From an uncultured Opitutia bacterium (lineage in GTDB: Bacteria > Verrucomicrobiota > Verrucomicrobiia > Opitutales > Opitutaceae), in assembly GCA_903877135.1 (NCBI GenBank), contig CAIRCN010000074.1, forward strand, positions 62,001-126,000: 64,000 bases of DNA, written 5' to 3'. Every line of letters begins with the position of its first letter. Position 1 is the stretch's first letter. Below the pieces are notes generated by a model. The model saw nothing but the letters and a program-made list of their open reading frames with translations, was not told where the DNA came from and searched no databases. This document shows positions 1 through 64,000 of this stretch, piece by piece. The position numbers and the translations under genes were made by a program.

Positions 1-160
1 GTTCCGGCATGTCTTCCAGCGGCAGCGGACCGGTCTTCACCCCGAGATCGAGGAAGGGCTGGAGGAAAAAGACGCCTTCGCGCGATTCGCCGATCAGCAG
101 CCGGTCAGCGTGTCCAAGCTGCCAAAAGCGGCGGTGCAGTTCGTGCAATTTCGGGCCCAT
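1..160 (-). CDS. Partial hypothetical protein, N-terminus only
   Basis: On the minus strand an open frame starts with ATG at 160, 11 bases after the stop of the URO-D-like gene, and runs off the window edge (53 codons visible). The visible part begins MGPKLHELHRRFWQLGHADR and carries no domain I can name. Its position suggests it is the next gene of the same operon. A third URO-D-like protein is possible, because two precede it, but that is a guess. Confidence 0.6.
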   Translation of the reverse strand, partial: MGPKLHELHRRFWQLGHADRLLIGESREGVFFLQPFLDLGVKTGPLPLEDMPE

Positions 161-171
161 TTGTGACCATT

Positions 172-1431
172 TCAACCGCTGGTGTTAAAGGAGTGCACAG
201 CGTCGAGCATCGCGAGGATGTTCGCCGTCGGTGTGCGCGCCTGGATGTTGTGTATGGCGTTGAAAACGAAACCGCCGTCGCGGCCGAAGATGCGCAGGCG
301 GTCGAGCACTTCGGCTCGCACCTGCTCGGGCGTGCCAAAGGGAAGCGTGTGCTGGGTGTCGACACCGCCGCCCCAGAAGACGAGGTCGCGCCCGTAGGCT
401 TGCTTGAGATGCCGCGGGTCCATGCCGGTGGCGGAGCATTGCACCGGGTTGATGATGTCGAAGCCGGCGCGGATCATGCTGGGCAGCAGAGGATCGATCG
501 CGCCGCAGGAATGTTTGATGGTCTTCCAAGACGTGTGGTGGTGCACCCAGTCGTTGAGCTGCCGGTAGTGGGGCAGGTAGAGTTCGTCGAAAGTCCGGGC
601 CGAGCAGAATTGCGAATGCTGGGTGCCGAAATCGGTGCCGCAGACGAACAGCACATCGGCCACTTCGCCCATGATCGAGTGGAAGCGGACGAGATTCTTC
701 AGGGCAATTTCGTATTGGCGGACGAAAACCTCCTCCACGTAGTCGCGCCGGCTCACGGTCGACATATACCATTCGCCGACGTCGCGAATTCCCTTCGGAT
801 GGCGCAGGGCAGGACCGGGGACGCGGGCGATATCTCCCAAGCCGGTGCCGCCCATGTTGGCGACGACAGCCCGCTGGCAGCCGCGCAACGCCGTGGCGCG
901 CTCCTGCCAGTAGGCGACATCCTGATCGGTCAACAACCCGAATTCCTCAAGATTATCGGCGGGATCGAGTTTGTCCTCGTCGATTGGTTCCTGGCGGATG
1001 ATGGCGTCAAAGAAATAGCTGGAGGCCGGCATGTGGCCGCTGGGCGGCACGCCGGTGTCGCCGGCAGGGAAAATGAAGATGTCGCCATTGGGTTCAGTCC
1101 TGGTCTGGAAGTCAGGCGGAACCAGCACAACCTGCCCCCACGGACAGCGCCACTCGCGCCGCGTCCCCGTGCTGGGGAAGCCGAACATCGTGCCGCGCGG
1201 CAGGGCGCTGCTAGTGTCGATGCCCATCGCCTCGCGCAGGTCGTCGGTGATCTCACCGAGCATTTGATAAGGTTCCAGCACCCGCACTGGTCCGGCCGGG
1301 AGACCGTAATGCCGGCGCAGATTTTCGACGACGCTGACATGCATCCCCGAAACCGAAGTGCCACCGAAATCCACCGGCACGCGACCGGAGCGGTGAGCGA
1401 GGGCTTGGCGAACGATTTCCTTGGAATTCAT
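172..1431 (-). CDS. Uroporphyrinogen decarboxylase-like (URO-D superfamily) protein
   Basis: A 419-residue protein of the URO-D/MtaA/CmuA TIM-barrel superfamily. Visible family features are an N-terminal helix typical of the group (NSKEIVRQALAHRSGRVPVD), the central stretch VADVLFVCGTDFGTQ, and the late segments IKHSCGAIDPLLPSMI and VFWGGGVDTQHTLPFGTP. These resemble the corrinoid-methyltransferase side of the family more than HemE. The substrate is unknown. The ATG at 1431 is preferred over a GTG at 1449. The neighbours, a second URO-D-like gene, an aminotransferase and a sugar permease, argue for a catabolic rather than a haem role. No corrinoid-binding partner protein is visible nearby. 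Confidence 0.85.
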   Translation of the reverse strand: MNSKEIVRQALAHRSGRVPVDFGGTSVSGMHVSVVENLRRHYGLPAGPVRVLEPYQMLGEITDDLREAMGIDTSSALPRGTMFGFPSTGTRREWRCPWGQVVLVPPDFQTRTEPNGDIFIFPAGDTGVPPSGHMPASSYFFDAIIRQEPIDEDKLDPADNLEEFGLLTDQDVAYWQERATALRGCQRAVVANMGGTGLGDIARVPGPALRHPKGIRDVGEWYMSTVSRRDYVEEVFVRQYEIALKNLVRFHSIMGEVADVLFVCGTDFGTQHSQFCSARTFDELYLPHYRQLNDWVHHHTSWKTIKHSCGAIDPLLPSMIRAGFDIINPVQCSATGMDPRHLKQAYGRDLVFWGGGVDTQHTLPFGTPEQVRAEVLDRLRIFGRDGGFVFNAIHNIQARTPTANILAMLDAVHSFNTSG

Positions 1432-1472
1432 GATGTGGCGGCGGAACACCTCACCGGCTCAAATCGAGGATG

Positions 1473-2537
1473 CTATTTCGCCTGCTCCCCTCGCAGCAGC
1501 GCTAGGACCTGCGGCACGGTCCGCTCCCAATCCGGCGGAATCTCCTCGCTGATCATCAAGCAGAAACGCTCCGGCCCCGCGTCCCGGACCATGCCCCGGA
1601 TGAGGCGCTCCAGCGTCTCACCACTCCCGCGAAACCAATCGAGCGACGGGTGACACCAGAGCATCTTGTCGGGCCACTGCCGGCGGGCATCGGCCACTGT
1701 CATGTCGCCCTCCGGAGGCGGCGTGAGAGAATCGATACCGTCGAAATCGAGCTCCGCGACCTGATCGGCGATGACGCGCAACTGCCCGTCGTAGTGCACG
1801 AGCAACCGCTTGCCGGCGGCATTCAGAATACCGAGAATCTTCGTGTAAAGCGGCACCAAGTGCCGCCGGTAGCGGGCTGGCCCAAGCGTTTGAATGGAGA
1901 GATTTTCCCAGAGCTTGATCTGGCGCGCGGGCGTGCGGACAGCCTGGCGAAATTCCTCCAATTTCAGTTCGTTCATGAACTCCAGCAATTCCATCATCTC
2001 AGTGAGTTCGTCGGCGAGGTCCATAGACCATTTGCCCAGCCCGACCCAATCCACCTGCAAGACCATCATCGGAGTGCGCCCAAGGCCCATGCCGGCGATG
2101 TTCCCCAGCGTGATGCCGTTTTCGCCCACCGCCTGTTCCGAGGCGATGAACGCCGCGTCATCGGCGAAGATTTTCACCCCTTCCCAGGCGCGGCGCATGA
2201 TCCGGTAGTCCTCGGGCTTCTTGATGAAATGCTCCTGCCGCCAGTCGCCGAGATACCATTGGTGCAACTCGCCGACATCGGTGATCCAGAGCACGTCGCG
2301 GCGGGTCTGGCCGCTAACCTGGCGGGTCGTCTCGACAATCTGGAAGTTCGGATGCTCGTGCCGGAGCACGTCGGCATGATTGATTTGACCGAGGCCCAGC
2401 GCGAAGAGCCTCGGCCAGTCCACATGCGGACGGCTCGTCACAAACCCGTCGTAAACGGCATAGACCGGGTGCCGCACCGGCAGACCCTGCAGCGCCGCTT
2501 CCAAGCGGGTGCGGTTGGTGGCTGGCTTGGAATTCAT
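1473..2537 (-). CDS. Second uroporphyrinogen decarboxylase-like protein
   Basis: A 354-residue protein, distantly related to the gene downstream of it and in the same orientation. It starts with the same MNSK tetrapeptide. The C-terminal half (LLVHYDGQLRVIADQVAE, then FDGIDSLTPPPEGDMTVADA) matches the late barrel strands of the URO-D superfamily, where the substrate or corrinoid sits. It is diverged, and many HemE residues are not recognisable. It lies 41 bases upstream of the other URO-D-like gene and 25 bases after the aminotransferase, so co-transcription is likely. The function is unknown. Confidence 0.8.
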   Translation of the reverse strand: MNSKPATNRTRLEAALQGLPVRHPVYAVYDGFVTSRPHVDWPRLFALGLGQINHADVLRHEHPNFQIVETTRQVSGQTRRDVLWITDVGELHQWYLGDWRQEHFIKKPEDYRIMRRAWEGVKIFADDAAFIASEQAVGENGITLGNIAGMGLGRTPMMVLQVDWVGLGKWSMDLADELTEMMELLEFMNELKLEEFRQAVRTPARQIKLWENLSIQTLGPARYRRHLVPLYTKILGILNAAGKRLLVHYDGQLRVIADQVAELDFDGIDSLTPPPEGDMTVADARRQWPDKMLWCHPSLDWFRGSGETLERLIRGMVRDAGPERFCLMISEEIPPDWERTVPQVLALLRGEQAK

Positions 2538-2562
2538 ATCCTTTTCCTGGGTGCCGGTGCGA

Positions 2563-3879
2563 CTATCGGAGCTTGCCCTTCAGGCTGCCCAAGACATCGT
2601 CCAGTACCTCCAACACCAGTCCGATATCCTCAGGCGTATGCTGGACCGAATAGCCGTGATGCGCGGGACCGCCGCCATAATCGTGAAAATAAACGCCGCG
2701 GTCGTAGCATCCTCTGACGATCTCCAGCATGGCCTGCTTGTCATGGCAAAAAGTGTCCTCGTAGCGCACTGCCGGTGTTCTGCGGCCGAGCAGGATGTTA
2801 AACCGCGCCCCATGGTGGGGGACTATCATGTTGAGATCGTGTTTTTTGATGATGCGATCCACGCCGGAATAGAACGCGCTTTCCAGTGCCTGAAGCCGCG
2901 CATAAAATTCCGGTTTCGCCACTTCATCGAGAAAGGCCAGTCCAGCCAGCACGGGAATGAGGTGCGCATTGAACGTGCCGCTGTGCTGGACAGGCCCGAC
3001 CGGCTGAAGCAGATCCATGATGGCCGCCCGGCCGCAAAACGCGGAGAGCGGAAAACCGCCGCCAATCGCCTTGCCGACGGTGCACACATCGGGGATCACT
3101 CCGAAGTCACTCTGCGCCCCGCCCGGGGATTTCTTGAACGCCGATTGGATCTCATCGAAGAAAAGCACGATGCCGGCGTCCCGCGTCAATTTGCGGACTA
3201 TCTCCAAATATCCCTGCTGGGGCATTATGCCGCCTGAGTTATAGTTGACCGGCTCCAGAATCACCATGGCGGCCTCATGCCCGTGATCGGTGATCGCGCT
3301 GGCGAGTGCCTCCGGATCGTTGAAGGGGACGGGAATGATGAAATCGGCGAACGCAGCGGGAATCCCTGGCGTCTCGACATAGGGATGCGTGCGGTTTCCC
3401 GCGAACGCCGCGGCCGGCGGCTGACCGCCGATATAAATGAGCTCGTGATATCCGTGAAAATGCCCCTCTACGCGGATGATTTTGTCCCGGCCCGTGAAGG
3501 CGCGGCAGGCGCGGATGAGATGGAGGGTGGCTTCAGTGCCGGAGGAGCAGAACCGGATGCGCTCCGCGCAGGGGATGCACGCGCAGAGTTTTGCCGCCAG
3601 TTGTTCGTGGTATCCTGTTTCGAAGGAGTTGGCGAAGCCGGTCGCGATGGCCTTATGAAGTGCACGCTCAATGGCCGGATGTGCGTGCCCGAGTAAAGCC
3701 GCGCCATGGGCGCAGCACATGTCGATGAACTCGCGTCCCTCGATACTCCACACCCGCGATCCACGGGTGCGGGAAACGTAGAAGGGCGTCCCCAAGGCCC
3801 GGTTGAACCGGACAGAGGAGTTTACACCACCGGGAAGAACCCTCCGGGCTTTTTCATATTGGCTCTGGAGTGAGGGCAT
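2563..3879 (-). CDS. Glutamate-1-semialdehyde aminomutase-like class III aminotransferase
   Basis: A PLP-dependent fold-type I enzyme, about 438 residues from this start. Visible motifs are the N-terminal ARRVLPGGVNSSVRF of the HemL group, the phosphate-binding SSGTEA, the pyridine-nitrogen Asp in FFDEIQ (about residue 242), and the Schiff-base lysine in TVGKAIGGGFP (about residue 270). HemL-like proteins in catabolic operons often act on other amino acids or amino sugars, and the context (URO-D-like genes, MlrC, sugar porter) argues against tetrapyrrole synthesis. ATG 3879 is preferred because it gives a HemL-like N-terminus and leaves 14 bases after the mlrC stop. An ATG at 3912 would overlap mlrC by 19 bases. 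Confidence 0.85.
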   Translation of the reverse strand: MPSLQSQYEKARRVLPGGVNSSVRFNRALGTPFYVSRTRGSRVWSIEGREFIDMCCAHGAALLGHAHPAIERALHKAIATGFANSFETGYHEQLAAKLCACIPCAERIRFCSSGTEATLHLIRACRAFTGRDKIIRVEGHFHGYHELIYIGGQPPAAAFAGNRTHPYVETPGIPAAFADFIIPVPFNDPEALASAITDHGHEAAMVILEPVNYNSGGIMPQQGYLEIVRKLTRDAGIVLFFDEIQSAFKKSPGGAQSDFGVIPDVCTVGKAIGGGFPLSAFCGRAAIMDLLQPVGPVQHSGTFNAHLIPVLAGLAFLDEVAKPEFYARLQALESAFYSGVDRIIKKHDLNMIVPHHGARFNILLGRRTPAVRYEDTFCHDKQAMLEIVRGCYDRGVYFHDYGGGPAHHGYSVQHTPEDIGLVLEVLDDVLGSLKGKLR

Positions 3880-3893
3880 GCGCGATGCGGTGT

Positions 3894-5402
3894 TCAGAAG
3901 TTTTTTATCCAATCAACCGCGCGCCAGTCGTCGATCTGATCCAAGGGCCACAGCGGCCGGTTGATTCTCCGGTAGGGTAAACTTGAAAAGCGCGTCGAAG
4001 CACAGCCCGGGCAATCGGAAAGAATGATGTCCGCCGCAAACGGTCCAAATTCGGCGCGAAAGCCGGCGGGGGACTTTACGATGACGACCTTGAAATCCTT
4101 CGGCTCCAACCCGACGCAGCGATACATCAACGGCGTGCTGCCCGGGCCGGGTTTTTCGACTAGCAGCAAGGTGACATCCGCCATTTGCACCACCGCGGCC
4201 CTCCCCATGTCGATTTTGAGGTTATTGCCGCCGTGGCCGGTCAGCACGTAGCCGGCTTTGGGGTGTAGCGATTTCACCGTGCCGGATATTTTCAGGGGCT
4301 TGGAAAACACATTGTCGCGCTTGCCCCCGACGGCGAAGACAAACGCGCCTCCTGCGCCCGCTTCATTCGCGTGAGACACTGCCTGCGGATCGACCATGAT
4401 GGTCAGGGCACCGCCGGGGATATGGCGCCCGACCATTTCGTTCAGCATATGAATGCTGTCGCCACCGCCGCCTGAGTTGGTCGCATCGGCGCCATCAGCG
4501 ATGACAACTGGCTGGCCGGCGCAGGCGAGCGCTCGGTCGAGACAGGCGGGGGCTTCGAGAAACTTCATCACCAGTTGTTCGCGAATCGGCCAGCACAACG
4601 TGGCGAGTTCTTCTGCCAGTCGGTTTCCGATATCGGACCGGTTGTCGGTGACGATTAGGACCGACCAACCCAATTGCGGCACATCCAGATAGGCCTGCGT
4701 CATCAAAATCGCGGCGCTCAGCACCTCGTTGCGGCCTTCCGCCTCTTCGAGCTTCTGGAAAATCGTCGCCAGCGGAGGCACAAACGTGCTCTGCAATTCC
4801 CCGCCCGTGATCATCGGCAGCCGCACCAGACTCGAGACCGGCCTAGCTCCGGATAATATCCTGCGCAGCACACTGGCCGCCCGCATGCCGGTTTCCCGTT
4901 GGTCCATGTGGGGGAAGGTGAGGTAGACGACGAGCGCGGTGGCGCATCGTGTCATCCGGTCGGTGACGTAGGCATGCAGATCGAGGCTGGCCACGATGGG
5001 CAGGTCAGGGCCCGCGAGGCCGCGGATTTCTTCCAGCAACCATCCGTCGAGATCGGGCTCATCTGCTCCCATCATCGCGCCGTGCAGCGCGATCAGCAGG
5101 CCGTCTAACCGCCCCGCCTGGCCCAACTGCTCGGTCAGCATCTCCAAAAACCACGCCTTGGTGCTCGGGGCTGCAGGCCCGCCCGACCAGGCTTGCAGGC
5201 GCAGCACGCCCACTGGCTCAACGGCCTCGGGCCATTTTTTCAGACCCTCCATGAACCCGCCGATTTCGCCCACCTCGCCGTATTTTGCCAGCATCTCGCT
5301 TCCCGTGCCGACGCCAAAATTTTCGTAATCAGCTTGAACCGTCAAAACCGGGTTGAAGCAGTTCGATTCCTGCAGAATTTGGATGAGACCGATTCGTTTC
5401 AT
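3894..5402 (-). CDS. M81-family MlrC-like metallopeptidase
   Basis: A 502-residue protein of the M81/MlrC family, whose founder opens linear microcystin. Candidate zinc ligands and catalytic residues are visible: Glu12 in QESNCFNP, Asp141 and His143 in SLDLHAY, and His165 in TFPHMDQRETG. A Gly-rich stretch (DATNSGGGGDS) begins the C-terminal domain. Family members are widespread in organisms that never meet microcystin, and most substrates are unknown. It sits between the MFS porter and the aminotransferase in a same-strand operon, so hydrolysis of an amide or peptide-like bond in the imported compound is a reasonable inference. Confidence 0.85.
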   Translation of the reverse strand: MKRIGLIQILQESNCFNPVLTVQADYENFGVGTGSEMLAKYGEVGEIGGFMEGLKKWPEAVEPVGVLRLQAWSGGPAAPSTKAWFLEMLTEQLGQAGRLDGLLIALHGAMMGADEPDLDGWLLEEIRGLAGPDLPIVASLDLHAYVTDRMTRCATALVVYLTFPHMDQRETGMRAASVLRRILSGARPVSSLVRLPMITGGELQSTFVPPLATIFQKLEEAEGRNEVLSAAILMTQAYLDVPQLGWSVLIVTDNRSDIGNRLAEELATLCWPIREQLVMKFLEAPACLDRALACAGQPVVIADGADATNSGGGGDSIHMLNEMVGRHIPGGALTIMVDPQAVSHANEAGAGGAFVFAVGGKRDNVFSKPLKISGTVKSLHPKAGYVLTGHGGNNLKIDMGRAAVVQMADVTLLLVEKPGPGSTPLMYRCVGLEPKDFKVVIVKSPAGFRAEFGPFAADIILSDCPGCASTRFSSLPYRRINRPLWPLDQIDDWRAVDWIKNF

Positions 5403-5454
5403 GGTAAGAGGAGGCAGACCCCGGTGAGATTTATGCGCGGGCTAGTCCATGCTC

Positions 5455-6858
5455 TTATTTGGCCGTGCGGTCATCGTCTAGTTTCAACCAGAATTTACCC
5501 ATTTCTTCGAGTGTTTTGTCTTTGGTTTCGGGCAGCATTTTCCACACAAATACGGTGCCGGCCGTGCAGACTCCCGAAAAAATCAGGAATGTGCCGCCCG
5601 GTTGGCCAAACCAGTCGATGAACCGCTGCATCACGACGGGAAACAAATTTGTCGTGATGAAGGAAGCGGCAAACATCGAGCAAGTAGCGATACACATGGC
5701 CTTGCCGCGAACGCGATTCGGAAACATCTCGGAAATGACCACCCAGCTCAGCGGCCCCAGCGTGAGGACATAGGACCCGACGGGAACGAGCATGGCTACA
5801 AGGGCAAGCGTGGGCGGAAAGTGATAGGTGAAGCTGAGGAACATGAGAATGTGGCCGAAGACCATCCCGAATCCGCCGCCAATCAGTATATTGCGCCGTG
5901 GGAAAACGCGGATGAGCCAGAAGGCAATTCCTGTGCAAATCAGGATCCAGGCATCGAGGTAAACGGAGTTGAGGATGGCATCCGGGGCATGGGTAAGCCC
6001 GGCGGCGACAAACAAGGTGGGGGTATACAGGACGATCATGTTCACCCCGTCGATCTGGGAATAGACCATCAGTGCGATCCCGATGATCAAGGCCAGCCGA
6101 AGTCCGGGGAGGAGCAGTTCGGAGAAACCACCGGACTCCTCCTTGAGCTCATCCTCAATTTCCTTCATCACTATGGCGGCCTGGGTTTGTCCGTTGATCC
6201 GCGTCAGGACCCCGAGGGCTTCCTTCACCCGGCCAACCGCGGCCAGCCAGCGGGGGCTTTCTGGCACAAACATCAGGCCCAGCATGAAAATCACCACCGG
6301 CGCGCCTTGGGTGGCGAACATCCACCGCCAGTGCCCGCCGGCCGACAACAGATAGTCCACGAAAACGGACATCGACAGCCCGATGCCAACGGCCAATTGA
6401 AATACCATCACCAGCCGGCCTCGCAGATGGGCAGGTGCAATTTCCGCAATGAACATTGGCGAAACGGTCGAGGCCAGTCCCACGCCCATGCCCCCGATGA
6501 AACGCCAGACAATGAACCCCAGAATGTGGGTAGCCAGCGCGCACCCAATCGCTGACGCCATGAACAAGATACCGGCCAGGAGCAGAGTCCGCTTACGGCC
6601 AATCGCATCGGCCATCCACACGCCCATGAGAGGCCCGAACGGGCATCCCAAAATCGCACTTCCCATGACCAGGCCAACCCAGCTTGGCGTGAGCGCGAAC
6701 TCGGTTTTCAGGAAGATGATAGCGCCGGAGATCAGGGAGAGATCGTAACCGAAGAGAAACCCTCCGACCGCGGCGACGAGCACAACCAGGTAGAGATAGG
6801 CCGTGCCGAGTAATTTGTCTGAGCCGGGTGGGGGAGCCGGGAATTTAGTGTTGTTCAT
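5455..6858 (-). CDS. MFS sugar porter
   Basis: A 467-residue major facilitator of the sugar porter family with about 12 membrane segments. Signatures are GFLFGYDLSLISGA after the first segment, DAIGRKRTLL in the first cytoplasmic loop, VPESPRWLAAVGR before the central loop, and PETKDKTLEEM at the C-terminus. The ATG at 6858 lies inside the end of the epimerase gene (14-base overlap) and gives a normal N-terminus. A longer frame upstream has no family similarity. It probably imports the sugar or sugar-like substrate used by this operon. Confidence 0.92.
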   Translation of the reverse strand: MNNTKFPAPPPGSDKLLGTAYLYLVVLVAAVGGFLFGYDLSLISGAIIFLKTEFALTPSWVGLVMGSAILGCPFGPLMGVWMADAIGRKRTLLLAGILFMASAIGCALATHILGFIVWRFIGGMGVGLASTVSPMFIAEIAPAHLRGRLVMVFQLAVGIGLSMSVFVDYLLSAGGHWRWMFATQGAPVVIFMLGLMFVPESPRWLAAVGRVKEALGVLTRINGQTQAAIVMKEIEDELKEESGGFSELLLPGLRLALIIGIALMVYSQIDGVNMIVLYTPTLFVAAGLTHAPDAILNSVYLDAWILICTGIAFWLIRVFPRRNILIGGGFGMVFGHILMFLSFTYHFPPTLALVAMLVPVGSYVLTLGPLSWVVISEMFPNRVRGKAMCIATCSMFAASFITTNLFPVVMQRFIDWFGQPGGTFLIFSGVCTAGTVFVWKMLPETKDKTLEEMGKFWLKLDDDRTAK

Positions 6859-7837
6859 GATGAATCCAAAAACTTTCCCGCCAGGTCCCGCCCGGCGGGA
6901 TGCTCTGCAGTTCAGGCCGGCTGCCGCGCGGCATCGGGTTAAGGGCGTTGATGGTCGCGGCCATCGGCTCGAAGCAGACGTATTTTTCATCCGACGGGGC
7001 GTAGAAGACGCAGACGTGGTATTTGGGGCCTTGGGTCATCGCAACGCGCGCGCCCCCGCCCTCGACCCAGAACTCCGTGCAACCGTCCGCGCGCCGCACC
7101 AAGTTCGAGAGCACATAGACGGATTGCAACCCAGCCAACGGCGAGGGGTCCGTCAGTTGGAGCGACGCGTTCTCGCCGGTCGGAATCAACGCCTCCGACA
7201 GGAGCATTTCGTTTCCCTCGGCCAAGTGGACTTTCCAAGAATCGCGGGGTGAATCGTGGACTTGGAAGTAAGGGTGATAGCCCAGCGAAACCGGCATTGG
7301 CTCGGTGGAATGGTTTTCCAGTAGCGTATCCACCTCAAGCACGCCGTCCCGTAGCCGGTGGGTCGTGACGATGGTGTGCGCAAATGGAAATTGCGCCATC
7401 AAGTCCGGGTATTTCCAAAACTCCAGTCGGCAGGTGGCCCGCGCGGAAACTTCGTCGGCTTCGAGCGAGATCAGTTTCCAATCCGGCCAATGCGCCAGCA
7501 GGCCATGGATGGGCAGGCCATTGCTGTCGCGTGGAAAGTTGCCGAGGTTTGGATTTAGCAGGTAACGTTTGCCGTTGGCGTAAAACGCATCCTGATCCAG
7601 ACGATTGGCCCACGGAGCCATAAAGGGGTTGCCGAAAAAAACGGGCTTCTGATTGAGCTGCCTGAGACAGTGCGGCGTCCAGAGGATGTTTTCCCCCCGC
7701 ACCTTCATCTCGTAAGCGTTATTACCCAACGTGCGGGCGATGGAGACGTCGGTCTGGCGGGCGGCATCAGTCAGCCGCAGCACGTCGAAGCCATCGATGA
7801 CCACCTTCTCGGCGGAATAATGGGCGGCCGTTGCCAT
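6845..7837 (-). CDS. galM: Aldose 1-epimerase family protein
   Basis: A 330-residue galactose-mutarotase-fold protein that interconverts alpha and beta sugar anomers. It shows the conserved His of the GYHPYF motif, a second conserved His (GLPIHGLLAHW), and a late acidic residue in KYVCFEPM that fits the catalytic Glu. It is the first gene of the minus-strand operon, and its end overlaps the start of the sugar porter by 14 bases, which suggests translational coupling. The exact sugar is not given by sequence, and it could be a GalM paralogue such as a glucose-6-phosphate epimerase-like protein. Confidence 0.85.
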   Translation of the reverse strand: MATAAHYSAEKVVIDGFDVLRLTDAARQTDVSIARTLGNNAYEMKVRGENILWTPHCLRQLNQKPVFFGNPFMAPWANRLDQDAFYANGKRYLLNPNLGNFPRDSNGLPIHGLLAHWPDWKLISLEADEVSARATCRLEFWKYPDLMAQFPFAHTIVTTHRLRDGVLEVDTLLENHSTEPMPVSLGYHPYFQVHDSPRDSWKVHLAEGNEMLLSEALIPTGENASLQLTDPSPLAGLQSVYVLSNLVRRADGCTEFWVEGGGARVAMTQGPKYHVCVFYAPSDEKYVCFEPMAATINALNPMPRGSRPELQSIPPGGTWRESFWIHHEQH

Positions 7838-7921
7838 AGGGGTGGCCGCAATCTGGCAAGCCGACCCAAGACTGCAAGTCCGCAGCGCCCTGCCTGCGCT
7901 AGCGCGGAGGGACCGGGAGTT

Positions 7922-8968
7922 TTAGGAGGCAGCCGAGCCGAGATTGTTGCCGTAGGCGATGGTGAGCACGGCGGCGACGAGCACGACGAGGGCCGCGGCG
8001 AGCATTCGCCCGGTGCGGGCGTGGCAGCCGCGCCATTCGCGCAGGGCAAGCCCAAGGACGTTGCTGAACGCGACCAGCAAAATCATGTGCAGCGCCCAAC
8101 TCGAAAAACCGAAGGGGCCCATGCGCGTGTGGCCGAGGCCGTAGAAGAAGAACTGGCAATACCACAGCATGCCGCTCAAGGCGGCGAGGAGCCAGTTGGC
8201 GACGAGCGGAGTCTCGGCACTGGTGTATTCGCCGAAGGAGCGGTTGCGCCAGCCGAGCCACAGGCAGTAGATCGCCGAGGTGACGAAGGCGCCGGTGTTG
8301 GAGAATAGATAGATGACGTTGCCTTGGTAGTGCCCTGCGCCGTGGGCCGCGGCGACGTCCGCGACCGGCTGGCCGGCGGCGAGCGAAAAACTAAACACTG
8401 CCGACAGCACGCCGGCGAGGAGGCAGAGCGGCACGCCTTTGCGCGCGGAGAATGTGTTGGGTTGCGAGGAGCCTTTCAGGTCGCTCTCTTTCAGCCAGCC
8501 CGACCAGCCGCAGACGCCGATGCCAACCGCGCCGATCAACACACCGCCGATCACCCAGCCGCCGCCTTGCCCCGCCAGCACCGCACCGAGCCGGCCTGCG
8601 ATCAGCGGTGGCAGCAGCGTGCCGATCACGCTGGAGAGGCCGACCGCTAGGGAATAGGTAAGCGCGAAGCCCAGGTAACGGATCGCTACGCCGAACGAGA
8701 TGCCGCCGATACCGTAGAGCACGCCCAGCCCGAAGGAGCGGAGCATCGCGGCCTTCGGCGCTTCGGCGAGCACCGCGCCAAGTTCGGGAATGGTGAGCAG
8801 CGCTCCAACGACCGGCAGGATGAGCCAGCAGAACGCCGCCTGCGCGAGCCAGTAGGTTTCCCACGACCAGGTGCGGATCTTTTTCTGGGGCGTGTAGCAG
8901 AGCGAAGCGCAGAGTCCGCCGCAGGCGTGGAACACGGTGCCGAGAATAGGATTGGCGGGCGCGGACAT
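7922..8968 (-). CDS. rhaT: L-rhamnose/proton symporter
   Basis: A 348-residue polytopic protein matching the RhaT family. The N-terminus has the family pattern (cytoplasmic YTPQKKIRTWSWETYW after the first segment), followed by about ten hydrophobic segments, and the length equals that of enteric RhaT. It should import L-rhamnose with protons. No rhamnose isomerase, kinase or aldolase lies in the window. It is transcribed toward galM, with 84 bases between them, so it may feed the same operon or be an independent unit. Its ATG is preceded by pyrimidine-rich sequence rather than a Shine-Dalgarno site. Confidence 0.93.
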   Translation of the reverse strand: MSAPANPILGTVFHACGGLCASLCYTPQKKIRTWSWETYWLAQAAFCWLILPVVGALLTIPELGAVLAEAPKAAMLRSFGLGVLYGIGGISFGVAIRYLGFALTYSLAVGLSSVIGTLLPPLIAGRLGAVLAGQGGGWVIGGVLIGAVGIGVCGWSGWLKESDLKGSSQPNTFSARKGVPLCLLAGVLSAVFSFSLAAGQPVADVAAAHGAGHYQGNVIYLFSNTGAFVTSAIYCLWLGWRNRSFGEYTSAETPLVANWLLAALSGMLWYCQFFFYGLGHTRMGPFGFSSWALHMILLVAFSNVLGLALREWRGCHARTGRMLAAALVVLVAAVLTIAYGNNLGSAAS

Positions 8969-9049
8969 GAGGGGCAGTGGGGGCGAGCGTGGGTGGCGAT
9001 GCGGGCGAGGCCAGTTTAATTTCGGTGGAGGTGCATCGCGGCCGGCGAC

Positions 9050-10352
9050 GTGAAAGGCATGGAGTCGTTACGGTTTTTTGCCAACTTGTCGCGTATGAAA
9101 GCGAACCGGCATTCCCGTCCAATGGCACGTGCGGGGCGGCTGGAAGCGGTTGCCGAGGTGCAGGGGCTCTATGGTCCGTTCACGTTTTCCGAAAGGTTGT
9201 TTCAGCGGATTTGGCTGCAGGGCGACTTTGACCGCGGGGCCGCAAACACTTCGGCTGGGCGGCGGGTCCGCGTCATTCATCCTGGCCGCTGGAACCGGCT
9301 GGGTGGACCCGATTTTCGGGATACGCGTGTACAATTCGAGGATGGGGATGAGCGAGTGGGGACTTCGAACTGCATCTGCATGCTGCCGACTGGGTCGAGC
9401 ATGGCCACGCTAACGACCGGGCCTATGACGGAGTGATTCTCCATGTGGTGTTATTTCCGCCGCCGCCGGGGTCGATCACGATTGGGGCGGCGGGACGTGA
9501 AATTCCCGTGCTGCCGTTCCTGCCGTGGCTGCATCACGATTTGGAGGAATATGCGGCGGAGGAGGCGGTGGAGCACTTGGCGAACCGGCCGGCTTCTCTG
9601 GTTCTGGAACGACTTGGTGGGCTGGCGCCAGCGCAGCTAGATCAGTTACTGCGGGGGCACTCCGAGCAGCGCTGGAGGCAGAAAGTGCACTTTGCCCGGC
9701 TGCGCATGCAACGACTCGGCTGGGAGGCGGCCTGCCACTCCACCGCACTGGAGATATTGGGCTACCGGTTCAATCGCACCCCGATGCTCCGGGTTGCCGG
9801 TCAATGGCCACTGGCCGCGTGGGCCGGCGGTGGGATCGACGTTAGGAAGTTTTCCAGGGCGAGTCGGAGGCTTGGACGGTGCAGGGAGTGCGACCGGCAA
9901 ATCACCCGCGGGCGCGGTTGCGATAATACGCGGCGTGGACCTCCGCGCGCCCCGATCGGCCGGCGCGGCTAGCAGAAACGGAAACGGAGTTTTCTGCGAT
10001 CGGCGCCGCGGAGACGACAGAGTCTGTGCGCCGGACTCATCGCTTCCGCGCTATGCGCGACGCGATGGCCGCGTCGGTTTGCGGCCCGGCGATCTCCGGC
10101 ACGCGGTTCGACAATCTTGTCTGCGACGGCTTCCTACCGTTGCTCGCCACGCGCGGCGGGATTTACGAGTTTAGCTATTGGACGCATTGGTTTCCCGGCG
10201 ACCTGCCGCCGTTGGTGGGGCGCGCTCTGCGGGATCTCGGAGTCTTTACTGGTCGAACCAGCCCGGCCTGTCACGGCACGGCGCAGAGGCTGCTGGGCTG
10301 GCTGATCGAGTGTGAGCGCCAAACTTCGGCTGCGGCGGGGAGCGGGGCTTGA
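9050..10352 (+). pseudogene. DUF2851 family protein, broken by two frameshifts and a stop
   Basis: Three consecutive frames together give a near-complete DUF2851 protein of unknown function. Frame 2 encodes GLYGPFTFSERLFQRIW up to about 9355. Frame 1 resumes with GDFELHLHAADWVEHGH. After about 9855 frame 3 encodes EAWTVQGVRPANHPRARLR, then an in-frame TAA where the family has Gln, then YAAW and a normal C-terminus (FPGDLPPLVGRALRDLG). Both frameshifts look like single-base losses in homopolymers (GGGG near 9358, TTTT near 9855): adding one base back restores VGDFEL and KFFQGE. Three lesions make a true pseudogene more likely than a single read error. The start is uncertain (GTG 9050 or ATG 9059). 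Confidence 0.85.
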
Positions 10353-10378
10353 CAAGATTTGTGGGCAAACGGTAGTTT
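10349..10378 (+). promoter_or_regulatory. Candidate promoter for the nusA operon
   Basis: A perfect TTGACA -35 at 10349-10354 is followed after 18 bases by TAGTTT at 10373-10378, a weak -10. It overlaps the last codons of the DUF2851 remnant. Transcription would begin near 10385, just ahead of the terminator-like leader. Confidence 0.45.
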
Positions 10379-10396
10379 CACCAACTCAACAACACT

Positions 10397-10436
10397 CACT
10401 TTTCTAAAAGTGGGCCCTGCGGCCCGCTTTTTTTTT
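10397..10436 (+). terminator. Rho-independent terminator/attenuator in the nusA leader
   Basis: An 11-bp stem (AAAAGTGGGCC at 10406-10416, GGCCCGCTTTT at 10421-10431, one T-G pair) with loop CTGC, ending in nine Ts (10428-10436). It ends only 16 bases before the nusA ATG. The upstream CACTTTT (10397-10403) can pair with the same AAAAGTG arm (10406-10412), so two hairpins are mutually exclusive. It may simply end upstream transcription, or it may regulate nusA. Confidence 0.7.
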
Positions 10437-10452
10437 CCCACCTACCAGCCTT

Positions 10453-11679
10453 ATGAGCAGCGAAATTTTGTCCGTCCTCGAATACATGGAGAAGGAAAAG
10501 GGGATTCCGCGCGCCGACATGATCGCCACGATCGCGAACGCGTTGAAAACCGCGGCGCAAAAGGGGGTTAACTCCGGCCAGGAACTCCGGATCGACATCA
10601 ACCCGAAGAACGGCCAGCTCCACGCCTGGGCTGTGCTCAAGGTCGTCGATTCCATCAGCAATCCCAAGACGGAGATTCATGTTGAAAAGGCGCAGGCTGT
10701 TAAGCCCGGTGCGCTCATCGGGGAGATGATCGAAAAAGAAATCGATCCCGCCACGCTCGGCCGCATCGCGGCGCAGACGGCCCGGCAGGCCGTGATGCAG
10801 CGCCTGCGGCAGTTCGAGAAGGACCGCATTTTCGACGACTTCAAGGATCAGGTCGGAAACATCGTGACGGGCACCGTGCGCCGGCGCGAACGCAATGACC
10901 TGTTTGTCGACCTCGGTAAGGCCGAGGCGGTCATGCCCGGCAAGGAGCAGGTGCCCGGCGAGGAATATCAGCCTGGCGAGCGGATTCGCTGCCTCCTGCT
11001 TAATATCGAGAGCACGCCGCGCGGTCCCGAGATCATCCTGACCCGGAGCAGTCCGAAGTTTGTGCGTCGGCTCTTTGAGCTTGAGGTGACGGAGATCGCC
11101 GATGGCACGGTGAAGATCGAGGCGTTTGCCCGCGAACCGGGTTACCGCACGAAGATCGCCGTCACGAGCGCTGACTCCAAGGTCGATCCGGTCGGTGCCT
11201 GCGTCGGCGCCCGCGGTGCGCGGGTGAAAACGATCGTGCGCGAACTGAACGGCGAGAAGATCGACATCATCCGCTATTTTGCCGATCCACGCGAAATGAT
11301 CATCGAGGCGCTGAAGCCCGCCGTGCCGCGGGAGATCATCGTGGACGACAAGACCCACCGCATTTTGCTCCGAGTCGCGGCCGACGATCTGGCGATCGCC
11401 ATCGGGCGCAAGGGCCAGAACGCGCGCCTCACATCGCGGCTGATTGGCTGGCGGCTCGACATCGAGGAATTCCACGCCGCGGGCGACGATCCGCGCGGCA
11501 ACGCCATCGCCTCGCTGGTGAAAGCCTTTGCGCTCGACGCCGGTATCGCCGGCCGCCTGGTCGACATGGGTATCAATTCCCCGGCGGCATTCGAGGGCGT
11601 CGAGGCGCCTGACCTGGTCGATGCGGGTTTCACCGCCGAGGAGGCCGAGGCCATCATCGGCCGCGTCACCAAGTCCTGA
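10453..11679 (+). CDS. nusA: Transcription termination/antitermination factor NusA
   Basis: A 408-residue cytoplasmic RNA polymerase-binding factor that promotes pausing, termination and antitermination. Domains in order: N-terminal RNAP-binding domain (about 1-130), S1 domain ([20 protein letters not shown], about 135-200), KH1 ([19 protein letters not shown]), KH2 ([18 protein letters not shown]), and a short helix-hairpin-helix tail (about 360-408). This is the short form, without the enterobacterial pair of acidic repeats. It heads nusA-infB-rbfA-nrnA-truB-ribF. No rimP lies upstream, where a DUF2851 remnant sits instead. A terminator-like hairpin just before its start suggests autoregulation. 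Confidence 0.97.
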
Positions 11680-11686
11680 CCGCCTT

Positions 11687-11699
11687 AACCGTCATTTTC
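11687..11699 (+). promoter_or_regulatory. Shared 13-base motif upstream of infB
   Basis: AACCGTCATTTTC lies 20 bases before the infB start. The identical 13-mer lies 12 bases before the ahcY start at 41316-41328. Both follow a CCGCCTT string after the previous gene's stop. The function is unknown; a role in translation initiation without a Shine-Dalgarno site is a guess. Confidence 0.3.
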
Positions 11700-11719
11700 T
11701 TTTTTCCGATCTGCACCTG

Positions 11720-14173
11720 ATGAGCCTCCGCATTCACGAACTAGCCAAACGCCACAACATGGAAGGCAAGGACATGCTGGCCCTGCTCAGGGAGCGAGGC
11801 TATGTCTCCGCGGACACCAAATCGGTTTCGAGCACAGTCAGTAAAATTTACATCGAGGAGATAGAAAAGGAATTTGCGGCCAAAGCGACCGCCACAGCCA
11901 AGGCTTCCGCGCCAGTGGAGTCGGCAATTTCGGCACCTGCGATCCAGGCTCCGGACGCGGAAGCTCCTGTCGTGCGGTTGCCGGCCGGTGCCTTTGTAAA
12001 ATCCAAGGATGATGTGGTAAAAGAGCGCGAGGTTGCAGCCGCGGCGAAAGTGGTGGCGCATCAACCCGCCGCGATCGCTCCATTTCCGGTGAAAGCACCG
12101 CCGCCGTTACCCGCACCAGCAGCGCCGCGGTTTATTTCGGCTCCGCCCCCGCTGCCGCGCATGGCACCACCGCCCGTGCCCGTCTTGCCGCCCAAGGTTT
12201 TCGCGCCGCCGCCCGTGGCCCCGGTCCCGGTGGTGATCCCCCCGGTAGCGAAGAGTCCGGTGCAGCCTCCACCGCCGCCGCCACGTTTTGCCCCGATCGC
12301 CCCGCCGCCGCTCCCGGGTTCGTCACCCGCGCCTGTGCCGTCGCTTTCCGCTTCGGCGGCTGCGCCCGCCGAGCCGCGGACCGGCGAGATCAAGCTCATC
12401 CAACTGAAGCCGCCGATCGTCGTCCGCGATTTCGCCACGGCGCTCGGGCTCAAGCCGTTCAAGCTCATTTCTGAACTGAACCAGGCGGGCGGTTTCGCCT
12501 CGATGAATTCCAACATCGAGGAGGCCGTCGCCGTCAAGGTCGCCGAGAAACACGGGTTCCTGCTCGAGATCAAACACCGCGGCGATCCCGCCGTGCAGCA
12601 GCTGGCGCACAAGGAAAAAAAGGAAAAAAAGCCCGAGGAGGACGAGTCCAAGCATCTCGTGTCGCGCCCGCCCGTCGTGTGCATCCTCGGCCATGTCGAT
12701 CACGGCAAGACCTCGCTGCTCGACGCCATCCGCAAGGCCAATGTCGCCGCAGGCGAGGCCGGCGGCATCACGCAGCACATCGGCGCCTATCAGATCGAGT
12801 TTCAGGGGCGTAAACTCACCTTCCTCGACACGCCCGGTCACGCGGCGTTTTCCAAGATGCGCGCCCGCGGCGCCGAGGTCACAGACATCGCGGTGCTCGT
12901 GGTGGCGGCCGACGACGGCTTCATGCCGCAGACCGACGAAGCGTTGAAGCATGTGCAGACCGCGAAGGTCGCACTGATCGTCGCGGCTAACAAAATGGAC
13001 GCCAAGGGCGCGAATCTCGACCAGGTCAAGACCCAGATGCAGCAGCGCAACATCGCCCCCGAGGACTGGGGTGGCGAGACGATCACCGTGCCGGTCTCTG
13101 CGACCAAAGGGCAAGGTATCGACACCCTGCTTGAGATGATTCTCCTCCAGGCCGACGTGCTTGAACTCAAGGCCAACCCGAAGGCTCCGGCCAGCGGCGT
13201 GGTCATCGAGTCAGAGATCGACTTTGGCCGCGGCCCGCTGGCCACCGTCATCGTGCAGCGCGGCACGCTGCGCGTCGGCGACGCCATCGTCAGCGGTCCC
13301 AACTACGCGAAGGTGCGCGCCATGTTCGACGACAAGGGCGAGAACCTCAAGGAAGCCCCCCCCGGCACGCCGGTGCGCGTGATCGGCTGGTCGGGCACGC
13401 CCGACAGCGGCGCCACGTTCAAGGCCGTCAAAAATTCCCGCGAGGCCGAGAAGATCGCCGAGGAGGAGCAGTTCCGCCTCAAGCAGGCCGTCACCACCGC
13501 GGCCGCGGTGCCGAAGGAAGTTTCCGTGGAGCAACTCTTCGCCAACATCGCCGCGACCACGGCGAAGGTGCTCAAGCTCATCATCAAGACCGACGTCTTT
13601 GGCTCCGCGGAAGCGGTGCGCTCCGTGCTCGAGGGCATCAAAAGCGCGAAGGTTTCGGTCGAGATCGTTTCGGTCGAGGTGGGCCTCGTCACAAAAAACG
13701 ACGTGCTCATGGCCGGCGCCGCCGGCTCGGTCATCGTCGGTTTCCACACGAAGCTGGAGCCCGGGGTCACTTCGCTCGCGAAGCACCACAGTGTCCGCAT
13801 CGAGACTTACGACATTATTTACGAGATGGGCGACAAGGTGCGCGAGATGATGGCCGACCTGCTCGATCCCGACCTCAAAGAAATCAAGCTCGGCGGAGCC
13901 GAGGTCCGGCAGGTGTTTCCGCTGGCGAAAGGTTTTGTGGCGGGCTGTCTCGTCACCGAGGGCAAAATCATCCGCAACGGTGCCGCCCGCTTGCGCCGCG
14001 GCCGGGAGATTGTTTATGAGGGCAAGATCGCCACGCTCAAACGATTCAAGGACGACGCCAACGAAGTCCGCGCCGGCCTTGAATGCGGTGTCAAACTCGA
14101 CGACTTCAACGGCTACCAGGCCGGCGACGCCATTGAGGTATACGAGGTGCAAAAGGTCCGGGCCTCGCTGTAA
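11720..14173 (+). CDS. infB: Translation initiation factor IF-2
   Basis: An 817-residue GTPase that places fMet-tRNA on the 30S subunit. The N-terminal IF2_N module ([20 protein letters not shown]) is followed by a long Pro/Ala-rich linker (about 60-220), a second IF2_N-like segment, then the G domain with GHVDHGKTS (G1), DTPGH (G3), NKMD (G4) and VSATKGQG. Domains II, III and the C-terminal fMet-tRNA-binding domain complete it. The ATG at 11720 gives the canonical N-terminus; the open frame extends upstream inside nusA but without similarity. It lies 40 bases after nusA, and no Shine-Dalgarno sequence precedes the start. Confidence 0.97.
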
Positions 14174-14175
14174 TT

Positions 14176-14255
14176 TTTTGATTTTCGGTTCTCGATTTTC
14201 GATTGGTCGCGGCGGATCTTGAAAATCGAAAATTCAAAATCCAGAATCGAAAATC
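14176..14255. repeat. Imperfect inverted repeat between infB and rbfA
   Basis: A left arm rich in GATTTTCG (14176-14204) is largely complementary to a right arm rich in CGAAAATC (14221-14255), with a GC-rich centre. The arms are also internally repetitive, with the TTTTCGAT unit repeated. There is no clean T-run after it, so it looks like an intergenic repeat or mRNA hairpin rather than a classic terminator. Confidence 0.6.
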
Positions 14256-14257
14256 CC

Positions 14258-14626
14258 ATGAGCAACCGCACGCTCCGCGTCAACGAGCTGATTCAGCGCG
14301 AAATCAGTGCCATCCTCCGGCAGGATTACCAGAGCGAGTCCGTGGCCATCACGATCACGGAGGTGCGGGTCGCGCCCGACCTGCGCGATGCTCGGGTGTT
14401 TGTCTCCGTGGTGGGCGAGGAGGCGGCGCAGACCGCCCGGCTGCGCTGGCTGCGTGCCCACGCCCGCCCGATCCGGCAGGAACTGGGCCGTCGCATTGTG
14501 CTCAAATACATGCCGCGCTTCGAATACCTGCTCGATCATTCCGTCGAGCGCGGCACCCACCTCCTGAAACTTCTGGACGAAGTCGCCCCGGCGCCCGATG
14601 CCGCCCTGCCCCCCGAGGAAACCTGA
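14258..14626 (+). CDS. rbfA: Ribosome-binding factor A
   Basis: A 122-residue KH-fold protein that matures the 30S subunit and 16S 5' end. Family hallmarks are RVNELIQREISAILRQ at the N-terminus, ITEVRVAPDLRDARVFVSV in the middle, and RFEYLLDHSVERGTHL toward the end. The ATG at 14258 is preferred because the preceding in-frame codons come from the intergenic repeat. It lies between infB and nrnA as in many bacteria, and its stop is one base before the GTG of nrnA. Confidence 0.95.
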   Translation: MSNRTLRVNELIQREISAILRQDYQSESVAITITEVRVAPDLRDARVFVSVVGEEAAQTARLRWLRAHARPIRQELGRRIVLKYMPRFEYLLDHSVERGTHLLKLLDEVAPAPDAALPPEET

Positions 14627-14627
14627 C

Positions 14628-15647
14628 GTGGAGAAATTCTACCCCGAATTCTCGGCGCGCTTCGCGCAACTCGTGACTGGTCTCGCCGGCCGTCCGGTCG
14701 CCGTGGTCGGCCACGCCCGGCCCGACGGGGATTGCATCGGCTCGCAGATCGCCCTAGCGCGCGTGCTGCAGACGCTGGGATTTGAAACCGTCTGCGTGAA
14801 TGCCGACGCCGTGCCGCGCCGGCTCCAGTTTCTGGTGACGGGTATGCGATTCCTGCGCACGGACGAGTTGCTGCTGGACCACACGGACTATGCTGCGGTG
14901 TTTGTCGATTGCGCCGACCACGAGCGGGCAGGCGAGCGGCTCAAGGCGCAGTTTCCGGCCCCGGTGGCCTGCATCGACCATCACCTGTCCAATGTCGGCT
15001 TTGCGGACTGCAATCTGGTGGACAGCGGGTCGGCCGCGACCTGCGAAATCTTGGCGGGCCTGTTTTTCGACAACGGGCTGACGGTCGATGCTCAGACAGC
15101 GCAGGGGCTCTACACCGGCATCCTCACCGACACCGGCCAGTTCCGCTTCACCTCCACCTCGCGACGGACCTTTCTATTGGCGGCCGAACTGATGGCGCGC
15201 GGGGCGCAGCCGACTGAGGCGGGGTTTGAGCTCTACGAGCGGGAAACGACGGGCAAACTCCAGCTCCTGCAGCGTTTTCTCTCGTCGCTGCGCATGGAGT
15301 GCGACGGTCGCGTCTGCATCGGCACGCTTTCCGGTGGCATCTTTGCTGAAACCGGCACCAGCGCCGAGGATACGGAGGGTTTGGTGGACTATGCCCGCTG
15401 CATCGACGGCGTGGACGTCGGAGTCCTCATCGAGGAGCGCGCCGATGGCACGGTAAAGGCGAGCCTGCGTTCCAGAAATCCCATTTTCCGTCTCGACCAG
15501 ATCGCCGGGAAATTTAACGGCGGCGGCCACGCGTGCGCGGCCGGCCTCAACCTCAAGCAGGGCGCTCACGATTTCCGCGAACGCCTCGTGGCAGCACTGG
15601 CGCGACAGTTTGCCGCGATCGAGGTCAGTGGAAATCCCGCATCGTGA
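14628..15647 (+). CDS. nrnA: DHH/DHHA1 phosphoesterase, NrnA-like nanoRNase
   Basis: A 339-residue protein of the NrnA/pAp-phosphatase group that degrades short oligonucleotides or cyclic dinucleotide products. Metal-binding motifs are visible: [12 protein letters not shown] (motif I), VDCADHER (motif II) and IDHHLSN (the DHH motif). The C-terminal DHHA1 substrate domain ends in the typical [12 protein letters not shown]. The GTG at 14628 is chosen because it follows the rbfA stop by one base and gives a family-like N-terminus. An ATG at 14598 would overlap rbfA. The stop overlaps the truB ATG by one base. Confidence 0.92.
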
Positions 15648-16369
15648 TGCTCCCCCGCAAAGAATTTGAAGGCGTGCTCCTCGTCGATAAACCGACCGAG
15701 CATACGTCGCACGACGTGGTGGCGCGCCTGCGGCGTAAGCTGAATATGCGTCGTATCGGCCACGCCGGCACGCTCGATCCGGCGGCCACTGGCCTGATGA
15801 TCCTCCTGATCGGCAAGGCCACGCGCATCTCGCAATACCTAATCAGCCTCGATAAGGAATACGAGGGCACGATCGAACTCGGCAAGGTGACCGACTCGCA
15901 GGACGCCGAGGGTGAGGTGCTCGAGACGCGCCCGGTGCCACCGCTGACCGAGGAAGAGGTGCGCGCAGTTTTCACCGGTTTTCTCGGCGACCAATACCAG
16001 ATGCCGCCGATGTTTTCGGCCATCAAGATCGGTGGCGTGCCGCTCTACAAGAACGCCCGTAAAGGCATCGAGATCGTCCGCGAGCCCCGCTTCATCCGGA
16101 TCATGAGTTTCGAGCTTTTGCGTTTCGCCCCGCCTCAGCTCGATTTTCGGCTGCGCTGCACCAAGGGCACCTACGTGCGGACGATTGCGCACGATCTCGG
16201 GCAGAAACTCGGCTGCGGCGGTCATCTCTCGGCCCTGCGGCGGACGGCCACGGACAAGTTTCACCTTTCCCAGGCGCTCACCCTCGACCAGATCGAGGCG
16301 CTCTCGATTCCGGAGATCGAGCGGCGCCTGATCCCAGTTTACGAGGCGGCGCCGGGCGTCGCGCTGTGA
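15647..16369 (+). CDS. truB: tRNA pseudouridine-55 synthase
   Basis: A 240-residue enzyme that makes pseudouridine 55 in the T-loop of tRNAs. The catalytic Asp44 lies in [12 protein letters not shown], and later motifs include [20 protein letters not shown] and [15 protein letters not shown]. It lacks a long C-terminal PUA extension, so it is the short form. Its ATG overlaps the nrnA TGA, and its own stop overlaps the ribF GTG (GTGA), which indicates tight translational coupling. Confidence 0.96.
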
Positions 16370-17310
16370 ACTTGCCCGCGCAGTTCGGCCCACTGGATAC
16401 TGCGGTCCTTCCGTCGAGCCCGCTGCACCTCGCCATCGGCATGTTCGATGGCGTTCATCTCGGGCATCAGGCGGTGATCGAGGCGGCAGTCCAGTCGGCT
16501 CGGCGCAGCGGTGGCGTGGCGGCAGTGCTGACCTTTGCTCCGCACCCGAGCGCCCTGTTCCGGCCCGACCAGCCGACGCACCTCATCATGGATGCGCGCA
16601 CGAAGGCACGGGTGCTGGGCCGGCTCGGGGTTGCTGCGATGATCACGCAGCCATTCACCCCGGAGTTTGCGCGCATTGCCGCGGAGGATTTTATTCCGTG
16701 GCTTCAACAGCGGGCACCGCGACTGGCCACGATCTATGTGGGCGAGAACTGGCGCTTCGGGCGCGGTCGCAGCGGCGACATTGCCTTGCTGGTGGCCGAG
16801 GGGAAAAAACACGGCTTGCAGGTTTTCAGTAGCCCGCGCGTGAAGCTCGACGGCGAGCCGATCAGCAGCACGCGCCTCCGCACCTTGCTGGTAGCCGGCG
16901 AAATCGAAGCGGTCAACGGGTTACTCGGTTACATCTATTTTTCCGAAGGCGAGGTCGTGACAGGCCAGCGGCTGGGGCGAACCATGGGATTCCCCACGCT
17001 GAACCTCTCATGGCAACCCGATCTGCGGCCGAGGTTTGGCGTTTACATGGTGCGGGTGTCAGGGGCAAAAGCCGCCGGACCATTGCCGGGCGTGGCCAAC
17101 TTTGGACAGCGACCGACCGTGGAGCAAGCAGCGGAACCACGACTCGAAACGCATGTGCTCGGGGACTGCCCCTTCGGCGCGGGCGACGAGATCTCAGTGG
17201 AGTGGCTGCGTTTTCTGCGGCCGGAGACGAAGTTTGCTGGCATCATGGAACTACGCGCGCAGATTGAGCGCGACCGTGCAGCAGCGGCCGAAGATTTTTC
17301 CTTGCGCTGA
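16366..17310 (+). CDS. ribF: Bifunctional riboflavin kinase/FMN adenylyltransferase
   Basis: A 314-residue cytoplasmic enzyme converting riboflavin to FMN and then FAD. The N-terminal nucleotidyltransferase domain has [15 protein letters not shown] and [12 protein letters not shown], then [13 protein letters not shown] and SSTRLR. The C-terminal flavokinase domain has [11 protein letters not shown] and [11 protein letters not shown]. The GTG start overlaps the truB stop by four bases, and no later ATG preserves the nucleotide-binding motif. It is the last gene of the nusA operon; tRNA-Val follows after 37 bases. Confidence 0.96.
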
Positions 17311-17347
17311 CGCAGACGGACCGCGTTACTCGCCCCCCTCACATTTT

Positions 17348-17424
17348 GGACCTTTAGCTCAGTTGGTTAGAGCGCTTCCTTGACATGGAAGAGGTCAACA
17401 GTTCGAGTCTGTTAAGGTCCACCA
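17348..17424 (+). tRNA. tRNA-Val (GAC anticodon)
   Basis: A complete cloverleaf. The acceptor stem GGACCTT pairs with AAGGTCC, and the D-arm is TAGCTCAGTTGGTTAGAGC. The anticodon stem CTTCC/GGAAG encloses the loop TTGACAT with anticodon GAC, the T-loop is GTTCGAGTC, and the discriminator A is followed by an encoded CCA. Confidence 0.97.
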
Positions 17425-17461
17425 TCTGGGAGTGCCGGTCTTGTTCGTTTCTACTGGAGAT

Positions 17462-17476
17462 GCCCGTATAACGGGC
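17462..17476 (+). other. Small hairpin between tRNA-Val and sppA
   Basis: GCCCGT and ACGGGC are perfectly complementary around the loop ATA, 16 bases before the sppA ATG. There is no U-run, so it is not a standard terminator. It may trim the tRNA precursor or structure the sppA leader. Confidence 0.35.
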
Positions 17477-17492
17477 TACATTGGCCGCCGAG

Positions 17493-19319
17493 ATGAAAAA
17501 TTTCTTCACGTCGTTGCTGGGGAGTCTCGTCGCGCTGTGCCTGTTCTTCGGAGGCGGGCTGCTGCTCCTATTAGGAATCATCGGCGGGATCGCCGCATTG
17601 AACCACAAGACCGTGACGGTCGAGCAGGGGTCTTATCTCGTGCTGGATCTGTCGGCAAACATCACGGATGCGCCGCCGGCGTTCGACTTCCGCGCACTCA
17701 GCGCCCGGCGCAACGACACCCTGCAACTGCGCACCATCACGCGCACCCTGCGCGCCGCCGCAAAGGACGACCGCATCGCCGGAGTGTTCATCAAGGGCGA
17801 TCTTTCGCCCGCGGGCTACGGCACGGGCTTTGCGGCGTTGAAGGAAGTGCGCGCGGCGCTGGTGGCGTTCAAGGCCAGCGGCAAGCCGATCAAGGCCTAT
17901 CTCACCTACGCCACCGCCAAGGACTATTATCTCGCGACGACGGCGAGCGATCTGGTGCTCGACCCGTATGGCATGATCATCATGCCGGGCTTGGCCAGCG
18001 AGCCGATGTTTTTCGCGGGGGCGTTCGAGCGGTTTGGGATCGGCGTGCAGGTCACGCGTGTTGGCAAATACAAGTCCTACGTCGAACCGTTTGTGCGCAA
18101 GGACATGAGTCCGGAAAACCGCGCCCAGGTGCAGAAATTGTTGGATGACATCTGGCAGGATCTCGTGGCCGACATGGCGGCGTCGCGCGGGCTGACGGCG
18201 GATAAAATTCAAAAGACCGTGGATGCCGAGGGGCTGATCCGCGCGACGGTGGCAAAAACAGCCAAGCTCGTGGACCGGGTGGCGTATCGCGACCAGGTCA
18301 TCGACGAACTGAAGAAACAGACCGGTCGCGCGCATTCGAAGGAGAGTTTCAAGCAGATCGCGCTCGCCGACTATTCGCGCGTGGCGAAGGACCCTGCCGA
18401 TGACGCCAAGGGCAAGGCCGCGGCCAAGAGCAAATCCGTGGGGCGGAACGCGCAGCTCGCGGTGGTGTATGCCGAGGGCAGCATCGTGGACGGCGAGGGC
18501 GACGAAGCTGGCGAGATCGGAGCGACGCGTTTCTCCCGCGAGCTGCGCCGTCTGCGGCAGGATGACGGCGTGAAGGCCGTGGTGCTGCGCGTGAACAGCC
18601 CCGGCGGCAGCGCATCGGCATCTGAGGCGATCCAGCGCGAGATCCGGCTGATGCGCAAAGTGAAGCCGGTGATCGTCTCGATGGGCACCTATGCGGCCTC
18701 GGGCGGCTATTGGATCGCAGCCTACGGCGACAGAATTTTCGCGGAACCCACGACCATCACCGGGTCGATCGGTGTCTTCGGGCTGCAGTTCGACATCAAG
18801 AAACTCGCGAACGATCTCGGGCTGACGTTCGATAGCGTGAAGACCGGCAAGTTTGCCGACACGCTCACGATCTCGCGTCCGAAAACGGACGAGGAGATGG
18901 CGGTCTTTCAGCGCATGGTGGATTGGATTTACGGGGAGTTCGTTGCGAAGGTCGCCGACGGCCGGCACCTCAAGCCGGAATTCGTGCAGGAAATCGCGCA
19001 GGGCCGGGTGTGGTCGGGGGCCGAGGCAAAGAAGCTTGGGCTGGTGGACGAAATCGGCGGGCTCGACCGGGCGGTGGAGTTTGCGGCGGCGAAGGCGGGA
19101 CTGGGGATGGGCTTCCGCATCGTCGAGTATCCGCGCAAAAAGGAATTTGCCGAGGCGCTGCAGGAGATTTTGGACAAAGTCTCACCAAACAGCGCGCGGG
19201 CGACGGGCGTCACCGAACAAATCACGCGGCGGTTGGAGGCGGAGCTGAATACGCTGCAGGCCTTCAACGATCCTGCGGGCATCTATGCGCGGCTGCCGCT
19301 CGACCTGATGATCCGCTGA
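17493..19319 (+). CDS. sppA: Signal peptide peptidase SppA, 67K type
   Basis: A 608-residue membrane-anchored Ser/Lys protease that digests cleaved signal peptides in the periplasm. One N-terminal membrane segment (about 10-36) is followed by two tandem S49 domains. The catalytic Lys is in GKYKSYVEPF (Lys194), and the nucleophile Ser403 is in YAASGGYW, which matches the long two-domain E. coli type. The segment VNSPGGSASASE is also conserved. ATG 17493 is preferred over a TTG at 17481. It is a single gene between tRNA-Val and the convergent dus gene, 30 bases away. Confidence 0.95.
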   Translation: MKNFFTSLLGSLVALCLFFGGGLLLLLGIIGGIAALNHKTVTVEQGSYLVLDLSANITDAPPAFDFRALSARRNDTLQLRTITRTLRAAAKDDRIAGVFIKGDLSPAGYGTGFAALKEVRAALVAFKASGKPIKAYLTYATAKDYYLATTASDLVLDPYGMIIMPGLASEPMFFAGAFERFGIGVQVTRVGKYKSYVEPFVRKDMSPENRAQVQKLLDDIWQDLVADMAASRGLTADKIQKTVDAEGLIRATVAKTAKLVDRVAYRDQVIDELKKQTGRAHSKESFKQIALADYSRVAKDPADDAKGKAAAKSKSVGRNAQLAVVYAEGSIVDGEGDEAGEIGATRFSRELRRLRQDDGVKAVVLRVNSPGGSASASEAIQREIRLMRKVKPVIVSMGTYAASGGYWIAAYGDRIFAEPTTITGSIGVFGLQFDIKKLANDLGLTFDSVKTGKFADTLTISRPKTDEEMAVFQRMVDWIYGEFVAKVADGRHLKPEFVQEIAQGRVWSGAEAKKLGLVDEIGGLDRAVEFAAAKAGLGMGFRIVEYPRKKEFAEALQEILDKVSPNSARATGVTEQITRRLEAELNTLQAFNDPAGIYARLPLDLMIR

Positions 19320-19349
19320 TTCCAGCTGGCGGTGTGCGGCAGGCGAGCG

Positions 19350-20435
19350 TCACGCCGAGATCGACTCGAGGGAGCAGCCATCGGGCGATTCGCAGTTGGG
19401 GCGCGCGAAGACTCCGGGATGAGGCTCCGGGGCGAACTCGCGGGACGGGTCGGCCAGCAGATGGCGGTCGCACACGGCAAAGAGCCCGGCCTCGGTTTCC
19501 GCGCGGCGCATGGCGTGGAGAAACTCCCCGTCGGCATCGACGCTCTGGCCGACGAAATTGAGGTATTTCTTCATCTTGTTCACATGGGCACGCTCGGGCA
19601 GCCCGGGAGTTTGCGTGGCGCGGTAGAGGCGCTCGACGTAATCCCGCACATCGGCAAGTGCGACGCGCCGCACCGGCTGCCCGGAAAAAACCTCGTGGCA
19701 CTGGCGGAAGATCCAAGGATTGCGGATGGCGTGGCGCCCGACCATCACGCCAGCCGCGCGCGTCTCTGCGAGCACGGCGGCGGCGCGGGGCGCCGAGGTG
19801 ACATTGCCGTTGGCCAGCACCGGGCAACTCACGCGGGCGACAGCCCGGGCGATAAAGTCGTAGTGGACCTCGCCGCGATACATCTCATGGACCGTGCGGC
19901 CGTGCACACTCAGCAGGTCGATCTGATGCTTGTTCACCAGATCGAGGAGGCGGTCGAAGTGCGCGGTGTCGGCGAAGCCGAGGCGCATCTTCACGGTGAA
20001 CAGCCCGGGGATCACCCCGCGTAGCGCGCCGAGGAGACGGTCGATGCGGTCGGGGTCACGAAGGAGGCCGCCGCCGACGTTTTTGCGGTAAATTTTAGGC
20101 GCCGGGCAGCCCAAGTTGAGGTCGATGCCGGCAATCGGGTGGCGCTGCAATTCGGCGACCGTGCGCGTCAGGTGGAAAATGTCCTCGCCGATGAGTTGGG
20201 CGAAGACTGGGCGGCCCGTGGTGTTCTCGTCGATGGCGCGGAGAATATGTTTCTCCGGCGTTGATTGCGCATGCACTCGGAAAAATTCGGTGAAAAAGAA
20301 ATCGGGTGCGCCGTAGTGCGCGATGACGCGCATGAAGGCCAGATCCGTGACATCCTGCATGGGCGCCAGAGCGGTCGACGGCCCGCCAAGCTGCAAACCA
20401 GGGGGCAACACGGCCCGGGCGGCGATGGCAGGCAT
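19350..20435 (-). CDS. dus: tRNA-dihydrouridine synthase
   Basis: A 361-residue FMN-dependent TIM-barrel enzyme reducing uridines in the tRNA D-loop. Motifs are LAPMQDVTDLAFMRV at the N-terminus (FMN site), DLNLGCPAPKIYRKNVGGGL with the conserved Cys, LLSVHGRTVHEMYRGEV, and PVLANGNVTS with GVMVGRHAIRNPWIF for FMN phosphate binding. Assignment to a DusA, B or C subfamily is not safe; the N-terminal extension and divergent details suggest a lineage-specific form. It is the last gene of a minus-strand group with a DUF151 nuclease and lpxI. Confidence 0.93.
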   Translation of the reverse strand: MPAIAARAVLPPGLQLGGPSTALAPMQDVTDLAFMRVIAHYGAPDFFFTEFFRVHAQSTPEKHILRAIDENTTGRPVFAQLIGEDIFHLTRTVAELQRHPIAGIDLNLGCPAPKIYRKNVGGGLLRDPDRIDRLLGALRGVIPGLFTVKMRLGFADTAHFDRLLDLVNKHQIDLLSVHGRTVHEMYRGEVHYDFIARAVARVSCPVLANGNVTSAPRAAAVLAETRAAGVMVGRHAIRNPWIFRQCHEVFSGQPVRRVALADVRDYVERLYRATQTPGLPERAHVNKMKKYLNFVGQSVDADGEFLHAMRRAETEAGLFAVCDRHLLADPSREFAPEPHPGVFARPNCESPDGCSLESISA

Positions 20436-20456
20436 GGTCTCGCGTTGGCGCGCCGC

Positions 20457-20924
20457 TCAAGCGGTCTCTTCGTCAGAGCCTTCGGCCTGCTGCTTGCGCA
20501 CGCGCTCGAGGATTTCCGTCATGTCCTCGACGCTGTCCAGCACCGGCCGGGCGACAAAAATTGGCCGCGACTGCTGGAGAGCGAGAACCATGGCGTCGCT
20601 GGGGCGTGCGTCGATCTCGACGATTTTTTTTCCGAGTTCATTTTCCATGCGCAGGATGATACGGGCGAAAAAGGTGCCCTCGCGGGCATCGTTGATGACG
20701 ATGTGGTCGAGTGTGGCATTAAGGCCGAGCAGCATGCTGCCAATGAGATCATGGGTCAGCGGGCGCTCCTTTTTTACGCCATTCAGCGTCATCTGGATGG
20801 CGTTGCCGACCGATTGGTCTACGTAGATGACAAAAATCTTGGACTCATCCCCGAGAAACACAGCGCAGCCGTTGGCGGTCGGCATCACGCCTTTGATGGT
20901 GACGGCAACGACGTTATTTTGCAT
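20457..20924 (-). CDS. Bifunctional nuclease (BFN/DUF151) family protein
   Basis: A 155-residue DUF151 protein. The core pattern is visible: FLGDESKIFVIYVDQSVGNAI near residue 25, RPLTHDLIGSMLLGL, and EIDARPSDAMVLALQ, which contains the conserved ARPSDA(I/M)ALA motif. Plant homologues have DNase/RNase activity, and bacterial roles are mostly unknown. The charged tail (about 135-155) is probably disordered. It lies between lpxI and dus, 21 bases from dus, so co-transcription is likely. Confidence 0.88.
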   Translation of the reverse strand: MQNNVVAVTIKGVMPTANGCAVFLGDESKIFVIYVDQSVGNAIQMTLNGVKKERPLTHDLIGSMLLGLNATLDHIVINDAREGTFFARIILRMENELGKKIVEIDARPSDAMVLALQQSRPIFVARPVLDSVEDMTEILERVRKQQAEGSDEETA

Positions 20925-20966
20925 GGCCGGAGACTGGCCTAGGCCGGGGCAAAGCGCAAGCCGGCC

Positions 20967-21821
20967 TCATTCGAAGCCGAGGAGGCTGATATCCCACGCT
21001 TTGGCTTGGGCGAGGACGGCGGGGCGATCGAGCATGATGACACGACCAGCCTCCAAGGCGGCGGCCCGGATGCCAGACTGATACATCGTTTCCAAGGTGC
21101 GCGAGCCGAAACACGGCACATCAAACCGAAAGTCCTGACGTGGCTTCACGGTCTTCACGAACAGCATGGAATCGGCTTTGAGCGTGCCGGCGCGCCGCAG
21201 CATTTCGTCGGTGCCCTCGTAGGCTTCGACGGCAAGCACGGTCCCATTGCGCACCACACAACCCTGGCCGATATCGAGGCGGGCGCACTCCCGCGCGATG
21301 TGCACCCCATGCTCCAAATAGTCGCGCCCGATGGGAAAGGTTCGGCCCGTCATGCAGCCTTTGAGCGCAAGCTGCTCGTCAAGAAACGAGCGGGCGTCGA
21401 GCAGGACAATGTCGAGCGCCTCGATTTCGGAGGCAATCGCGCCAAAAATGGTCTCGGCGTTCCGGCGCTTGAGCGAGGCGAGCAGGCGCACCGCCTTGAG
21501 GTCTGGGTGCAGGCCGTTAAAGAGGCGACGCGGCGAAATCTGGCCCGCCATGAGGGCATAGCCGGCGCCAAAATCCCGCAGGGATTTGAGCATCTTGCCG
21601 AGCTGGCCGACCAGGAGAGTTCGGCGTTCGGCCTCGGGAAATGCCGCAACCAGCTTGGGGTCGGTTTCGTCGTCGAAGGCAATCAGGCGCAGCGACACAC
21701 CGGCCTGACGCACTGCTGCTGCCACCAGCGAGGGATACAGACCCTGACCCGCAATTAGCGCTACGGGCAGGTGCGGAGCGAATTCCGGCGGGAGAAACGC
21801 GGAGAGCGAAGACTTGGACAC
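20967..21821 (-). CDS. lpxI: UDP-2,3-diacylglucosamine diphosphatase, LpxI type
   Basis: A 284-residue protein of the LpxI (DUF1009) family, which hydrolyses UDP-2,3-diacylglucosamine to lipid X in lipid A synthesis where LpxH is absent. The N-terminal domain has LIAGQGLYPSLVAAAVR and GQLGKMLKSLRDFG. The C-terminal catalytic domain has QGCVVRNGTVLAVEAYEGTD, ADSMLFVKTVKPRQDFRFDV and a late ALEAGRVIMLD. The start is GTG at 21821. It implies lipopolysaccharide synthesis, although no other lpx gene is in the window. Confidence 0.93.
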   Translation of the reverse strand: MSKSSLSAFLPPEFAPHLPVALIAGQGLYPSLVAAAVRQAGVSLRLIAFDDETDPKLVAAFPEAERRTLLVGQLGKMLKSLRDFGAGYALMAGQISPRRLFNGLHPDLKAVRLLASLKRRNAETIFGAIASEIEALDIVLLDARSFLDEQLALKGCMTGRTFPIGRDYLEHGVHIARECARLDIGQGCVVRNGTVLAVEAYEGTDEMLRRAGTLKADSMLFVKTVKPRQDFRFDVPCFGSRTLETMYQSGIRAAALEAGRVIMLDRPAVLAQAKAWDISLLGFE

Positions 21822-21898
21822 GCTGATCAGGTTGAGCCGAGTGCGTGGGCGACAGAAGCCAGAAATGCGGGGGGGCGTTGCGCCGCCGCCGGCCGTGT

Positions 21899-24058
21899 TC
21901 AGCCCTGCGAGCCGTAGTATTTCTTGTAACTGCGGTAATACCGGTAGTTGGAATAATATTCGATGCGGCGTGGCGAGAGGCCGTTGAGCACGATGCCGAG
22001 GACCTCGTTCTTGCCGCCGCGAAGAGCCTTTATGTAGAGCTGAATGTGTTTCCGGTAGGCGCGGTTGAAGCGGCAGACGTAAATCACTTCGTCGGTGCGT
22101 TCGGCGATGAGGAGACTATCCGTCACAGCGCCAAGTGGCGGGGAATCGACAACGAGTAAGTCGTAATGCCGTTTCAGTTTCTCGAGAAGGTGGCCGAATG
22201 CCGGATTCTCAAGCACCTCGGTCGGGCTCTTGGAACGGCCGCCGGAGCAGAGCAGCGACATATTTTCCCCGACCTTGACGATGCCAAGGGAGGGATCAGT
22301 CGCGAGATCGGTGTCGAGATTGGCGCCATTTTCGAACCAGGAGATGAGTCCATGGGTGTTCTGCTGCTTGAAATGGCGGTGCAGCATCGGCCGGCGCAGG
22401 TCGCAATCGATCAGCAAGGTGTTTCGGCCATGTCGCGCAAAACTGCCGGCGAGATTGCATGAAATGAGGGTCTTGCCTTCGCCTGGGATGGTGCTGGTGA
22501 CAAGAATCGACTTGGGAAAATCGAGCTTGGAGTGGATTTTCACCGAGCTGTAAACGCTCAGAAATGCCTCCACCCCAGGGGCTTGTTTATTTTGGAGCAA
22601 CAGGGTGTATTTTTCGTCGTCCTTGATCGCGGATAGATCCGGGATAATACCGAGGAGGTTCGCACCGATGAAGGACTCCACGTCCCAGGCGCTCTTGATG
22701 CGGTCGTCAAGAAAGCTCAGGCCGACGGCGACGGCGATGAAGACGAGCACGCCGACGCCGATGCAGGTGCGAACGATGGCCTGGATGTTTGGGTCATAGG
22801 GAGCGCCGGCCGGCACGGCTTGATCGAGCGGGTGCAGAGGAATTTTTTCCAAGTTCTTCGTCGTAGTCGTTTGGTTCAGGCGATCCAGAATCTGCATGTA
22901 GTTCGACTTTGTGACCTGGGCCTGATTTTGTAGGGAGTTGAACTCTACGGAGAGGTCGCCGAGCTTAAGCGACTCTTTTTGGGCGCGCTCAAACTCGGCC
23001 AGCAGAGTCTTCTCAGTTTGCCGAGCCTCGTTGAGGCGGGCGGTCAGGTCGGCGATCGCGAGATTGATGGCCTTGTCGAGTTGGTCCTGCACTACAGCAA
23101 GGTTATTGGCGAGGTCGACCATCTTGGGGTGCCGTTCGAGATAACGCTCGGAGAGCACGGACTGATTTTGCAGCAAATTGGACAACTGGCTTTTCAATCC
23201 GGGAACGTTGCCATAGCCGGCAATGTATTGAATTTCTATGAGGTCGCGGTGGTTCTTACGGAACTCTTCGACCTGATTGGCTTGGTTCTCGAGGTTGAGT
23301 CGGTTCAGGCGCGCCCCGGTCAACGTGCTGCTGATAGTCTGCAAGCGGGCACCGACGATGTCCTTGCTCTTGTCCAGCGACACCAGGTTATTCAGGGTCA
23401 TGTAGGCCTGGAGCTTTCCCTCGGCTTCCTCGGAATCCTTGCGCAGTTGCTCGGCCCGATTGCGGAGAAACTCGACCGCGGTTTCGTTCACGCCCCCCAG
23501 ATTTTCGATCAGGTAGCTCATGAACTGACTGACATAGCGGTTCGCCACCAACGCGGCTGCTTGTGGGTCCGGATGTCGCGCAGTGATATTAATCAGCAAA
23601 CTGTTACGGACCGCGTCGATGCTCACAGAACCCAGCAGACTGGAGCCGGTCGGAAGCGGTGAGCCGGGTTTGGCATTCTTCATGAAGCCGCGCTGCAAGA
23701 TCTGAACTTCCTCGGGAGTGCAAGACTCATAGACCCGCGTGCGCAGCCGCATGCTGTTCAGAATCTGAATATTGGTGTTCATCTCGATGTCGCTGCTAAC
23801 TGTCGGATCGAGCACTGCCTGCGAGGTGACGACGACCTCGCGTTTCTCGAACTGCATCGTTGCCGTGCTCTGATACATCGGCGTAACCCGGGCTTTGAAA
23901 TAGCCTAGGGTCACGGACACCAGCAAAGCGAGGGGCAGGGCGATCCAGACCCGCTCGCGCAGGATGATGTAGTAATCCCGCATCGAACGACGCTCAGTGG
24001 CGTCTTCCTGATCTTTGGGCGCAACGGGGGGGGGGATTTTGAGAACGGAATCGGCCAT
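21899..24058 (-). CDS. Wzc-like polysaccharide co-polymerase/tyrosine autokinase
   Basis: A 719-residue inner-membrane protein for polymerisation and export of exopolysaccharide. An N-terminal Wzz domain has membrane segments at about 38-55 and 430-450 around a long periplasmic coiled coil (about 190-370). A cytoplasmic BY-kinase follows: Walker A STIPGEGKT (about 522-530), Walker A' DCDLRRP (551-557), Walker B LVVDSPPLG (about 635). The C-terminal tail carries eight Tyr within about 15 residues (701-715), the autophosphorylation cluster. It lies 12 bases after the Wza-like gene. No glycosyltransferases are adjacent. Confidence 0.94.
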   Translation of the reverse strand: MADSVLKIPPPVAPKDQEDATERRSMRDYYIILRERVWIALPLALLVSVTLGYFKARVTPMYQSTATMQFEKREVVVTSQAVLDPTVSSDIEMNTNIQILNSMRLRTRVYESCTPEEVQILQRGFMKNAKPGSPLPTGSSLLGSVSIDAVRNSLLINITARHPDPQAAALVANRYVSQFMSYLIENLGGVNETAVEFLRNRAEQLRKDSEEAEGKLQAYMTLNNLVSLDKSKDIVGARLQTISSTLTGARLNRLNLENQANQVEEFRKNHRDLIEIQYIAGYGNVPGLKSQLSNLLQNQSVLSERYLERHPKMVDLANNLAVVQDQLDKAINLAIADLTARLNEARQTEKTLLAEFERAQKESLKLGDLSVEFNSLQNQAQVTKSNYMQILDRLNQTTTTKNLEKIPLHPLDQAVPAGAPYDPNIQAIVRTCIGVGVLVFIAVAVGLSFLDDRIKSAWDVESFIGANLLGIIPDLSAIKDDEKYTLLLQNKQAPGVEAFLSVYSSVKIHSKLDFPKSILVTSTIPGEGKTLISCNLAGSFARHGRNTLLIDCDLRRPMLHRHFKQQNTHGLISWFENGANLDTDLATDPSLGIVKVGENMSLLCSGGRSKSPTEVLENPAFGHLLEKLKRHYDLLVVDSPPLGAVTDSLLIAERTDEVIYVCRFNRAYRKHIQLYIKALRGGKNEVLGIVLNGLSPRRIEYYSNYRYYRSYKKYYGSQG

Positions 24059-24070
24059 CGGAGAAGGTGC

Positions 24071-24700
24071 TTAAATGATGCGCTCTGGCACGTAAACGAT
24101 GTCGCCGGGTTCGAGCAACAGGGGTGCCGCGATTGTAGAGGTTTTTTTCCCGCGGATCGCACTGTCCACGTCCACCGTGAAGGTGGTCTTTTGGCCATCA
24201 GCGGTGATCCGGGTGACGACCACGGCGGTGCCTTTGGCGATATCCGTGAAGCCACCTGCTTTGGTGACGAGTTCAACGACGGAAAAGGTCGACTCGACGG
24301 GTAACAGATAACGCCCGGGCGCCTTGACCTGCCCTTGGATGGAAACCTCGCGGGCGGCATAGTCTTCCACGGTGACAGTAACCTGGGGGTTGCGCAGAAA
24401 CCGGCCGTCGCGATAGGCATCCTCGATCGCCTTTTGCGTTTCGTTCACTGTCAACCCTGCGACATGTAGATCCCCCAGCAACTTAAGGTTGACGTTACCA
24501 CTGGCATCGATGCGCGCGAGGAGATTCAAGTCTTCCTCTTGGAAAATGCTGACACGGATCCGGTCGGTGATGGTGAGTTTATAAATAAACACCGGCTTGT
24601 CGGGTTTCTTATCCTGAGCGGGCAAGACCGTGCCGAAACCCAGGAGGACGAGCAGCAACGGCAGCGTGCGGCGAACGGATTTTGAGAGTAATACGAGCAT
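24071..24700 (-). CDS. Wza-like polysaccharide export protein
   Basis: A 209-residue secreted protein with a signal peptide (LPLLLVLLGFGTVLPAQ, about 12-29). It has an N-terminal Poly_export domain (YKLTITDRIRVSIFQEEDL) and one or two SLBB domains (VSIQGQVKAPGRYLLPVES). It is short compared with E. coli Wza and has no lipobox Cys, so it probably forms or contacts the periplasmic part of an export channel. The beta-barrel gene immediately upstream may supply the outer-membrane pore. It precedes the Wzc-like kinase, the usual order for export loci. Confidence 0.9.
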   Translation of the reverse strand: MLVLLSKSVRRTLPLLLVLLGFGTVLPAQDKKPDKPVFIYKLTITDRIRVSIFQEEDLNLLARIDASGNVNLKLLGDLHVAGLTVNETQKAIEDAYRDGRFLRNPQVTVTVEDYAAREVSIQGQVKAPGRYLLPVESTFSVVELVTKAGGFTDIAKGTAVVVTRITADGQKTTFTVDVDSAIRGKKTSTIAAPLLLEPGDIVYVPERII

Positions 24701-24710
24701 GGCTGGGGCT

Positions 24711-25847
24711 TTAGTAGGTGGCGGCGATCGTCAGGGTGAGGGTCTGGCGGTGAAAATCGTAAATTGGATTATTGGACATATTGATCATGTAGGCGTAAGC
24801 CAAGCTCGTGCGGATATGGGTCGTAATCGCCAGGCCGATGCTGGCGTCAAACATCAACATATTATCGTGCCGCCCGGCACCGGCGAGGCCAAGAAAATCG
24901 GTTGAGGAGTAGGTGACGCCAGTATTGCCAATCAGCTTGGCCGTCAGCGATGTCGTCATGTGCAGGCCTAGGCTCAGCTTGTTCATCGGGATATCCGTCG
25001 AACTCGTCGAGAAATCCTCGCTGATATCGCCACTAAAACTAAGTTTGCGAGAAAACATCCACTTGAGGTTCGTGGCTGATGTGAAGGCGTTGAAGGTCTC
25101 GTGGCCGCCGGTGACGGAATCGCTTTTGCGCTGTTCAAAGCCAATACTGACGCTGCCGGTCAGCTTGGGGAGAAGGCCGCCGCTGGCTCCGAAGGTGAAA
25201 CTTTGGTCATGGGCTTTGGTGTTTTTGGAAGTATCGCTGAGGCGAATCGAATAGCCGGCGTTCAGATCAAGTTTCGACGTGTAAATGTAGTTGACGAAAA
25301 TCGAATCGCTATAGGAGTTGAGGTCGCTGAACAGCGCCTTGTCCGTGTAGAATTTCCCGGAATATGAGAAATTGTCGGTGATGTAGTAGCGATCGGTCAC
25401 TGGGTAGTGGAGGTCGAGCGAGGAGCCGTAATTCCAGGCTTGGGTGCGCTGACCCGCGTTGGGATCGGGCTGACTTTCATGGTGCGCGGTAAAACTCAGG
25501 CCACCGGTGGTGCGGCCATAGCGTTTTCGGAAAGAAACCGACAGGGAGGGGTCGGTAAAATCCTGCGAACGCATCGAGGCGAAGCTTCCGACGGAAACCG
25601 CAGCGTTGGCGGTGACCGCAATCAGGCCTGCCTGCCGAGAGTAGTCGATCGAGGCACCGGCCAATTGGGTGAAGGAACCCTGGCCGACTTGGCGGGTGAA
25701 GACGTTAGAGTCGAATCCGATGCTGTAGGTGGCGTTCACAAAAATCAGATCCTTGCCCTGATTGAGGTTGAACAAAGCATCGGCTGGTGGGGCTGCGATC
25801 GCCCAAAGGAGCAGCAATACGGAGAGTGGGCGTCGGCGGCAGATCAT
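24711..25847 (-). CDS. Predicted outer-membrane beta-barrel protein
   Basis: A 378-residue protein with a signal peptide (LSVLLLLWAIAAPPADA). It is built of alternating amphipathic strands rich in Tyr, Ser, Thr and Phe, such as YSIGFDSNVFTRQVG and RTSLAYAYMINMSNNP, and ends in an aromatic residue (Tyr) as outer-membrane barrels do. It resembles the barrel proteins found beside Wza/Wzc genes in this phylum. I cannot name the family with certainty. The ATG at 25847 is chosen because the signal peptide follows directly; the open frame upstream lies antiparallel to repetitive sequence without similarity. It is co-oriented with fecR upstream and the export gene downstream. Confidence 0.75.
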   Translation of the reverse strand: MICRRRPLSVLLLLWAIAAPPADALFNLNQGKDLIFVNATYSIGFDSNVFTRQVGQGSFTQLAGASIDYSRQAGLIAVTANAAVSVGSFASMRSQDFTDPSLSVSFRKRYGRTTGGLSFTAHHESQPDPNAGQRTQAWNYGSSLDLHYPVTDRYYITDNFSYSGKFYTDKALFSDLNSYSDSIFVNYIYTSKLDLNAGYSIRLSDTSKNTKAHDQSFTFGASGGLLPKLTGSVSIGFEQRKSDSVTGGHETFNAFTSATNLKWMFSRKLSFSGDISEDFSTSSTDIPMNKLSLGLHMTTSLTAKLIGNTGVTYSSTDFLGLAGAGRHDNMLMFDASIGLAITTHIRTSLAYAYMINMSNNPIYDFHRQTLTLTIAATY

Positions 25848-25869
25848 GAACTCGATTGCGCTTTTTTCC

Positions 25870-28800
25870 TCATGTTCCGGTCGAGGGACTGACAGTCTGA
25901 TCGATAGGTAAAGTATTTGGCACTGTGGGGGTGGGCTGGACGGTGGTCTGGCTACCAGAGGTATCGACGTTGAATTGCACCGAGGATTGGCCGCTCTGCG
26001 CTGACTGTAAACCAGCCGTGGTGGTGTTGATACTGCCCGGGTCGAACTGATTGACGATAACGGATGTGGCCTTGTCTGATACACCGGCGCCTGCGCCGCT
26101 ACTGGAGCCCGAAGAGCCGGCACTGGCTGAGCCGGAAGAACCTCCGCTAGTCCCAGATGAGGCGCTGCCCCCGCTCGCCGAGCCATCACCACCGCCTGCC
26201 AAAGAGGATGGGGTCGTCCCACCGCTAGAGGTAGAGCCTTGTCCGCCGGTTGACGACGACTTCGATGAACCTGAAGTGGAACTACCGCTCGCGGACCCAG
26301 CCCCGCTACTGCCAGATGAGCTGGCTTCGCCGCCTGTGGAACCTTGTCCACTGCTGGCCACCGACAATGAAGACGAACCTGAGTTGGCACTGCCGCCTGT
26401 GGAACCAGCGCCGGTGGAACTGGAGCCAGAGGACGAGGCCGAAGAGGTGGAACCGGAGGAAGACGCAGCGACGTTAGCAGAAGTGCTGCCGGACGACGAG
26501 GCTGCTGCAGCTTGCGATTCGGCCTTGGCTACAGATTGAGTGGCTTGGTTACTTTGCACGGAAGATTGGGTGGCCTGCTGGGCGATTGACGTTACTTGGG
26601 CACTAGTCTCCACCGCTTGAGTCGTGGACTGCTGGGCACTTTGTTGCACACTGGAGAAGCTTTGATTGGTCGCGGCAGCCATAGCCTGCGTAACCGCTTG
26701 CGAACTAGCGGGTGCCACCTGACTGACGGCCGCAGTAATCAGACCTGCCGCCAGACTGGCGGCGTTGGCACTGCCGGAATTACCCACACCGTTACTGCCG
26801 CTGGTGGCACTGCTGGTGTTATTGGAATTGCCCGTATTGCGACCGCTGTTGCTGGCGACATTGCCGGAGTTGGCGGAGCCGCTCGTGCTGGTGGCACTGC
26901 TGGGATCACTTGTGCTGCTGGTGTTGCCCGTATTGGTCGTGCCGCTGGTCTTGGCGGCATTGCCGCCGTTGGGCTGCGCGGTTGAAGCGACGATTGCCTG
27001 CAAGACGGCAGTCGCGATTTCTTGGGCTTGGGGCGGCGCGGCGGAGGTGACAGAGGCCGCCAGCATAGCACCGGATTGTGCGACTGCCTGCGTGGGTGCA
27101 TCGGGGGTGATTTGCGTGAGGGTTTTCATCATGGCTGCGGCGACCGGTACAGCCTGCGAAGGGGCGGCACTGGTGACGCCGGCAGCGATTGTTGAGGCAG
27201 AGGTGGAATTGCTTTGCGACGTGGCTTGGAGTGACATGGAATTCACAGCTTGCATAACGGCCACCGCAACGGGCGCGGCTTGGTTGGGCACAGATGTCGT
27301 CACCGCGGTGGCGATCGCAGTTGCGTTTTGTAGTGTGGCTTGGCTTGGGCCGTTCGGAGAGGAGGGGGTCACGACTTGCGTGACTGCTGCTGCGACTTGT
27401 GCGGCCTGAGCGGGAGCAGCCTTGGCCGCGGAAGCAGCTACCACCGCCGCCTGGCTGGGGTCGGCCTGAGTGGCGGCTGTGGCAATTTGCGTCGCCTGTG
27501 CCGGTGCGCCCGAAACCGCGGCGGTGGTCACCGCCGAGACGGCGGAACCGATGCTGCCAGAAGTTGACGACGAAGTCGCGGAGACGGCAATAAGTCCTTG
27601 GGAGGCAAAACCGGCCGCCTGCGCCGGAATCGCTTCCGAGGCAGTGTTGATAACTTTCGAAATCAGATTTGTTGCCGATTCTGAGCTCAGAGAACCTATG
27701 TTGTTCTGGACGACATTGGACACTGTGGTGACTGCAGTTTGGATCACGCCGGCCATCGCGGGGTTATTTGCGATGGCTTGGCTGAGAGAAATTGGCGGCT
27801 GCGTTTGCCCGCCAGGCGGAGTGACGCTGACATTGCCGGCACTAATTGAATACGTCACCCCCGAGGGGGGGGTAAATGAAACCGAGTCGGCCGTGGTCGT
27901 GACCGAAAACCCCTGATCCTCAACAGTAATCGAGAAGGAAGTTCCGGAGGCATGCGCGATTCCCTTGGGGGTGCGTACTCCATAGTCGTTGATTTCTTTC
28001 GTCGCAGGATCGATTGTCGAGATGACCGTTCCGGCTTTCAAATTCAGCACGGAAGTCTGTTTTTTCACGACACCTTGCACGGTGGTTACACTGAGTTTCT
28101 CGATTTCCAGTGTGCTCATCGGCCGCAGGGTGGCAATGGCCCCCTTGAAAGTCTCGAGGTATAGCTCCGAGGATGCTTCCGTCACGATGATGGTGCCTTT
28201 CGGCAAAAGGGCGCCCTCTTTCAGCGCGGTGTCAAAGGGCGACGCTGGGTAACGGGCTTTCGCAAACCCGGTGATCCGAATGACCTTGGCCCGAGTCTCG
28301 GCGGTGCCCGATTGTTCGTTGCGCGCGACTTTCGGGGCTCCAGAAGTTTTGGTAGCGCCAAGATAGCCGGTGGAGTTCGTATTGCCGATCTGAGCCTCAG
28401 CGACGGATTGGATCGCGGGTTTTTTTGCGCCCGGGGCTATATCTTCAATGGCACCCTGCGAACTGCCGTCGCTGTTGAGCGCATATTTGACGAACGCCTC
28501 CTGTCCCGTGATCAGACGTTTGCCAATGGACAAAAATTCTCCGTCAGAGCCGCGCGGCACTACACTGACATTGCCCGAGACCAATGCGATGTGCGAAACG
28601 GTCTGTTTGTCGTTGACCTCGATCAGAATCTTTTCGCCCCGGATGTTCACCATAGCGTGCGGGGTTTCGTATAGCATGATGGTGCCGCTCAGCAATTGCG
28701 GCGTGTTCAGCACCAACCGGCCGTAGTCGAGATAGACCATCGTCAGCGAGTTCGACGGCTCCACACGTAGATTGTTGTTTGGCGCAAAAAACTCCTGCTC

Positions 28801-29097
28801 AAACCGCCGGATTTCGAAATGGGTTTTTTCGTCGGTGTAAATGCCCGTGCCATTCGAAAAAACGAGGGTCACATTGGCACCGGCGGCAGTGTCGATAATC
28901 GCTCCACGAGCCAGGAAGGTGTCGCCCTTTTTCATCTCATAAATGCGGCTGTCACTGACACAGGTTACCGTCCCCTTGATACTGGTGACGAAGAACTTGC
29001 CCAGAATGTTGTTCTGAACGCCCAATTTTGCCGAGCTCACGAGGGGTAAACCCCCCAAAGCTAGGCCGAGAAAGAAAATATTTTTTAAAACATTCAT
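25870..29097 (-). CDS. Giant FecR-domain protein with Ala-rich repeats and Ser/Gly tail
   Basis: A 1075-residue secreted protein. A signal peptide (about 1-23) is followed by two FecR-like domains (about 35-200 and 275-410): the first includes YLDYGRLVLNTPQLLSGT, the second LNLKAGTVISTIDPATKE and YGVRTPKGIAHASGTSFSI. Then comes a region of degenerate units of the form APxQAxxVAxAVxQA (about 520-720), a Gln/Ala coiled-coil-like part, and a Ser/Gly low-complexity tail (about 850-1020). FecR proteins elsewhere sense siderophores with a sigma factor, but no sigma or anti-sigma partner lies here. Its place at the head of the export locus suggests a surface or matrix protein. The role is unknown. 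Confidence 0.85.
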   Translation of the reverse strand: MNVLKNIFFLGLALGGLPLVSSAKLGVQNNILGKFFVTSIKGTVTCVSDSRIYEMKKGDTFLARGAIIDTAAGANVTLVFSNGTGIYTDEKTHFEIRRFEQEFFAPNNNLRVEPSNSLTMVYLDYGRLVLNTPQLLSGTIMLYETPHAMVNIRGEKILIEVNDKQTVSHIALVSGNVSVVPRGSDGEFLSIGKRLITGQEAFVKYALNSDGSSQGAIEDIAPGAKKPAIQSVAEAQIGNTNSTGYLGATKTSGAPKVARNEQSGTAETRAKVIRITGFAKARYPASPFDTALKEGALLPKGTIIVTEASSELYLETFKGAIATLRPMSTLEIEKLSVTTVQGVVKKQTSVLNLKAGTVISTIDPATKEINDYGVRTPKGIAHASGTSFSITVEDQGFSVTTTADSVSFTPPSGVTYSISAGNVSVTPPGGQTQPPISLSQAIANNPAMAGVIQTAVTTVSNVVQNNIGSLSSESATNLISKVINTASEAIPAQAAGFASQGLIAVSATSSSTSGSIGSAVSAVTTAAVSGAPAQATQIATAATQADPSQAAVVAASAAKAAPAQAAQVAAAVTQVVTPSSPNGPSQATLQNATAIATAVTTSVPNQAAPVAVAVMQAVNSMSLQATSQSNSTSASTIAAGVTSAAPSQAVPVAAAMMKTLTQITPDAPTQAVAQSGAMLAASVTSAAPPQAQEIATAVLQAIVASTAQPNGGNAAKTSGTTNTGNTSSTSDPSSATSTSGSANSGNVASNSGRNTGNSNNTSSATSGSNGVGNSGSANAASLAAGLITAAVSQVAPASSQAVTQAMAAATNQSFSSVQQSAQQSTTQAVETSAQVTSIAQQATQSSVQSNQATQSVAKAESQAAAASSSGSTSANVAASSSGSTSSASSSGSSSTGAGSTGGSANSGSSSLSVASSGQGSTGGEASSSGSSGAGSASGSSTSGSSKSSSTGGQGSTSSGGTTPSSLAGGGDGSASGGSASSGTSGGSSGSASAGSSGSSSGAGAGVSDKATSVIVNQFDPGSINTTTAGLQSAQSGQSSVQFNVDTSGSQTTVQPTPTVPNTLPIDQTVSPSTGT

Positions 29098-29171
29098 GGC
29101 GTGCAGTGGGTTGAAAATCGGGATTAGATCACTAGGGGTTAATACCCATATTGAATCTGTTGAAACGCAAC

Positions 29172-31745
<2,574 letters not shown>

Positions 31746-31748
31746 CGC

Positions 31749-33101
31749 GTGAATCAAAACACTCTGAAACCTTTCCTCACCCGGTCAACCTTCGTGCTCG
31801 CCCTCCTTTTCGGCGGACACGAGCTGCGCGCAGCGATGAGCCGCGGCTTCAACCAACTGCTCGATGCGGTTGTGCGGATCGACGTGCGCGAGGTGGCGTT
31901 TGAGGCGGGCTCGAAGCGACTGGCCTCCAGCATCGGCTCCGGCGTCATTCTGTCCGACGATGGCCTGGTCCTCACCAACGCCCATGTCGTCAGTCCGCGT
32001 GCGATCGAAATCTCTGTCACACTATCCAATTTGGAGCGTGTCGGCGCCCAGCTCGTCGGCTGGGATCACTGGACCGATCTCGCGGTGTTGCGACTCGACC
32101 TGCCGGAGATCAAACGCCGCAAGCTCAGGTTTGCCCATGGCGAGTTCGGCGACAGCGACAGGCTTTTTCCCGGCGAAACTGTTTTCGCCGTCGGCACACC
32201 CTACGGCTTCACGCGCACTGTCACGCGCGGCATCATCTCAAACACCAGCCGCTACTTTGAGGATCCGCGCGGCGTGAACGGCTACGAAACGGGCGCTTTC
32301 AACACCTGGCTGCAGACAGACGCGGCCATCAATCCCGGCAATTCGGGCGGTCCGCTCGTCACGGAGGATGGGCGGGTCGTCGGTATCAACGCCCGCGGCT
32401 ATATCGGCGCCGACAATCTTGGCTTTGCCATCCCGGCCAACGTGGCCCGAAAGGTCGTCGCCGATCTAGTGCACGACGGCGCCATCACGCGCAGTTACTT
32501 GGGCATTGTGCCGGGAGCTCTGCAGGATTTGGAAAATTTCTACGCGCTGAGCCTCAACACGGGCGTGTTGGTCAACAACGTCGACCCGGGTTCGCCGGCG
32601 GCGCGCGCCGGTCTGCGCGGCGGCGACATAGTGCTGGCGATCGACGGCACGAGGGTCGACGGCCGTTTCCCGGAGCAGCTTCCTGCCATTCAGAACCTCA
32701 TTGCTAGTCTGCCGGTGGGAGCGAGCGCGAAGCTGACCGTCAAGCGCGGGTCCGAATTGAGGGATTGCATCCTGCTCACCGAAAAGCTTGAGAGCCGCGT
32801 CGGCGAGGAATGGGTGTTTGAAAAATGGGGTCTAAGCGTGCGCAAGGTTTCCCGGACTTACGCCCGTGAAAATCAGCTCTCCGACACCACCGGCGTGCTC
32901 GTGATTGGGGTGCAACCGGGATTTCCTGCGGACGTCGCCGGCCTGTCCCGGGGCGACATCATCGCGAAAATCAACCAGCAGCCGGTGTCCACGCTCGCGA
33001 CCATGAAAGACCTGCATGCGGCGTTTCTGGCGAAACCGGAACCTGTGCTCGTCGAGGTCCAGCGGAATCGTCAGGTTTCCCTCTACGTCTTAAAGCCATG
33101 A
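31749..33101 (+). CDS. HtrA/Deg-family serine protease
   Basis: A 450-residue secreted trypsin-like protease with two PDZ domains. The signal peptide covers about 1-28 (LTRSTFVLALLFGGHELRA). The catalytic triad is intact: His79 in LTNAHVV, Asp110 in HWTDLAVLRLD, Ser199 in NPGNSGGPL. PDZ1 (about 235-325) contains VDPGSPAARAGLRGGDIVLA, and PDZ2 (about 370-445) contains QPGFPADVAGLSRGDIIAKI. It should degrade or refold misfolded envelope proteins. The start is GTG; a later ATG would remove the signal peptide. The stop overlaps the next gene by four bases (ATGA), a gene encoding a related protein without the triad. Confidence 0.9.
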   Translation: MNQNTLKPFLTRSTFVLALLFGGHELRAAMSRGFNQLLDAVVRIDVREVAFEAGSKRLASSIGSGVILSDDGLVLTNAHVVSPRAIEISVTLSNLERVGAQLVGWDHWTDLAVLRLDLPEIKRRKLRFAHGEFGDSDRLFPGETVFAVGTPYGFTRTVTRGIISNTSRYFEDPRGVNGYETGAFNTWLQTDAAINPGNSGGPLVTEDGRVVGINARGYIGADNLGFAIPANVARKVVADLVHDGAITRSYLGIVPGALQDLENFYALSLNTGVLVNNVDPGSPAARAGLRGGDIVLAIDGTRVDGRFPEQLPAIQNLIASLPVGASAKLTVKRGSELRDCILLTEKLESRVGEEWVFEKWGLSVRKVSRTYARENQLSDTTGVLVIGVQPGFPADVAGLSRGDIIAKINQQPVSTLATMKDLHAAFLAKPEPVLVEVQRNRQVSLYVLKP

Positions 33102-34540
33102 TCGCATCTTCTCCCTCTCGCCGCAGGCTGGCGCCACTCGCTGGAATCCACCGTCATCTGCGTTTCGTGTTTCCCATCGCTGCGGCGCTCATCGGGGCGA
33201 CTGCGATGCGTGCTGCCGATTTGACGGCGCTGTGGGTCGAGCGGGTCAAATCGGTTGTGGCGGTGGAGTATTACACCGAGACCGAGGCGGAGCGGCGCCC
33301 CACCGTTTCCTACGGCACGGTGATCGATGCCAACGGCACGATCATTCTCCCCTCAGTCGCCGTGAGCCCAAGGGCGACGCCGGCGCAGTTAAAGGAATTC
33401 AAGGTTTACCGTCCGGGCAATCCGGTGAGCGCCTCCGCGCAATACCTCGGGCAGGACGCGTTCACCGGCTGGCATTTTGTGCGCGTCGAGGAGTCCATGC
33501 GCGGCGAGCTGGTTCCAATCACGGCGTTTGCCGTCAAGGACACCGTTGAACCCGCGATGGCAGAGGAGGTCTGGGGCATTGGCCTAAGGAATAAGGACGA
33601 GGATTTTTTGCCCTACCTGCTGTCGAGCCGCATCGCGCTGGTGCAGTCGCTGCCACAACGCACGGCCATTGCGCAGCAGGAGGTCGCTGGACCGGGCCTG
33701 CCAGTGTTCAACCGCGCGGGCGCGTTCATCGGCCTGGCTTCGAGTTCGTTTGGGCAAAACTACATCCAGTTTTCGCGCGAAGACCGCGGCGGATTTCCGG
33801 TGATCATGGTCAACGTCGAGGAAAGCGGCGCATTCCAGACGGCGGGCGAAATTCTGCCCTATCTCGGACGCGTGCCGAAAAACGTCTATGGTCGCCCGCT
33901 CGCCTGGCTCGGGGCCTACGGCCTTGAGCCGATGGACCCGGAGGTGGCGAAATTCCTGAAACTTTCCGGGCAGTCCGGCGCGGTGATCAGTGAAATCCTC
34001 GAGGGCAGTCCGGCGGAAAAGGCGGGGCTGAAGGACCGCGACCTGCTCGTTGCCATCGACGACCAACCGCTGCCGCGCTTCAAGCCCGACCGTGTGATCG
34101 TCACCTATGTTGAACGCGAGATTCAGCGCCGCCACCCGGGCGACTTGATCGCACTCACGGTGCTGCGCGGCGGCACCCGTCTCGACCTTAAAGCCGTACT
34201 CGGCGAGGAGCCGCGGTTGCTGAGCGAGGCCGAGCGGAAATATTTCGACCGGCTGGGCCTGACGGCGCGCGAGTTTGTTTACGACGACGCCATCGCGCGG
34301 CGGGCCAAAACTGGCGACCTCTCCGGCGTGATCGCGCACTATGTCAAGCCGAACGGCCCCGCGGCCGTCGCCGGCCTTCGCACCGACGACTGGATCAAGG
34401 AAATCGACGGCACCGAGGTGAAAAACTTCGCTGCCGCCGGGGAAAAACTCTCGGCAATCGAAACTGACAAATTCCGCACCGAATGCGTGCTGCTCGTGAG
34501 CCGCGGCGGTGTCACCTCGGTGTTGCGCGTCAAACTTTAA
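33098..34540 (+). CDS. PDZ-domain HtrA-like pseudo-protease
   Basis: A 480-residue secreted protein (hydrophobic signal about 22-38, FVFPIAAALIGATAMRA) related to the gene before it. It keeps the trypsin-like fold pattern (SYGTVIDANGTIILP) and two PDZ domains (SEILEGSPAEKAGLKDRDLL, about 300-370; HYVKPNGPAAVAGLRTDDW, about 410-470). None of the triad remains: the His site reads LPSVAV, the Asp site TGWHFVRV and the Ser site GPGLPVF. It is therefore probably a non-catalytic regulator, scaffold or chaperone partner of the adjacent protease, translated with it through the ATGA overlap. The pairing is inference; the missing residues are seen. Confidence 0.82.
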   Translation: MIASSPSRRRLAPLAGIHRHLRFVFPIAAALIGATAMRAADLTALWVERVKSVVAVEYYTETEAERRPTVSYGTVIDANGTIILPSVAVSPRATPAQLKEFKVYRPGNPVSASAQYLGQDAFTGWHFVRVEESMRGELVPITAFAVKDTVEPAMAEEVWGIGLRNKDEDFLPYLLSSRIALVQSLPQRTAIAQQEVAGPGLPVFNRAGAFIGLASSSFGQNYIQFSREDRGGFPVIMVNVEESGAFQTAGEILPYLGRVPKNVYGRPLAWLGAYGLEPMDPEVAKFLKLSGQSGAVISEILEGSPAEKAGLKDRDLLVAIDDQPLPRFKPDRVIVTYVEREIQRRHPGDLIALTVLRGGTRLDLKAVLGEEPRLLSEAERKYFDRLGLTAREFVYDDAIARRAKTGDLSGVIAHYVKPNGPAAVAGLRTDDWIKEIDGTEVKNFAAAGEKLSAIETDKFRTECVLLVSRGGVTSVLRVKL

Positions 34541-34552
34541 CCCAAACAAATC

Positions 34553-35149
34553 ATGTTCACAGGCATTGTGGAAGAGGCGGGGCAGGTGGTGATATTCGAG
34601 CAGACGCCGGCCGGCTGGCATCTTGCGATCGCGGCTGACTGCGTGCTCAGCGGTCTGGTCGAGGGCGACAGCATCGCGGTCAACGGCTGCTGCCTGACGG
34701 TCACCCGCTTTGCGGCGGGGCGCCTGCACTTCGACGTGCTCGAGGAAACGAAGCGCCTGACCAATTTCTCGACGCTCGCGGTCGGCGCCCCGGTGAATTT
34801 GGAGCGCAGTCTGCGTTTCGACGGCAAGGTCGGCGGGCACTTTGTCACCGGACACATCGACGGCTTGGGCGTGATCGAAGTTTTCGAGCAGCGCGGCGCC
34901 GACTACTATCTGAAGGTGCGGGCTCAGGGTGGCGGAGGGCACTATTTGATCCACAAAGGCAGCATCGCCATCGACGGCATCTCCCTCACGGTGGCCGAGG
35001 TGGCCGGCGATAGCCTCGTTGTCTGGCTGATCCCGCACACCCTCGCGGTGACCAATCTGCGCGTCAAGAAACCCGGCGACCTCGTGAACCTCGAGTTCGA
35101 TCTCCTCGGCAAATACGTCGAGAAGCTCCTGACCGTCGGGCGCACCTGA
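34553..35149 (+). CDS. ribE: Riboflavin synthase, alpha chain
   Basis: A 198-residue enzyme that dismutates two molecules of 6,7-dimethyl-8-ribityllumazine into riboflavin. It has the duplicated lumazine-binding barrel: [10 protein letters not shown] at the N-terminus, VNGCCLTVT in repeat 1, [11 protein letters not shown] at the start of repeat 2, and [13 protein letters not shown] in repeat 2. Length and architecture are normal. No FMN riboswitch is apparent in the 12-base gap before it. Its stop directly abuts the ATG of the uracil-DNA glycosylase gene. Confidence 0.95.
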
Positions 35150-36067
35150 ATGCGCACGGCCCTCAGCGTCCTCACCGATGAGCTCCGGCGCCTGAAGGCG
35201 CATGGCGTGAAGCATCTCCGTGTCTCGCCGGACAGCATCGCCGCGTTGCGCGCGGCAGTGCATTCGGGTGGCGCTAGCGTGCCGGCAATCGCGCCCGATA
35301 CCGTGGCGGTGCCAGCAACGGAAAACGTGGGAAAACCGGTAGTGCCGGCCTGGACACCGCGCGCGAGCACGACGGAGGCCGTCGTGTCGTCGTTGCCGCT
35401 GCCGCTACCCACACCCTTCGTTTTGCCCGACGGCGACAAGCGGGCGCGAATGGACGCCTTGTGCGCTCGTGTGCAGAGCGACCCGGTCTGCGCCGCGCAT
35501 GTGCGCCCAGGGAAGAAAATCGTGGTCGGGGTCGGCAGCCTCGACGCCAAAGTCATGTTTGTCGGCGAGGCGCCGGGGGCGGAGGAGGAAGTGCAGGGTG
35601 AGCCGTTCGTCGGGCCCGCCGGACAGCTGCTGACGAGGATGATAGGCGCGATGGGCCTGAGCCGCGCCGAAGTTTATATTGGCAACATCATGAACTGGCG
35701 GCCGGAGATTCCGGTGGATGCGAGCGGCATCCAATATGGCAACCGCCCGCCCACCGAGGCTGAACTGCGCTACTGCCTGCCATACCTGCGGGCGCAAATC
35801 GAAATTGTTAATCCCGGCCTTCTCGTTGCGCTCGGCACGACTGCGGCGCAGGGGCTGCTGGGCTTCGGTGCGTTCAAGGCACTTGGGGAGGTGCGCGGCC
35901 ACTGGCACGAATTCGCCGGCAAACCGCTCATGGTGACCTACCACCCGAGTTACATTTTGCGCAACCAGTCGAACCGATCCAAGCGGATGATCTGGGAGGA
36001 TCTGCTCCAGGTCATGGCGCGCGCCGGCCTGTCCGTCTCGGACCGGCAGCGTGGTTATTTTCTGTAA
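35150..36067 (+). CDS. Family-4-like uracil-DNA glycosylase
   Basis: A 305-residue protein. The first 95 residues are a variable, probably disordered extension. The glycosylase domain follows, with [20 protein letters not shown] (motif A of family 4) and [11 protein letters not shown] (motif B). Canonical family 4 enzymes bind a 4Fe-4S cluster, with a Cys in the segment after the first helix; here that segment reads NIMNWRPE, with Trp instead, and the N-terminal CxxC pair is not intact. Cluster-less variants of this kind are known, for example in Alphaproteobacteria. The adjacent ribE stop and this ATG have no gap. Its role would be removing uracil from deaminated DNA. Confidence 0.88.
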
Positions 36068-36080
36068 CGACGACCACGCG

Positions 36081-36443
36081 TCAGGCCAGTGGCAGCAGCC
36101 GTGCAAATTCCTGCTGGATGCGGGCAAATTCAGCCTTCACGCGGTCAATTTCCTCGCCAAGGTTGGTGAGGCCGTTTTTGCGGGCGTTGTGTTCCAAATG
36201 CTCGGCGACCCGGCGCAGCGCGGCCGCCCCCAGATTGGCCGAACTCCCCTTGATGCTGTGTGCGGCCCGCACGACCTTCTCGGCATCACCCGCGGCCAGG
36301 CCGGTTTCGAGCTCAGCAATGCGCACCGGCGTGTCCTCGAGGTAAATGCCGACCAATTCGCGGAGAAACTCATCGTTGTCGCCGGGATTCAACGCTCGGA
36401 GGTTTTCCACCGCTTGCATGTCGATGACGGGAGTGTCGGGCAT
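36081..36443 (-). CDS. Hpt-domain phosphotransfer protein
   Basis: A 120-residue four-helix-bundle histidine phosphotransfer protein. The phospho-accepting His is in AAHSIKGSSANLGA (about residue 62), the exact Hpt signature. The first 15 residues are a short leader and the rest is helical. It has no kinase or receiver domain, so it must shuttle phosphate between other proteins. It is the last gene of a minus-strand group with a hybrid kinase and a receiver, its most likely partners. Confidence 0.92.
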   Translation of the reverse strand: MPDTPVIDMQAVENLRALNPGDNDEFLRELVGIYLEDTPVRIAELETGLAAGDAEKVVRAAHSIKGSSANLGAAALRRVAEHLEHNARKNGLTNLGEEIDRVKAEFARIQQEFARLLPLA

Positions 36444-36524
36444 GGTTTTGATTCTACGTGGAGCGACGCTTGTGCAATAGAAAATTCACCGATGGCGGTG
36501 GGCGAGGCGCTCAGACGAAGGAGA

Positions 36525-38231
36525 TCACGTCGCCCACTCGAATGAGGTGTTCTGATCGATCTCCTCGATGGTCGTGAGGCCCAGCAGCACTTTTTTCAGG
36601 CCGTCATAGCGCAGGGGTTTGTAACCGATCTTGGCGGCGGCCCGTGTAATTTCCTGGGCGCTTTTGCCCTCAGAAATAAGCGAGCGGATTTCCTCGGTGA
36701 TGAGCACCAACTCATGGAACGCCACCCGACCCTTGTAGCCCGTGCCACGGCAGACAGTGCAGCCCCGCCCGCGGTAAAAGGGCACCTCCGTGAGGCCTTC
36801 GTCCTGGAAATATTTCTTCAGTGTCTCCGGCGTCGGATAGTAGGCTTCCTTGCAATTCTCGCAGATGCGCGCGGCCAACCGCTGGGCGAGCACACCGATG
36901 ACAGACGGCGCCACCATGTAGGGCTCCACGCCGATTTCGATCAACCGCACGATGGCCTGGGCCGCTGTATTTGTGTGCAGCGTGGCAAACACAATGTGGC
37001 CCGTGAGCGCGGCCTCGGTGGCGATTTTGGCGGTTTCGAGGTCGCGGATTTCACCGATCAAGATGGCGTCGGGGTCCTGGCGCATCAGGGCGCGTAGGAT
37101 CGTCGAAAACTTGAGGTCGATGTGGCTGTTGACCTGGCTCTGCGTCACGCCAGCCAGCTGGATTTCGATCGGATCCTCGATCGTGGAAATGTTGACCGCC
37201 GGCGTGTTGATCTCGTGGAGCGCGGCGTAGAGAGTTGTGGTCTTGCCCGATCCGGTCGGCCCCGTGACAAAAATGATGCCGTTCGGATTTTGAATCAACC
37301 GCTTGAACGGCTGGACGATCGTCTGTGAGATCAGCATCTTGTCCAGCGTCATCATCGATTTCTTGCCCGTCATCGCGAGAATGCGGATGACGGCCTTTTC
37401 ACCAAAGGCCGACGGGATGGTCGAGACACGGAAATTCGAGGTCTGACTGCCGATGGGCATCGAGAACCTGCCATCCTGGGGGAAGCGTGCCTCTGAGATA
37501 TTCAGGCCGCACAGAATCTTAAGCCGCGAAATCAGCGCGCGGTGGAGCTTGCGGGAGTAAGTCAGAATTTCCCGTAGATTGCCATCGATGCGGAAACGGA
37601 TGCGGCACTGGGTTTCTTGTGCCTCGATATGCAGGTCGGTCGCGCGCTCGCGCAGGCCGAAATAAATGATCTCGTCGAGAATGCCAGTTAGCGAATGGTT
37701 CTCGGCCAGCGCGGCCAGCTTGTCGCCTGCAAGGTCAGGGTGGTCGAATAGACTCGAATGCTCCAGTTCATTAAGGTTTTCCTCGAGATTTTTCTCGGTG
37801 CAGTAGTGGATGGCGATTGCGTCCTCGATTTCTCGCGGGAGGGCGAAAACCGGACTCACGGGCATCTGCGCGATCTGGCTCAGGCGCTTGTTCAGCTCGG
37901 TGTCGGTAGGAGAGGTCATCGCCACCGTGAGCACGCCGTTGATGACGTAGAGTCCGATGGCTGTCGTCTTTTTTGCAATCTCGACCGGAATACGTTCCAC
38001 GGCCTCGTCGGTGATGATCGACGCAAAGGGGTCGACATAGGCCACGCCCAAGGAGTCGGCCCAATATTTGCAGGCGTCGTCCTTAGTCAGGATTTTCTCG
38101 TCGATGATGGCCTGCAGTAGCTCGGACCCTTCGCCATGGCGGTCAATCAGGGCCGCCAACTCCGGACCGTAGTCAAAGTTGGGCCGCCGCCGGATGCTCT
38201 CCAGGAACTGCCTATTTTTTGGATTTAACAC
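36525..38231 (-). CDS. GspE/PilB-type secretion or pilus assembly ATPase
   Basis: A 568-residue cytoplasmic hexameric ATPase powering type IV pilus or type II secretion assembly. An N-terminal GspE_N-like domain (about 20-150) precedes the catalytic part. Visible motifs are Walker A TGPTGSGKTTTLYA, the Asp box ISTIEDPIEI, Walker B ALMRQDPDAILIGEIRD, the His box HIVFATLHTNTA, and the tetracysteine zinc site CENC ... CTVC. The GTG at 38231 is preferred: the longer frame starts with TTG at 38270 and overlaps a small ORF by 59 bases, whereas GTG overlaps it by 20. No PilC, PilD or pilin gene is nearby. Confidence 0.9.
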   Translation of the reverse strand: MLNPKNRQFLESIRRRPNFDYGPELAALIDRHGEGSELLQAIIDEKILTKDDACKYWADSLGVAYVDPFASIITDEAVERIPVEIAKKTTAIGLYVINGVLTVAMTSPTDTELNKRLSQIAQMPVSPVFALPREIEDAIAIHYCTEKNLEENLNELEHSSLFDHPDLAGDKLAALAENHSLTGILDEIIYFGLRERATDLHIEAQETQCRIRFRIDGNLREILTYSRKLHRALISRLKILCGLNISEARFPQDGRFSMPIGSQTSNFRVSTIPSAFGEKAVIRILAMTGKKSMMTLDKMLISQTIVQPFKRLIQNPNGIIFVTGPTGSGKTTTLYAALHEINTPAVNISTIEDPIEIQLAGVTQSQVNSHIDLKFSTILRALMRQDPDAILIGEIRDLETAKIATEAALTGHIVFATLHTNTAAQAIVRLIEIGVEPYMVAPSVIGVLAQRLAARICENCKEAYYPTPETLKKYFQDEGLTEVPFYRGRGCTVCRGTGYKGRVAFHELVLITEEIRSLISEGKSAQEITRAAAKIGYKPLRYDGLKKVLLGLTTIEEIDQNTSFEWAT

Positions 38232-38406
38232 GGCGGGACGCCTTGGTTTTGAAAAGTTTTCCGATCTCAAGCTGGTCGAGCTTCTCCATGGAGAAAGAAC
38301 TAGCTGCGCGCTCGATTTGCAGTTCCTTGAGCATCTCGGGTAATGAGTATCTCACTTCGGTGATAACGGACGGCGACGGGGAGGAGGAGGTGGTCGTGGT
38401 GCTCAT
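38212..38406 (-). CDS. Small conserved-looking protein of unknown function
   Basis: A 64-residue ORF. A Ser/Thr-rich start is followed by a predicted amphipathic helical part (RYSLPEMLKELQIERAASSF) and a basic tail (TKASRRVKSKK). I do not recognise a family. Its position between the receiver gene (13 bases) and the ATPase gene (20-base overlap), in the same direction, and its sensible composition suggest a real adaptor-like gene. A chance ORF cannot be excluded. Confidence 0.55.
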   Translation of the reverse strand: MSTTTTSSSPSPSVITEVRYSLPEMLKELQIERAASSFSMEKLDQLEIGKLFKTKASRRVKSKK

Positions 38407-38418
38407 CGCTTGTGTAGG

Positions 38419-38805
38419 TCACTCCAATGTGAAACACTCATCGATCGTTTCGGTCAGGGCGCGGGAAATTTCCTCTTTTGGCGTGTCTTTGCGGATGTAA
38501 TTGGCGGCGCCGTTGGCCAGAGCTTCCTCGATGCTCTGGCGGTTGACCAAGGAGGTCAGCATGATGACGACTGCGTCCGGATCAAATTCCTTGATTTTTT
38601 TCAACGTCTCCAACCCGTCCATCAGCGGCATACTGATGTCGAGGAGCACGAGATCGGGATTCTCGCGCTTGTAGACCGCGAGCGCCTCCTCCCCGTTACC
38701 CGCTTCAAACAATTGCGGGGTTCCCAGTTGCTTCAATATTAGTGAGACAAATTTCCTGATGTGAGGCTCGTCATCGACGAGCAGGATGGTGCCGTTAAAG
38801 TTCAT
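38419..38805 (-). CDS. Stand-alone response regulator receiver protein
   Basis: A 128-residue single-domain CheY-like receiver. The acidic pair is in LLVDDEPH (about residues 11-12), the phospho-acceptor Asp54 is in VLLDISMP, the Thr is in IMLTSL and the Lys is in YIRKDTP. There is no output domain, so it must act by protein-protein interaction. Its ATG overlaps the hybrid kinase stop by four bases. It may be phosphorylated by that kinase directly or through the Hpt protein and in turn control the PilB-like ATPase; that link is inference. Confidence 0.92.
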   Translation of the reverse strand: MNFNGTILLVDDEPHIRKFVSLILKQLGTPQLFEAGNGEEALAVYKRENPDLVLLDISMPLMDGLETLKKIKEFDPDAVVIMLTSLVNRQSIEEALANGAANYIRKDTPKEEISRALTETIDECFTLE

Positions 38806-39944
38806 GGAGGAAGGGGGAGGGTGACGCGGAACTCACAGCCTCGGTTGGGCAGGTTTTCCGCAGCGATGGATCCATGGTGAGCGTCAACTATTTTCCGGCA
38901 GATGGCGAGGCCCAAACCTGTGCTAGTTTCGCCCGCCGTGGGCCGCACCGACAGGCGACTGAAATCCTTGAAAAGCTTGTCACGCTCGTCGTTGGGGATG
39001 CCGGGCCCCTGGTCCTTGACGGAAAAAACGCCGGTGGTCGAGGTCCGTTGGACTTCTACGGTTACTGTCGATCCGGGAGGGGAGAATTTGACGGCGTTGC
39101 TGATGAGATTGTCCACGACTTGCTGCATCTTGGCGGCGTCGATGCACACGTAGGGACCATTGCCGGACGGAGCGAAAGTGACATGCGTGCCTTTTTTCGC
39201 GGCATCGATGTTGCTCAGGTATACAGACTTTTCGATCAGGTCGGATAGACTGTGCTTCTCCGGGTTTATCTTCAGCTCGCCTGATTCGATCGTAGCGACG
39301 TCCAGCAGTTCGTTCACCATTTCCAGCATCGATTGACTGGCAGTGTGGATCGTTTCGATCAGATCGAGCTGATCCGGGGTCAGCTGGCCGACAGTGCCTT
39401 CGCGCAAAAATTCCGCCAGACCGCGGATCGAGGCCAGCGGATTGCGCAAATCGTGGGCGGCCATGCCCAGAAAACGGTTCTTCGCAGCATTGGCCTTGCT
39501 CAGTTGCTCAACCAAAGATTTTTGCTGCTCGGCGAGCAGTTGGTTTTGCAGATGAGTGCGGATCCGCGCGACGACTTCCTTCGCCTGAAAGGGCTTGGGC
39601 AGGTAGTCCACGCCTCCCGCTGTCAGACCTTCGACGACATCGTCGGACTCGTTTTTCGCCGTGATGAACACGATGGGAGCGCAGTTGTCGCCGTGTAGGC
39701 GCTTCAAGGCCCGGCAGGTCTCAAACCCGTTAATGCCAGGCATGACAACATCGAGTAGAATCAAATCAGGCTGAAAACTATCATAGATCTCCATCGCGCG
39801 TTCACCCGACTCGGCGTGGGCGAGTTCATAGCCCTCCGACTTCAATATCCCGCTCAAAATCCGGAGGTTCAGCCGATCATCGTCCACGATCAATATCTTC
39901 CGGCCACGCAGGTCGGCGGACTGGGATTGAAGCAGTGATTCCAT
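38802..39944 (-). CDS. Receiver-linked sensor histidine kinase
   Basis: A 380-residue soluble kinase. An N-terminal receiver (about 15-130) has DDDR, phospho-acceptor Asp in LILLDVVMPG, and the Lys in YLPKPF. A short coiled coil leads to HisKA with His in AAHDLRNPLASIRGL (about residue 172), then HATPase_c with N-box QQVVDNLISNAVKFS, G1 box DQGPGIP and G2 box TSTGLGLAICRK. There are no membrane segments, so it senses a cytoplasmic signal or is driven by phosphate from another kinase onto its receiver. It is the first gene of the signalling/ATPase cassette. Confidence 0.93.
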   Translation of the reverse strand: MESLLQSQSADLRGRKILIVDDDRLNLRILSGILKSEGYELAHAESGERAMEIYDSFQPDLILLDVVMPGINGFETCRALKRLHGDNCAPIVFITAKNESDDVVEGLTAGGVDYLPKPFQAKEVVARIRTHLQNQLLAEQQKSLVEQLSKANAAKNRFLGMAAHDLRNPLASIRGLAEFLREGTVGQLTPDQLDLIETIHTASQSMLEMVNELLDVATIESGELKINPEKHSLSDLIEKSVYLSNIDAAKKGTHVTFAPSGNGPYVCIDAAKMQQVVDNLISNAVKFSPPGSTVTVEVQRTSTTGVFSVKDQGPGIPNDERDKLFKDFSRLSVRPTAGETSTGLGLAICRKIVDAHHGSIAAENLPNRGCEFRVTLPLPP

Positions 39945-39979
39945 CGAATGGTAGATTTTGGACTAATCTTTGGATAGCT

Positions 39980-40009
39980 ATAATATTGGCATGCGAGGCG
40001 AGCCTGCAA
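39980..40009 (-). promoter_or_regulatory. Candidate promoter of the signalling cassette
   Basis: On the minus strand TTGCAG (40009-40004) and TATTAT (39985-39980) are spaced by 18 bases, about 35 bases upstream of the hybrid kinase ATG. The same AT-rich spot reads TATAAT on the plus strand (39979-39984), so it might also serve metK, whose -35 would then be poor. Confidence 0.35.
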
Positions 40010-40130
40010 GGGCGCAATTGATCTCCATTTTGGAGGCCGGAAGCCAGCTATCTATCGCATCAGTGAATTAGCATGCGTTGATATTTGACTTGCCTGATCC
40101 CTCGGTCATGCCCACCTAACGGTTACATTT

Positions 40131-41297
40131 ATGGCTAACTCATTTGTTTTCTCCTCCGAATCCGTCGGAGAAGGGCATCCGGATAAAGTTGCGGACCTCA
40201 TCTCTGACAGCGTGCTCGATGCCTGCCTCGCGCAGGATCGTTTCAGCCGTGTGGCCTGCGAGACCATGGTCAAGTCGAATATGGTCATTCTCGCGGGCGA
40301 AATCACCACGCGCGCCAAGCTCAACTACGAGGCCATCGTCCGCGCCGCCATCCGGGACATCGGCTACGTCAACATCGACGATGTGTTTCACGCCGACACC
40401 GTCTTCATCAACAACTACCTGACCAAGCAGTCGCCCGACATCGCGCAGGGCGTGGATGCTGTGAAAGTGAAGGGCAAAAAGAAGGCCGAGCAAGGAGCGG
40501 GTGACCAAGGCCTGATGTTTGGCTATGCCTGCAACGAGACCCCCGAGTTGATGCCTACGCCGATCATGTTCGCGCATCGCCTCGGGCGCCTGCTGACCAA
40601 GATCCGAAAATCCGGCAAGGCCCCGTGGCTCCGTCCCGATGCCAAATCGCAGGTCTCGATTCGCTACGAGAACGACAAGCCGGTCGAGGTGGTGAATGTC
40701 GTCATCTCCACACAGCACACTCCCGAGGTCACCCACGCCCAGATCGAGAACTACCTCATCGAGCACGTCATCAAGAAGGTCATCCCGGCCCGCATGCTGA
40801 CGAGCAAGACCCAATTCCTTATCAACCCCACCGGACGTTTTGTCGTCGGCGGGCCGCAGGGCGACTCCGGCCTCACCGGTCGCAAGATCATTGTGGATAC
40901 TTATGGCGGCTGGGGCCGGCACGGCGGCGGCGCCTTCTCCGGCAAGGATCCGTCCAAGGTGGACCGCTCGGCCGCCTACATGGCCCGCTGGGTGGCGAAG
41001 ACCATCGTCGCTGCCGGGCTCGCCGACCTCGCCGAACTCCAGGTCGCCTACGCCATCGGCTATCCCGACCCCGTTAGCGTGTATGTTGACACGATGGGCA
41101 CGGGCAAAGTGTCCGACGAAAAGATCGCGCGCGCCGTCACCAAGGTGTTCGGGTTCAAGCCCGCCGAGATCATCGAGCAACTCGACCTGCTCAGGCCGAT
41201 CTATCGCCAGACGACCAACTATGGGCACTTTGGCAAGCACGGCCTGCCTTGGGAGCAAACCAACAAAGTCGCCGCCCTCCGCGCCGCGGCCCAGTAA
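40131..41297 (+). CDS. metK: S-adenosylmethionine synthetase
   Basis: A 388-residue enzyme forming S-adenosylmethionine from ATP and methionine. Hallmarks are [18 protein letters not shown] (ATP/metal site), [13 protein letters not shown] (the conserved MetK hexapeptide region), and [19 protein letters not shown] (second signature). It has a 186-base untranslated leader in which I recognise no known SAM or SAH riboswitch. ahcY follows after 43 bases, completing half of the SAM cycle in one transcript. Confidence 0.97.
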
Positions 41298-41315
41298 GCG
41301 CCTGCCCGCCTTCTC

Positions 41316-41328
41316 AACCGTCATTTTC
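41316..41328 (+). promoter_or_regulatory. Shared 13-base motif upstream of ahcY
   Basis: AACCGTCATTTTC, identical to the element before infB (11687-11699), ends 12 bases before the ahcY ATG. There is no Shine-Dalgarno sequence between them. Confidence 0.3.
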
Positions 41329-41340
41329 CGACCCTCTCTC

Positions 41341-42777
41341 ATGGCCAAAGCCAACAAATCCCCGCGCGCATCCGCCGCACCCGACCACCACGTCAAAGAC
41401 CTCTCGCTCGCCGACTGGGGCCGGAAAGAAATCTCCATCGCTGAGCACGAGATGCCCGGCCTCATGTCCGTCCGCAAAAAGTTCGGCCCGAAGAAGCCGC
41501 TCGCCGGCGTCCGCATCACCGGCTCGCTGCACATGACGATCCAGACCGCCGTGCTCATCGAGACGCTGAAGGAACTCGGCGCCGACGTGCGCTGGGCCTC
41601 GTGCAACATCTTCTCGACGCAGGACCACGCCGCCGCCGCCATCGCTGCGACCGGCACGCCCGTCTTCGCCTGGAAGGGCGAGACACTCGAGGAATACTGG
41701 GCCCTCACGCTCCGCGCGATTTCGTTTCCCGGCGGCAAGGGCCCGCAGCTGGTCGTCGATGACGGCGGCGACGTCACGCTCCTAATCCACAAGGGCTGCG
41801 AACTCGAGGAGGGCAGCGACTGGGTCAACACTTCTTCCACCTCCCACGAGGAGCAGGTCATCAAGGACACTCTTAAACGCGTGCACAAGGAAGACCCGAA
41901 GCGCTGGACCAACATCGTGAAGGAGTGGCGCGGCGTCTCCGAGGAGACGACGACCGGCGTCCACCGCCTCTACCAGATGTTGGAGAAGGGCAAACTCCGC
42001 GTGCCCGCCATCAACGTCAACGACTCGGTCACCAAGTCGAAATTCGACAATCTCTACGGCTGCCGCGAGTCGCTCGCCGACGGCCTCAAGCGCGCCACCG
42101 ACGTCATGATCGCCGGCAAGGTCGCCTGCGTCTGTGGTTACGGCGACGTCGGCAAGGGCTCCGCGCATTCGCTCAAGGGCTTCGGCGCGCGCGTCATCGT
42201 CACCGAGATCGACCCCATCAACGCCCTCCAGGCCGCGATGGAAGGTTTCGAGGTAAACACCATCGAGTCCACCCTCGGCACCGCCGACATCTACGTCACG
42301 ACGACCGGCAACAAGGACATCATCACGCTCGAGCACATGCGGCGGATGAAGGACCAGGCCATCGTCTGTAACATCGGCCATTTCGACAACGAGATCCAGA
42401 TTGACCGGCTCAACATGTCCGACGCGAAACGCCTCAACATCAAACCGCAATATGACATGTATACCTTCCCCAAGGGGAACAGCATCTACATGCTCGCCGA
42501 AGGCCGGCTGGTGAACCTCGGCTGCGCAACGGGCCACCCGTCGTTCGTCATGTCGAACAGCTTCACGAACCAGACGCTCGCCCAGCTCGACCTGTGGCGG
42601 AACAAGGACACCTACGCGATCGGCGTCTATCGGCTGCCGAAGCACCTCGACGAGGAAGTGGCGCGGCTGCACCTCGAAAAAATCGGGGCCAAGCTGACCA
42701 ATCTCACCAAGGAGCAGGCGGCCTATCTCGGTGTGCCGGTGGGCGGACCTTACAAACCCGACCACTACCGCTACTGA
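41341..42777 (+). CDS. ahcY: S-adenosylhomocysteine hydrolase
   Basis: A 478-residue NAD-dependent enzyme splitting S-adenosylhomocysteine into adenosine and homocysteine. The substrate domain has [17 protein letters not shown] and the region [19 protein letters not shown]; the NAD-binding loop is [11 protein letters not shown]. The C-terminal KPDHYRY is the family ending that reaches the neighbouring subunit's NAD site. The start at 41341 is supported by the family N-terminus, although the open frame runs back into metK. Its homocysteine product would feed methionine synthase, which may be B12-dependent, matching the cobalamin genes downstream. Confidence 0.97.
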
Positions 42778-42840
42778 GCGCGGAGCAAATTCGGCGGACG
42801 AACCGCGGATTTTGTTGCGTCGAGGGATTTTCGCCTTGGG

Positions 42841-44103
42841 GTGAACCGCATCGCCATGCCCTCGCCCAGCCCCAATCGTCCGTCCGACTCACCGCCGGCG
42901 GAGGCGCGCCGGTCCGACCTGCCCCTGTTCAGCTCGGCTTTCGCCGAGGTGCGGCGCTGCCAGCGCCATGTGATCGCGGAGTTGCTTGTGTCGGCCTCTG
43001 TGCTCAGCACCAGCCATGTCAACGGTGGGCAGCGCGGCGACCTGCGCTTTTTGGTCAACCACCAGAGCTGCGAGCCGGTGAAGCATCAGGAGCGTTTCGA
43101 GCTGATCACGGCGCTCGGACAGGACGGTTACCATCGGCTCGTGTGCGCAGAACTCGGCCTCGATCCCGCGCAGACCGCGCTGATGGGCACGGCGGCCACG
43201 ATGCAATATCTCGGCCTCGTCACCCACCGGTGGGACGACCTCGCGGTCACGGCGATGGTCACGGGGGGCGTGACGGGCAACGCGGGCAGCGCGGGCGATC
43301 CGGCGAACTACGACGAGCGGGATGGCGCGTGGCACCGCACCAATGTGCCGGTCGGTGACGCCAAGGCGCCCGGCACGCACGGTGGCACGATCAACACGCT
43401 GCTGCTGTTTTCCTCGCCCTTGAGCGATAGCGCGCTCGCCCGCGCGGTCGTGACCATGACCGAAGGCAAGACGAGCGCGTTGCTCGAGTTGGCCGTGGGC
43501 AGCAAGACTTCATGGCGGCCGGCCACCGGCACCGGCACCGACCAGTTTGCCATTGCCGCGCCGGCCAGCTGCGGCCCGCGGCGCACTTGGACGGGGCACC
43601 ACACGAAGGCGGGCGAGTTGATCGGCCGGGCCGTGCGCGATGCGACGCTGGAGGCGTTGCGCTGGCAAAACGGCCTCGAGCCCAGCTACACACGTTCGCT
43701 CTTTCACGCGCTGGGCCGTTTCGGCCTGACGGAGGAGGCCTTCAAGCTAGCGCAGGAGCGGCTCCTATCGGAATCCGAATTTCAACTGCTCAAGGGCAAC
43801 TGGCGGCCAGTCGTCTATGAGCCGCAGTTGGCGGCGGCCGGTTACGCGTTCGCGGCCGTGCTGGACCGCGTGCTCGCCGGCACGCTCGGCGCATCCTCGG
43901 CGCGCGAGAGCCTGCTGCATCAGGCGGCGCTCATGGCCGCTGGACTGGCAGGGCGGCCCGACGGGTTTGCCGATTTCCGGCGCGTGCTCATGCCGCATCT
44001 GCCGCCCGCGCCGGACGAGACGCAGGACGCGCTGATCGCGGCGGCGGTCGCGCTCGTCCAACGCGCGGTCGCGCTCGGCTGGCAGCGCAAGTGGACCGCC
44101 TGA
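42841..44103 (+). CDS. cbiZ: Adenosylcobinamide amidohydrolase with C-terminal extension
   Basis: A 420-residue protein. Residues of about 40-275 match CbiZ, which removes the aminopropanol side chain from adenosylcobinamide to give adenosylcobyric acid, for salvage or remodelling of foreign corrinoids. Visible family features are GTINTLLLFSSPLS, VTMTEGKTSALLEL, ATGTGTDQFAIAAP and TKAGELIGRAVRDA. Typical CbiZ ends near there; here about 145 further residues, mostly helical and Ala/Leu-rich, follow and are not recognised. GTG 42841 or ATG 42856 may be the start. It precedes cbiB by 21 bases, so cleavage and rebuilding of the side chain are encoded together. Confidence 0.85.
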   Translation: MNRIAMPSPSPNRPSDSPPAEARRSDLPLFSSAFAEVRRCQRHVIAELLVSASVLSTSHVNGGQRGDLRFLVNHQSCEPVKHQERFELITALGQDGYHRLVCAELGLDPAQTALMGTAATMQYLGLVTHRWDDLAVTAMVTGGVTGNAGSAGDPANYDERDGAWHRTNVPVGDAKAPGTHGGTINTLLLFSSPLSDSALARAVVTMTEGKTSALLELAVGSKTSWRPATGTGTDQFAIAAPASCGPRRTWTGHHTKAGELIGRAVRDATLEALRWQNGLEPSYTRSLFHALGRFGLTEEAFKLAQERLLSESEFQLLKGNWRPVVYEPQLAAAGYAFAAVLDRVLAGTLGASSARESLLHQAALMAAGLAGRPDGFADFRRVLMPHLPPAPDETQDALIAAAVALVQRAVALGWQRKWTA

Positions 44104-44124
44104 CCGGACGGTGCGCCTCCCGCC

Positions 44125-45129
44125 ATGTCCGCCCTGACGACATCGATTGCTGGCACCTGGGCAGAGGTGAGCGGTTGCTTCGCGCCGCAGTTTGCGCTCT
44201 GGTCGGCCCTGGCGCTGGGCCTCGACGCGCTGATCGGCGATCCGGTCTTTCGCTGGCATCCGATCCGGTTGCTCGGTCGCTGGCTCGCGGGGATCGAGCG
44301 GCAGCTTTTTCGCGCCGAGTGGAACGGCTACGGCGGCGGCGTGCTGCTGTTTCTCCTGCTGGCGGCGAGCGTGCTGCCGCTGTGTTTCGCCCTGCTGGTG
44401 GCGGCCCGAGCATGGCATCCGCTCGCGTTTCACGCGATGGCGGGGGCGATCCTGTGGGCCTGCCTCGCGTTGCGCGACCTCATCGTCCACGGCGAACGCA
44501 TCGCCCGGGCCGTGGCGCGGGGCGATCTGCCCGCCGCCCGCGCGGGGATCGGCATGCTGGTCGGGCGCGACACCGACAAAATGGACCTGCGCGCCTGCGG
44601 CCGCGGCGCCATCGAGAGTCTCGCCGAAAATCTGGTGGACGGCGTGTTGTCGCCGCTCGCCTTCGCCCTGGCCTTCGGCCCGCTCGGCGCGATGCTCTAC
44701 AAGATCGTCAGCACGATGGACAGCATGGTGGGCTACAAATCGGACCGCTACCTGCGCTTCGGCTGGTGCGGCGCGCGGCTGGACGACGCGGCCAATTATC
44801 TTTTCGCGCGCTGGAGTTTTCTCCTCCTCACCGCGCTGGCTTTTGTGCTGCCGGGATTTTACGGACGGAAAGCCTGGCGCGTCGGCCGCACCGACCATGC
44901 CTTTGTGCCGGGGCCGAACAGCGGCTGGCCCGAGGCCACCATGGCAGGCGCGCTGGGCGTGCGCCTCGTTGGGCCTCTCTACAAGAACGGCGTGCAAGTC
45001 TGCGATCTTTGGCTGGGCGATCCGGCGGACCCGGCGGGGGCGGACCCGCGCGACATCCGGCGCTGCTACCTGCTGCTCATCCTCGCCACGCTCGTCACCT
45101 TTGGGCTCGGCTGGCTGGTGTCGCGCTGA
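44125..45129 (+). CDS. cbiB: Adenosylcobinamide-phosphate synthase
   Basis: A 334-residue integral membrane protein (about 5-6 segments) that attaches aminopropanol or its phosphate to adenosylcobyric acid. Family motifs are LGLDALIGDPVFRWHPIRLLGRW at the N-terminus, MLVGRDTDKMD, ESLAENLVDGVLSPL, YKIVSTMDSMVGYKSDRY, and GPNSGWPEATMAGALGVRL. It is the last gene of the metK-ahcY-cbiZ-cbiB run and converges with cobQ 21 bases away. CbiZ and CobQ make its substrate. Confidence 0.95.
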   Translation: MSALTTSIAGTWAEVSGCFAPQFALWSALALGLDALIGDPVFRWHPIRLLGRWLAGIERQLFRAEWNGYGGGVLLFLLLAASVLPLCFALLVAARAWHPLAFHAMAGAILWACLALRDLIVHGERIARAVARGDLPAARAGIGMLVGRDTDKMDLRACGRGAIESLAENLVDGVLSPLAFALAFGPLGAMLYKIVSTMDSMVGYKSDRYLRFGWCGARLDDAANYLFARWSFLLLTALAFVLPGFYGRKAWRVGRTDHAFVPGPNSGWPEATMAGALGVRLVGPLYKNGVQVCDLWLGDPADPAGADPRDIRRCYLLLILATLVTFGLGWLVSR

Positions 45130-45150
45130 CGCTCGTGCGGGCGGGTGTTG

Positions 45151-46608
45151 TCAGAGCCCGAGGTAACGGCGCACCGGGTTGAGGTTCACGTGCGCCGTGA
45201 TGTGGGCGGCCATGGCGGTGTAAATAGCCTGGCGCTGCTCGATCCACGGCACCGGATGTGCAAGGTGCGCGGTGAGATTGGCGGCCGCCGCGATGTGCGC
45301 GCGCAACGCCGGTGCCTCGAACCAGCCGTGCAGATACGTGCCCCAGACGTTGCCCTGCCGCGCACCTTCGGGCCGGCTCGTGCCGTCGGCGTCCTGCACG
45401 GTCTGCAACGCCGCGACGGGGGCAGTGGCGGCGGTGCGACCCATGTGAATTTCGTAGGCGGCCCAGCGTTGGCCCGTGCATTCGGCCGTCACCTGCCGCA
45501 CGATTTTCGTGAGCTCGAAATGCGTCGTCATCGGCAGGAGCCCGAGGCCGGGTTCGTCGCCGGCGTCGCCCGCCAAGCCCGCGGGGTCGAGCAGCCGTTC
45601 GCCGAGCATCTGGTAGCCGCCACACACGCCGACGACGAGTGTGCCGCGCCGGGCGGCGGCGATGAGCACTTCATCGAGGCCACTGGCGCGCAGCCAACGC
45701 AGGTCGGCGATGGTGTTTTTCGTGCCGGGAAGCACGATGCAGCGCGCGGCGGCGAGCACCGCCGAATCGGCGGTCCAGCGGGTGCGCACGCCGGTGTCGC
45801 CCCACCAGGGCTGACAGTCGGTGAGGTTGGCGGCATGCGGGAGGCGGACCCACGCGATGGTCTCGCCAGTGCCGCGGTCTTCGTCGGCCGCTGTCAGGCC
45901 GTCCTCCTCCTCGGGTTGGAGATCGGCGCGGAGTGGCACGGTGCCGAGCACGGGCAGGCCCGGCGCGTGTGGCGCGAGCCATTGCTCCGGGTGGGGAAAC
46001 AAGCCGAGGTCGCCGCGGAAGCGGTTGACGATCGCGCCGAGTCCGCGCGCGCGGTCCTCGGGCGGGAGCAGCGCCCAGGTGCCGGCGAGCTGCGCGTAAA
46101 TCCCGCCGCGATCGATGTCGCCCACGAGCAGCCAGCGACCGTCGAGGTGGCGCAGCGGTCGCAGGTTCACGAGGTCGCGGTCCATCAGGTTGAGTTCGAC
46201 GGGGCTGCCCGCGCCCTCGAGCACGAGCACGTCGCAGCGGTTTTTCCAGCCGTCGAGCGTGTCCGCGACGATCTGCCAGTGGCGCACAAAATCCCGATAG
46301 TAATCCCGCCCGCTCTGGAGCTGCTGCGCCTGGCCGAGCACAACGAGCTGGGAACCCTGCGGGCCGCTAGGCTTGAGCAGGATGGGGTTCATCTCGACGA
46401 GCGGCCGCAACCCGCAGGCCTCGGCTTGCACCACCTGGGCGCGCGCCATCTCGCCACCCTCGATGGTGACCGAGGCATTGTTGGACATGTTCTGCGCCTT
46501 GAACGGCGCGACGCGCACGCCCTGTCCCCGCAGCCACGCGCAGAGCGCGGTGGCGATCCAGCTCTTGCCCGCGCCGGAGGCGGTGCCGAGAACGCCTAGG
46601 GCTTTCAT
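45151..46608 (-). CDS. cobQ: Cobyric acid synthase
   Basis: A 485-residue glutamine-dependent amidotransferase (CobQ/CbiP) that amidates four carboxylates of adenosylcobyrinic a,c-diamide. The N-terminal DRTG-like ATPase domain has LGTASGAGKSWIATAL and FKAQNMSNNA. The C-terminal triad-type glutaminase has the nucleophile Cys in GVCGGYQMLGERL and the catalytic His in YLHGWFE. ATG 46608 is preferred to a TTG at 46617. It is the last gene of the btuB operon, 28 bases after cobO. The earlier ring-forming cob/cbi genes are absent from the window, so it may act on imported incomplete corrinoids. Confidence 0.95.
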   Translation of the reverse strand: MKALGVLGTASGAGKSWIATALCAWLRGQGVRVAPFKAQNMSNNASVTIEGGEMARAQVVQAEACGLRPLVEMNPILLKPSGPQGSQLVVLGQAQQLQSGRDYYRDFVRHWQIVADTLDGWKNRCDVLVLEGAGSPVELNLMDRDLVNLRPLRHLDGRWLLVGDIDRGGIYAQLAGTWALLPPEDRARGLGAIVNRFRGDLGLFPHPEQWLAPHAPGLPVLGTVPLRADLQPEEEDGLTAADEDRGTGETIAWVRLPHAANLTDCQPWWGDTGVRTRWTADSAVLAAARCIVLPGTKNTIADLRWLRASGLDEVLIAAARRGTLVVGVCGGYQMLGERLLDPAGLAGDAGDEPGLGLLPMTTHFELTKIVRQVTAECTGQRWAAYEIHMGRTAATAPVAALQTVQDADGTSRPEGARQGNVWGTYLHGWFEAPALRAHIAAAANLTAHLAHPVPWIEQRQAIYTAMAAHITAHVNLNPVRRYLGL

Positions 46609-46636
46609 GCGGGGCAAGGCGAAGCGGTGCGGAGAA

Positions 46637-47248
46637 TCAAAACTCCACGCCGACCTGCGCCTTCACGCCGGCTTTGAAGGGATGTTTCACCTCGGTCATC
46701 TCGGTAACGAGATCGGCGGCCGCGATCAGTTCCGCGGGTGCACCGCGGCCGGTGATGACGACGTGCTTGCCGGGCGCGCGGGCCTTGAGCGCCGCGAGCA
46801 CCTCGGCGACCGGCAGGTAATCGTAGGCGAGGACGATGTTCAACTCGTCGAGCAGGAGAAATTTCACCTCGGGGTTTTGCAGCGCGGCGCAGGCGAGATC
46901 CCAGCCTTTGTGGCAACTTGCGATGTCGGCGGCGCGATTCTGCGTGTCCCAGGTGAAGCCCTCGCCGGTGCGGTGCCATTCGAGCAGCGGACTGTGCAGC
47001 GCGCGTGCCACCGCGGTGTCGCCCGCCTTGACGAACTGGATCACGACGCTGCGTCGGCCGTGGCCGAGGTTGCGCGCGAGGAGGCCGAAGGCCGCCGTGC
47101 TTTTGCCCTTGCCGGGGCCGGTGTGAACGATGACGAGATCGCGCTTCTCTTTCGCCGCAGCGATCCGCGCCTGCATCTCCACCTGCAGTGCCTGCATGCG
47201 CGCCTCGTGCTCTGGTTCGGTGGGCAGGGTGTGGTTGGGATCTTTCAT
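46637..47248 (-). CDS. cobO: Cob(I)yrinic acid a,c-diamide adenosyltransferase
   Basis: A 203-residue CobA/CobO/BtuR-type enzyme transferring the 5'-deoxyadenosyl group from ATP to cobalt. The P-loop GPGKGKSTAAFGL lies near residue 45; later motifs are VVIQFVKAGDTA, FLLLDELNIVLAYDYL and HVVITGRGAP. The first 35 residues (charged helix) are usual. The ATG overlaps the btuD stop by four bases, consistent with coupled import and adenosylation. Confidence 0.95.
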   Translation of the reverse strand: MKDPNHTLPTEPEHEARMQALQVEMQARIAAAKEKRDLVIVHTGPGKGKSTAAFGLLARNLGHGRRSVVIQFVKAGDTAVARALHSPLLEWHRTGEGFTWDTQNRAADIASCHKGWDLACAALQNPEVKFLLLDELNIVLAYDYLPVAEVLAALKARAPGKHVVITGRGAPAELIAAADLVTEMTEVKHPFKAGVKAQVGVEF

Positions 47249-47958
47249 GGAAGTTTGAGGACGAGGCCGGGGGCGATTTCGGCGCGCACCCCAAAGACCT
47301 CGCGCAGCAGCGCAGGCGTGAGCACCGCAGTCGGCAGGCCTGCGGCGCGCAGCCGGCCTTCGTGCAATATGACCACCATGTCCAGACAGTGTGCGAGGCG
47401 CAAATCGTGGAGCGAGAGGAGCAGCGTGCGGCCGGCGCGCTTGATCTCATCGGCGAGCACCAGCACTTCGAGGGCGTGCCGCACGTCGAGGGCGGCGAGA
47501 GGCTCGTCCCAGAGCTGCAACGGCGCTTCAGTCGCCAGCGCGCGCGCGAGGAGCACGCGATGGCGCTCGCCGCCGGACAGGCGGTTCACCGGCCGGTCGG
47601 CCAGGCCCAGCAGGTCGAGCCGTGACAACACCTGCTCGATTCCGCGATCATCATCGCCATGTGCAAAGCGGCCCTGGGCCACGACGGAGCGGACGGAAAA
47701 CCCGAATTCGAAATGCGCCTCCTGAGGAACCCATGCCGCCGCGCGGCCTCGATCGAGCACGGGGATGTCGCCCAGTGGCCGGTCGCTCCAGCGCACGGCG
47801 CCGCCGCCCGGCAGCAGCCCGGCGGCGATTTGGAGCAGCGTGGATTTGCCGGAGCCGTTGGGGCCGACGAGTCCGACCAGCGTGCCCGGCGCGAGCGTGA
47901 GGCTCACGTCGTGCAGGCGGTTCGGCACGCTCACGCCGATGAGGTCGAGGGCGTTCAT
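47245..47958 (-). CDS. btuD: Vitamin B12 ABC transporter ATPase
   Basis: A 237-residue ATPase of the FecCD/BtuCD importer class. Walker A is GPNGSGKST, the Q-loop is in AWVPQEAHFEFGFSVRSVV, the signature is LSGGERHRV, Walker B is LQLWDEPLAALD, and the H-loop His is in LLSLHDLRLA. ATG 47958 overlaps the btuC stop by four bases. Sequence alone cannot separate B12 from iron-siderophore importers; the riboswitch, btuB upstream and cobO downstream make B12 the likely substrate. Confidence 0.9.
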   Translation of the reverse strand: MNALDLIGVSVPNRLHDVSLTLAPGTLVGLVGPNGSGKSTLLQIAAGLLPGGGAVRWSDRPLGDIPVLDRGRAAAWVPQEAHFEFGFSVRSVVAQGRFAHGDDDRGIEQVLSRLDLLGLADRPVNRLSGGERHRVLLARALATEAPLQLWDEPLAALDVRHALEVLVLADEIKRAGRTLLLSLHDLRLAHCLDMVVILHEGRLRAAGLPTAVLTPALLREVFGVRAEIAPGLVLKLP

Positions 47959-48935
47959 GCCTGGCGTCGCAGCATCCATAGGAAAAACGGTCCGCCCACA
48001 AGCGAGGTGACAATGCCCACGCGGAGCCCGCCCGCGGCGCGGCCGAGCAGGTCGCAGGCGACGACGAACGCCGCGCCGCCGATGAGCGAGAGCGGCACGA
48101 GCCGCCGGTGCTCGGGGCCGACGAGGAGGCGCAGCACATGCGGCACGATCAGCCCGACAAAGCCCACGGTGCCGGCCACGGCCGTCGCGAGCGCGGTCAG
48201 CACCGTGGCCAGCACCAGCAGCCAGCGGCGCAACCGGCGCACATCGACGCCGAGGCTCTGCGCCTCAAGTGCGCCGAGGCTTAGCAAATCCATCGGCCGT
48301 CCGAGCGGCCAGAGCAATGCCGCCGCGCCGACGATCGGCAGGGCGATGGCGCCATGTTCCCAAGTGCGGTCCTCGAGGCCGCCAAGCAGCCAGAAGAGGA
48401 TTTGCGCGTTGCGTTCGTAGCTGAGGGTAAAATTCGACAGCACGTAGCTCGTCACCGCGCCGAGCAGGGCGTTGAGCGCCACGCCGGCGAGCAGCAGGCG
48501 TTCTGTGCTTGCGCCACGCCGCGCAAGGATGAGCACCGCGCCGGTCGCGAGCAGCGCGCCCGCAATGGCAGCGGCCGGCAGCACGAGGAGCGAACGCGAC
48601 ACCCAGCCCGCGCCAATGGCCACCACCGCACCCGCCGCGCCGCCGCTGCTCACGCCCAGCAGCCCGGGGCTCGCGAGGCTGTTGCGGAAATACGCCTGCA
48701 TCACGAGCCCGCTGGCCGCGAGCGCCGCGCCGACCAGCATGGCCACGAGCAGGCGTGGCAGTCGGATTTGCCAGAGGATCGTCGCCGCCAGTTCGTCGTG
48801 ATGCCACAGTCCGGCCCAGATGCGCGCGGGCCCGAGCCGCAGGTCGCCGACGCCGAGTGACGCCACCATGAGCCCGGCGAGCAGGAGGAGCGTCACCGGC
48901 AGCGCGATTCGCGACGCCCGGGGCGACGGCATCAT
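47955..48935 (-). CDS. btuC: Vitamin B12 ABC transporter permease
   Basis: A 326-residue FecCD-family permease with about ten membrane segments. Family motifs are IRLPRLLVAMLVGAALAASG, SLASPGLLGVSSGGAAGAVV, TVGFVGLIVPHVLRLLVG and a final GGPFFLWML. The ATG at 48935 overlaps the btuF stop (ATGA). The open frame continues upstream without similarity. Substrate assignment rests on operon context. Confidence 0.92.
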   Translation of the reverse strand: MMPSPRASRIALPVTLLLLAGLMVASLGVGDLRLGPARIWAGLWHHDELAATILWQIRLPRLLVAMLVGAALAASGLVMQAYFRNSLASPGLLGVSSGGAAGAVVAIGAGWVSRSLLVLPAAAIAGALLATGAVLILARRGASTERLLLAGVALNALLGAVTSYVLSNFTLSYERNAQILFWLLGGLEDRTWEHGAIALPIVGAAALLWPLGRPMDLLSLGALEAQSLGVDVRRLRRWLLVLATVLTALATAVAGTVGFVGLIVPHVLRLLVGPEHRRLVPLSLIGGAAFVVACDLLGRAAGGLRVGIVTSLVGGPFFLWMLRRQA

Positions 48936-49798
48936 CGGAACACCTCCGGATGCAGCGCGCGCGCCAGCGCCTCGTAGGCCTCGACGCGGTGATGCGACAC
49001 GCTGCTCAGCATCCAGGGCTTGAGCAGGGCGGCGCGGCCGTCGCGCACAGCGGCCATGAACTGATATGGCGGCAGGGCGCGGTAAGGGGCGAGCGCCGTG
49101 GCGGCGTCGGTGCCCGCCACCACCACCATGTCGATGGGCCAGGTGAGCATCTGCTCGTTCGGCGGGGCCTGGTGGCCGGTGATGTTTCCGAGGGTGGCGG
49201 CGAGGTTGGTGGCGCCGGCGTGGTCGCACTGGTCCTGAAACGTGGTGTCCGCCCCGCCGATGAGCCCGTAGGTCGAAGGGGCGATGACGCGCACGGGTTT
49301 CACGCCGGCGAGTTTCGCCGCAAGCGCGCGGACGCGCGACTCGCAGCCGGCGACGATGCGCTCGGCGCGGGCCGGCGCGCCGCCGCCGAGGGCGTGCGCG
49401 AGCAGGCGGAGGTTGGCGTAGGCATCGGCGAGCGTGGTGTAACGGTCGAAGACCAGCACCGGCACGCCGGCGCGTCGCACCTGCTCGATGAGTTCGATCC
49501 GGCTGTAGTTGGCCGCAAGGACGAGCGTGGGCTTGAACTTAAGGATCGACTCGGCGTCGCCCTGGTCGAGGTGCGGATAGCGCCTCGCTTCCTCCGCCGC
49601 GGCGGAAAACTCCGGCGCGGTGGCGAGGTGGCAGAGCGCCGCCACCTGCCCCGGCTCGGCGAGCGCCAGCAGGAGTTCGTCGGTGCCCACGGTCTGCGAG
49701 ACCACGCGCACCGGCGGCTCCGCAGCGATGGCCAGCGCGGCCCACAGCGCGGCCATCAGCAGGCCAGCATGGCGGACGAGGGCGAGCACGGATTTCAT
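48932..49798 (-). CDS. btuF: Vitamin B12 periplasmic binding protein
   Basis: A 288-residue class III solute-binding protein. The signal peptide covers about 1-26 (VRHAGLLMAALWAALAIAA) and the mature protein has two lobes joined by a helix. Typical segments are RVVSQTVGTDELLLALAEP, the motif ESILKFKPTLVLAANYSR, and VPVLVFDRYTTLADAYANLR. It delivers corrinoid from the outer-membrane receptor to BtuCD. ATG 49798 is used because it places the signal peptide correctly; the longer frame overlaps btuB. It lies 22 bases after btuB. Confidence 0.9.
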   Translation of the reverse strand: MKSVLALVRHAGLLMAALWAALAIAAEPPVRVVSQTVGTDELLLALAEPGQVAALCHLATAPEFSAAAEEARRYPHLDQGDAESILKFKPTLVLAANYSRIELIEQVRRAGVPVLVFDRYTTLADAYANLRLLAHALGGGAPARAERIVAGCESRVRALAAKLAGVKPVRVIAPSTYGLIGGADTTFQDQCDHAGATNLAATLGNITGHQAPPNEQMLTWPIDMVVVAGTDAATALAPYRALPPYQFMAAVRDGRAALLKPWMLSSVSHHRVEAYEALARALHPEVFR

Positions 49799-49820
49799 GA
49801 GACGGGAGAGTGAGTCAGAC

Positions 49821-51680
49821 TCAGAAGCGCCATTCAATGCTACCATACACTGAGCGCGGCAGTGCCGGATAGCCGTAAACTTCCTGGTAGTTCCGGTTCA
49901 GGGCGTTCTCGGCGCGCAGCTTCAGTTGGAGATGCGCGTTGACCGCGTAGCTCGTGAACAGGCGCAGCGTCGTGTAGTCCGGCATCGTCCCGGCGGAGTC
50001 GAGCCGGCCGGCGACGACATGCAAGCCCGCGCCGGCCTGCCAGGCTGGTGTCACCTGCTCCTGCACCTCGGCGTCGAGCGTGTTCCGCGGGCGGCGGATC
50101 AGGCGCGCCTGCGTGGTGTCGTCCCGGGCGTCGATGTAGGTGTAGGCCAGCCGGGTCTTCACCGCGGGGCTGAATTTCCAGGCGGCCGCGAACTCGCCAC
50201 CGGAGGTAGAGGCGCGGGCGAGGTTCACGATCTGGCCCTGATAGGTCACATAGCTCACATACACCCACTGAAAGAGATCGCGGAAGCGGTTTTCAAAATA
50301 CGTCGCGCTCAGCGTCAGCGCGCCGGAGAGCAGCGTCTGATCGATGCCCGCGTCCAGCCCGCGCGATTTTTCGGGCTTGAGACCGGGGCTCGGCAACTGG
50401 CCCCACTCCGCGACGCCGTAGCGGTCGTCGGAGCCGGGCGAGGTGAAACCCGTGCCGTAGGTCGCATGGAGCTTCGTGCCCTCGACCGGTAGCCACGCGA
50501 TGCCGGAGTGCCACGTGGTCGCGCCACCGGCGGACTGGTAATCGTCGTAGCGCACGCCGGCGCTCAGCGCGACGGTGGCGGAGGGTCGCGCGGTGAGGGA
50601 GAGAAACCCTGCGCGGACGTCGTCGCTGCTCCCGACTCCGTCAACCGTATAGCGCGAATGCTCGACGTTCAGCCCGGCGACCGCCTCGAGGTTTTTGGCG
50701 GCGGCCCAAGTGTTTTGCCAGTCGAGGATGTCGCGCTGGTTCTTCAGCATGGACACATAGCTGTAGGCGCCGATGCTCGTGTAGGTGTAGTTGCGGCGGT
50801 GCTCGGCGAGCGTGAGGCGCGACGTGAAATCGTCGCCGACCTTGGCCTGCGCGTAAACGGTCGTGAGGTAGTTGTCGGCCGCGACCGTGCCCGGCGACAG
50901 ATAGGCGAGCGAGCCCGGTTCCTGGTAGTCGCCGGTCTGACCGCGGAACGTCGCGCCGACCAGCAGGGACGGCGTCACCTGGTGTTCGAGCCGCGTGCTG
51001 AAGCTCCACTGCCGGTAGGTATTTCCTGCGCGGTCGTTGGCGGTGTCGTAGTAGCCGAGCGATGCGCTGTAGCCAAACGTGCGCGTGCCGCCCTGCGCCA
51101 CCGCGGTCGCTCCGAAAGTGCTAAACGAGCCCGCGGTCGCCGCGAGGCTGCTGCTGTCAGGACCGCAGCCGTGAGTTGTGTCGATCACGATGACACCGCC
51201 CATGGCCGAGCTGCCATAGAGCGTGCTCTGCGGGCCGCGCAGCACTTCAATGCGGTCGACCCCGGCGAGGTCGGCCCCGCCTAGGAAGTTGGAGTAGAGC
51301 GCCGAGCGGTCGTTCATCCGCACGCCGTCAACCACGAAGAGCGTTTGATACGAATTGCTGCCCCGCAGGAGGACAGACGTCTGTCCCCCAACGGCGCCGG
51401 AGTTGGCGACCACCACGCCGGGTTGTTCGGACAAGGCGGTGCGCAGGTCGGTGACCTGCGCTGCCGCGAGATCATCGAGCGCGAGCGTGGTCACACTGCT
51501 CGCGACGAATTTCGGATCCTGTGGCGTGCGCGACGCCGAGACGACGAACTGGCCGAGGCGCAGCGCCTCGTCGAGCGGGGCGGCGGGGGCGGTTTGGGCG
51601 CGGGCGGGCGCGTTGAAGGCGGCGGCAGCGCCGAGGGCGAGAAACCATCCCGCGAGGCGGGACAGCGAGGGCGTGTTCAT
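49821..51680 (-). CDS. btuB: TonB-dependent vitamin B12 receptor
   Basis: A 619-residue outer-membrane gated channel. Signal peptide about 1-28; TonB box region LGQFVVSASRTPQ; plug domain with LRTALSEQPGVVVANSG, VLLRGSNSYQTLFVVDGVRM and RIEVLRGPQSTLYGSSAMGG; then a 22-strand barrel ending with the aromatic SIEWRF. Length equals BtuB. It is the first gene of the cobalamin operon and has a riboswitch in its leader, which strongly supports B12 as the substrate. Confidence 0.93.
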   Translation of the reverse strand: MNTPSLSRLAGWFLALGAAAAFNAPARAQTAPAAPLDEALRLGQFVVSASRTPQDPKFVASSVTTLALDDLAAAQVTDLRTALSEQPGVVVANSGAVGGQTSVLLRGSNSYQTLFVVDGVRMNDRSALYSNFLGGADLAGVDRIEVLRGPQSTLYGSSAMGGVIVIDTTHGCGPDSSSLAATAGSFSTFGATAVAQGGTRTFGYSASLGYYDTANDRAGNTYRQWSFSTRLEHQVTPSLLVGATFRGQTGDYQEPGSLAYLSPGTVAADNYLTTVYAQAKVGDDFTSRLTLAEHRRNYTYTSIGAYSYVSMLKNQRDILDWQNTWAAAKNLEAVAGLNVEHSRYTVDGVGSSDDVRAGFLSLTARPSATVALSAGVRYDDYQSAGGATTWHSGIAWLPVEGTKLHATYGTGFTSPGSDDRYGVAEWGQLPSPGLKPEKSRGLDAGIDQTLLSGALTLSATYFENRFRDLFQWVYVSYVTYQGQIVNLARASTSGGEFAAAWKFSPAVKTRLAYTYIDARDDTTQARLIRRPRNTLDAEVQEQVTPAWQAGAGLHVVAGRLDSAGTMPDYTTLRLFTSYAVNAHLQLKLRAENALNRNYQEVYGYPALPRSVYGSIEWRF

Positions 51681-51904
51681 GGTGGTCTGTCTTATTTTTA
51701 GTAAGAGCAGACGCCGTTCGCCGGAGATCCGGTGTGCAGCACACTGCCCTCACGCTTCATTTTGCGATGAAGATTTCGCGAACGGTGCGCGCAAAGATTC
51801 GCGCCGGACGCGTGAGCATCTGAGGGATGGATGTTCGGACTCCGCATTTGTCGCCGGCTTGCCGGCTGCCTCGCCTCTGCCTTCACCGGGGATTAACCCG
51901 ATTG
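51681..51904 (-). other. btuB leader between riboswitch and start codon
   Basis: About 220 bases with no convincing ORF. On the minus strand it contains GGGTTAATCCC and GCCGGCAAGCCGGC hairpins soon after the aptamer and CTTACTAAAAATAAG just before the ATG. No U-run terminator is seen, so control is probably by blocking translation. Confidence 0.5.
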
Positions 51905-52045
51905 GCTTGGTCACGCCTTGTGAGGGGCGTGACAGAGGTCTGGACTGATGCGATACCGCAGCGCAACTGTGGCCGATTCTCACGGCCTTCCCCGCTGCCT
52001 CAGACAGTAAAAAGAACGGCGAACGCGCGGACTGCACCAACTCCC
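51905..52045 (-). promoter_or_regulatory. Cobalamin riboswitch upstream of btuB
   Basis: On the minus strand the conserved order is present: a GGTGC element (about 52038), GCGGGGAAGGCC (GGGAA box, 51992-51988), P5 stem GGCCG/CGGCC (51987-51971), ACAGTTGCGC, and a B12-box-like AGTCCAGACCTCTGTCAC (51946-51929). A hairpin GTCACGCC/GGCGTGAC (51933-51910) follows, with loop CCTCACAA. Its CTCAC can pair with GTGAG in the P5 loop region, the L5-L13 kissing interaction that marks this class. The ligand would be adenosyl- or another cobalamin; binding should lower expression of btuB-F-C-D-cobO-cobQ. Confidence 0.85.
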
Positions 52046-52129
52046 TCCGCGTCACGCAATACATATTTCTGTCAGCCTACCTGTGAGCTTGCCCGGGGCG
52101 AGCGAAGGCCGCTAACGTGAATTTTCTTC

Positions 52130-53164
52130 ATGAAAAAAGCCCTTATCACCGGCATCACGGGCCAGGACGGCTCCTACCTCGCCGAGTTGCTGCTCGCCAA
52201 AGGCTACGAGGTCCACGGCGTCATCCGCCGCGCCTCGACCTTCAACACCAACCGCATCGACCACCTCTACCGCGACCCGCACGTCAACGGCTTGCGCCTG
52301 CACCTGCACTACGGCGACCTCGCCGACTCCGTGCAGATGGTGAAACTGCTCTACGAACTCCAGCCCGAGGAAATCTACAATCTCGGTGCGCAGTCGCATG
52401 TGCGCGTCTCCTTCGATATCCCGGAATACACCGGCGACGTCGATGGGCTCGGTGCGCAACGCATACTCGAGGCCATCCGTGAGGCCGGACTCGTCAAAAA
52501 ATGCCGCTACTACCAGGCGTCGTCTTCCGAGATGTTCGGCAAGGTCCAGCAGGTGCCGCAGACCGAGACGACGCCGTTCTGGCCGCGATCGCCCTACGGC
52601 TGCGCCAAGGTTTTTGCCTACTGGTTGACGGTGAACTACCGCGAGAGCTACAATCTCCACGCCTCGAATGGCATTTTGTTCAACCACGAGAGCCCGCGCC
52701 GCGGCGAAACGTTCGTCACTCGCAAGATCACCCGCGCCGCCACGCGCGTCAAGGTGGGCCTGCAGGACTCGCTATACCTCGGCAACCTCGACGCGCAGCG
52801 CGACTGGGGCTACGCGAAGGAATACGTCGAGATGATGTGGCTCATGCTCCAGCAGGACAACCCGGACGACTACGTAGTCGCGACCAACGAGACGCACAGC
52901 GTGAAGGAGTTTTGCCAGGAAACCTTCGGGCTGCTTGGCCTCGACTGGGAAAAGCATGTGCGCTACGATCAGCGCTACGAGCGGCCCGCCGAGGTGGAAC
53001 TGCTCATCGGTGATCCGGCCAAGGCGAAGAAGCAGCTCGGCTGGGAGCCGAAGGTGCGTTTCAAGGAACTCGTGAAGCTCATGGTCGAGCACGATCTCGA
53101 ACTCGCGAAGCGCGAGGCACAGATCGCCAGTCTGCCCGCGCCCTCCGGCGCGCCCTTCGTATGA
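52130..53164 (+). CDS. gmd: GDP-mannose 4,6-dehydratase
   Basis: A 344-residue short-chain dehydrogenase-type enzyme converting GDP-mannose to GDP-4-keto-6-deoxymannose. The Rossmann motif is [17 protein letters not shown], followed by [15 protein letters not shown] (NADP site), the catalytic SSSEMFGKV, and YxxxK in [12 protein letters not shown]. The segment [17 protein letters not shown] is diagnostic of Gmd. The stop overlaps the fcl start by four bases. The product feeds fucose for surface glycans. Confidence 0.97.
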
Positions 53165-54096
53165 AGCTCTTCATCGCCGGTCACCAGGGCATGGTGGGCT
53201 CCGCGCTCGTGCGGCGCTTCGCCCGTGAACCGGATGTGTCGCTCGTGGTGCGTCCGCGGTGCGAGCTGGAATTGACCAACCAGGCTCAGGTCGAGGCCTT
53301 TTTCGCCACGGAGAAACCCGACGCGGCAATTATCGCAGCGGCGAAAGTCGGCGGCATTCACGCCAACAACACGTATCCCGCCGACTTCATTTACGACAAC
53401 CTCGCCGTCGCGGCCAACACCGTGCACAGCGCCTTCCGCCACGGCGTCAAACGGCTGCTCTTCCTCGGCAGCACCTGTATTTACCCGAAGCACGCCCCGC
53501 AGCCGATGCCCGAGGACTGCCTGCTCAGCGGCCCGCTCGAGCCCACCAACGAAGCCTACGCCGTCGCGAAGATCGCGGGCCTCAAGCTCTGCCAATACTA
53601 CCGCCGGCAGCACGGCGTGCTGTTCCATTCGGCGATGCCGACCAATCTCTACGGCCCTGGCGACAACTACCATCCGCAGAACTCGCATGTCCTTCCTGCG
53701 CTCATCCGCCGTTTCCACGAGGCGCGCGAGGCCGGCGCCGCCGAGGTCGTCGCCTGGGGCACCGGCGCGCCGCGCCGGGAATTCCTCTACGTCGATGATC
53801 TCGCCGACGCCTGCGCCTTTCTCCTGTGTCAGGCGAATCCCCCCGACTGGATCAACGTCGGCCTTGGCACCGACGTGACGATCCGCGAACTCACCGAGAC
53901 AGTCGCCGCCGCCACCGGCTTCACCGGCCGCATCGTCTGGGACGCCACGAAGCCCGACGGCACGCCACGCAAGCTGGTGGATTCCTCCCGCATCAACGTC
54001 CTCGGCTGGCGCGCCACGACCGGGCTACGCGAAGGCATCGCGCGGGCCTACGCGGCCTTCCTCGCGGAAAAAGCCGCCGGCATGCTCCGCACATGA
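53161..54096 (+). CDS. fcl: GDP-L-fucose synthase
   Basis: A 311-residue epimerase/reductase converting GDP-4-keto-6-deoxymannose to GDP-L-fucose. The Rossmann motif is [16 protein letters not shown], followed by [19 protein letters not shown], the catalytic SSTCIYPK-like segment ([11 protein letters not shown]) and YxxxK in [30 protein letters not shown] is diagnostic. It overlaps gmd by four bases, and together they make GDP-fucose, perhaps for exopolysaccharide or lipopolysaccharide. Confidence 0.96.
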
Positions 54097-54167
54097 GCCT
54101 TGCGCTGGTGCCGCCGCTGCGCCTTGAACAGCCCTCCGGCGCCGCGACGGCGCCGTTTCCCCTGTGA
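54093..54167 (+). CDS. Possible 24-residue ORF between fcl and tatC
   Basis: The ATG overlaps the fcl stop (ATGA), and the TGA overlaps the tatC GTG (GTGA), so it would bridge the two genes by translational coupling. The peptide is Pro/Ala/Leu-rich ([13 protein letters not shown] at the start) with no recognised family. It could be coincidence. Confidence 0.25.
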
Positions 54168-55153
54168 GCGAATCCGACGCATTTTCACCCGAGCCCGAGG
54201 AGGGCGCCCCGAAGAAAAACTTCTGGGCGCACGTTCAGGATCTGCGCACGGCGGTGATGCGCTCGGCCATCGCCGTGGGCATCGCCCTGGTTGTCTGCCT
54301 CCTCCTCGACGACAAGCTCGTCGCGCTCCTCGAGTATCCGTTGCGCCGGATCGACATGTTCGAGCAGGCGAAACCGAGTGTGACCCTCCAGATCGGCGAC
54401 ACCAAGATCGGGCCCTACACGGTGACGCGGGAGCAGTTTCCCGGCCTGCCGCCGGGCGACGCGCCGCAGGTTGTTTACCAAATCGGCAGCATGCAGGTTG
54501 GGAACGAGCTGGTCGCCACGCTCAAGCCGGTCGTGCAGGCGCCCGGTGAGCGTGCCAACCTGCGGGTGCGGCTGCACAACCTGAGTCCGGCGGAGGCGTT
54601 CTACGTGGCGTTCCGCGTCGGCATCTACGGGGCGTTCGTCCTGTCGGCGCCGTTCTGGCTGTATTTCATGGGGCAGTTTTTCCTGCCCGCGCTGCACCAG
54701 CGGGAGCGGAAGGTATTCTTCGGCTGGTTCGCGTGGGGCGTAGTGCTGTTCTTCACAGGCGTGCTGCTGACGTATTTCGTGCTCCTGCCGGTCGCGCTCC
54801 GGGCCTCAATGAAGTATTCCGAACTCCTCGGTTTCAACGCCACCGACTGGCGTGCCGAGGAATACATCGGGTTTGTGACGAAGTTCATCTTCGGCATGGG
54901 CGTCGGATTCCAGTTTCCGATCGTCGTGCTCGTGCTCGTGAAGCTCGGTGTGCTGACCTATCAGCAGCTCGCGCATTACCGGCGCCACGTGGCCGTGCTG
55001 TGTCTGATTCTTGGCGCGGTGCTCACGACGCCCGAGGTCATCACCCAGATCGCGATGGCCGTGCCGCTTTACATTCTATACGAGGCGAGCATCTGGATCG
55101 CGTGGTATTGGGACCGGAAAAAACGCCGCGCCGAAGGCATCGTCGATGTGTAA
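54164..55153 (+). CDS. tatC: Sec-independent (twin-arginine) translocase subunit TatC
   Basis: A 329-residue inner-membrane core of the Tat pathway, which exports folded proteins. It has six membrane segments, starting with HVQDLRTAVMRSAIAVGIAL; the conserved region is FVTKFIFGMGVGFQFPIVVLVLVKLGVL, and a late ILGAVLTTPEVITQIAMAVPL. It is longer than typical TatC (about 250) because about 100 residues lie between segments 1 and 2 (about 50-150, with TLQIGDTKIGPYTV), which would form an enlarged first periplasmic loop. The start is GTG. No tatA or tatB is adjacent. Confidence 0.93.
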   Translation: MSESDAFSPEPEEGAPKKNFWAHVQDLRTAVMRSAIAVGIALVVCLLLDDKLVALLEYPLRRIDMFEQAKPSVTLQIGDTKIGPYTVTREQFPGLPPGDAPQVVYQIGSMQVGNELVATLKPVVQAPGERANLRVRLHNLSPAEAFYVAFRVGIYGAFVLSAPFWLYFMGQFFLPALHQRERKVFFGWFAWGVVLFFTGVLLTYFVLLPVALRASMKYSELLGFNATDWRAEEYIGFVTKFIFGMGVGFQFPIVVLVLVKLGVLTYQQLAHYRRHVAVLCLILGAVLTTPEVITQIAMAVPLYILYEASIWIAWYWDRKKRRAEGIVDV

Positions 55154-55424
55154 ACGCGGCGGAGCCACAGCCCAACCAAACCACCGAACATTCCTGCCAC
55201 AGATTTCACTGACCACACGGAAGGGTTTGAATCAGCAGGCATCCTCCACTCTGGGCTTTATCCGTGGTAAAAACTCAATGGCGTTGGCTTGATTGCAGCT
55301 GTTCCGCGCTAGGTGATCCGTGGTCGATTAGCTGAGGGAAAGCTCAATGTGCAGGTTGCTAAGCTCGCGGAGGGAGCGGAAGAATCCTTTGCGATCTTCG
55401 CTTCCTCCGCGTTTTCAACTGGTA
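55154..55424. other. Intergenic stretch with degenerate repeat-like sequence
   Basis: About 270 bases between convergent tatC and dxs without a convincing gene. It contains CTGCCACAGATTTCACTGA, then ATCCGTGGTAAAAACTC and a second GATCCGTGGTCGATT. These resemble the decayed CACAGATTTCACAGAT / ATCCGTGG intergenic repeats seen in many genomes. Confidence 0.4.
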
Positions 55425-57365
55425 TCAGACGCCGGCGGCTATGCGCTCGGCGTGCAGGTTGCGCCATCGGCCGAGCACGCGGCGATAAAGGTCATCCGGC
55501 GAGAGCCCGTAGGCGGCGCGGAGTGTTTCGACGTTTGTGCCGTGCTCGATGAATTTGTCGGGCCAGCCGATGCGCTCGATGGCGGTGATGCAGTTGGCCT
55601 CCTGCAAGACCTCCAACACGGCGCTGCCGAACCCGCCGGTTGCGGCGTGGTCCTCTAGCGTGACCAGTAGCGGAATGCAGGCGGCGTGGCTCAGCAGTAG
55701 GGTGCGGTCGAGCGGCTTGACGAAGCGCGCGTTCACGACGCCGACGGAGAGGTTCTCCTCCGTCTCGAGGCGCTGGGCGAGCTTGAGCGCCTCGGGCACC
55801 ATTGGGCCGATGGCCCAGAGCATGATGTTGGAACCCTGGCGCAAGACCTCGGCCTGGCCGACCGTCAGCCGGGCCGGCTCGGGCTTGAGCGGGACGCCGA
55901 GGCCGGCACCGCGCGGGTAGCGGATGCACGCTGGGCTGCCGAGGTGCAGCGCCGTGTGCAGCATGTCCACAAGTTCGTCCTCGTGGGCGGGCGCCATGAT
56001 CGTGAGGTTCGGCACGCAGCGGAGGAAGGCGAGGTCGAACAGCCCGTGGTGCGTCGGGCCGTCCGCCGGCGACAGGCCGGCGCGGTCCATGCAGAACGTG
56101 ACCGGCAGGTTCTGCAGGGCGACGTCGTGGATGACCTGGTCGTAGGCGCGCTGCATGAACGTCGAATAGATCGCGCAGACGGGCTTGAACCCCTTGGTGG
56201 CCATCCCGGCAGCAAACAGCACGGCGTGCTCCTCGGCGATCCCGACGTCGAAAAATTGGTGGGGCACCTCCGTGGCGAGGTGGCAGAGGCCGGTGCCGCT
56301 GGGCATCGCGCCGGTGATGCCGATGACCGTGGAATCAGCCTTGGCGAAGCGCACGAGCGCCTGGCCGAAGACATCCTGATAGTTGGGCGGCGTGCCGGGC
56401 GCGGGTTTCTTGCTCAGGCCAGTTGCCGGATCGTAGGGACTGGCGCCATGGAATTTCTCAGGTGAGTTGACGGCGGCGTCGAGGCCCTTGCCCTTCTTGG
56501 TCAGCACATGCACGAGCACCGGAACGTCGCAGTGTTTGGCGAACTCAAGGTTCTTGCGCAGGGCTTCGAAATTGTGGCCGTCTACAGGGCCGAGGTAGCG
56601 GAGGCCGAATTTTTCGAAGAGCGACGACTCGACGAAGAAGTCCTTCGTCTCGCGCTTCCATTTTTGGTAAACGCGGTTCATCTCCACGCCGACAGGGAAG
56701 CTTTTGAAGAACGCCTCCACGTCGTGGTGCAGCCGGTTGTAGGTCGGGTTGGTGCTGATGCGGTTGAGATACTTCGACATCGCGCCGACGTTTTTCGCGA
56801 TGGACCACTCGTTGTCATTGAGAATGACGATGAGCCGCTTAGTAGAGCTGACGACGTTGTTGAGCGCCTCGAGCGTGATGCCGCAGGTGAAGGCGGCATC
56901 GCCGCACACCGCGACGACGTGCTCGCCCGAGCCGCGCAGGTCGCGGGCGGTGGCCATGCCGAGGGCGGCGGAGAGCGCCGTGCCGGCGTGACCGGCGCCG
57001 AAGGCGTCATGCGGGCTTTCCGCCCGGTAAAGAAAACCGCTCGCGCCGCCTGTCTGGCGGAGTTTTTCAAAAAAAGGCCCGCCCCGCTCGGTGAGGAGCT
57101 TGTGGACATAGCCCTGGTGGGCGACGTCGAACACGAACTGGTCCTCCGGTGTGCTGAACACGCGGTGCAGGGCGATCGTGAGCTCGACCACGCCGAGGTT
57201 GGGGCCGATATGACCGCCGTTGCGGGCGGTGACGGCGATGAGGGTGTCGCGAATCTCCTGTGCGAGCTGCGGGAGCTGCGCGGGCAGGAGTGCTTTGACG
57301 TCGGCGGGGCCGTGGATCGATTCGAGGAGGCGAGGCGGCGGCGTGACGGCGGGAAGGGCGTTCAT
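55425..57365 (-). CDS. dxs: 1-deoxy-D-xylulose-5-phosphate synthase
   Basis: A 646-residue thiamine-diphosphate enzyme opening the MEP isoprenoid pathway. Visible motifs are ARNGGHIGPNLGVVELTIAL, FDVAHQGYVHKLLTER, the ThDP motif from GDAAFTCGITLEALNN to NDNEWSIAKNVG, GIAEEHAVLFAAGMA with the catalytic Glu of the pyrimidine domain, and DRAGLSPADGPTHHG. Length is standard. Some details (a short loop at DVAHQGYVHK rather than DVGHQAYPHK) show lineage divergence. It lies 25 bases after xseB, a common pairing. Confidence 0.94.
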   Translation of the reverse strand: MNALPAVTPPPRLLESIHGPADVKALLPAQLPQLAQEIRDTLIAVTARNGGHIGPNLGVVELTIALHRVFSTPEDQFVFDVAHQGYVHKLLTERGGPFFEKLRQTGGASGFLYRAESPHDAFGAGHAGTALSAALGMATARDLRGSGEHVVAVCGDAAFTCGITLEALNNVVSSTKRLIVILNDNEWSIAKNVGAMSKYLNRISTNPTYNRLHHDVEAFFKSFPVGVEMNRVYQKWKRETKDFFVESSLFEKFGLRYLGPVDGHNFEALRKNLEFAKHCDVPVLVHVLTKKGKGLDAAVNSPEKFHGASPYDPATGLSKKPAPGTPPNYQDVFGQALVRFAKADSTVIGITGAMPSGTGLCHLATEVPHQFFDVGIAEEHAVLFAAGMATKGFKPVCAIYSTFMQRAYDQVIHDVALQNLPVTFCMDRAGLSPADGPTHHGLFDLAFLRCVPNLTIMAPAHEDELVDMLHTALHLGSPACIRYPRGAGLGVPLKPEPARLTVGQAEVLRQGSNIMLWAIGPMVPEALKLAQRLETEENLSVGVVNARFVKPLDRTLLLSHAACIPLLVTLEDHAATGGFGSAVLEVLQEANCITAIERIGWPDKFIEHGTNVETLRAAYGLSPDDLYRRVLGRWRNLHAERIAAGV

Positions 57366-57390
57366 CAGGAAGGGCGGGGGTCGCAGGCGG

Positions 57391-57633
57391 TCAGACCTCG
57401 CGCTCGGTTTCGAATTTGGCGAAGCTGACGCCGTCCTTCTGCTTCTTGAGCTGTTCGATCTTGAGCTCGGCGTCCTTCAGGCGGGCTTCGCAGAGTTTGA
57501 GCAGCTTGTTGCCCTCCTCGAACTTGGCGAGGAGCTCGGCGAGCGGCACCTCGCCGGATTCCATCGATTCGACGATGGTTTCAAGTTTGGCAAGGGCGGC
57601 CTCGAAGGAGAGTTTGACGTCTTTGGCTTCCAC
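57391..57633 (-). CDS. xseB: Exodeoxyribonuclease VII small subunit
   Basis: An 80-residue helical protein, partner of XseA in processing single-stranded DNA. The hallmark is SFEAALAKLETIVESMESGE, then PLAELLAKFEEGNKLLKLCE; both helices match the family. The start is GTG at 57633. It precedes dxs as in many bacteria; xseA is not in the window. Confidence 0.95.
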   Translation of the reverse strand: MEAKDVKLSFEAALAKLETIVESMESGEVPLAELLAKFEEGNKLLKLCEARLKDAELKIEQLKKQKDGVSFAKFETEREV

Positions 57634-57754
57634 GGCGTCAAGATGCGCGGCACCGCGTGCTTTTCAATCAAAACGTAACTCCACGGCAATGCGGGGTGAC
57701 CAAGCCGGCTCTTTTCTGTTGGCCCGGGGGGGAAATTAGGGTGCGATACCAGGC

Positions 57755-58999
57755 ATGCTTTCTGTGCTCCTGATTACCGCGGCCCTGATGATGCTGCGGT
57801 TGGCGGGTGAACTGGTGTTGTCCGCGCTCAACCGCGCCGAGGTGCGCCGCCATGCCGACGCGCCCCCGCCAGGTGCCGCCGCCATCATGGATGCGGCAAC
57901 CTACGCCAAATCGGTGGCCTACACGATGGAGAAATCGCGCTTCGGGGTGCTGACCGGGGTTTTTGACGCGCTCGTGCTTGCGATGGTGGTTTTCGGGGGC
58001 GTGCTGCCGTGGCTGTTTGGGCAAATCGGGGCCTGGGGCGCGCATGGCGCGGTCTGGGATGACGTGCTGTTTATTTTGGGGGCCGGGCTGCTGCTGGCGG
58101 TGCCATCGCTGCCGTTCGACTGGTGGGAGCAATTCCGGCTCGAACAGAAGTTCGGCTTCAACAAGACGACGCCCAGCCTGTGGGTCACCGACAAGCTGAA
58201 GGGCGTCGCGCTGGTTTTCGCGATCGGGTTTCCGCTGCTGTGGGCGCTGCTATCGCTCGTGCAGTGGGTCGGCGCGCGGTGGTGGCTGTGGGGTTTCGCG
58301 CTCGTTTTTGGGTTTCAACTGCTGATGCTCGTGCTCTACCCGAAACTGATCCTGCCGCTCTTCAACAAGCTCACGCCGCTGCCCGACGGCGAGCTGCGGT
58401 CTCAACTGCTGGCCTTGGGCGAGCGCACGGGCTTCCGGGCGGCGGCGATTCAGGTGATGGATGGCAGCAAGCGCTCCGGGCACTCGAACGCGTTTTTCAC
58501 CGGTTTCGGCCGGTTTCGGCGCATCGTGCTTTTCGACACGCTGATCGCGCAGCTCACACCGAAAGAGCTCGAGGCGGTGCTGGCGCATGAGATCGGCCAC
58601 TACCGGTGCGGTCACATCCCGAAGATGCTGGCGGTGTCGGCGGCGATGCTGCTGGGCGGATTCGGCGTCATCGCGTGGCTGGCGCAGAGCCCGTGGTTCA
58701 ATCTCACTTTTGGATTTCCGCCGGGCGAACTGGCGCCGGCGTTTCTGCTGTTCGGCCTGCTGAGCGGGCTGGTGACCTTCTGGTTTTCGCCGCTGATGAA
58801 CTATTTCTCCCGCAAACACGAATACGAGGCCGACGCCTTTGCGCGGGACGCGGTCGGTGGGGCCGAACCGATGGTGGGGGCGCTGCGGAAGCTCGCGCAG
58901 AAAAACCTCAGCAATCTCACGCCGCACCCGTGGTTCAGCGCGTTTTATTACTCGCACCCGACGCTGCTCGAGCGCGAGGCGGCGCTGGGGAAAGCTTAA
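57755..58999 (+). CDS. M48-family Ste24-like zinc metalloprotease
   Basis: A 414-residue membrane protease related to Ste24/CAAX protease 1. About seven hydrophobic segments surround the catalytic HEIGH motif (AVLAHEIGHYRCGH), with the third zinc ligand Glu probably in RKHEYEADAFA. Two family signatures, LPFDWWEQFRLEQKFGFNKTT before the fourth segment and SGHSNAFFTGFGRFRRIVLFDTL ahead of HEIGH, are clear. Bacterial members are thought to act in membrane protein quality control; a prenylated substrate is unlikely. It is divergent from xseB and 24 bases ahead of the nuclease-like pseudogene. Confidence 0.93.
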   Translation: MLSVLLITAALMMLRLAGELVLSALNRAEVRRHADAPPPGAAAIMDAATYAKSVAYTMEKSRFGVLTGVFDALVLAMVVFGGVLPWLFGQIGAWGAHGAVWDDVLFILGAGLLLAVPSLPFDWWEQFRLEQKFGFNKTTPSLWVTDKLKGVALVFAIGFPLLWALLSLVQWVGARWWLWGFALVFGFQLLMLVLYPKLILPLFNKLTPLPDGELRSQLLALGERTGFRAAAIQVMDGSKRSGHSNAFFTGFGRFRRIVLFDTLIAQLTPKELEAVLAHEIGHYRCGHIPKMLAVSAAMLLGGFGVIAWLAQSPWFNLTFGFPPGELAPAFLLFGLLSGLVTFWFSPLMNYFSRKHEYEADAFARDAVGGAEPMVGALRKLAQKNLSNLTPHPWFSAFYYSHPTLLEREAALGKA

Positions 59000-59023
59000 G
59001 CGCGAAGAAGCAAAGGCGCGGTG

Positions 59024-59926
59024 ATGAGCAAGCCGAGAGGATATTTTTTGCGGCTCGGTGTCTTTGCGCTGAGCCTTGGCCTTGCTCGCGCCGAGACGCT
59101 CACAATCGCGGCCTACAACGTGGAGAACTACGCGGCGGCGCACCGCGTGACTGAAGTGGGTTTTCGCAAGGACTATCCCAAGCCTGAGGCGGAGAAGGCC
59201 GCGTTGCGCACCGTGATTCGCGGGCTGGGCGCCGACGTGCTGGTTTTGGAGGAGATGGGTGCACAGCCCTACCTCGACGAGTTGCGGCGCGATCTGAAGT
59301 CCGCGGGGCTCGACTATCCGCACAGCGTCCTGCTCGAAGGTCCGGACGCCGAGCGCTATGTCGTCCTGCTGTCACGGCGTCCGCTCAAGGACGTGAGGCT
59401 GCACACGCAACTTGAGTTTTCTTATTTCGGCGCGAAGGAGCTGGTGCGGCGCGGGCTGCTGGAGGCGACGGTCGCCACTGCCGGGGGCGATGTGACGTTG
59501 TTCGGCCTGCACCTGACGTGCCGCTACACCGACCGGCCGGAAGATCCGCTGTCGTCGATCCGGCGAGTTGGCGAGGCCGCGGCGATCCGGGACGCGATCC
59601 TGCAGCGGTTTCCGGACCTCGGCGGCGCGCGTTTTGTGATCCTTGGCGACTTCAACGATGGAAAGGCCAGCAAGGCGGTGCAGCGCCTGCTCCAGCGCGA
59701 CAAGACCGACGTGGCGGTGCTGTTACCTGCCTCCGACTCGAAGGGCGAGACATGGACGCACCGTTTCCGGAAGGACGACACCTACACGCGGGTTGACCAC
59801 ATCCTCGTTTTGCCCGGCCTCTAGCCGAAGGCGCGCAGAGGCGGGGCGACGATTTACGACGGTCCGGGTGTGCTGGTGGCCAGCGACCACCGGCCGGTGG
59901 TGGTAAAGCTTGAGCTGGGGAAATAA
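59024..59926 (+). pseudogene. Endonuclease/exonuclease/phosphatase family gene with in-frame TAG
   Basis: A secreted EEP-family phosphodiesterase, about 300 residues if read through. The signal peptide covers about 1-20. Fold motifs are AAYNVENY (Asn), LVLEEMG (catalytic Glu), FGLHLTCRYT, and VILGDFNDGKAS (the Asp/Asn pair). An in-frame TAG at 59822-59824 ends translation after ILVLPGL. The same frame then continues with PKARRGGATIYDGPGV and SDHRPVVVKLELGK to TAA at 59926, which contains the essential catalytic His of the SDH motif. The truncated protein would lack it. A read error, a recent nonsense mutation or readthrough are the possibilities. GTG 59021 is an alternative start. Confidence 0.85.
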
Positions 59927-59929
59927 CAA

Positions 59930-59951
59930 GGGCGGGTCGCACGACCCGCCC
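59930..59951. terminator. Perfect hairpin between convergent genes
   Basis: GGGCGGGTCG and CGACCCGCCC flank a CA centre, a nearly perfect palindrome right after the plus-strand stop at 59926 and 27 bases past the minus-strand stop at 59979. It is likely a shared, bidirectional transcription stop, though no long T-run follows on the plus strand. Confidence 0.6.
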
Positions 59952-59978
59952 AAGAAAACTTGCGATCCAGTGCGGCGC

Positions 59979-60902
59979 TTACTTTGCCGCGACGTTGACC
60001 GGAATCGTCAGCTCGCCCGCGCCGTAGCCCTTGAGGAAAAGGCTGCCGTTGCCGGGGCGACCGCCCTGAACGTTGACAGTGATGGTCGTCTGTCCTTGCG
60101 GAACGATCACCTCGGGCATTATCACGCTCTCCGGGGCGTCTGTGGTCAGGTCGAGCAGGAGTCCGCCGGGAGGGGCGGGATTGGGAATGGTGAAACTGAG
60201 CGTCTGGCTCTCTCCCGGGCGCAGGTTGAGCGATGTTGGCGTAACAGTGAGATTACTGGGGTCGATGCGGAACGTACCGACCGGGGAGTTGCCGGCGGTG
60301 CTGCCGAGCATCACCTGGTAGTTGCGGCTGACGGTGAGGGCAGGGACGAAGAAGCTCAGGGCGTTGGGTGACTCGAAGACGGTGCGCGTTGGGTTGTTAT
60401 CGAGGTAGATGACGTCCTGCGGCGTGAAGCCGCGGCCGAGCACGCTGATGCGCGCGCCGACGGGGCCGCGGTTGACCTCAAGGGAGAGGACGTAGCGGTG
60501 GACGATCTTGGCGTGGGTGATCTCGGTGTAGGCCTCCTGCGGGCTGTTGGTGCCGTTGGTCGTCACGTCGTAGTTGACCAGGAAATAATAGGCGATCTCA
60601 TCGCGGCCGGCGGGTAACTGGTAATCGAACTCATAGATGCCCTCGCCGAGGGCGCTCTTGTTCATCGCGTAGCTCTGGCCGTCGACGATGATGTGCGGTG
60701 CAATGCTGGTGCGCACGATGACGTCTGCGTTGGGGGTTGCACGGAGGGTGATGGTATAGATCTGTGATGGATTCTCCGGCAGCGAGCCTGAGGTGAGGTT
60801 GGTGAGCACGATGCCTTCACAGCCGGCAAGCAGCAGGAGGCTCAGCGCAGCGCCGAGGCCGAGAAGAAATTTCCTCGCGGGAGAAAGACGGTTGGTATGC
60901 AT
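59979..60902 (-). CDS. Secreted lipoprotein with IPT/TIG-like domain
   Basis: A 307-residue lipoprotein. The signal peptide ends in the lipobox LLLAGCEG (Cys about residue 28). It probably has an Ig-like N-terminal domain (YTITLRATPNADVIVRTSI), a TIG-like domain (GPVGARISVLGRGFTPQDVI), and a third beta-sandwich domain rich in Pro and Thr (LTVTPTSLNLRPGESQTLSF). I do not know its function; similar multi-domain lipoproteins act in surface recognition or scaffolding. The ATG at 60902 is used because it starts a clean signal peptide; the frame extends upstream without similarity. Confidence 0.75.
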   Translation of the reverse strand: MHTNRLSPARKFLLGLGAALSLLLLAGCEGIVLTNLTSGSLPENPSQIYTITLRATPNADVIVRTSIAPHIIVDGQSYAMNKSALGEGIYEFDYQLPAGRDEIAYYFLVNYDVTTNGTNSPQEAYTEITHAKIVHRYVLSLEVNRGPVGARISVLGRGFTPQDVIYLDNNPTRTVFESPNALSFFVPALTVSRNYQVMLGSTAGNSPVGTFRIDPSNLTVTPTSLNLRPGESQTLSFTIPNPAPPGGLLLDLTTDAPESVIMPEVIVPQGQTTITVNVQGGRPGNGSLFLKGYGAGELTIPVNVAAK

Positions 60903-60946
60903 TGGACTTTTGGCGTGAAAACCGGGCGAATTAGAGTGAGCTAGTA

Positions 60947-62134
60947 ATGATTCACCTCGCAACAGAGCAAGACAAAGCTGCAATGGCGGCGCCACTGGGC
61001 CTGTATGTCCACGTACCGTTTTGCGCTTCGACGTGCGATTTTTGCGCGTTTTACCAGACGGTGCCCACCGCCGGGGAGGTTGGGAGGTTCCTCGACGGCA
61101 TCGGGTATGAGGCTTGCCTTGTGGCGTGGCACCGTCAGGTGACGACCGTTTTCTGGGGTGGGGGAACGCCGGGTTTGCTCTCGCCGGCCGATCTGGGGCG
61201 GCTGGCGGAAACGGTGCGCGCGCGGTGTGGAGGCGTGCCGGCGGAATGGTCCGTGGAACTGGCACCGTCCTCCGTCACGCCACAGCGGCTGGCGGTGCTA
61301 CGCGAGGCGGGGGTGACGCGGATCTCGATGGGCGCGCAAAGTTTCCAGCCGACGCTGTTGGAAGCGCTTGGACGCAAACACACCGTTGCGCACATCCACC
61401 GGGCCTACGAACGCATCCGCGCGGCGGGTTTCGCGAGCGTCAACCTCGACCTGATGTTCGCTCTGCCCGGCCAGTCGGAGGCCGAGTGGATTGCAGACAT
61501 CCGCGAGGCCGTGCGGCTCGCGCCCGACCATATCTCGACCTATTGCCTGACTTTCGAAGAAGACACGGCGCTGTGGGTGAAGCTGGCGCAGGGCCGCGTG
61601 AAACTCGATACCGAGCACGAGGCGCGCCTCTACGAAACGACGTGGGCGCAATTGGCCGCCGCAGGCTACACGCAATACGAGGTGGCCAACTTCGCGCGGC
61701 CGGGCCACGCTTGCCGGCACAATCTGAACACGTGGCGGATGCACGAGTGGATCGGCCTCGGGCCATCCGCAGCCTCGCAACAGGGTGGCTGGCGTGGCGC
61801 AAACATCGCGGATCATGGCCAGTGGCTTGCCCACCTCGAACATGGCGAGCGCGTCACGGAGGATCGCGTGGCGCTCACGCCGGCGTTGCTGGCCGAGGAT
61901 GCGCTGATCTTCGGCCTGAGGATGAACGAAGGAATCGATATCGCCCACTGGCGTGAGCGCAGCCCGGAGGCGCCGTGGGGTGCGGTGGAGGCGTTGCTGG
62001 ACCGGCTGGCCGCAGAGGGCCTCGCTGTGCGGGAGGGCGCGCAGGTGCGGCTGACGAACCGCGGGCGGTTGCTGGCGGATTCGGTGGGTGCGGAAGTGAT
62101 GGTGGCGTTTGACCGCGCGGAGGCACCGGTATGA
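60947..62134 (+). CDS. hemW: HemW-like radical SAM protein
   Basis: A 395-residue radical SAM protein of the HemN/HemW family. The iron-sulfur Cys are C26, C30 and C33 in VPFCASTCDFCAFY, followed by TVFWGGGTPGLL and RISMGAQSFQPTLLEALGRKH. Lacking the extra N-terminal features of true coproporphyrinogen oxidase HemN, it is better read as HemW, a haem chaperone. The conserved YEVANFARPGHACRHNLNTW and the C-terminal domain (about 320-395) are present. An ATG at 60983 is an alternative start. Divergent from the lipoprotein with 44 bases between them. Confidence 0.9.
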   Translation: MIHLATEQDKAAMAAPLGLYVHVPFCASTCDFCAFYQTVPTAGEVGRFLDGIGYEACLVAWHRQVTTVFWGGGTPGLLSPADLGRLAETVRARCGGVPAEWSVELAPSSVTPQRLAVLREAGVTRISMGAQSFQPTLLEALGRKHTVAHIHRAYERIRAAGFASVNLDLMFALPGQSEAEWIADIREAVRLAPDHISTYCLTFEEDTALWVKLAQGRVKLDTEHEARLYETTWAQLAAAGYTQYEVANFARPGHACRHNLNTWRMHEWIGLGPSAASQQGGWRGANIADHGQWLAHLEHGERVTEDRVALTPALLAEDALIFGLRMNEGIDIAHWRERSPEAPWGAVEALLDRLAAEGLAVREGAQVRLTNRGRLLADSVGAEVMVAFDRAEAPV

Positions 62135-62156
62135 ACTGCTGTGGCAGAGCATTGTC

Positions 62157-62615
62157 ATGAAATTCTCTTCACCGTTATTTTTCTCCCTTGGCCTATTGGT
62201 TGCGGGCTGTCAGTCACCGCCACCAATGGATTACTCGCCGACCTTGGCGCGTTTCTTCATCGAAACGCCGGCCGGGACGGTCGGCATGACACTGCCGCAA
62301 AGCGGCGTGCAGTTGGCGGTGTCTGCAAAACCCATGATCACCGAGTTCGATTTTGTTGATGTGGCGGTGGCGCAGGTCGAGCTGGGCCGCTGTCTGATGT
62401 TCCGGCTGACGCCGGCGGCCGCGCGCGATCTTTACCGGTTGTCCGTGACGAACCAGGGCCGCCGGCTGGTGCTCGTTGTCAACGGCGTGCCGCTCGGCGC
62501 ACGGCGCATCGACCGGCCGCTCGACAACGGCACGGTGCTGGTGTTTGCGGAAGTCGCAGATGATGCGTTGCCCGCCTTGGCGAACAATCTGCGGAAAACC
62601 TCGGCCGAATTGTAG
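62157..62615 (+). CDS. Small lipoprotein of unknown function
   Basis: A 152-residue protein. A short signal peptide ends in the lipobox LLVAGCQS (Cys at about 18). The rest is alpha/beta, with FFIETPAGTVGMTLPQSGV and DVAVAQVELGRCLMFRLTPA. Its C-terminal half (VNGVPLGARRIDRPLDNG) resembles the fold of SecD-like first periplasmic domains, a weak impression only. It lies between hemW and the M23 peptidase, on the same strand, with gaps of 22 and 17 bases. Confidence 0.75.
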   Translation: MKFSSPLFFSLGLLVAGCQSPPPMDYSPTLARFFIETPAGTVGMTLPQSGVQLAVSAKPMITEFDFVDVAVAQVELGRCLMFRLTPAAARDLYRLSVTNQGRRLVLVVNGVPLGARRIDRPLDNGTVLVFAEVADDALPALANNLRKTSAEL

Positions 62616-62632
62616 CGCACGTTGCGAAAATC

Positions 62633-63646
62633 ATGAGAGGCTTTCGGATCGCACTGCTTCTGTCGTTGTTCTGGGCCGCGGCGCACGCTGCGGAACGCGT
62701 CGATATCGTCTGGCCGACGCCTGCCACCGCATGGAGCGAGGGACGGCCGCCGGCGGACTTTCTGCAGCATACCGGGTCGGGCGACCCGGAGTCGGGCGGA
62801 TACGGCGGCGTGCGAAGCGGCGGACGGCAATTTCACGAAGGCATTGACATCAAGGCCGCCTCCCGTGACCACCGCGGCGAACCCGCCGACAGCATTTTCG
62901 CCGCGATGGCGGGTGTAGTGCGGCACATCAGCCGGAGTGCGGGCGACAGCAACTACGGCCGCTACATCGTGCTGGAGCACCCTGAGGTCACGCCCGCCGT
63001 TTATACACTATACGCACACCTGAGCCGCATCGCGCCCGGGCTGAAGGAGGGCGACAAGGTTGTCCGCGGCCAGGTCATTGCGACGATGGGGCACAGCTCG
63101 GGCAGCCATGTGATTCCGCGCGACCGGGCGCACCTGCATTTCGAGATCGGCCTTATGGTCACTCGCGATTTCCAATGGTGGTATAGTTTCCGAAAGTTCG
63201 GCAGCAACAACGACCATGGCCTGTGGAACGGGATGAACCTGATGGGCTTCGACCCGCTCGATTTCTTCAACCAGTGGCGCGCGCGGCGAATAAACACTTT
63301 TCAGGATTATTTAGCGCGGATGGAGCCAGCGGTGCGCGTGCGGATCGCGACCCGGCGCGTGCCGGATTTTGTGCTGCGCTATCCGTCGTTGCTGACGAAA
63401 CCGCTCCCGGCGCTCGTGGGCGGCTGGGAGATCAAGTGCAACTGGACCGGTATCCCGTTCGCGTGGACGCCGCTGACGCCAATGGAGATCATGGGCCTGC
63501 CACCCGAGCAGCCGATGCTGAGCGACGTCAATGTTGCCATCGAGCGGCGGGAGCGAAGTAAGACGCTGGTCGTGGCCCGCCGCGGGAGCTGGACCGTCGG
63601 TCGGGATCTGCAAACGGTGTTGCAGCAGCTTTTCGGGCTGCGCTGA
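62633..63646 (+). CDS. M23-family metallopeptidase
   Basis: A 337-residue secreted peptidoglycan endopeptidase-like protein. Signal peptide about 1-19 (ALLLSLFWAAAHAA). The LytM zinc site is intact: His in FHEGIDIKA, HLS region in YTLYAHLSRIAPG, and HxH in DRAHLHFEIGLM. The C-terminal half (about 195-337) is unlike the usual short M23 tail, with WWYSFRKFGSNNDHGLW and other aromatic segments. It may be a cell-wall remodelling enzyme. It is convergent with the TPR gene, 7 bases away. Confidence 0.93.
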   Translation: MRGFRIALLLSLFWAAAHAAERVDIVWPTPATAWSEGRPPADFLQHTGSGDPESGGYGGVRSGGRQFHEGIDIKAASRDHRGEPADSIFAAMAGVVRHISRSAGDSNYGRYIVLEHPEVTPAVYTLYAHLSRIAPGLKEGDKVVRGQVIATMGHSSGSHVIPRDRAHLHFEIGLMVTRDFQWWYSFRKFGSNNDHGLWNGMNLMGFDPLDFFNQWRARRINTFQDYLARMEPAVRVRIATRRVPDFVLRYPSLLTKPLPALVGGWEIKCNWTGIPFAWTPLTPMEIMGLPPEQPMLSDVNVAIERRERSKTLVVARRGSWTVGRDLQTVLQQLFGLR

Positions 63647-63653
63647 ACGAAGG

Positions 63654-64000
63654 TCAACTCTGCGGCTTGAGTTGTTCGATCAATCCAAGGAAGTCGGCCC
63701 GGTGTTTGAGTCCCTCGAGGTCGGGGTCCTGCTGCATCCAGTCGAAATCGCGGTAGCCTAGTTCGATGGCCTGCCGGAGCGAGCGCAGCGCTTCAGCCGC
63801 GCGTTTCGAAAGGGCGAGGCTGCACGCGAGATTGTAGTGCGCGGTCGCGTTGACGGGGAGGAGTTTCACGAGTCTGCGGTCCATTCGGAGGCCGTCGGCG
63901 ATCCGCCCGTGCTTGGTGTAAAGGCCGCCGAGGATCTCCACGACGTCCGTGTAGCGGGGGTCGCGCCGCAGCACCGACTCGAAGAAGGTGATCTCGAACT
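63654..64000 (-). CDS. Tetratricopeptide repeat protein, C-terminal part
   Basis: The frame is open at the window edge and ends at 63654; about 115 codons are visible. Repeats of TPR type are visible (HYNLACSLALSKRAAEALRS with the Gly/Ala/Tyr pattern), followed by the tail DFDWMQQDPDLEGLKH, which occurs in a widespread group of TPR proteins whose partners are unknown. The N-terminus lies beyond the window. Confidence 0.75.
   Translation of the reverse strand, partial: FEITFFESVLRRDPRYTDVVEILGGLYTKHGRIADGLRMDRRLVKLLPVNATAHYNLACSLALSKRAAEALRSLRQAIELGYRDFDWMQQDPDLEGLKHRADFLGLIEQLKPQS

Follow-up and report, generated by a model that had tools for sequence, protein, structure and literature searches.

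The nusA locus of an Opitutaceae-like genome

The stretch of DNA analysed here (hereafter the window; 64,000 nucleotides of contig CAIRCN010000074.1, assembly GCA_903877135.1) belongs to an Opitutaceae-like genome of the Verrucomicrobiota, and the named relatives whose NusA proteins are about 85-90% identical to its own are Opitutaceae or Opitutae MAGs. On its forward strand lies a run of genes that starts with nusA (Table 1), of which nusA, infB and rbfA probably constitute a single operon; farther downstream are two genes that we take, from their translations, to be truB and ribF. The short interval between nusA and the preceding open reading frame contains the elements with which this work is concerned: a promoter-like pair, a leader, two sequence arms able to compete for a third, and a run of T's.

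Table 1. Features of the nusA leader and of the genes that follow it, in window coordinates
Feature	Position	Strand	Remarks
Promoter	10349-10378	+	TTGACA 10349-10354, 18-bp spacer, TAGTTT 10373-10378
Short leader, sequence-variable	10385-10396	+	CT at 10395-10396 can lengthen the early hairpin to 8 bp
Arm 1, CACTTT	10397-10402	+	candidate competitor (antiterminator-like) arm; columns 85-93% conserved in 94 sequences
Arm 2, AAAAGTGGGCC	10406-10416	+	terminator 5' arm, common to the early hairpin; has the GTGGG motif of rimP-leaders
Terminator loop, CTGC	10417-10420	+	
Arm 3, GGCCCGCTTTT	10421-10431	+	terminator 3' arm
U-tract, nine T's	10428-10436	+	
nusA	10453-11679	+	NusA_N, S1 and KH domains; ATG at 10453
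infB	11720-14173	+	next gene after nusA; presumed start within ORF 11528-14173
rbfA	14219-14626	+	downstream of infB
DHH-family gene	14598-15647	+	downstream of rbfA

The open reading frame that precedes nusA on its strand has its end at 10352 and no Pfam match at an E-value of 0.01. The region from 9050 to 10352 may represent a broken DUF2851-type gene: the ORF at 9050-9436 matches PF11013 over 51 residues and the two ORFs after it have no match at E 0.01, a pattern in which decay, sequencing error and unrelated ORFs are indistinguishable. Inspection by eye revealed no Shine-Dalgarno-like sequence between 10437 and 10452, immediately before nusA; by the same inspection, the leaders of Opitutales are C/A/T-rich before the nusA ATG, and those of other classes often hold a purine-rich stretch there.

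Terminator and promoter upstream of nusA

A first-pass annotation of this DNA, made from the letters alone, had described a terminator-like stem of 11 bp followed by nine Ts, with its end 16 bases upstream of nusA, and sequence, predicted folding and shuffled controls all confirm it. The stem is made of 11 pairs, including one U.G, and the U-tract stops 16 bases short of the ATG. The predicted folding energy is -17.5 kcal/mol over 55 nt and -17.1 kcal/mol over 35 nt (z-scores of -3.9 and -4.2), and none of 200 shuffled sequences folds as well. Terminator-like sites as such are not rare in this DNA, a plain pattern scan of 10 kb returning 11 of them against 9.8 expected; the nusA site is by far the best, with 11 pairs against seven for the next. 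When 48 window ORFs of at least 120 aa were chosen by length and the 110 nt upstream of each inspected for a terminator, a single one had it, and that one was nusA. Membership in a repeat family was considered and rejected. The genome holds a single mismatch-free copy of the motif, and one further place matches with three mismatches; a reversed control yields just as many such places.

Across relatives, 154 distinct upstream regions (20 of the 154 from other classes or phyla) were given to the terminator finder, which placed a terminator in the 110 nt before nusA in 126, compared to 27 of 1540 dinucleotide shuffles. The figure of 126 is a lower bound, since some leaders in which the motif is plainly visible (e.g. 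L013 and L039) escaped the finder. The terminators found lie 11-79 nt from the gene, and in 64 of the 126 the T run is of exactly nine. Ahead of the promoter and arm tests, 26 regions were removed by hand (the 20 from other classes or phyla and six order-level ones with no visible motif), leaving 128, all with TTGAC; 94 of these were aligned, and the 34 excluded were mostly divergent. In this alignment the GTGGG columns are almost invariant (G in 94, T in 93, and G in 94, 94 and 94 sequences) and the terminator stem shows clear covariation, with 96.7% of cells paired, 29 cells changed on both sides and none of 500 shuffles reaching the observed score. The conserved U in GUGGG faces position 10426 of arm 3, where 100 of the 102 readable leaders among the 128 have G, forming a U.G wobble, and 25 of the 41 readable leaders among 66 from other classes have A.

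We built a covariance model from 48 of the 94 leaders (52 were picked as diverse and four dropped) and ran it on 95 genomes. The nusA N-terminus was located in 86 of them; 69 of these had a match at nusA, always on the same strand and 9-41 nt upstream, and the other 17 had none. At family level (61 genomes, five of them without a located nusA N-terminus) the model matched in 56 of 56 located genes, comprising 34 that had contributed to the model and 22 of 22 that had not, although some of the latter are close to model members and the matches are partly so by construction. At order level it matched in 13 of 30 genes, six of them model builders and seven among 24 non-builders. Of the 99 matches listed, 30 lie elsewhere than at nusA and are mostly weaker than those at nusA, with one genome (G079) in which an off-nusA match outscores the one at nusA. 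Ten of these 30 were retrieved as candidate further targets (E-values from 1.9e-5 to 0.006) and set aside, as by eye they resemble 3' terminators, a judgement based on a stop triplet shortly upstream and made without gene calling.

The element extends beyond Opitutales. From a capped listing of the 280 genomes with a NusA_N match we took 68 upstream regions so as to cover a spread of families (a well-sampled one, f29, is not among them) and discarded two Opitutales rows; the terminator motif precedes nusA in 48 of the remaining 66, often as GAGTGGG...CCCACTC with T's, and TTGAC lies upstream of the motif in 35 of those 48. For one of the 48 (G224) the pattern was placed on the wrong stretch, and the motif is present farther on.

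The first-pass annotation had also placed a TTGACA promoter before the terminator, and at the level of sequence this holds well. In the window, the TTGACA/TAGTTT pair was not in the output of a generic promoter scan, and its -10 element matches the consensus at only three of six positions. Comparison makes the case: of the 126 regions with a terminator found, 125 have TTGAC 30-95 nt before the stem, mostly at 55-58 nt; TTGACA is exact in 117 of the 128 Opitutales-like regions, all of which had been kept for having TTGAC; and a TAnnnT box occurs at a spacing of 16-19 bp in 83 of the 128, against 9.5 expected. Transcription would then start near 10384-10387, with a leader of about 20 nt between this presumed start and the terminator.

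This arrangement bears directly on whether the hairpin might instead end an upstream transcription unit, as had been offered as an alternative in the first pass. The same-strand ORF ending just before the leader fits such a role; its lack of a Pfam match does not help it, and the element is found upstream of nusA in every one of the located family-level genes. With a conserved promoter-like pair standing between the upstream gene and the stem, we reject this explanation as very improbable. The attenuator anatomy proposed in front of nusA (its own promoter, a short leader and a terminator) is instead conserved as a unit together with the gene, and this joint conservation indicates a real attenuator-like leader.

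The early hairpin and its candidate upstream arm

An early hairpin of 6 bp with a loop of four can form between arm 1, upstream of the terminator, and AAAGTG (10407-10412) in the foot of arm 2. The pairing had been put forward as CACTTTT with AAAAGTG; six of those pairs stand, whereas the seventh would leave a loop of 2 nt. Folded alone, the early hairpin has a predicted energy of -4.3 kcal/mol, which two of 200 shuffles equal or better.

In the alignment of 94 sequences, the conservation of arm 1 exceeds that of the adjoining leader columns, and 89.6% of arm 1:arm 2 cells are paired. Excess covariation between the two arms was not found in this alignment, 489 of 500 shuffles scoring at least as high (500 of 500 when nine pairs are considered). 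Column 83 is instructive in this respect. Where arm 2 carries G for A, arm 1 provides 27 U.G pairs and no C-G pair, and 18 cells show C in arm 3. Because arm 1 keeps its U opposite this change, we regard it as conserved and compatible with wobble pairing, its co-evolution with arm 2 being unsupported in the 94 sequences.

Pairing was further evaluated on 122 of the 128 regions that could be anchored, which we split into 84 nearer and 38 distant sequences. Some of the sequences are related, so that independence is overstated and all P-values given here are optimistic: scored against its own arm 2 rather than with swapped leaders, the distant group reaches 12.89 versus 10.58 (P=2e-5, n=38) and the nearer group shows a slight difference, 12.29 versus 12.01 (P=0.026, n=84); in a comparison of folding energy with leader-shuffled controls, the exposed 5' part is the more stable in 67 of 84 nearer sequences (P=2.7e-9), in 23 of 38 distant ones (P=0.008) and, outside Opitutales, in 21 of 48 (P=0.67); and outside the order the pairing score is 10.53, versus 9.87 for shuffled (P=0.018) and 10.01 for swapped leaders (P=0.057). 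Taken singly, 18 of 84 nearer and 11 of 38 distant sequences reach the 0.05 level by pairing score, and 18 of 84 and 3 of 38, respectively, by energy. In some leaders both arms have changed and still match, as in L070 (CATTATCC with GGATAGTG) and L091 (CACCTT with AAGGTG). Early folding is thus stabilised in Opitutales and at most weak in other classes, which makes arm 1 an apparent feature of that order; from the sequences compared, it looks like an Opitutales addition, and the second hairpin may be a lineage-specific modulator rather than the core of a switch.

At equilibrium, the terminator (-17.5 kcal/mol) is ahead of the alternative fold, in which the early hairpin is accompanied by a 4-bp remnant (-10.8 kcal/mol), by about 7 kcal/mol. 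The order of synthesis changes this picture. If the polymerase hides 12 nt, the optimal predicted fold while the 3' end crosses the U-tract is the early hairpin, as an 8-bp form of -7.5 kcal/mol for the first eight U's and then as the 6-bp form with the remnant; this timing depends on the 12-nt footprint, and fewer hidden nucleotides would allow the terminator to form earlier. The folding model therefore allows kinetic competition between the early hairpin and the terminator, and does not allow it at equilibrium.

The notion of a two-hairpin pattern upstream of nusA in relatives fares accordingly: the terminator is conserved and the arm 1:arm 2 pairing is kept in Opitutales, whereas the early hairpin shows no excess of compensatory change in the 94 sequences, is by far the weaker of the two structures (-4.3 versus -17.5) and, in other classes that have the same terminator, is weak at best, leaving a two-hairpin switch only partly supported. 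A simpler explanation is a constitutive partial terminator that fixes operon output at a low level, with arm 1 a by-product of a pyrimidine-rich leader that happens to resemble arm 3. The lack of excess covariation in arm 1 in the 94 sequences and the large advantage of the terminator over the alternative fold favour this explanation; the superior conservation of arm 1 relative to neighbouring leader columns speaks against it. Moreover, a weaker promoter could fix output just as well, yet promoter, terminator and conserved GTGGG recur together in most regions, and we consider a purely constitutive terminator unlikely.

Relation to the rimP-leader and putative control by NusA

Terminators of this kind are known from the rimP-leader (Naville & Gautheret 2010, PMC2965389), described as a short intrinsic terminator with a GGGc...gCCC stem and a T-stretch located before rimP-nusA-infB. 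The nusA leader shares the stem and the T-stretch, and its distance to the gene, 16 nt in the window and 11-79 nt among the 126 sequences, lies within the 4-130 nt given in that paper. In the same paper the general motif is presented without a visible antiterminator, a tandem terminator with one being reported for several Gammaproteobacteria, whereas the nusA leaders of Opitutales carry a conserved candidate upstream arm. Another difference concerns the first gene, which here is nusA rather than rimP. A RimP_N profile matched in none of 57 genomes near the window and in none of 288 across the phylum, where NusA_N matched in 280, each profile having matched in 10 of 14 control genomes; a diverged rimP may have escaped the profile. 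In the window, nusA, infB and rbfA nonetheless adjoin. Given the immediate proximity of nusA and the absence of RimP_N matches, we classify the element not as a rimP-leader proper but as a nusA-proximal variant, and, on the features of its sequence, as a form of this known attenuator.

Other genomes agree with this relationship. The GUGGG...CCC motif stands before rimP, presumed from the position and sequence of the ORF preceding nusA and not from a profile, in five of five loci examined (four from Firmicutes and one from Hydrogenedentota), and E. coli has GGGC...GCCC with T7 before rimP. The gammaproteobacterial rimP leader in Rfam (RF01770) is likewise a cis-regulatory leader of the same operon; its model scores 102 bits in E. 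coli, gives no match in the window at E-values up to 10, and gives none at gathering score in loci L107, L108 and L110. Rfam families as a whole provided only sub-threshold hits for the window, the highest-scoring, L20_leader, reaching 17.2 bits where the threshold is 58.7, and were discarded. Among the open-access titles and abstracts listed, we saw no report of this element from Verrucomicrobiota; PMC2965389, whose species are given in supplementary files, does not have the word Verrucomicrob- in its main text.

What might read the leader is suggested by work on model organisms. PMC2965389 puts NusA first among the candidate readers of the rimP-leader motif, with RimP as another option, and cites NusA as repressing its own operon in E. 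coli; in B. subtilis, according to a review (PMC12288461), nusA is controlled by NusA-stimulated termination in its 5' leader. As in B. subtilis, the nusA operon studied here has an intrinsic terminator in its 5' leader, and by its sequence the leader also has upstream the promoter that a NusA-autoregulated attenuator would require. The Opitutales leaders differ by their candidate competing arm; autoregulation by NusA in B. subtilis is not known to use an antiterminator. As no rimP was detected, reading by RimP is unlikely and NusA is the leading candidate. Autoregulation by NusA is plausible by analogy with these precedents.

We thus judge it probable that the element is a transcription attenuator of the nusA-infB-rbfA operon, most likely limited by NusA and, in Opitutales, with arm 1 as a kinetic competitor. 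RNA polymerase would start at the conserved promoter, transcribe a leader of about 50-55 nt and run into the intrinsic terminator immediately ahead of the nusA ATG, so that NusA, IF2 and RbfA would be made only by polymerases that read through. NusA lengthens pauses and favours the formation of hairpins; when abundant, it would raise termination and limit its own operon, as extrapolated from E. coli and B. subtilis. In Opitutales, arm 1 would pair with the foot of the terminator 5' arm while the polymerase is in the U-tract and the 3' arm has not yet emerged; acting as a kinetic competitor, it would lower basal termination and tie the outcome to the duration of polymerase pausing. In this scheme the terminator is presumed to act in vivo, with NusA as its effector, and arm 1 may lower basal termination, act as a pause hairpin, perhaps of the his type, or be a protein site.

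The last of these options connects with attenuation read by a different factor, such as Csp proteins melting the hairpin, NusG, or an RNA-binding protein on GUGGG or UCACUUU. An arm 1 conserved in sequence without compensation would fit a protein site, and a proposal cited in PMC6511841 has Csp proteins acting as antiterminators on the nusA-infB operon of E. coli. The E. coli data in PMC6511841 do not fit Csp antitermination, however, and we hold a different reader to be quite improbable. Still less can be said for a boxA/nut-type site in the leader through which a Nus complex would bring about read-through. Compared with the boxA consensus, a few leaders contain CTCTTTAACA (L040, L015), and GCTCTTTGAAA is present in the one complete rRNA leader obtained, the single boxA available from a 16S search that found three of 57 genomes and one complete gene. 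CTCTT is not enriched, however, being present in 8 of 122 leaders when shuffles predict 7.8, and the window leader has none; we give this explanation very little chance.

With NusA as the preferred reader, the phylum acquires a broader interest. The rimP-leader has been called the most ubiquitous attenuator in bacteria, and its reader was left between RimP and NusA in PMC2965389. Persistence of the motif in a phylum with no detectable rimP speaks against RimP as a required reader and makes these harmless relatives suited to testing NusA feedback. We tentatively suggest, as a possibility rather than an expectation, that the GUGGG terminator was kept when rimP was gone, that its ancestral reader is therefore the NusA-bound polymerase and not RimP, and that it was rebuilt in Opitutales as a kinetic two-hairpin switch, in which a pre-termination hairpin would compete with the terminator (or serve as a NusA-sensitive pause hairpin) and yield a steeper NusA feedback. 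If so, the phylum would constitute a natural experiment on the ancestral reader of the attenuator. Comparing versions of the element that have the upstream arm with those that lack it could help to show how a simple terminator might acquire an antiterminator-like arm.

Finally, one relative (G052) carries beside its intact nusA a second, diverged nusA-like sequence (C3:2687613-2688619), split into four adjoining pieces near a contig end, which may be a decayed copy or a foreign part of the contig.
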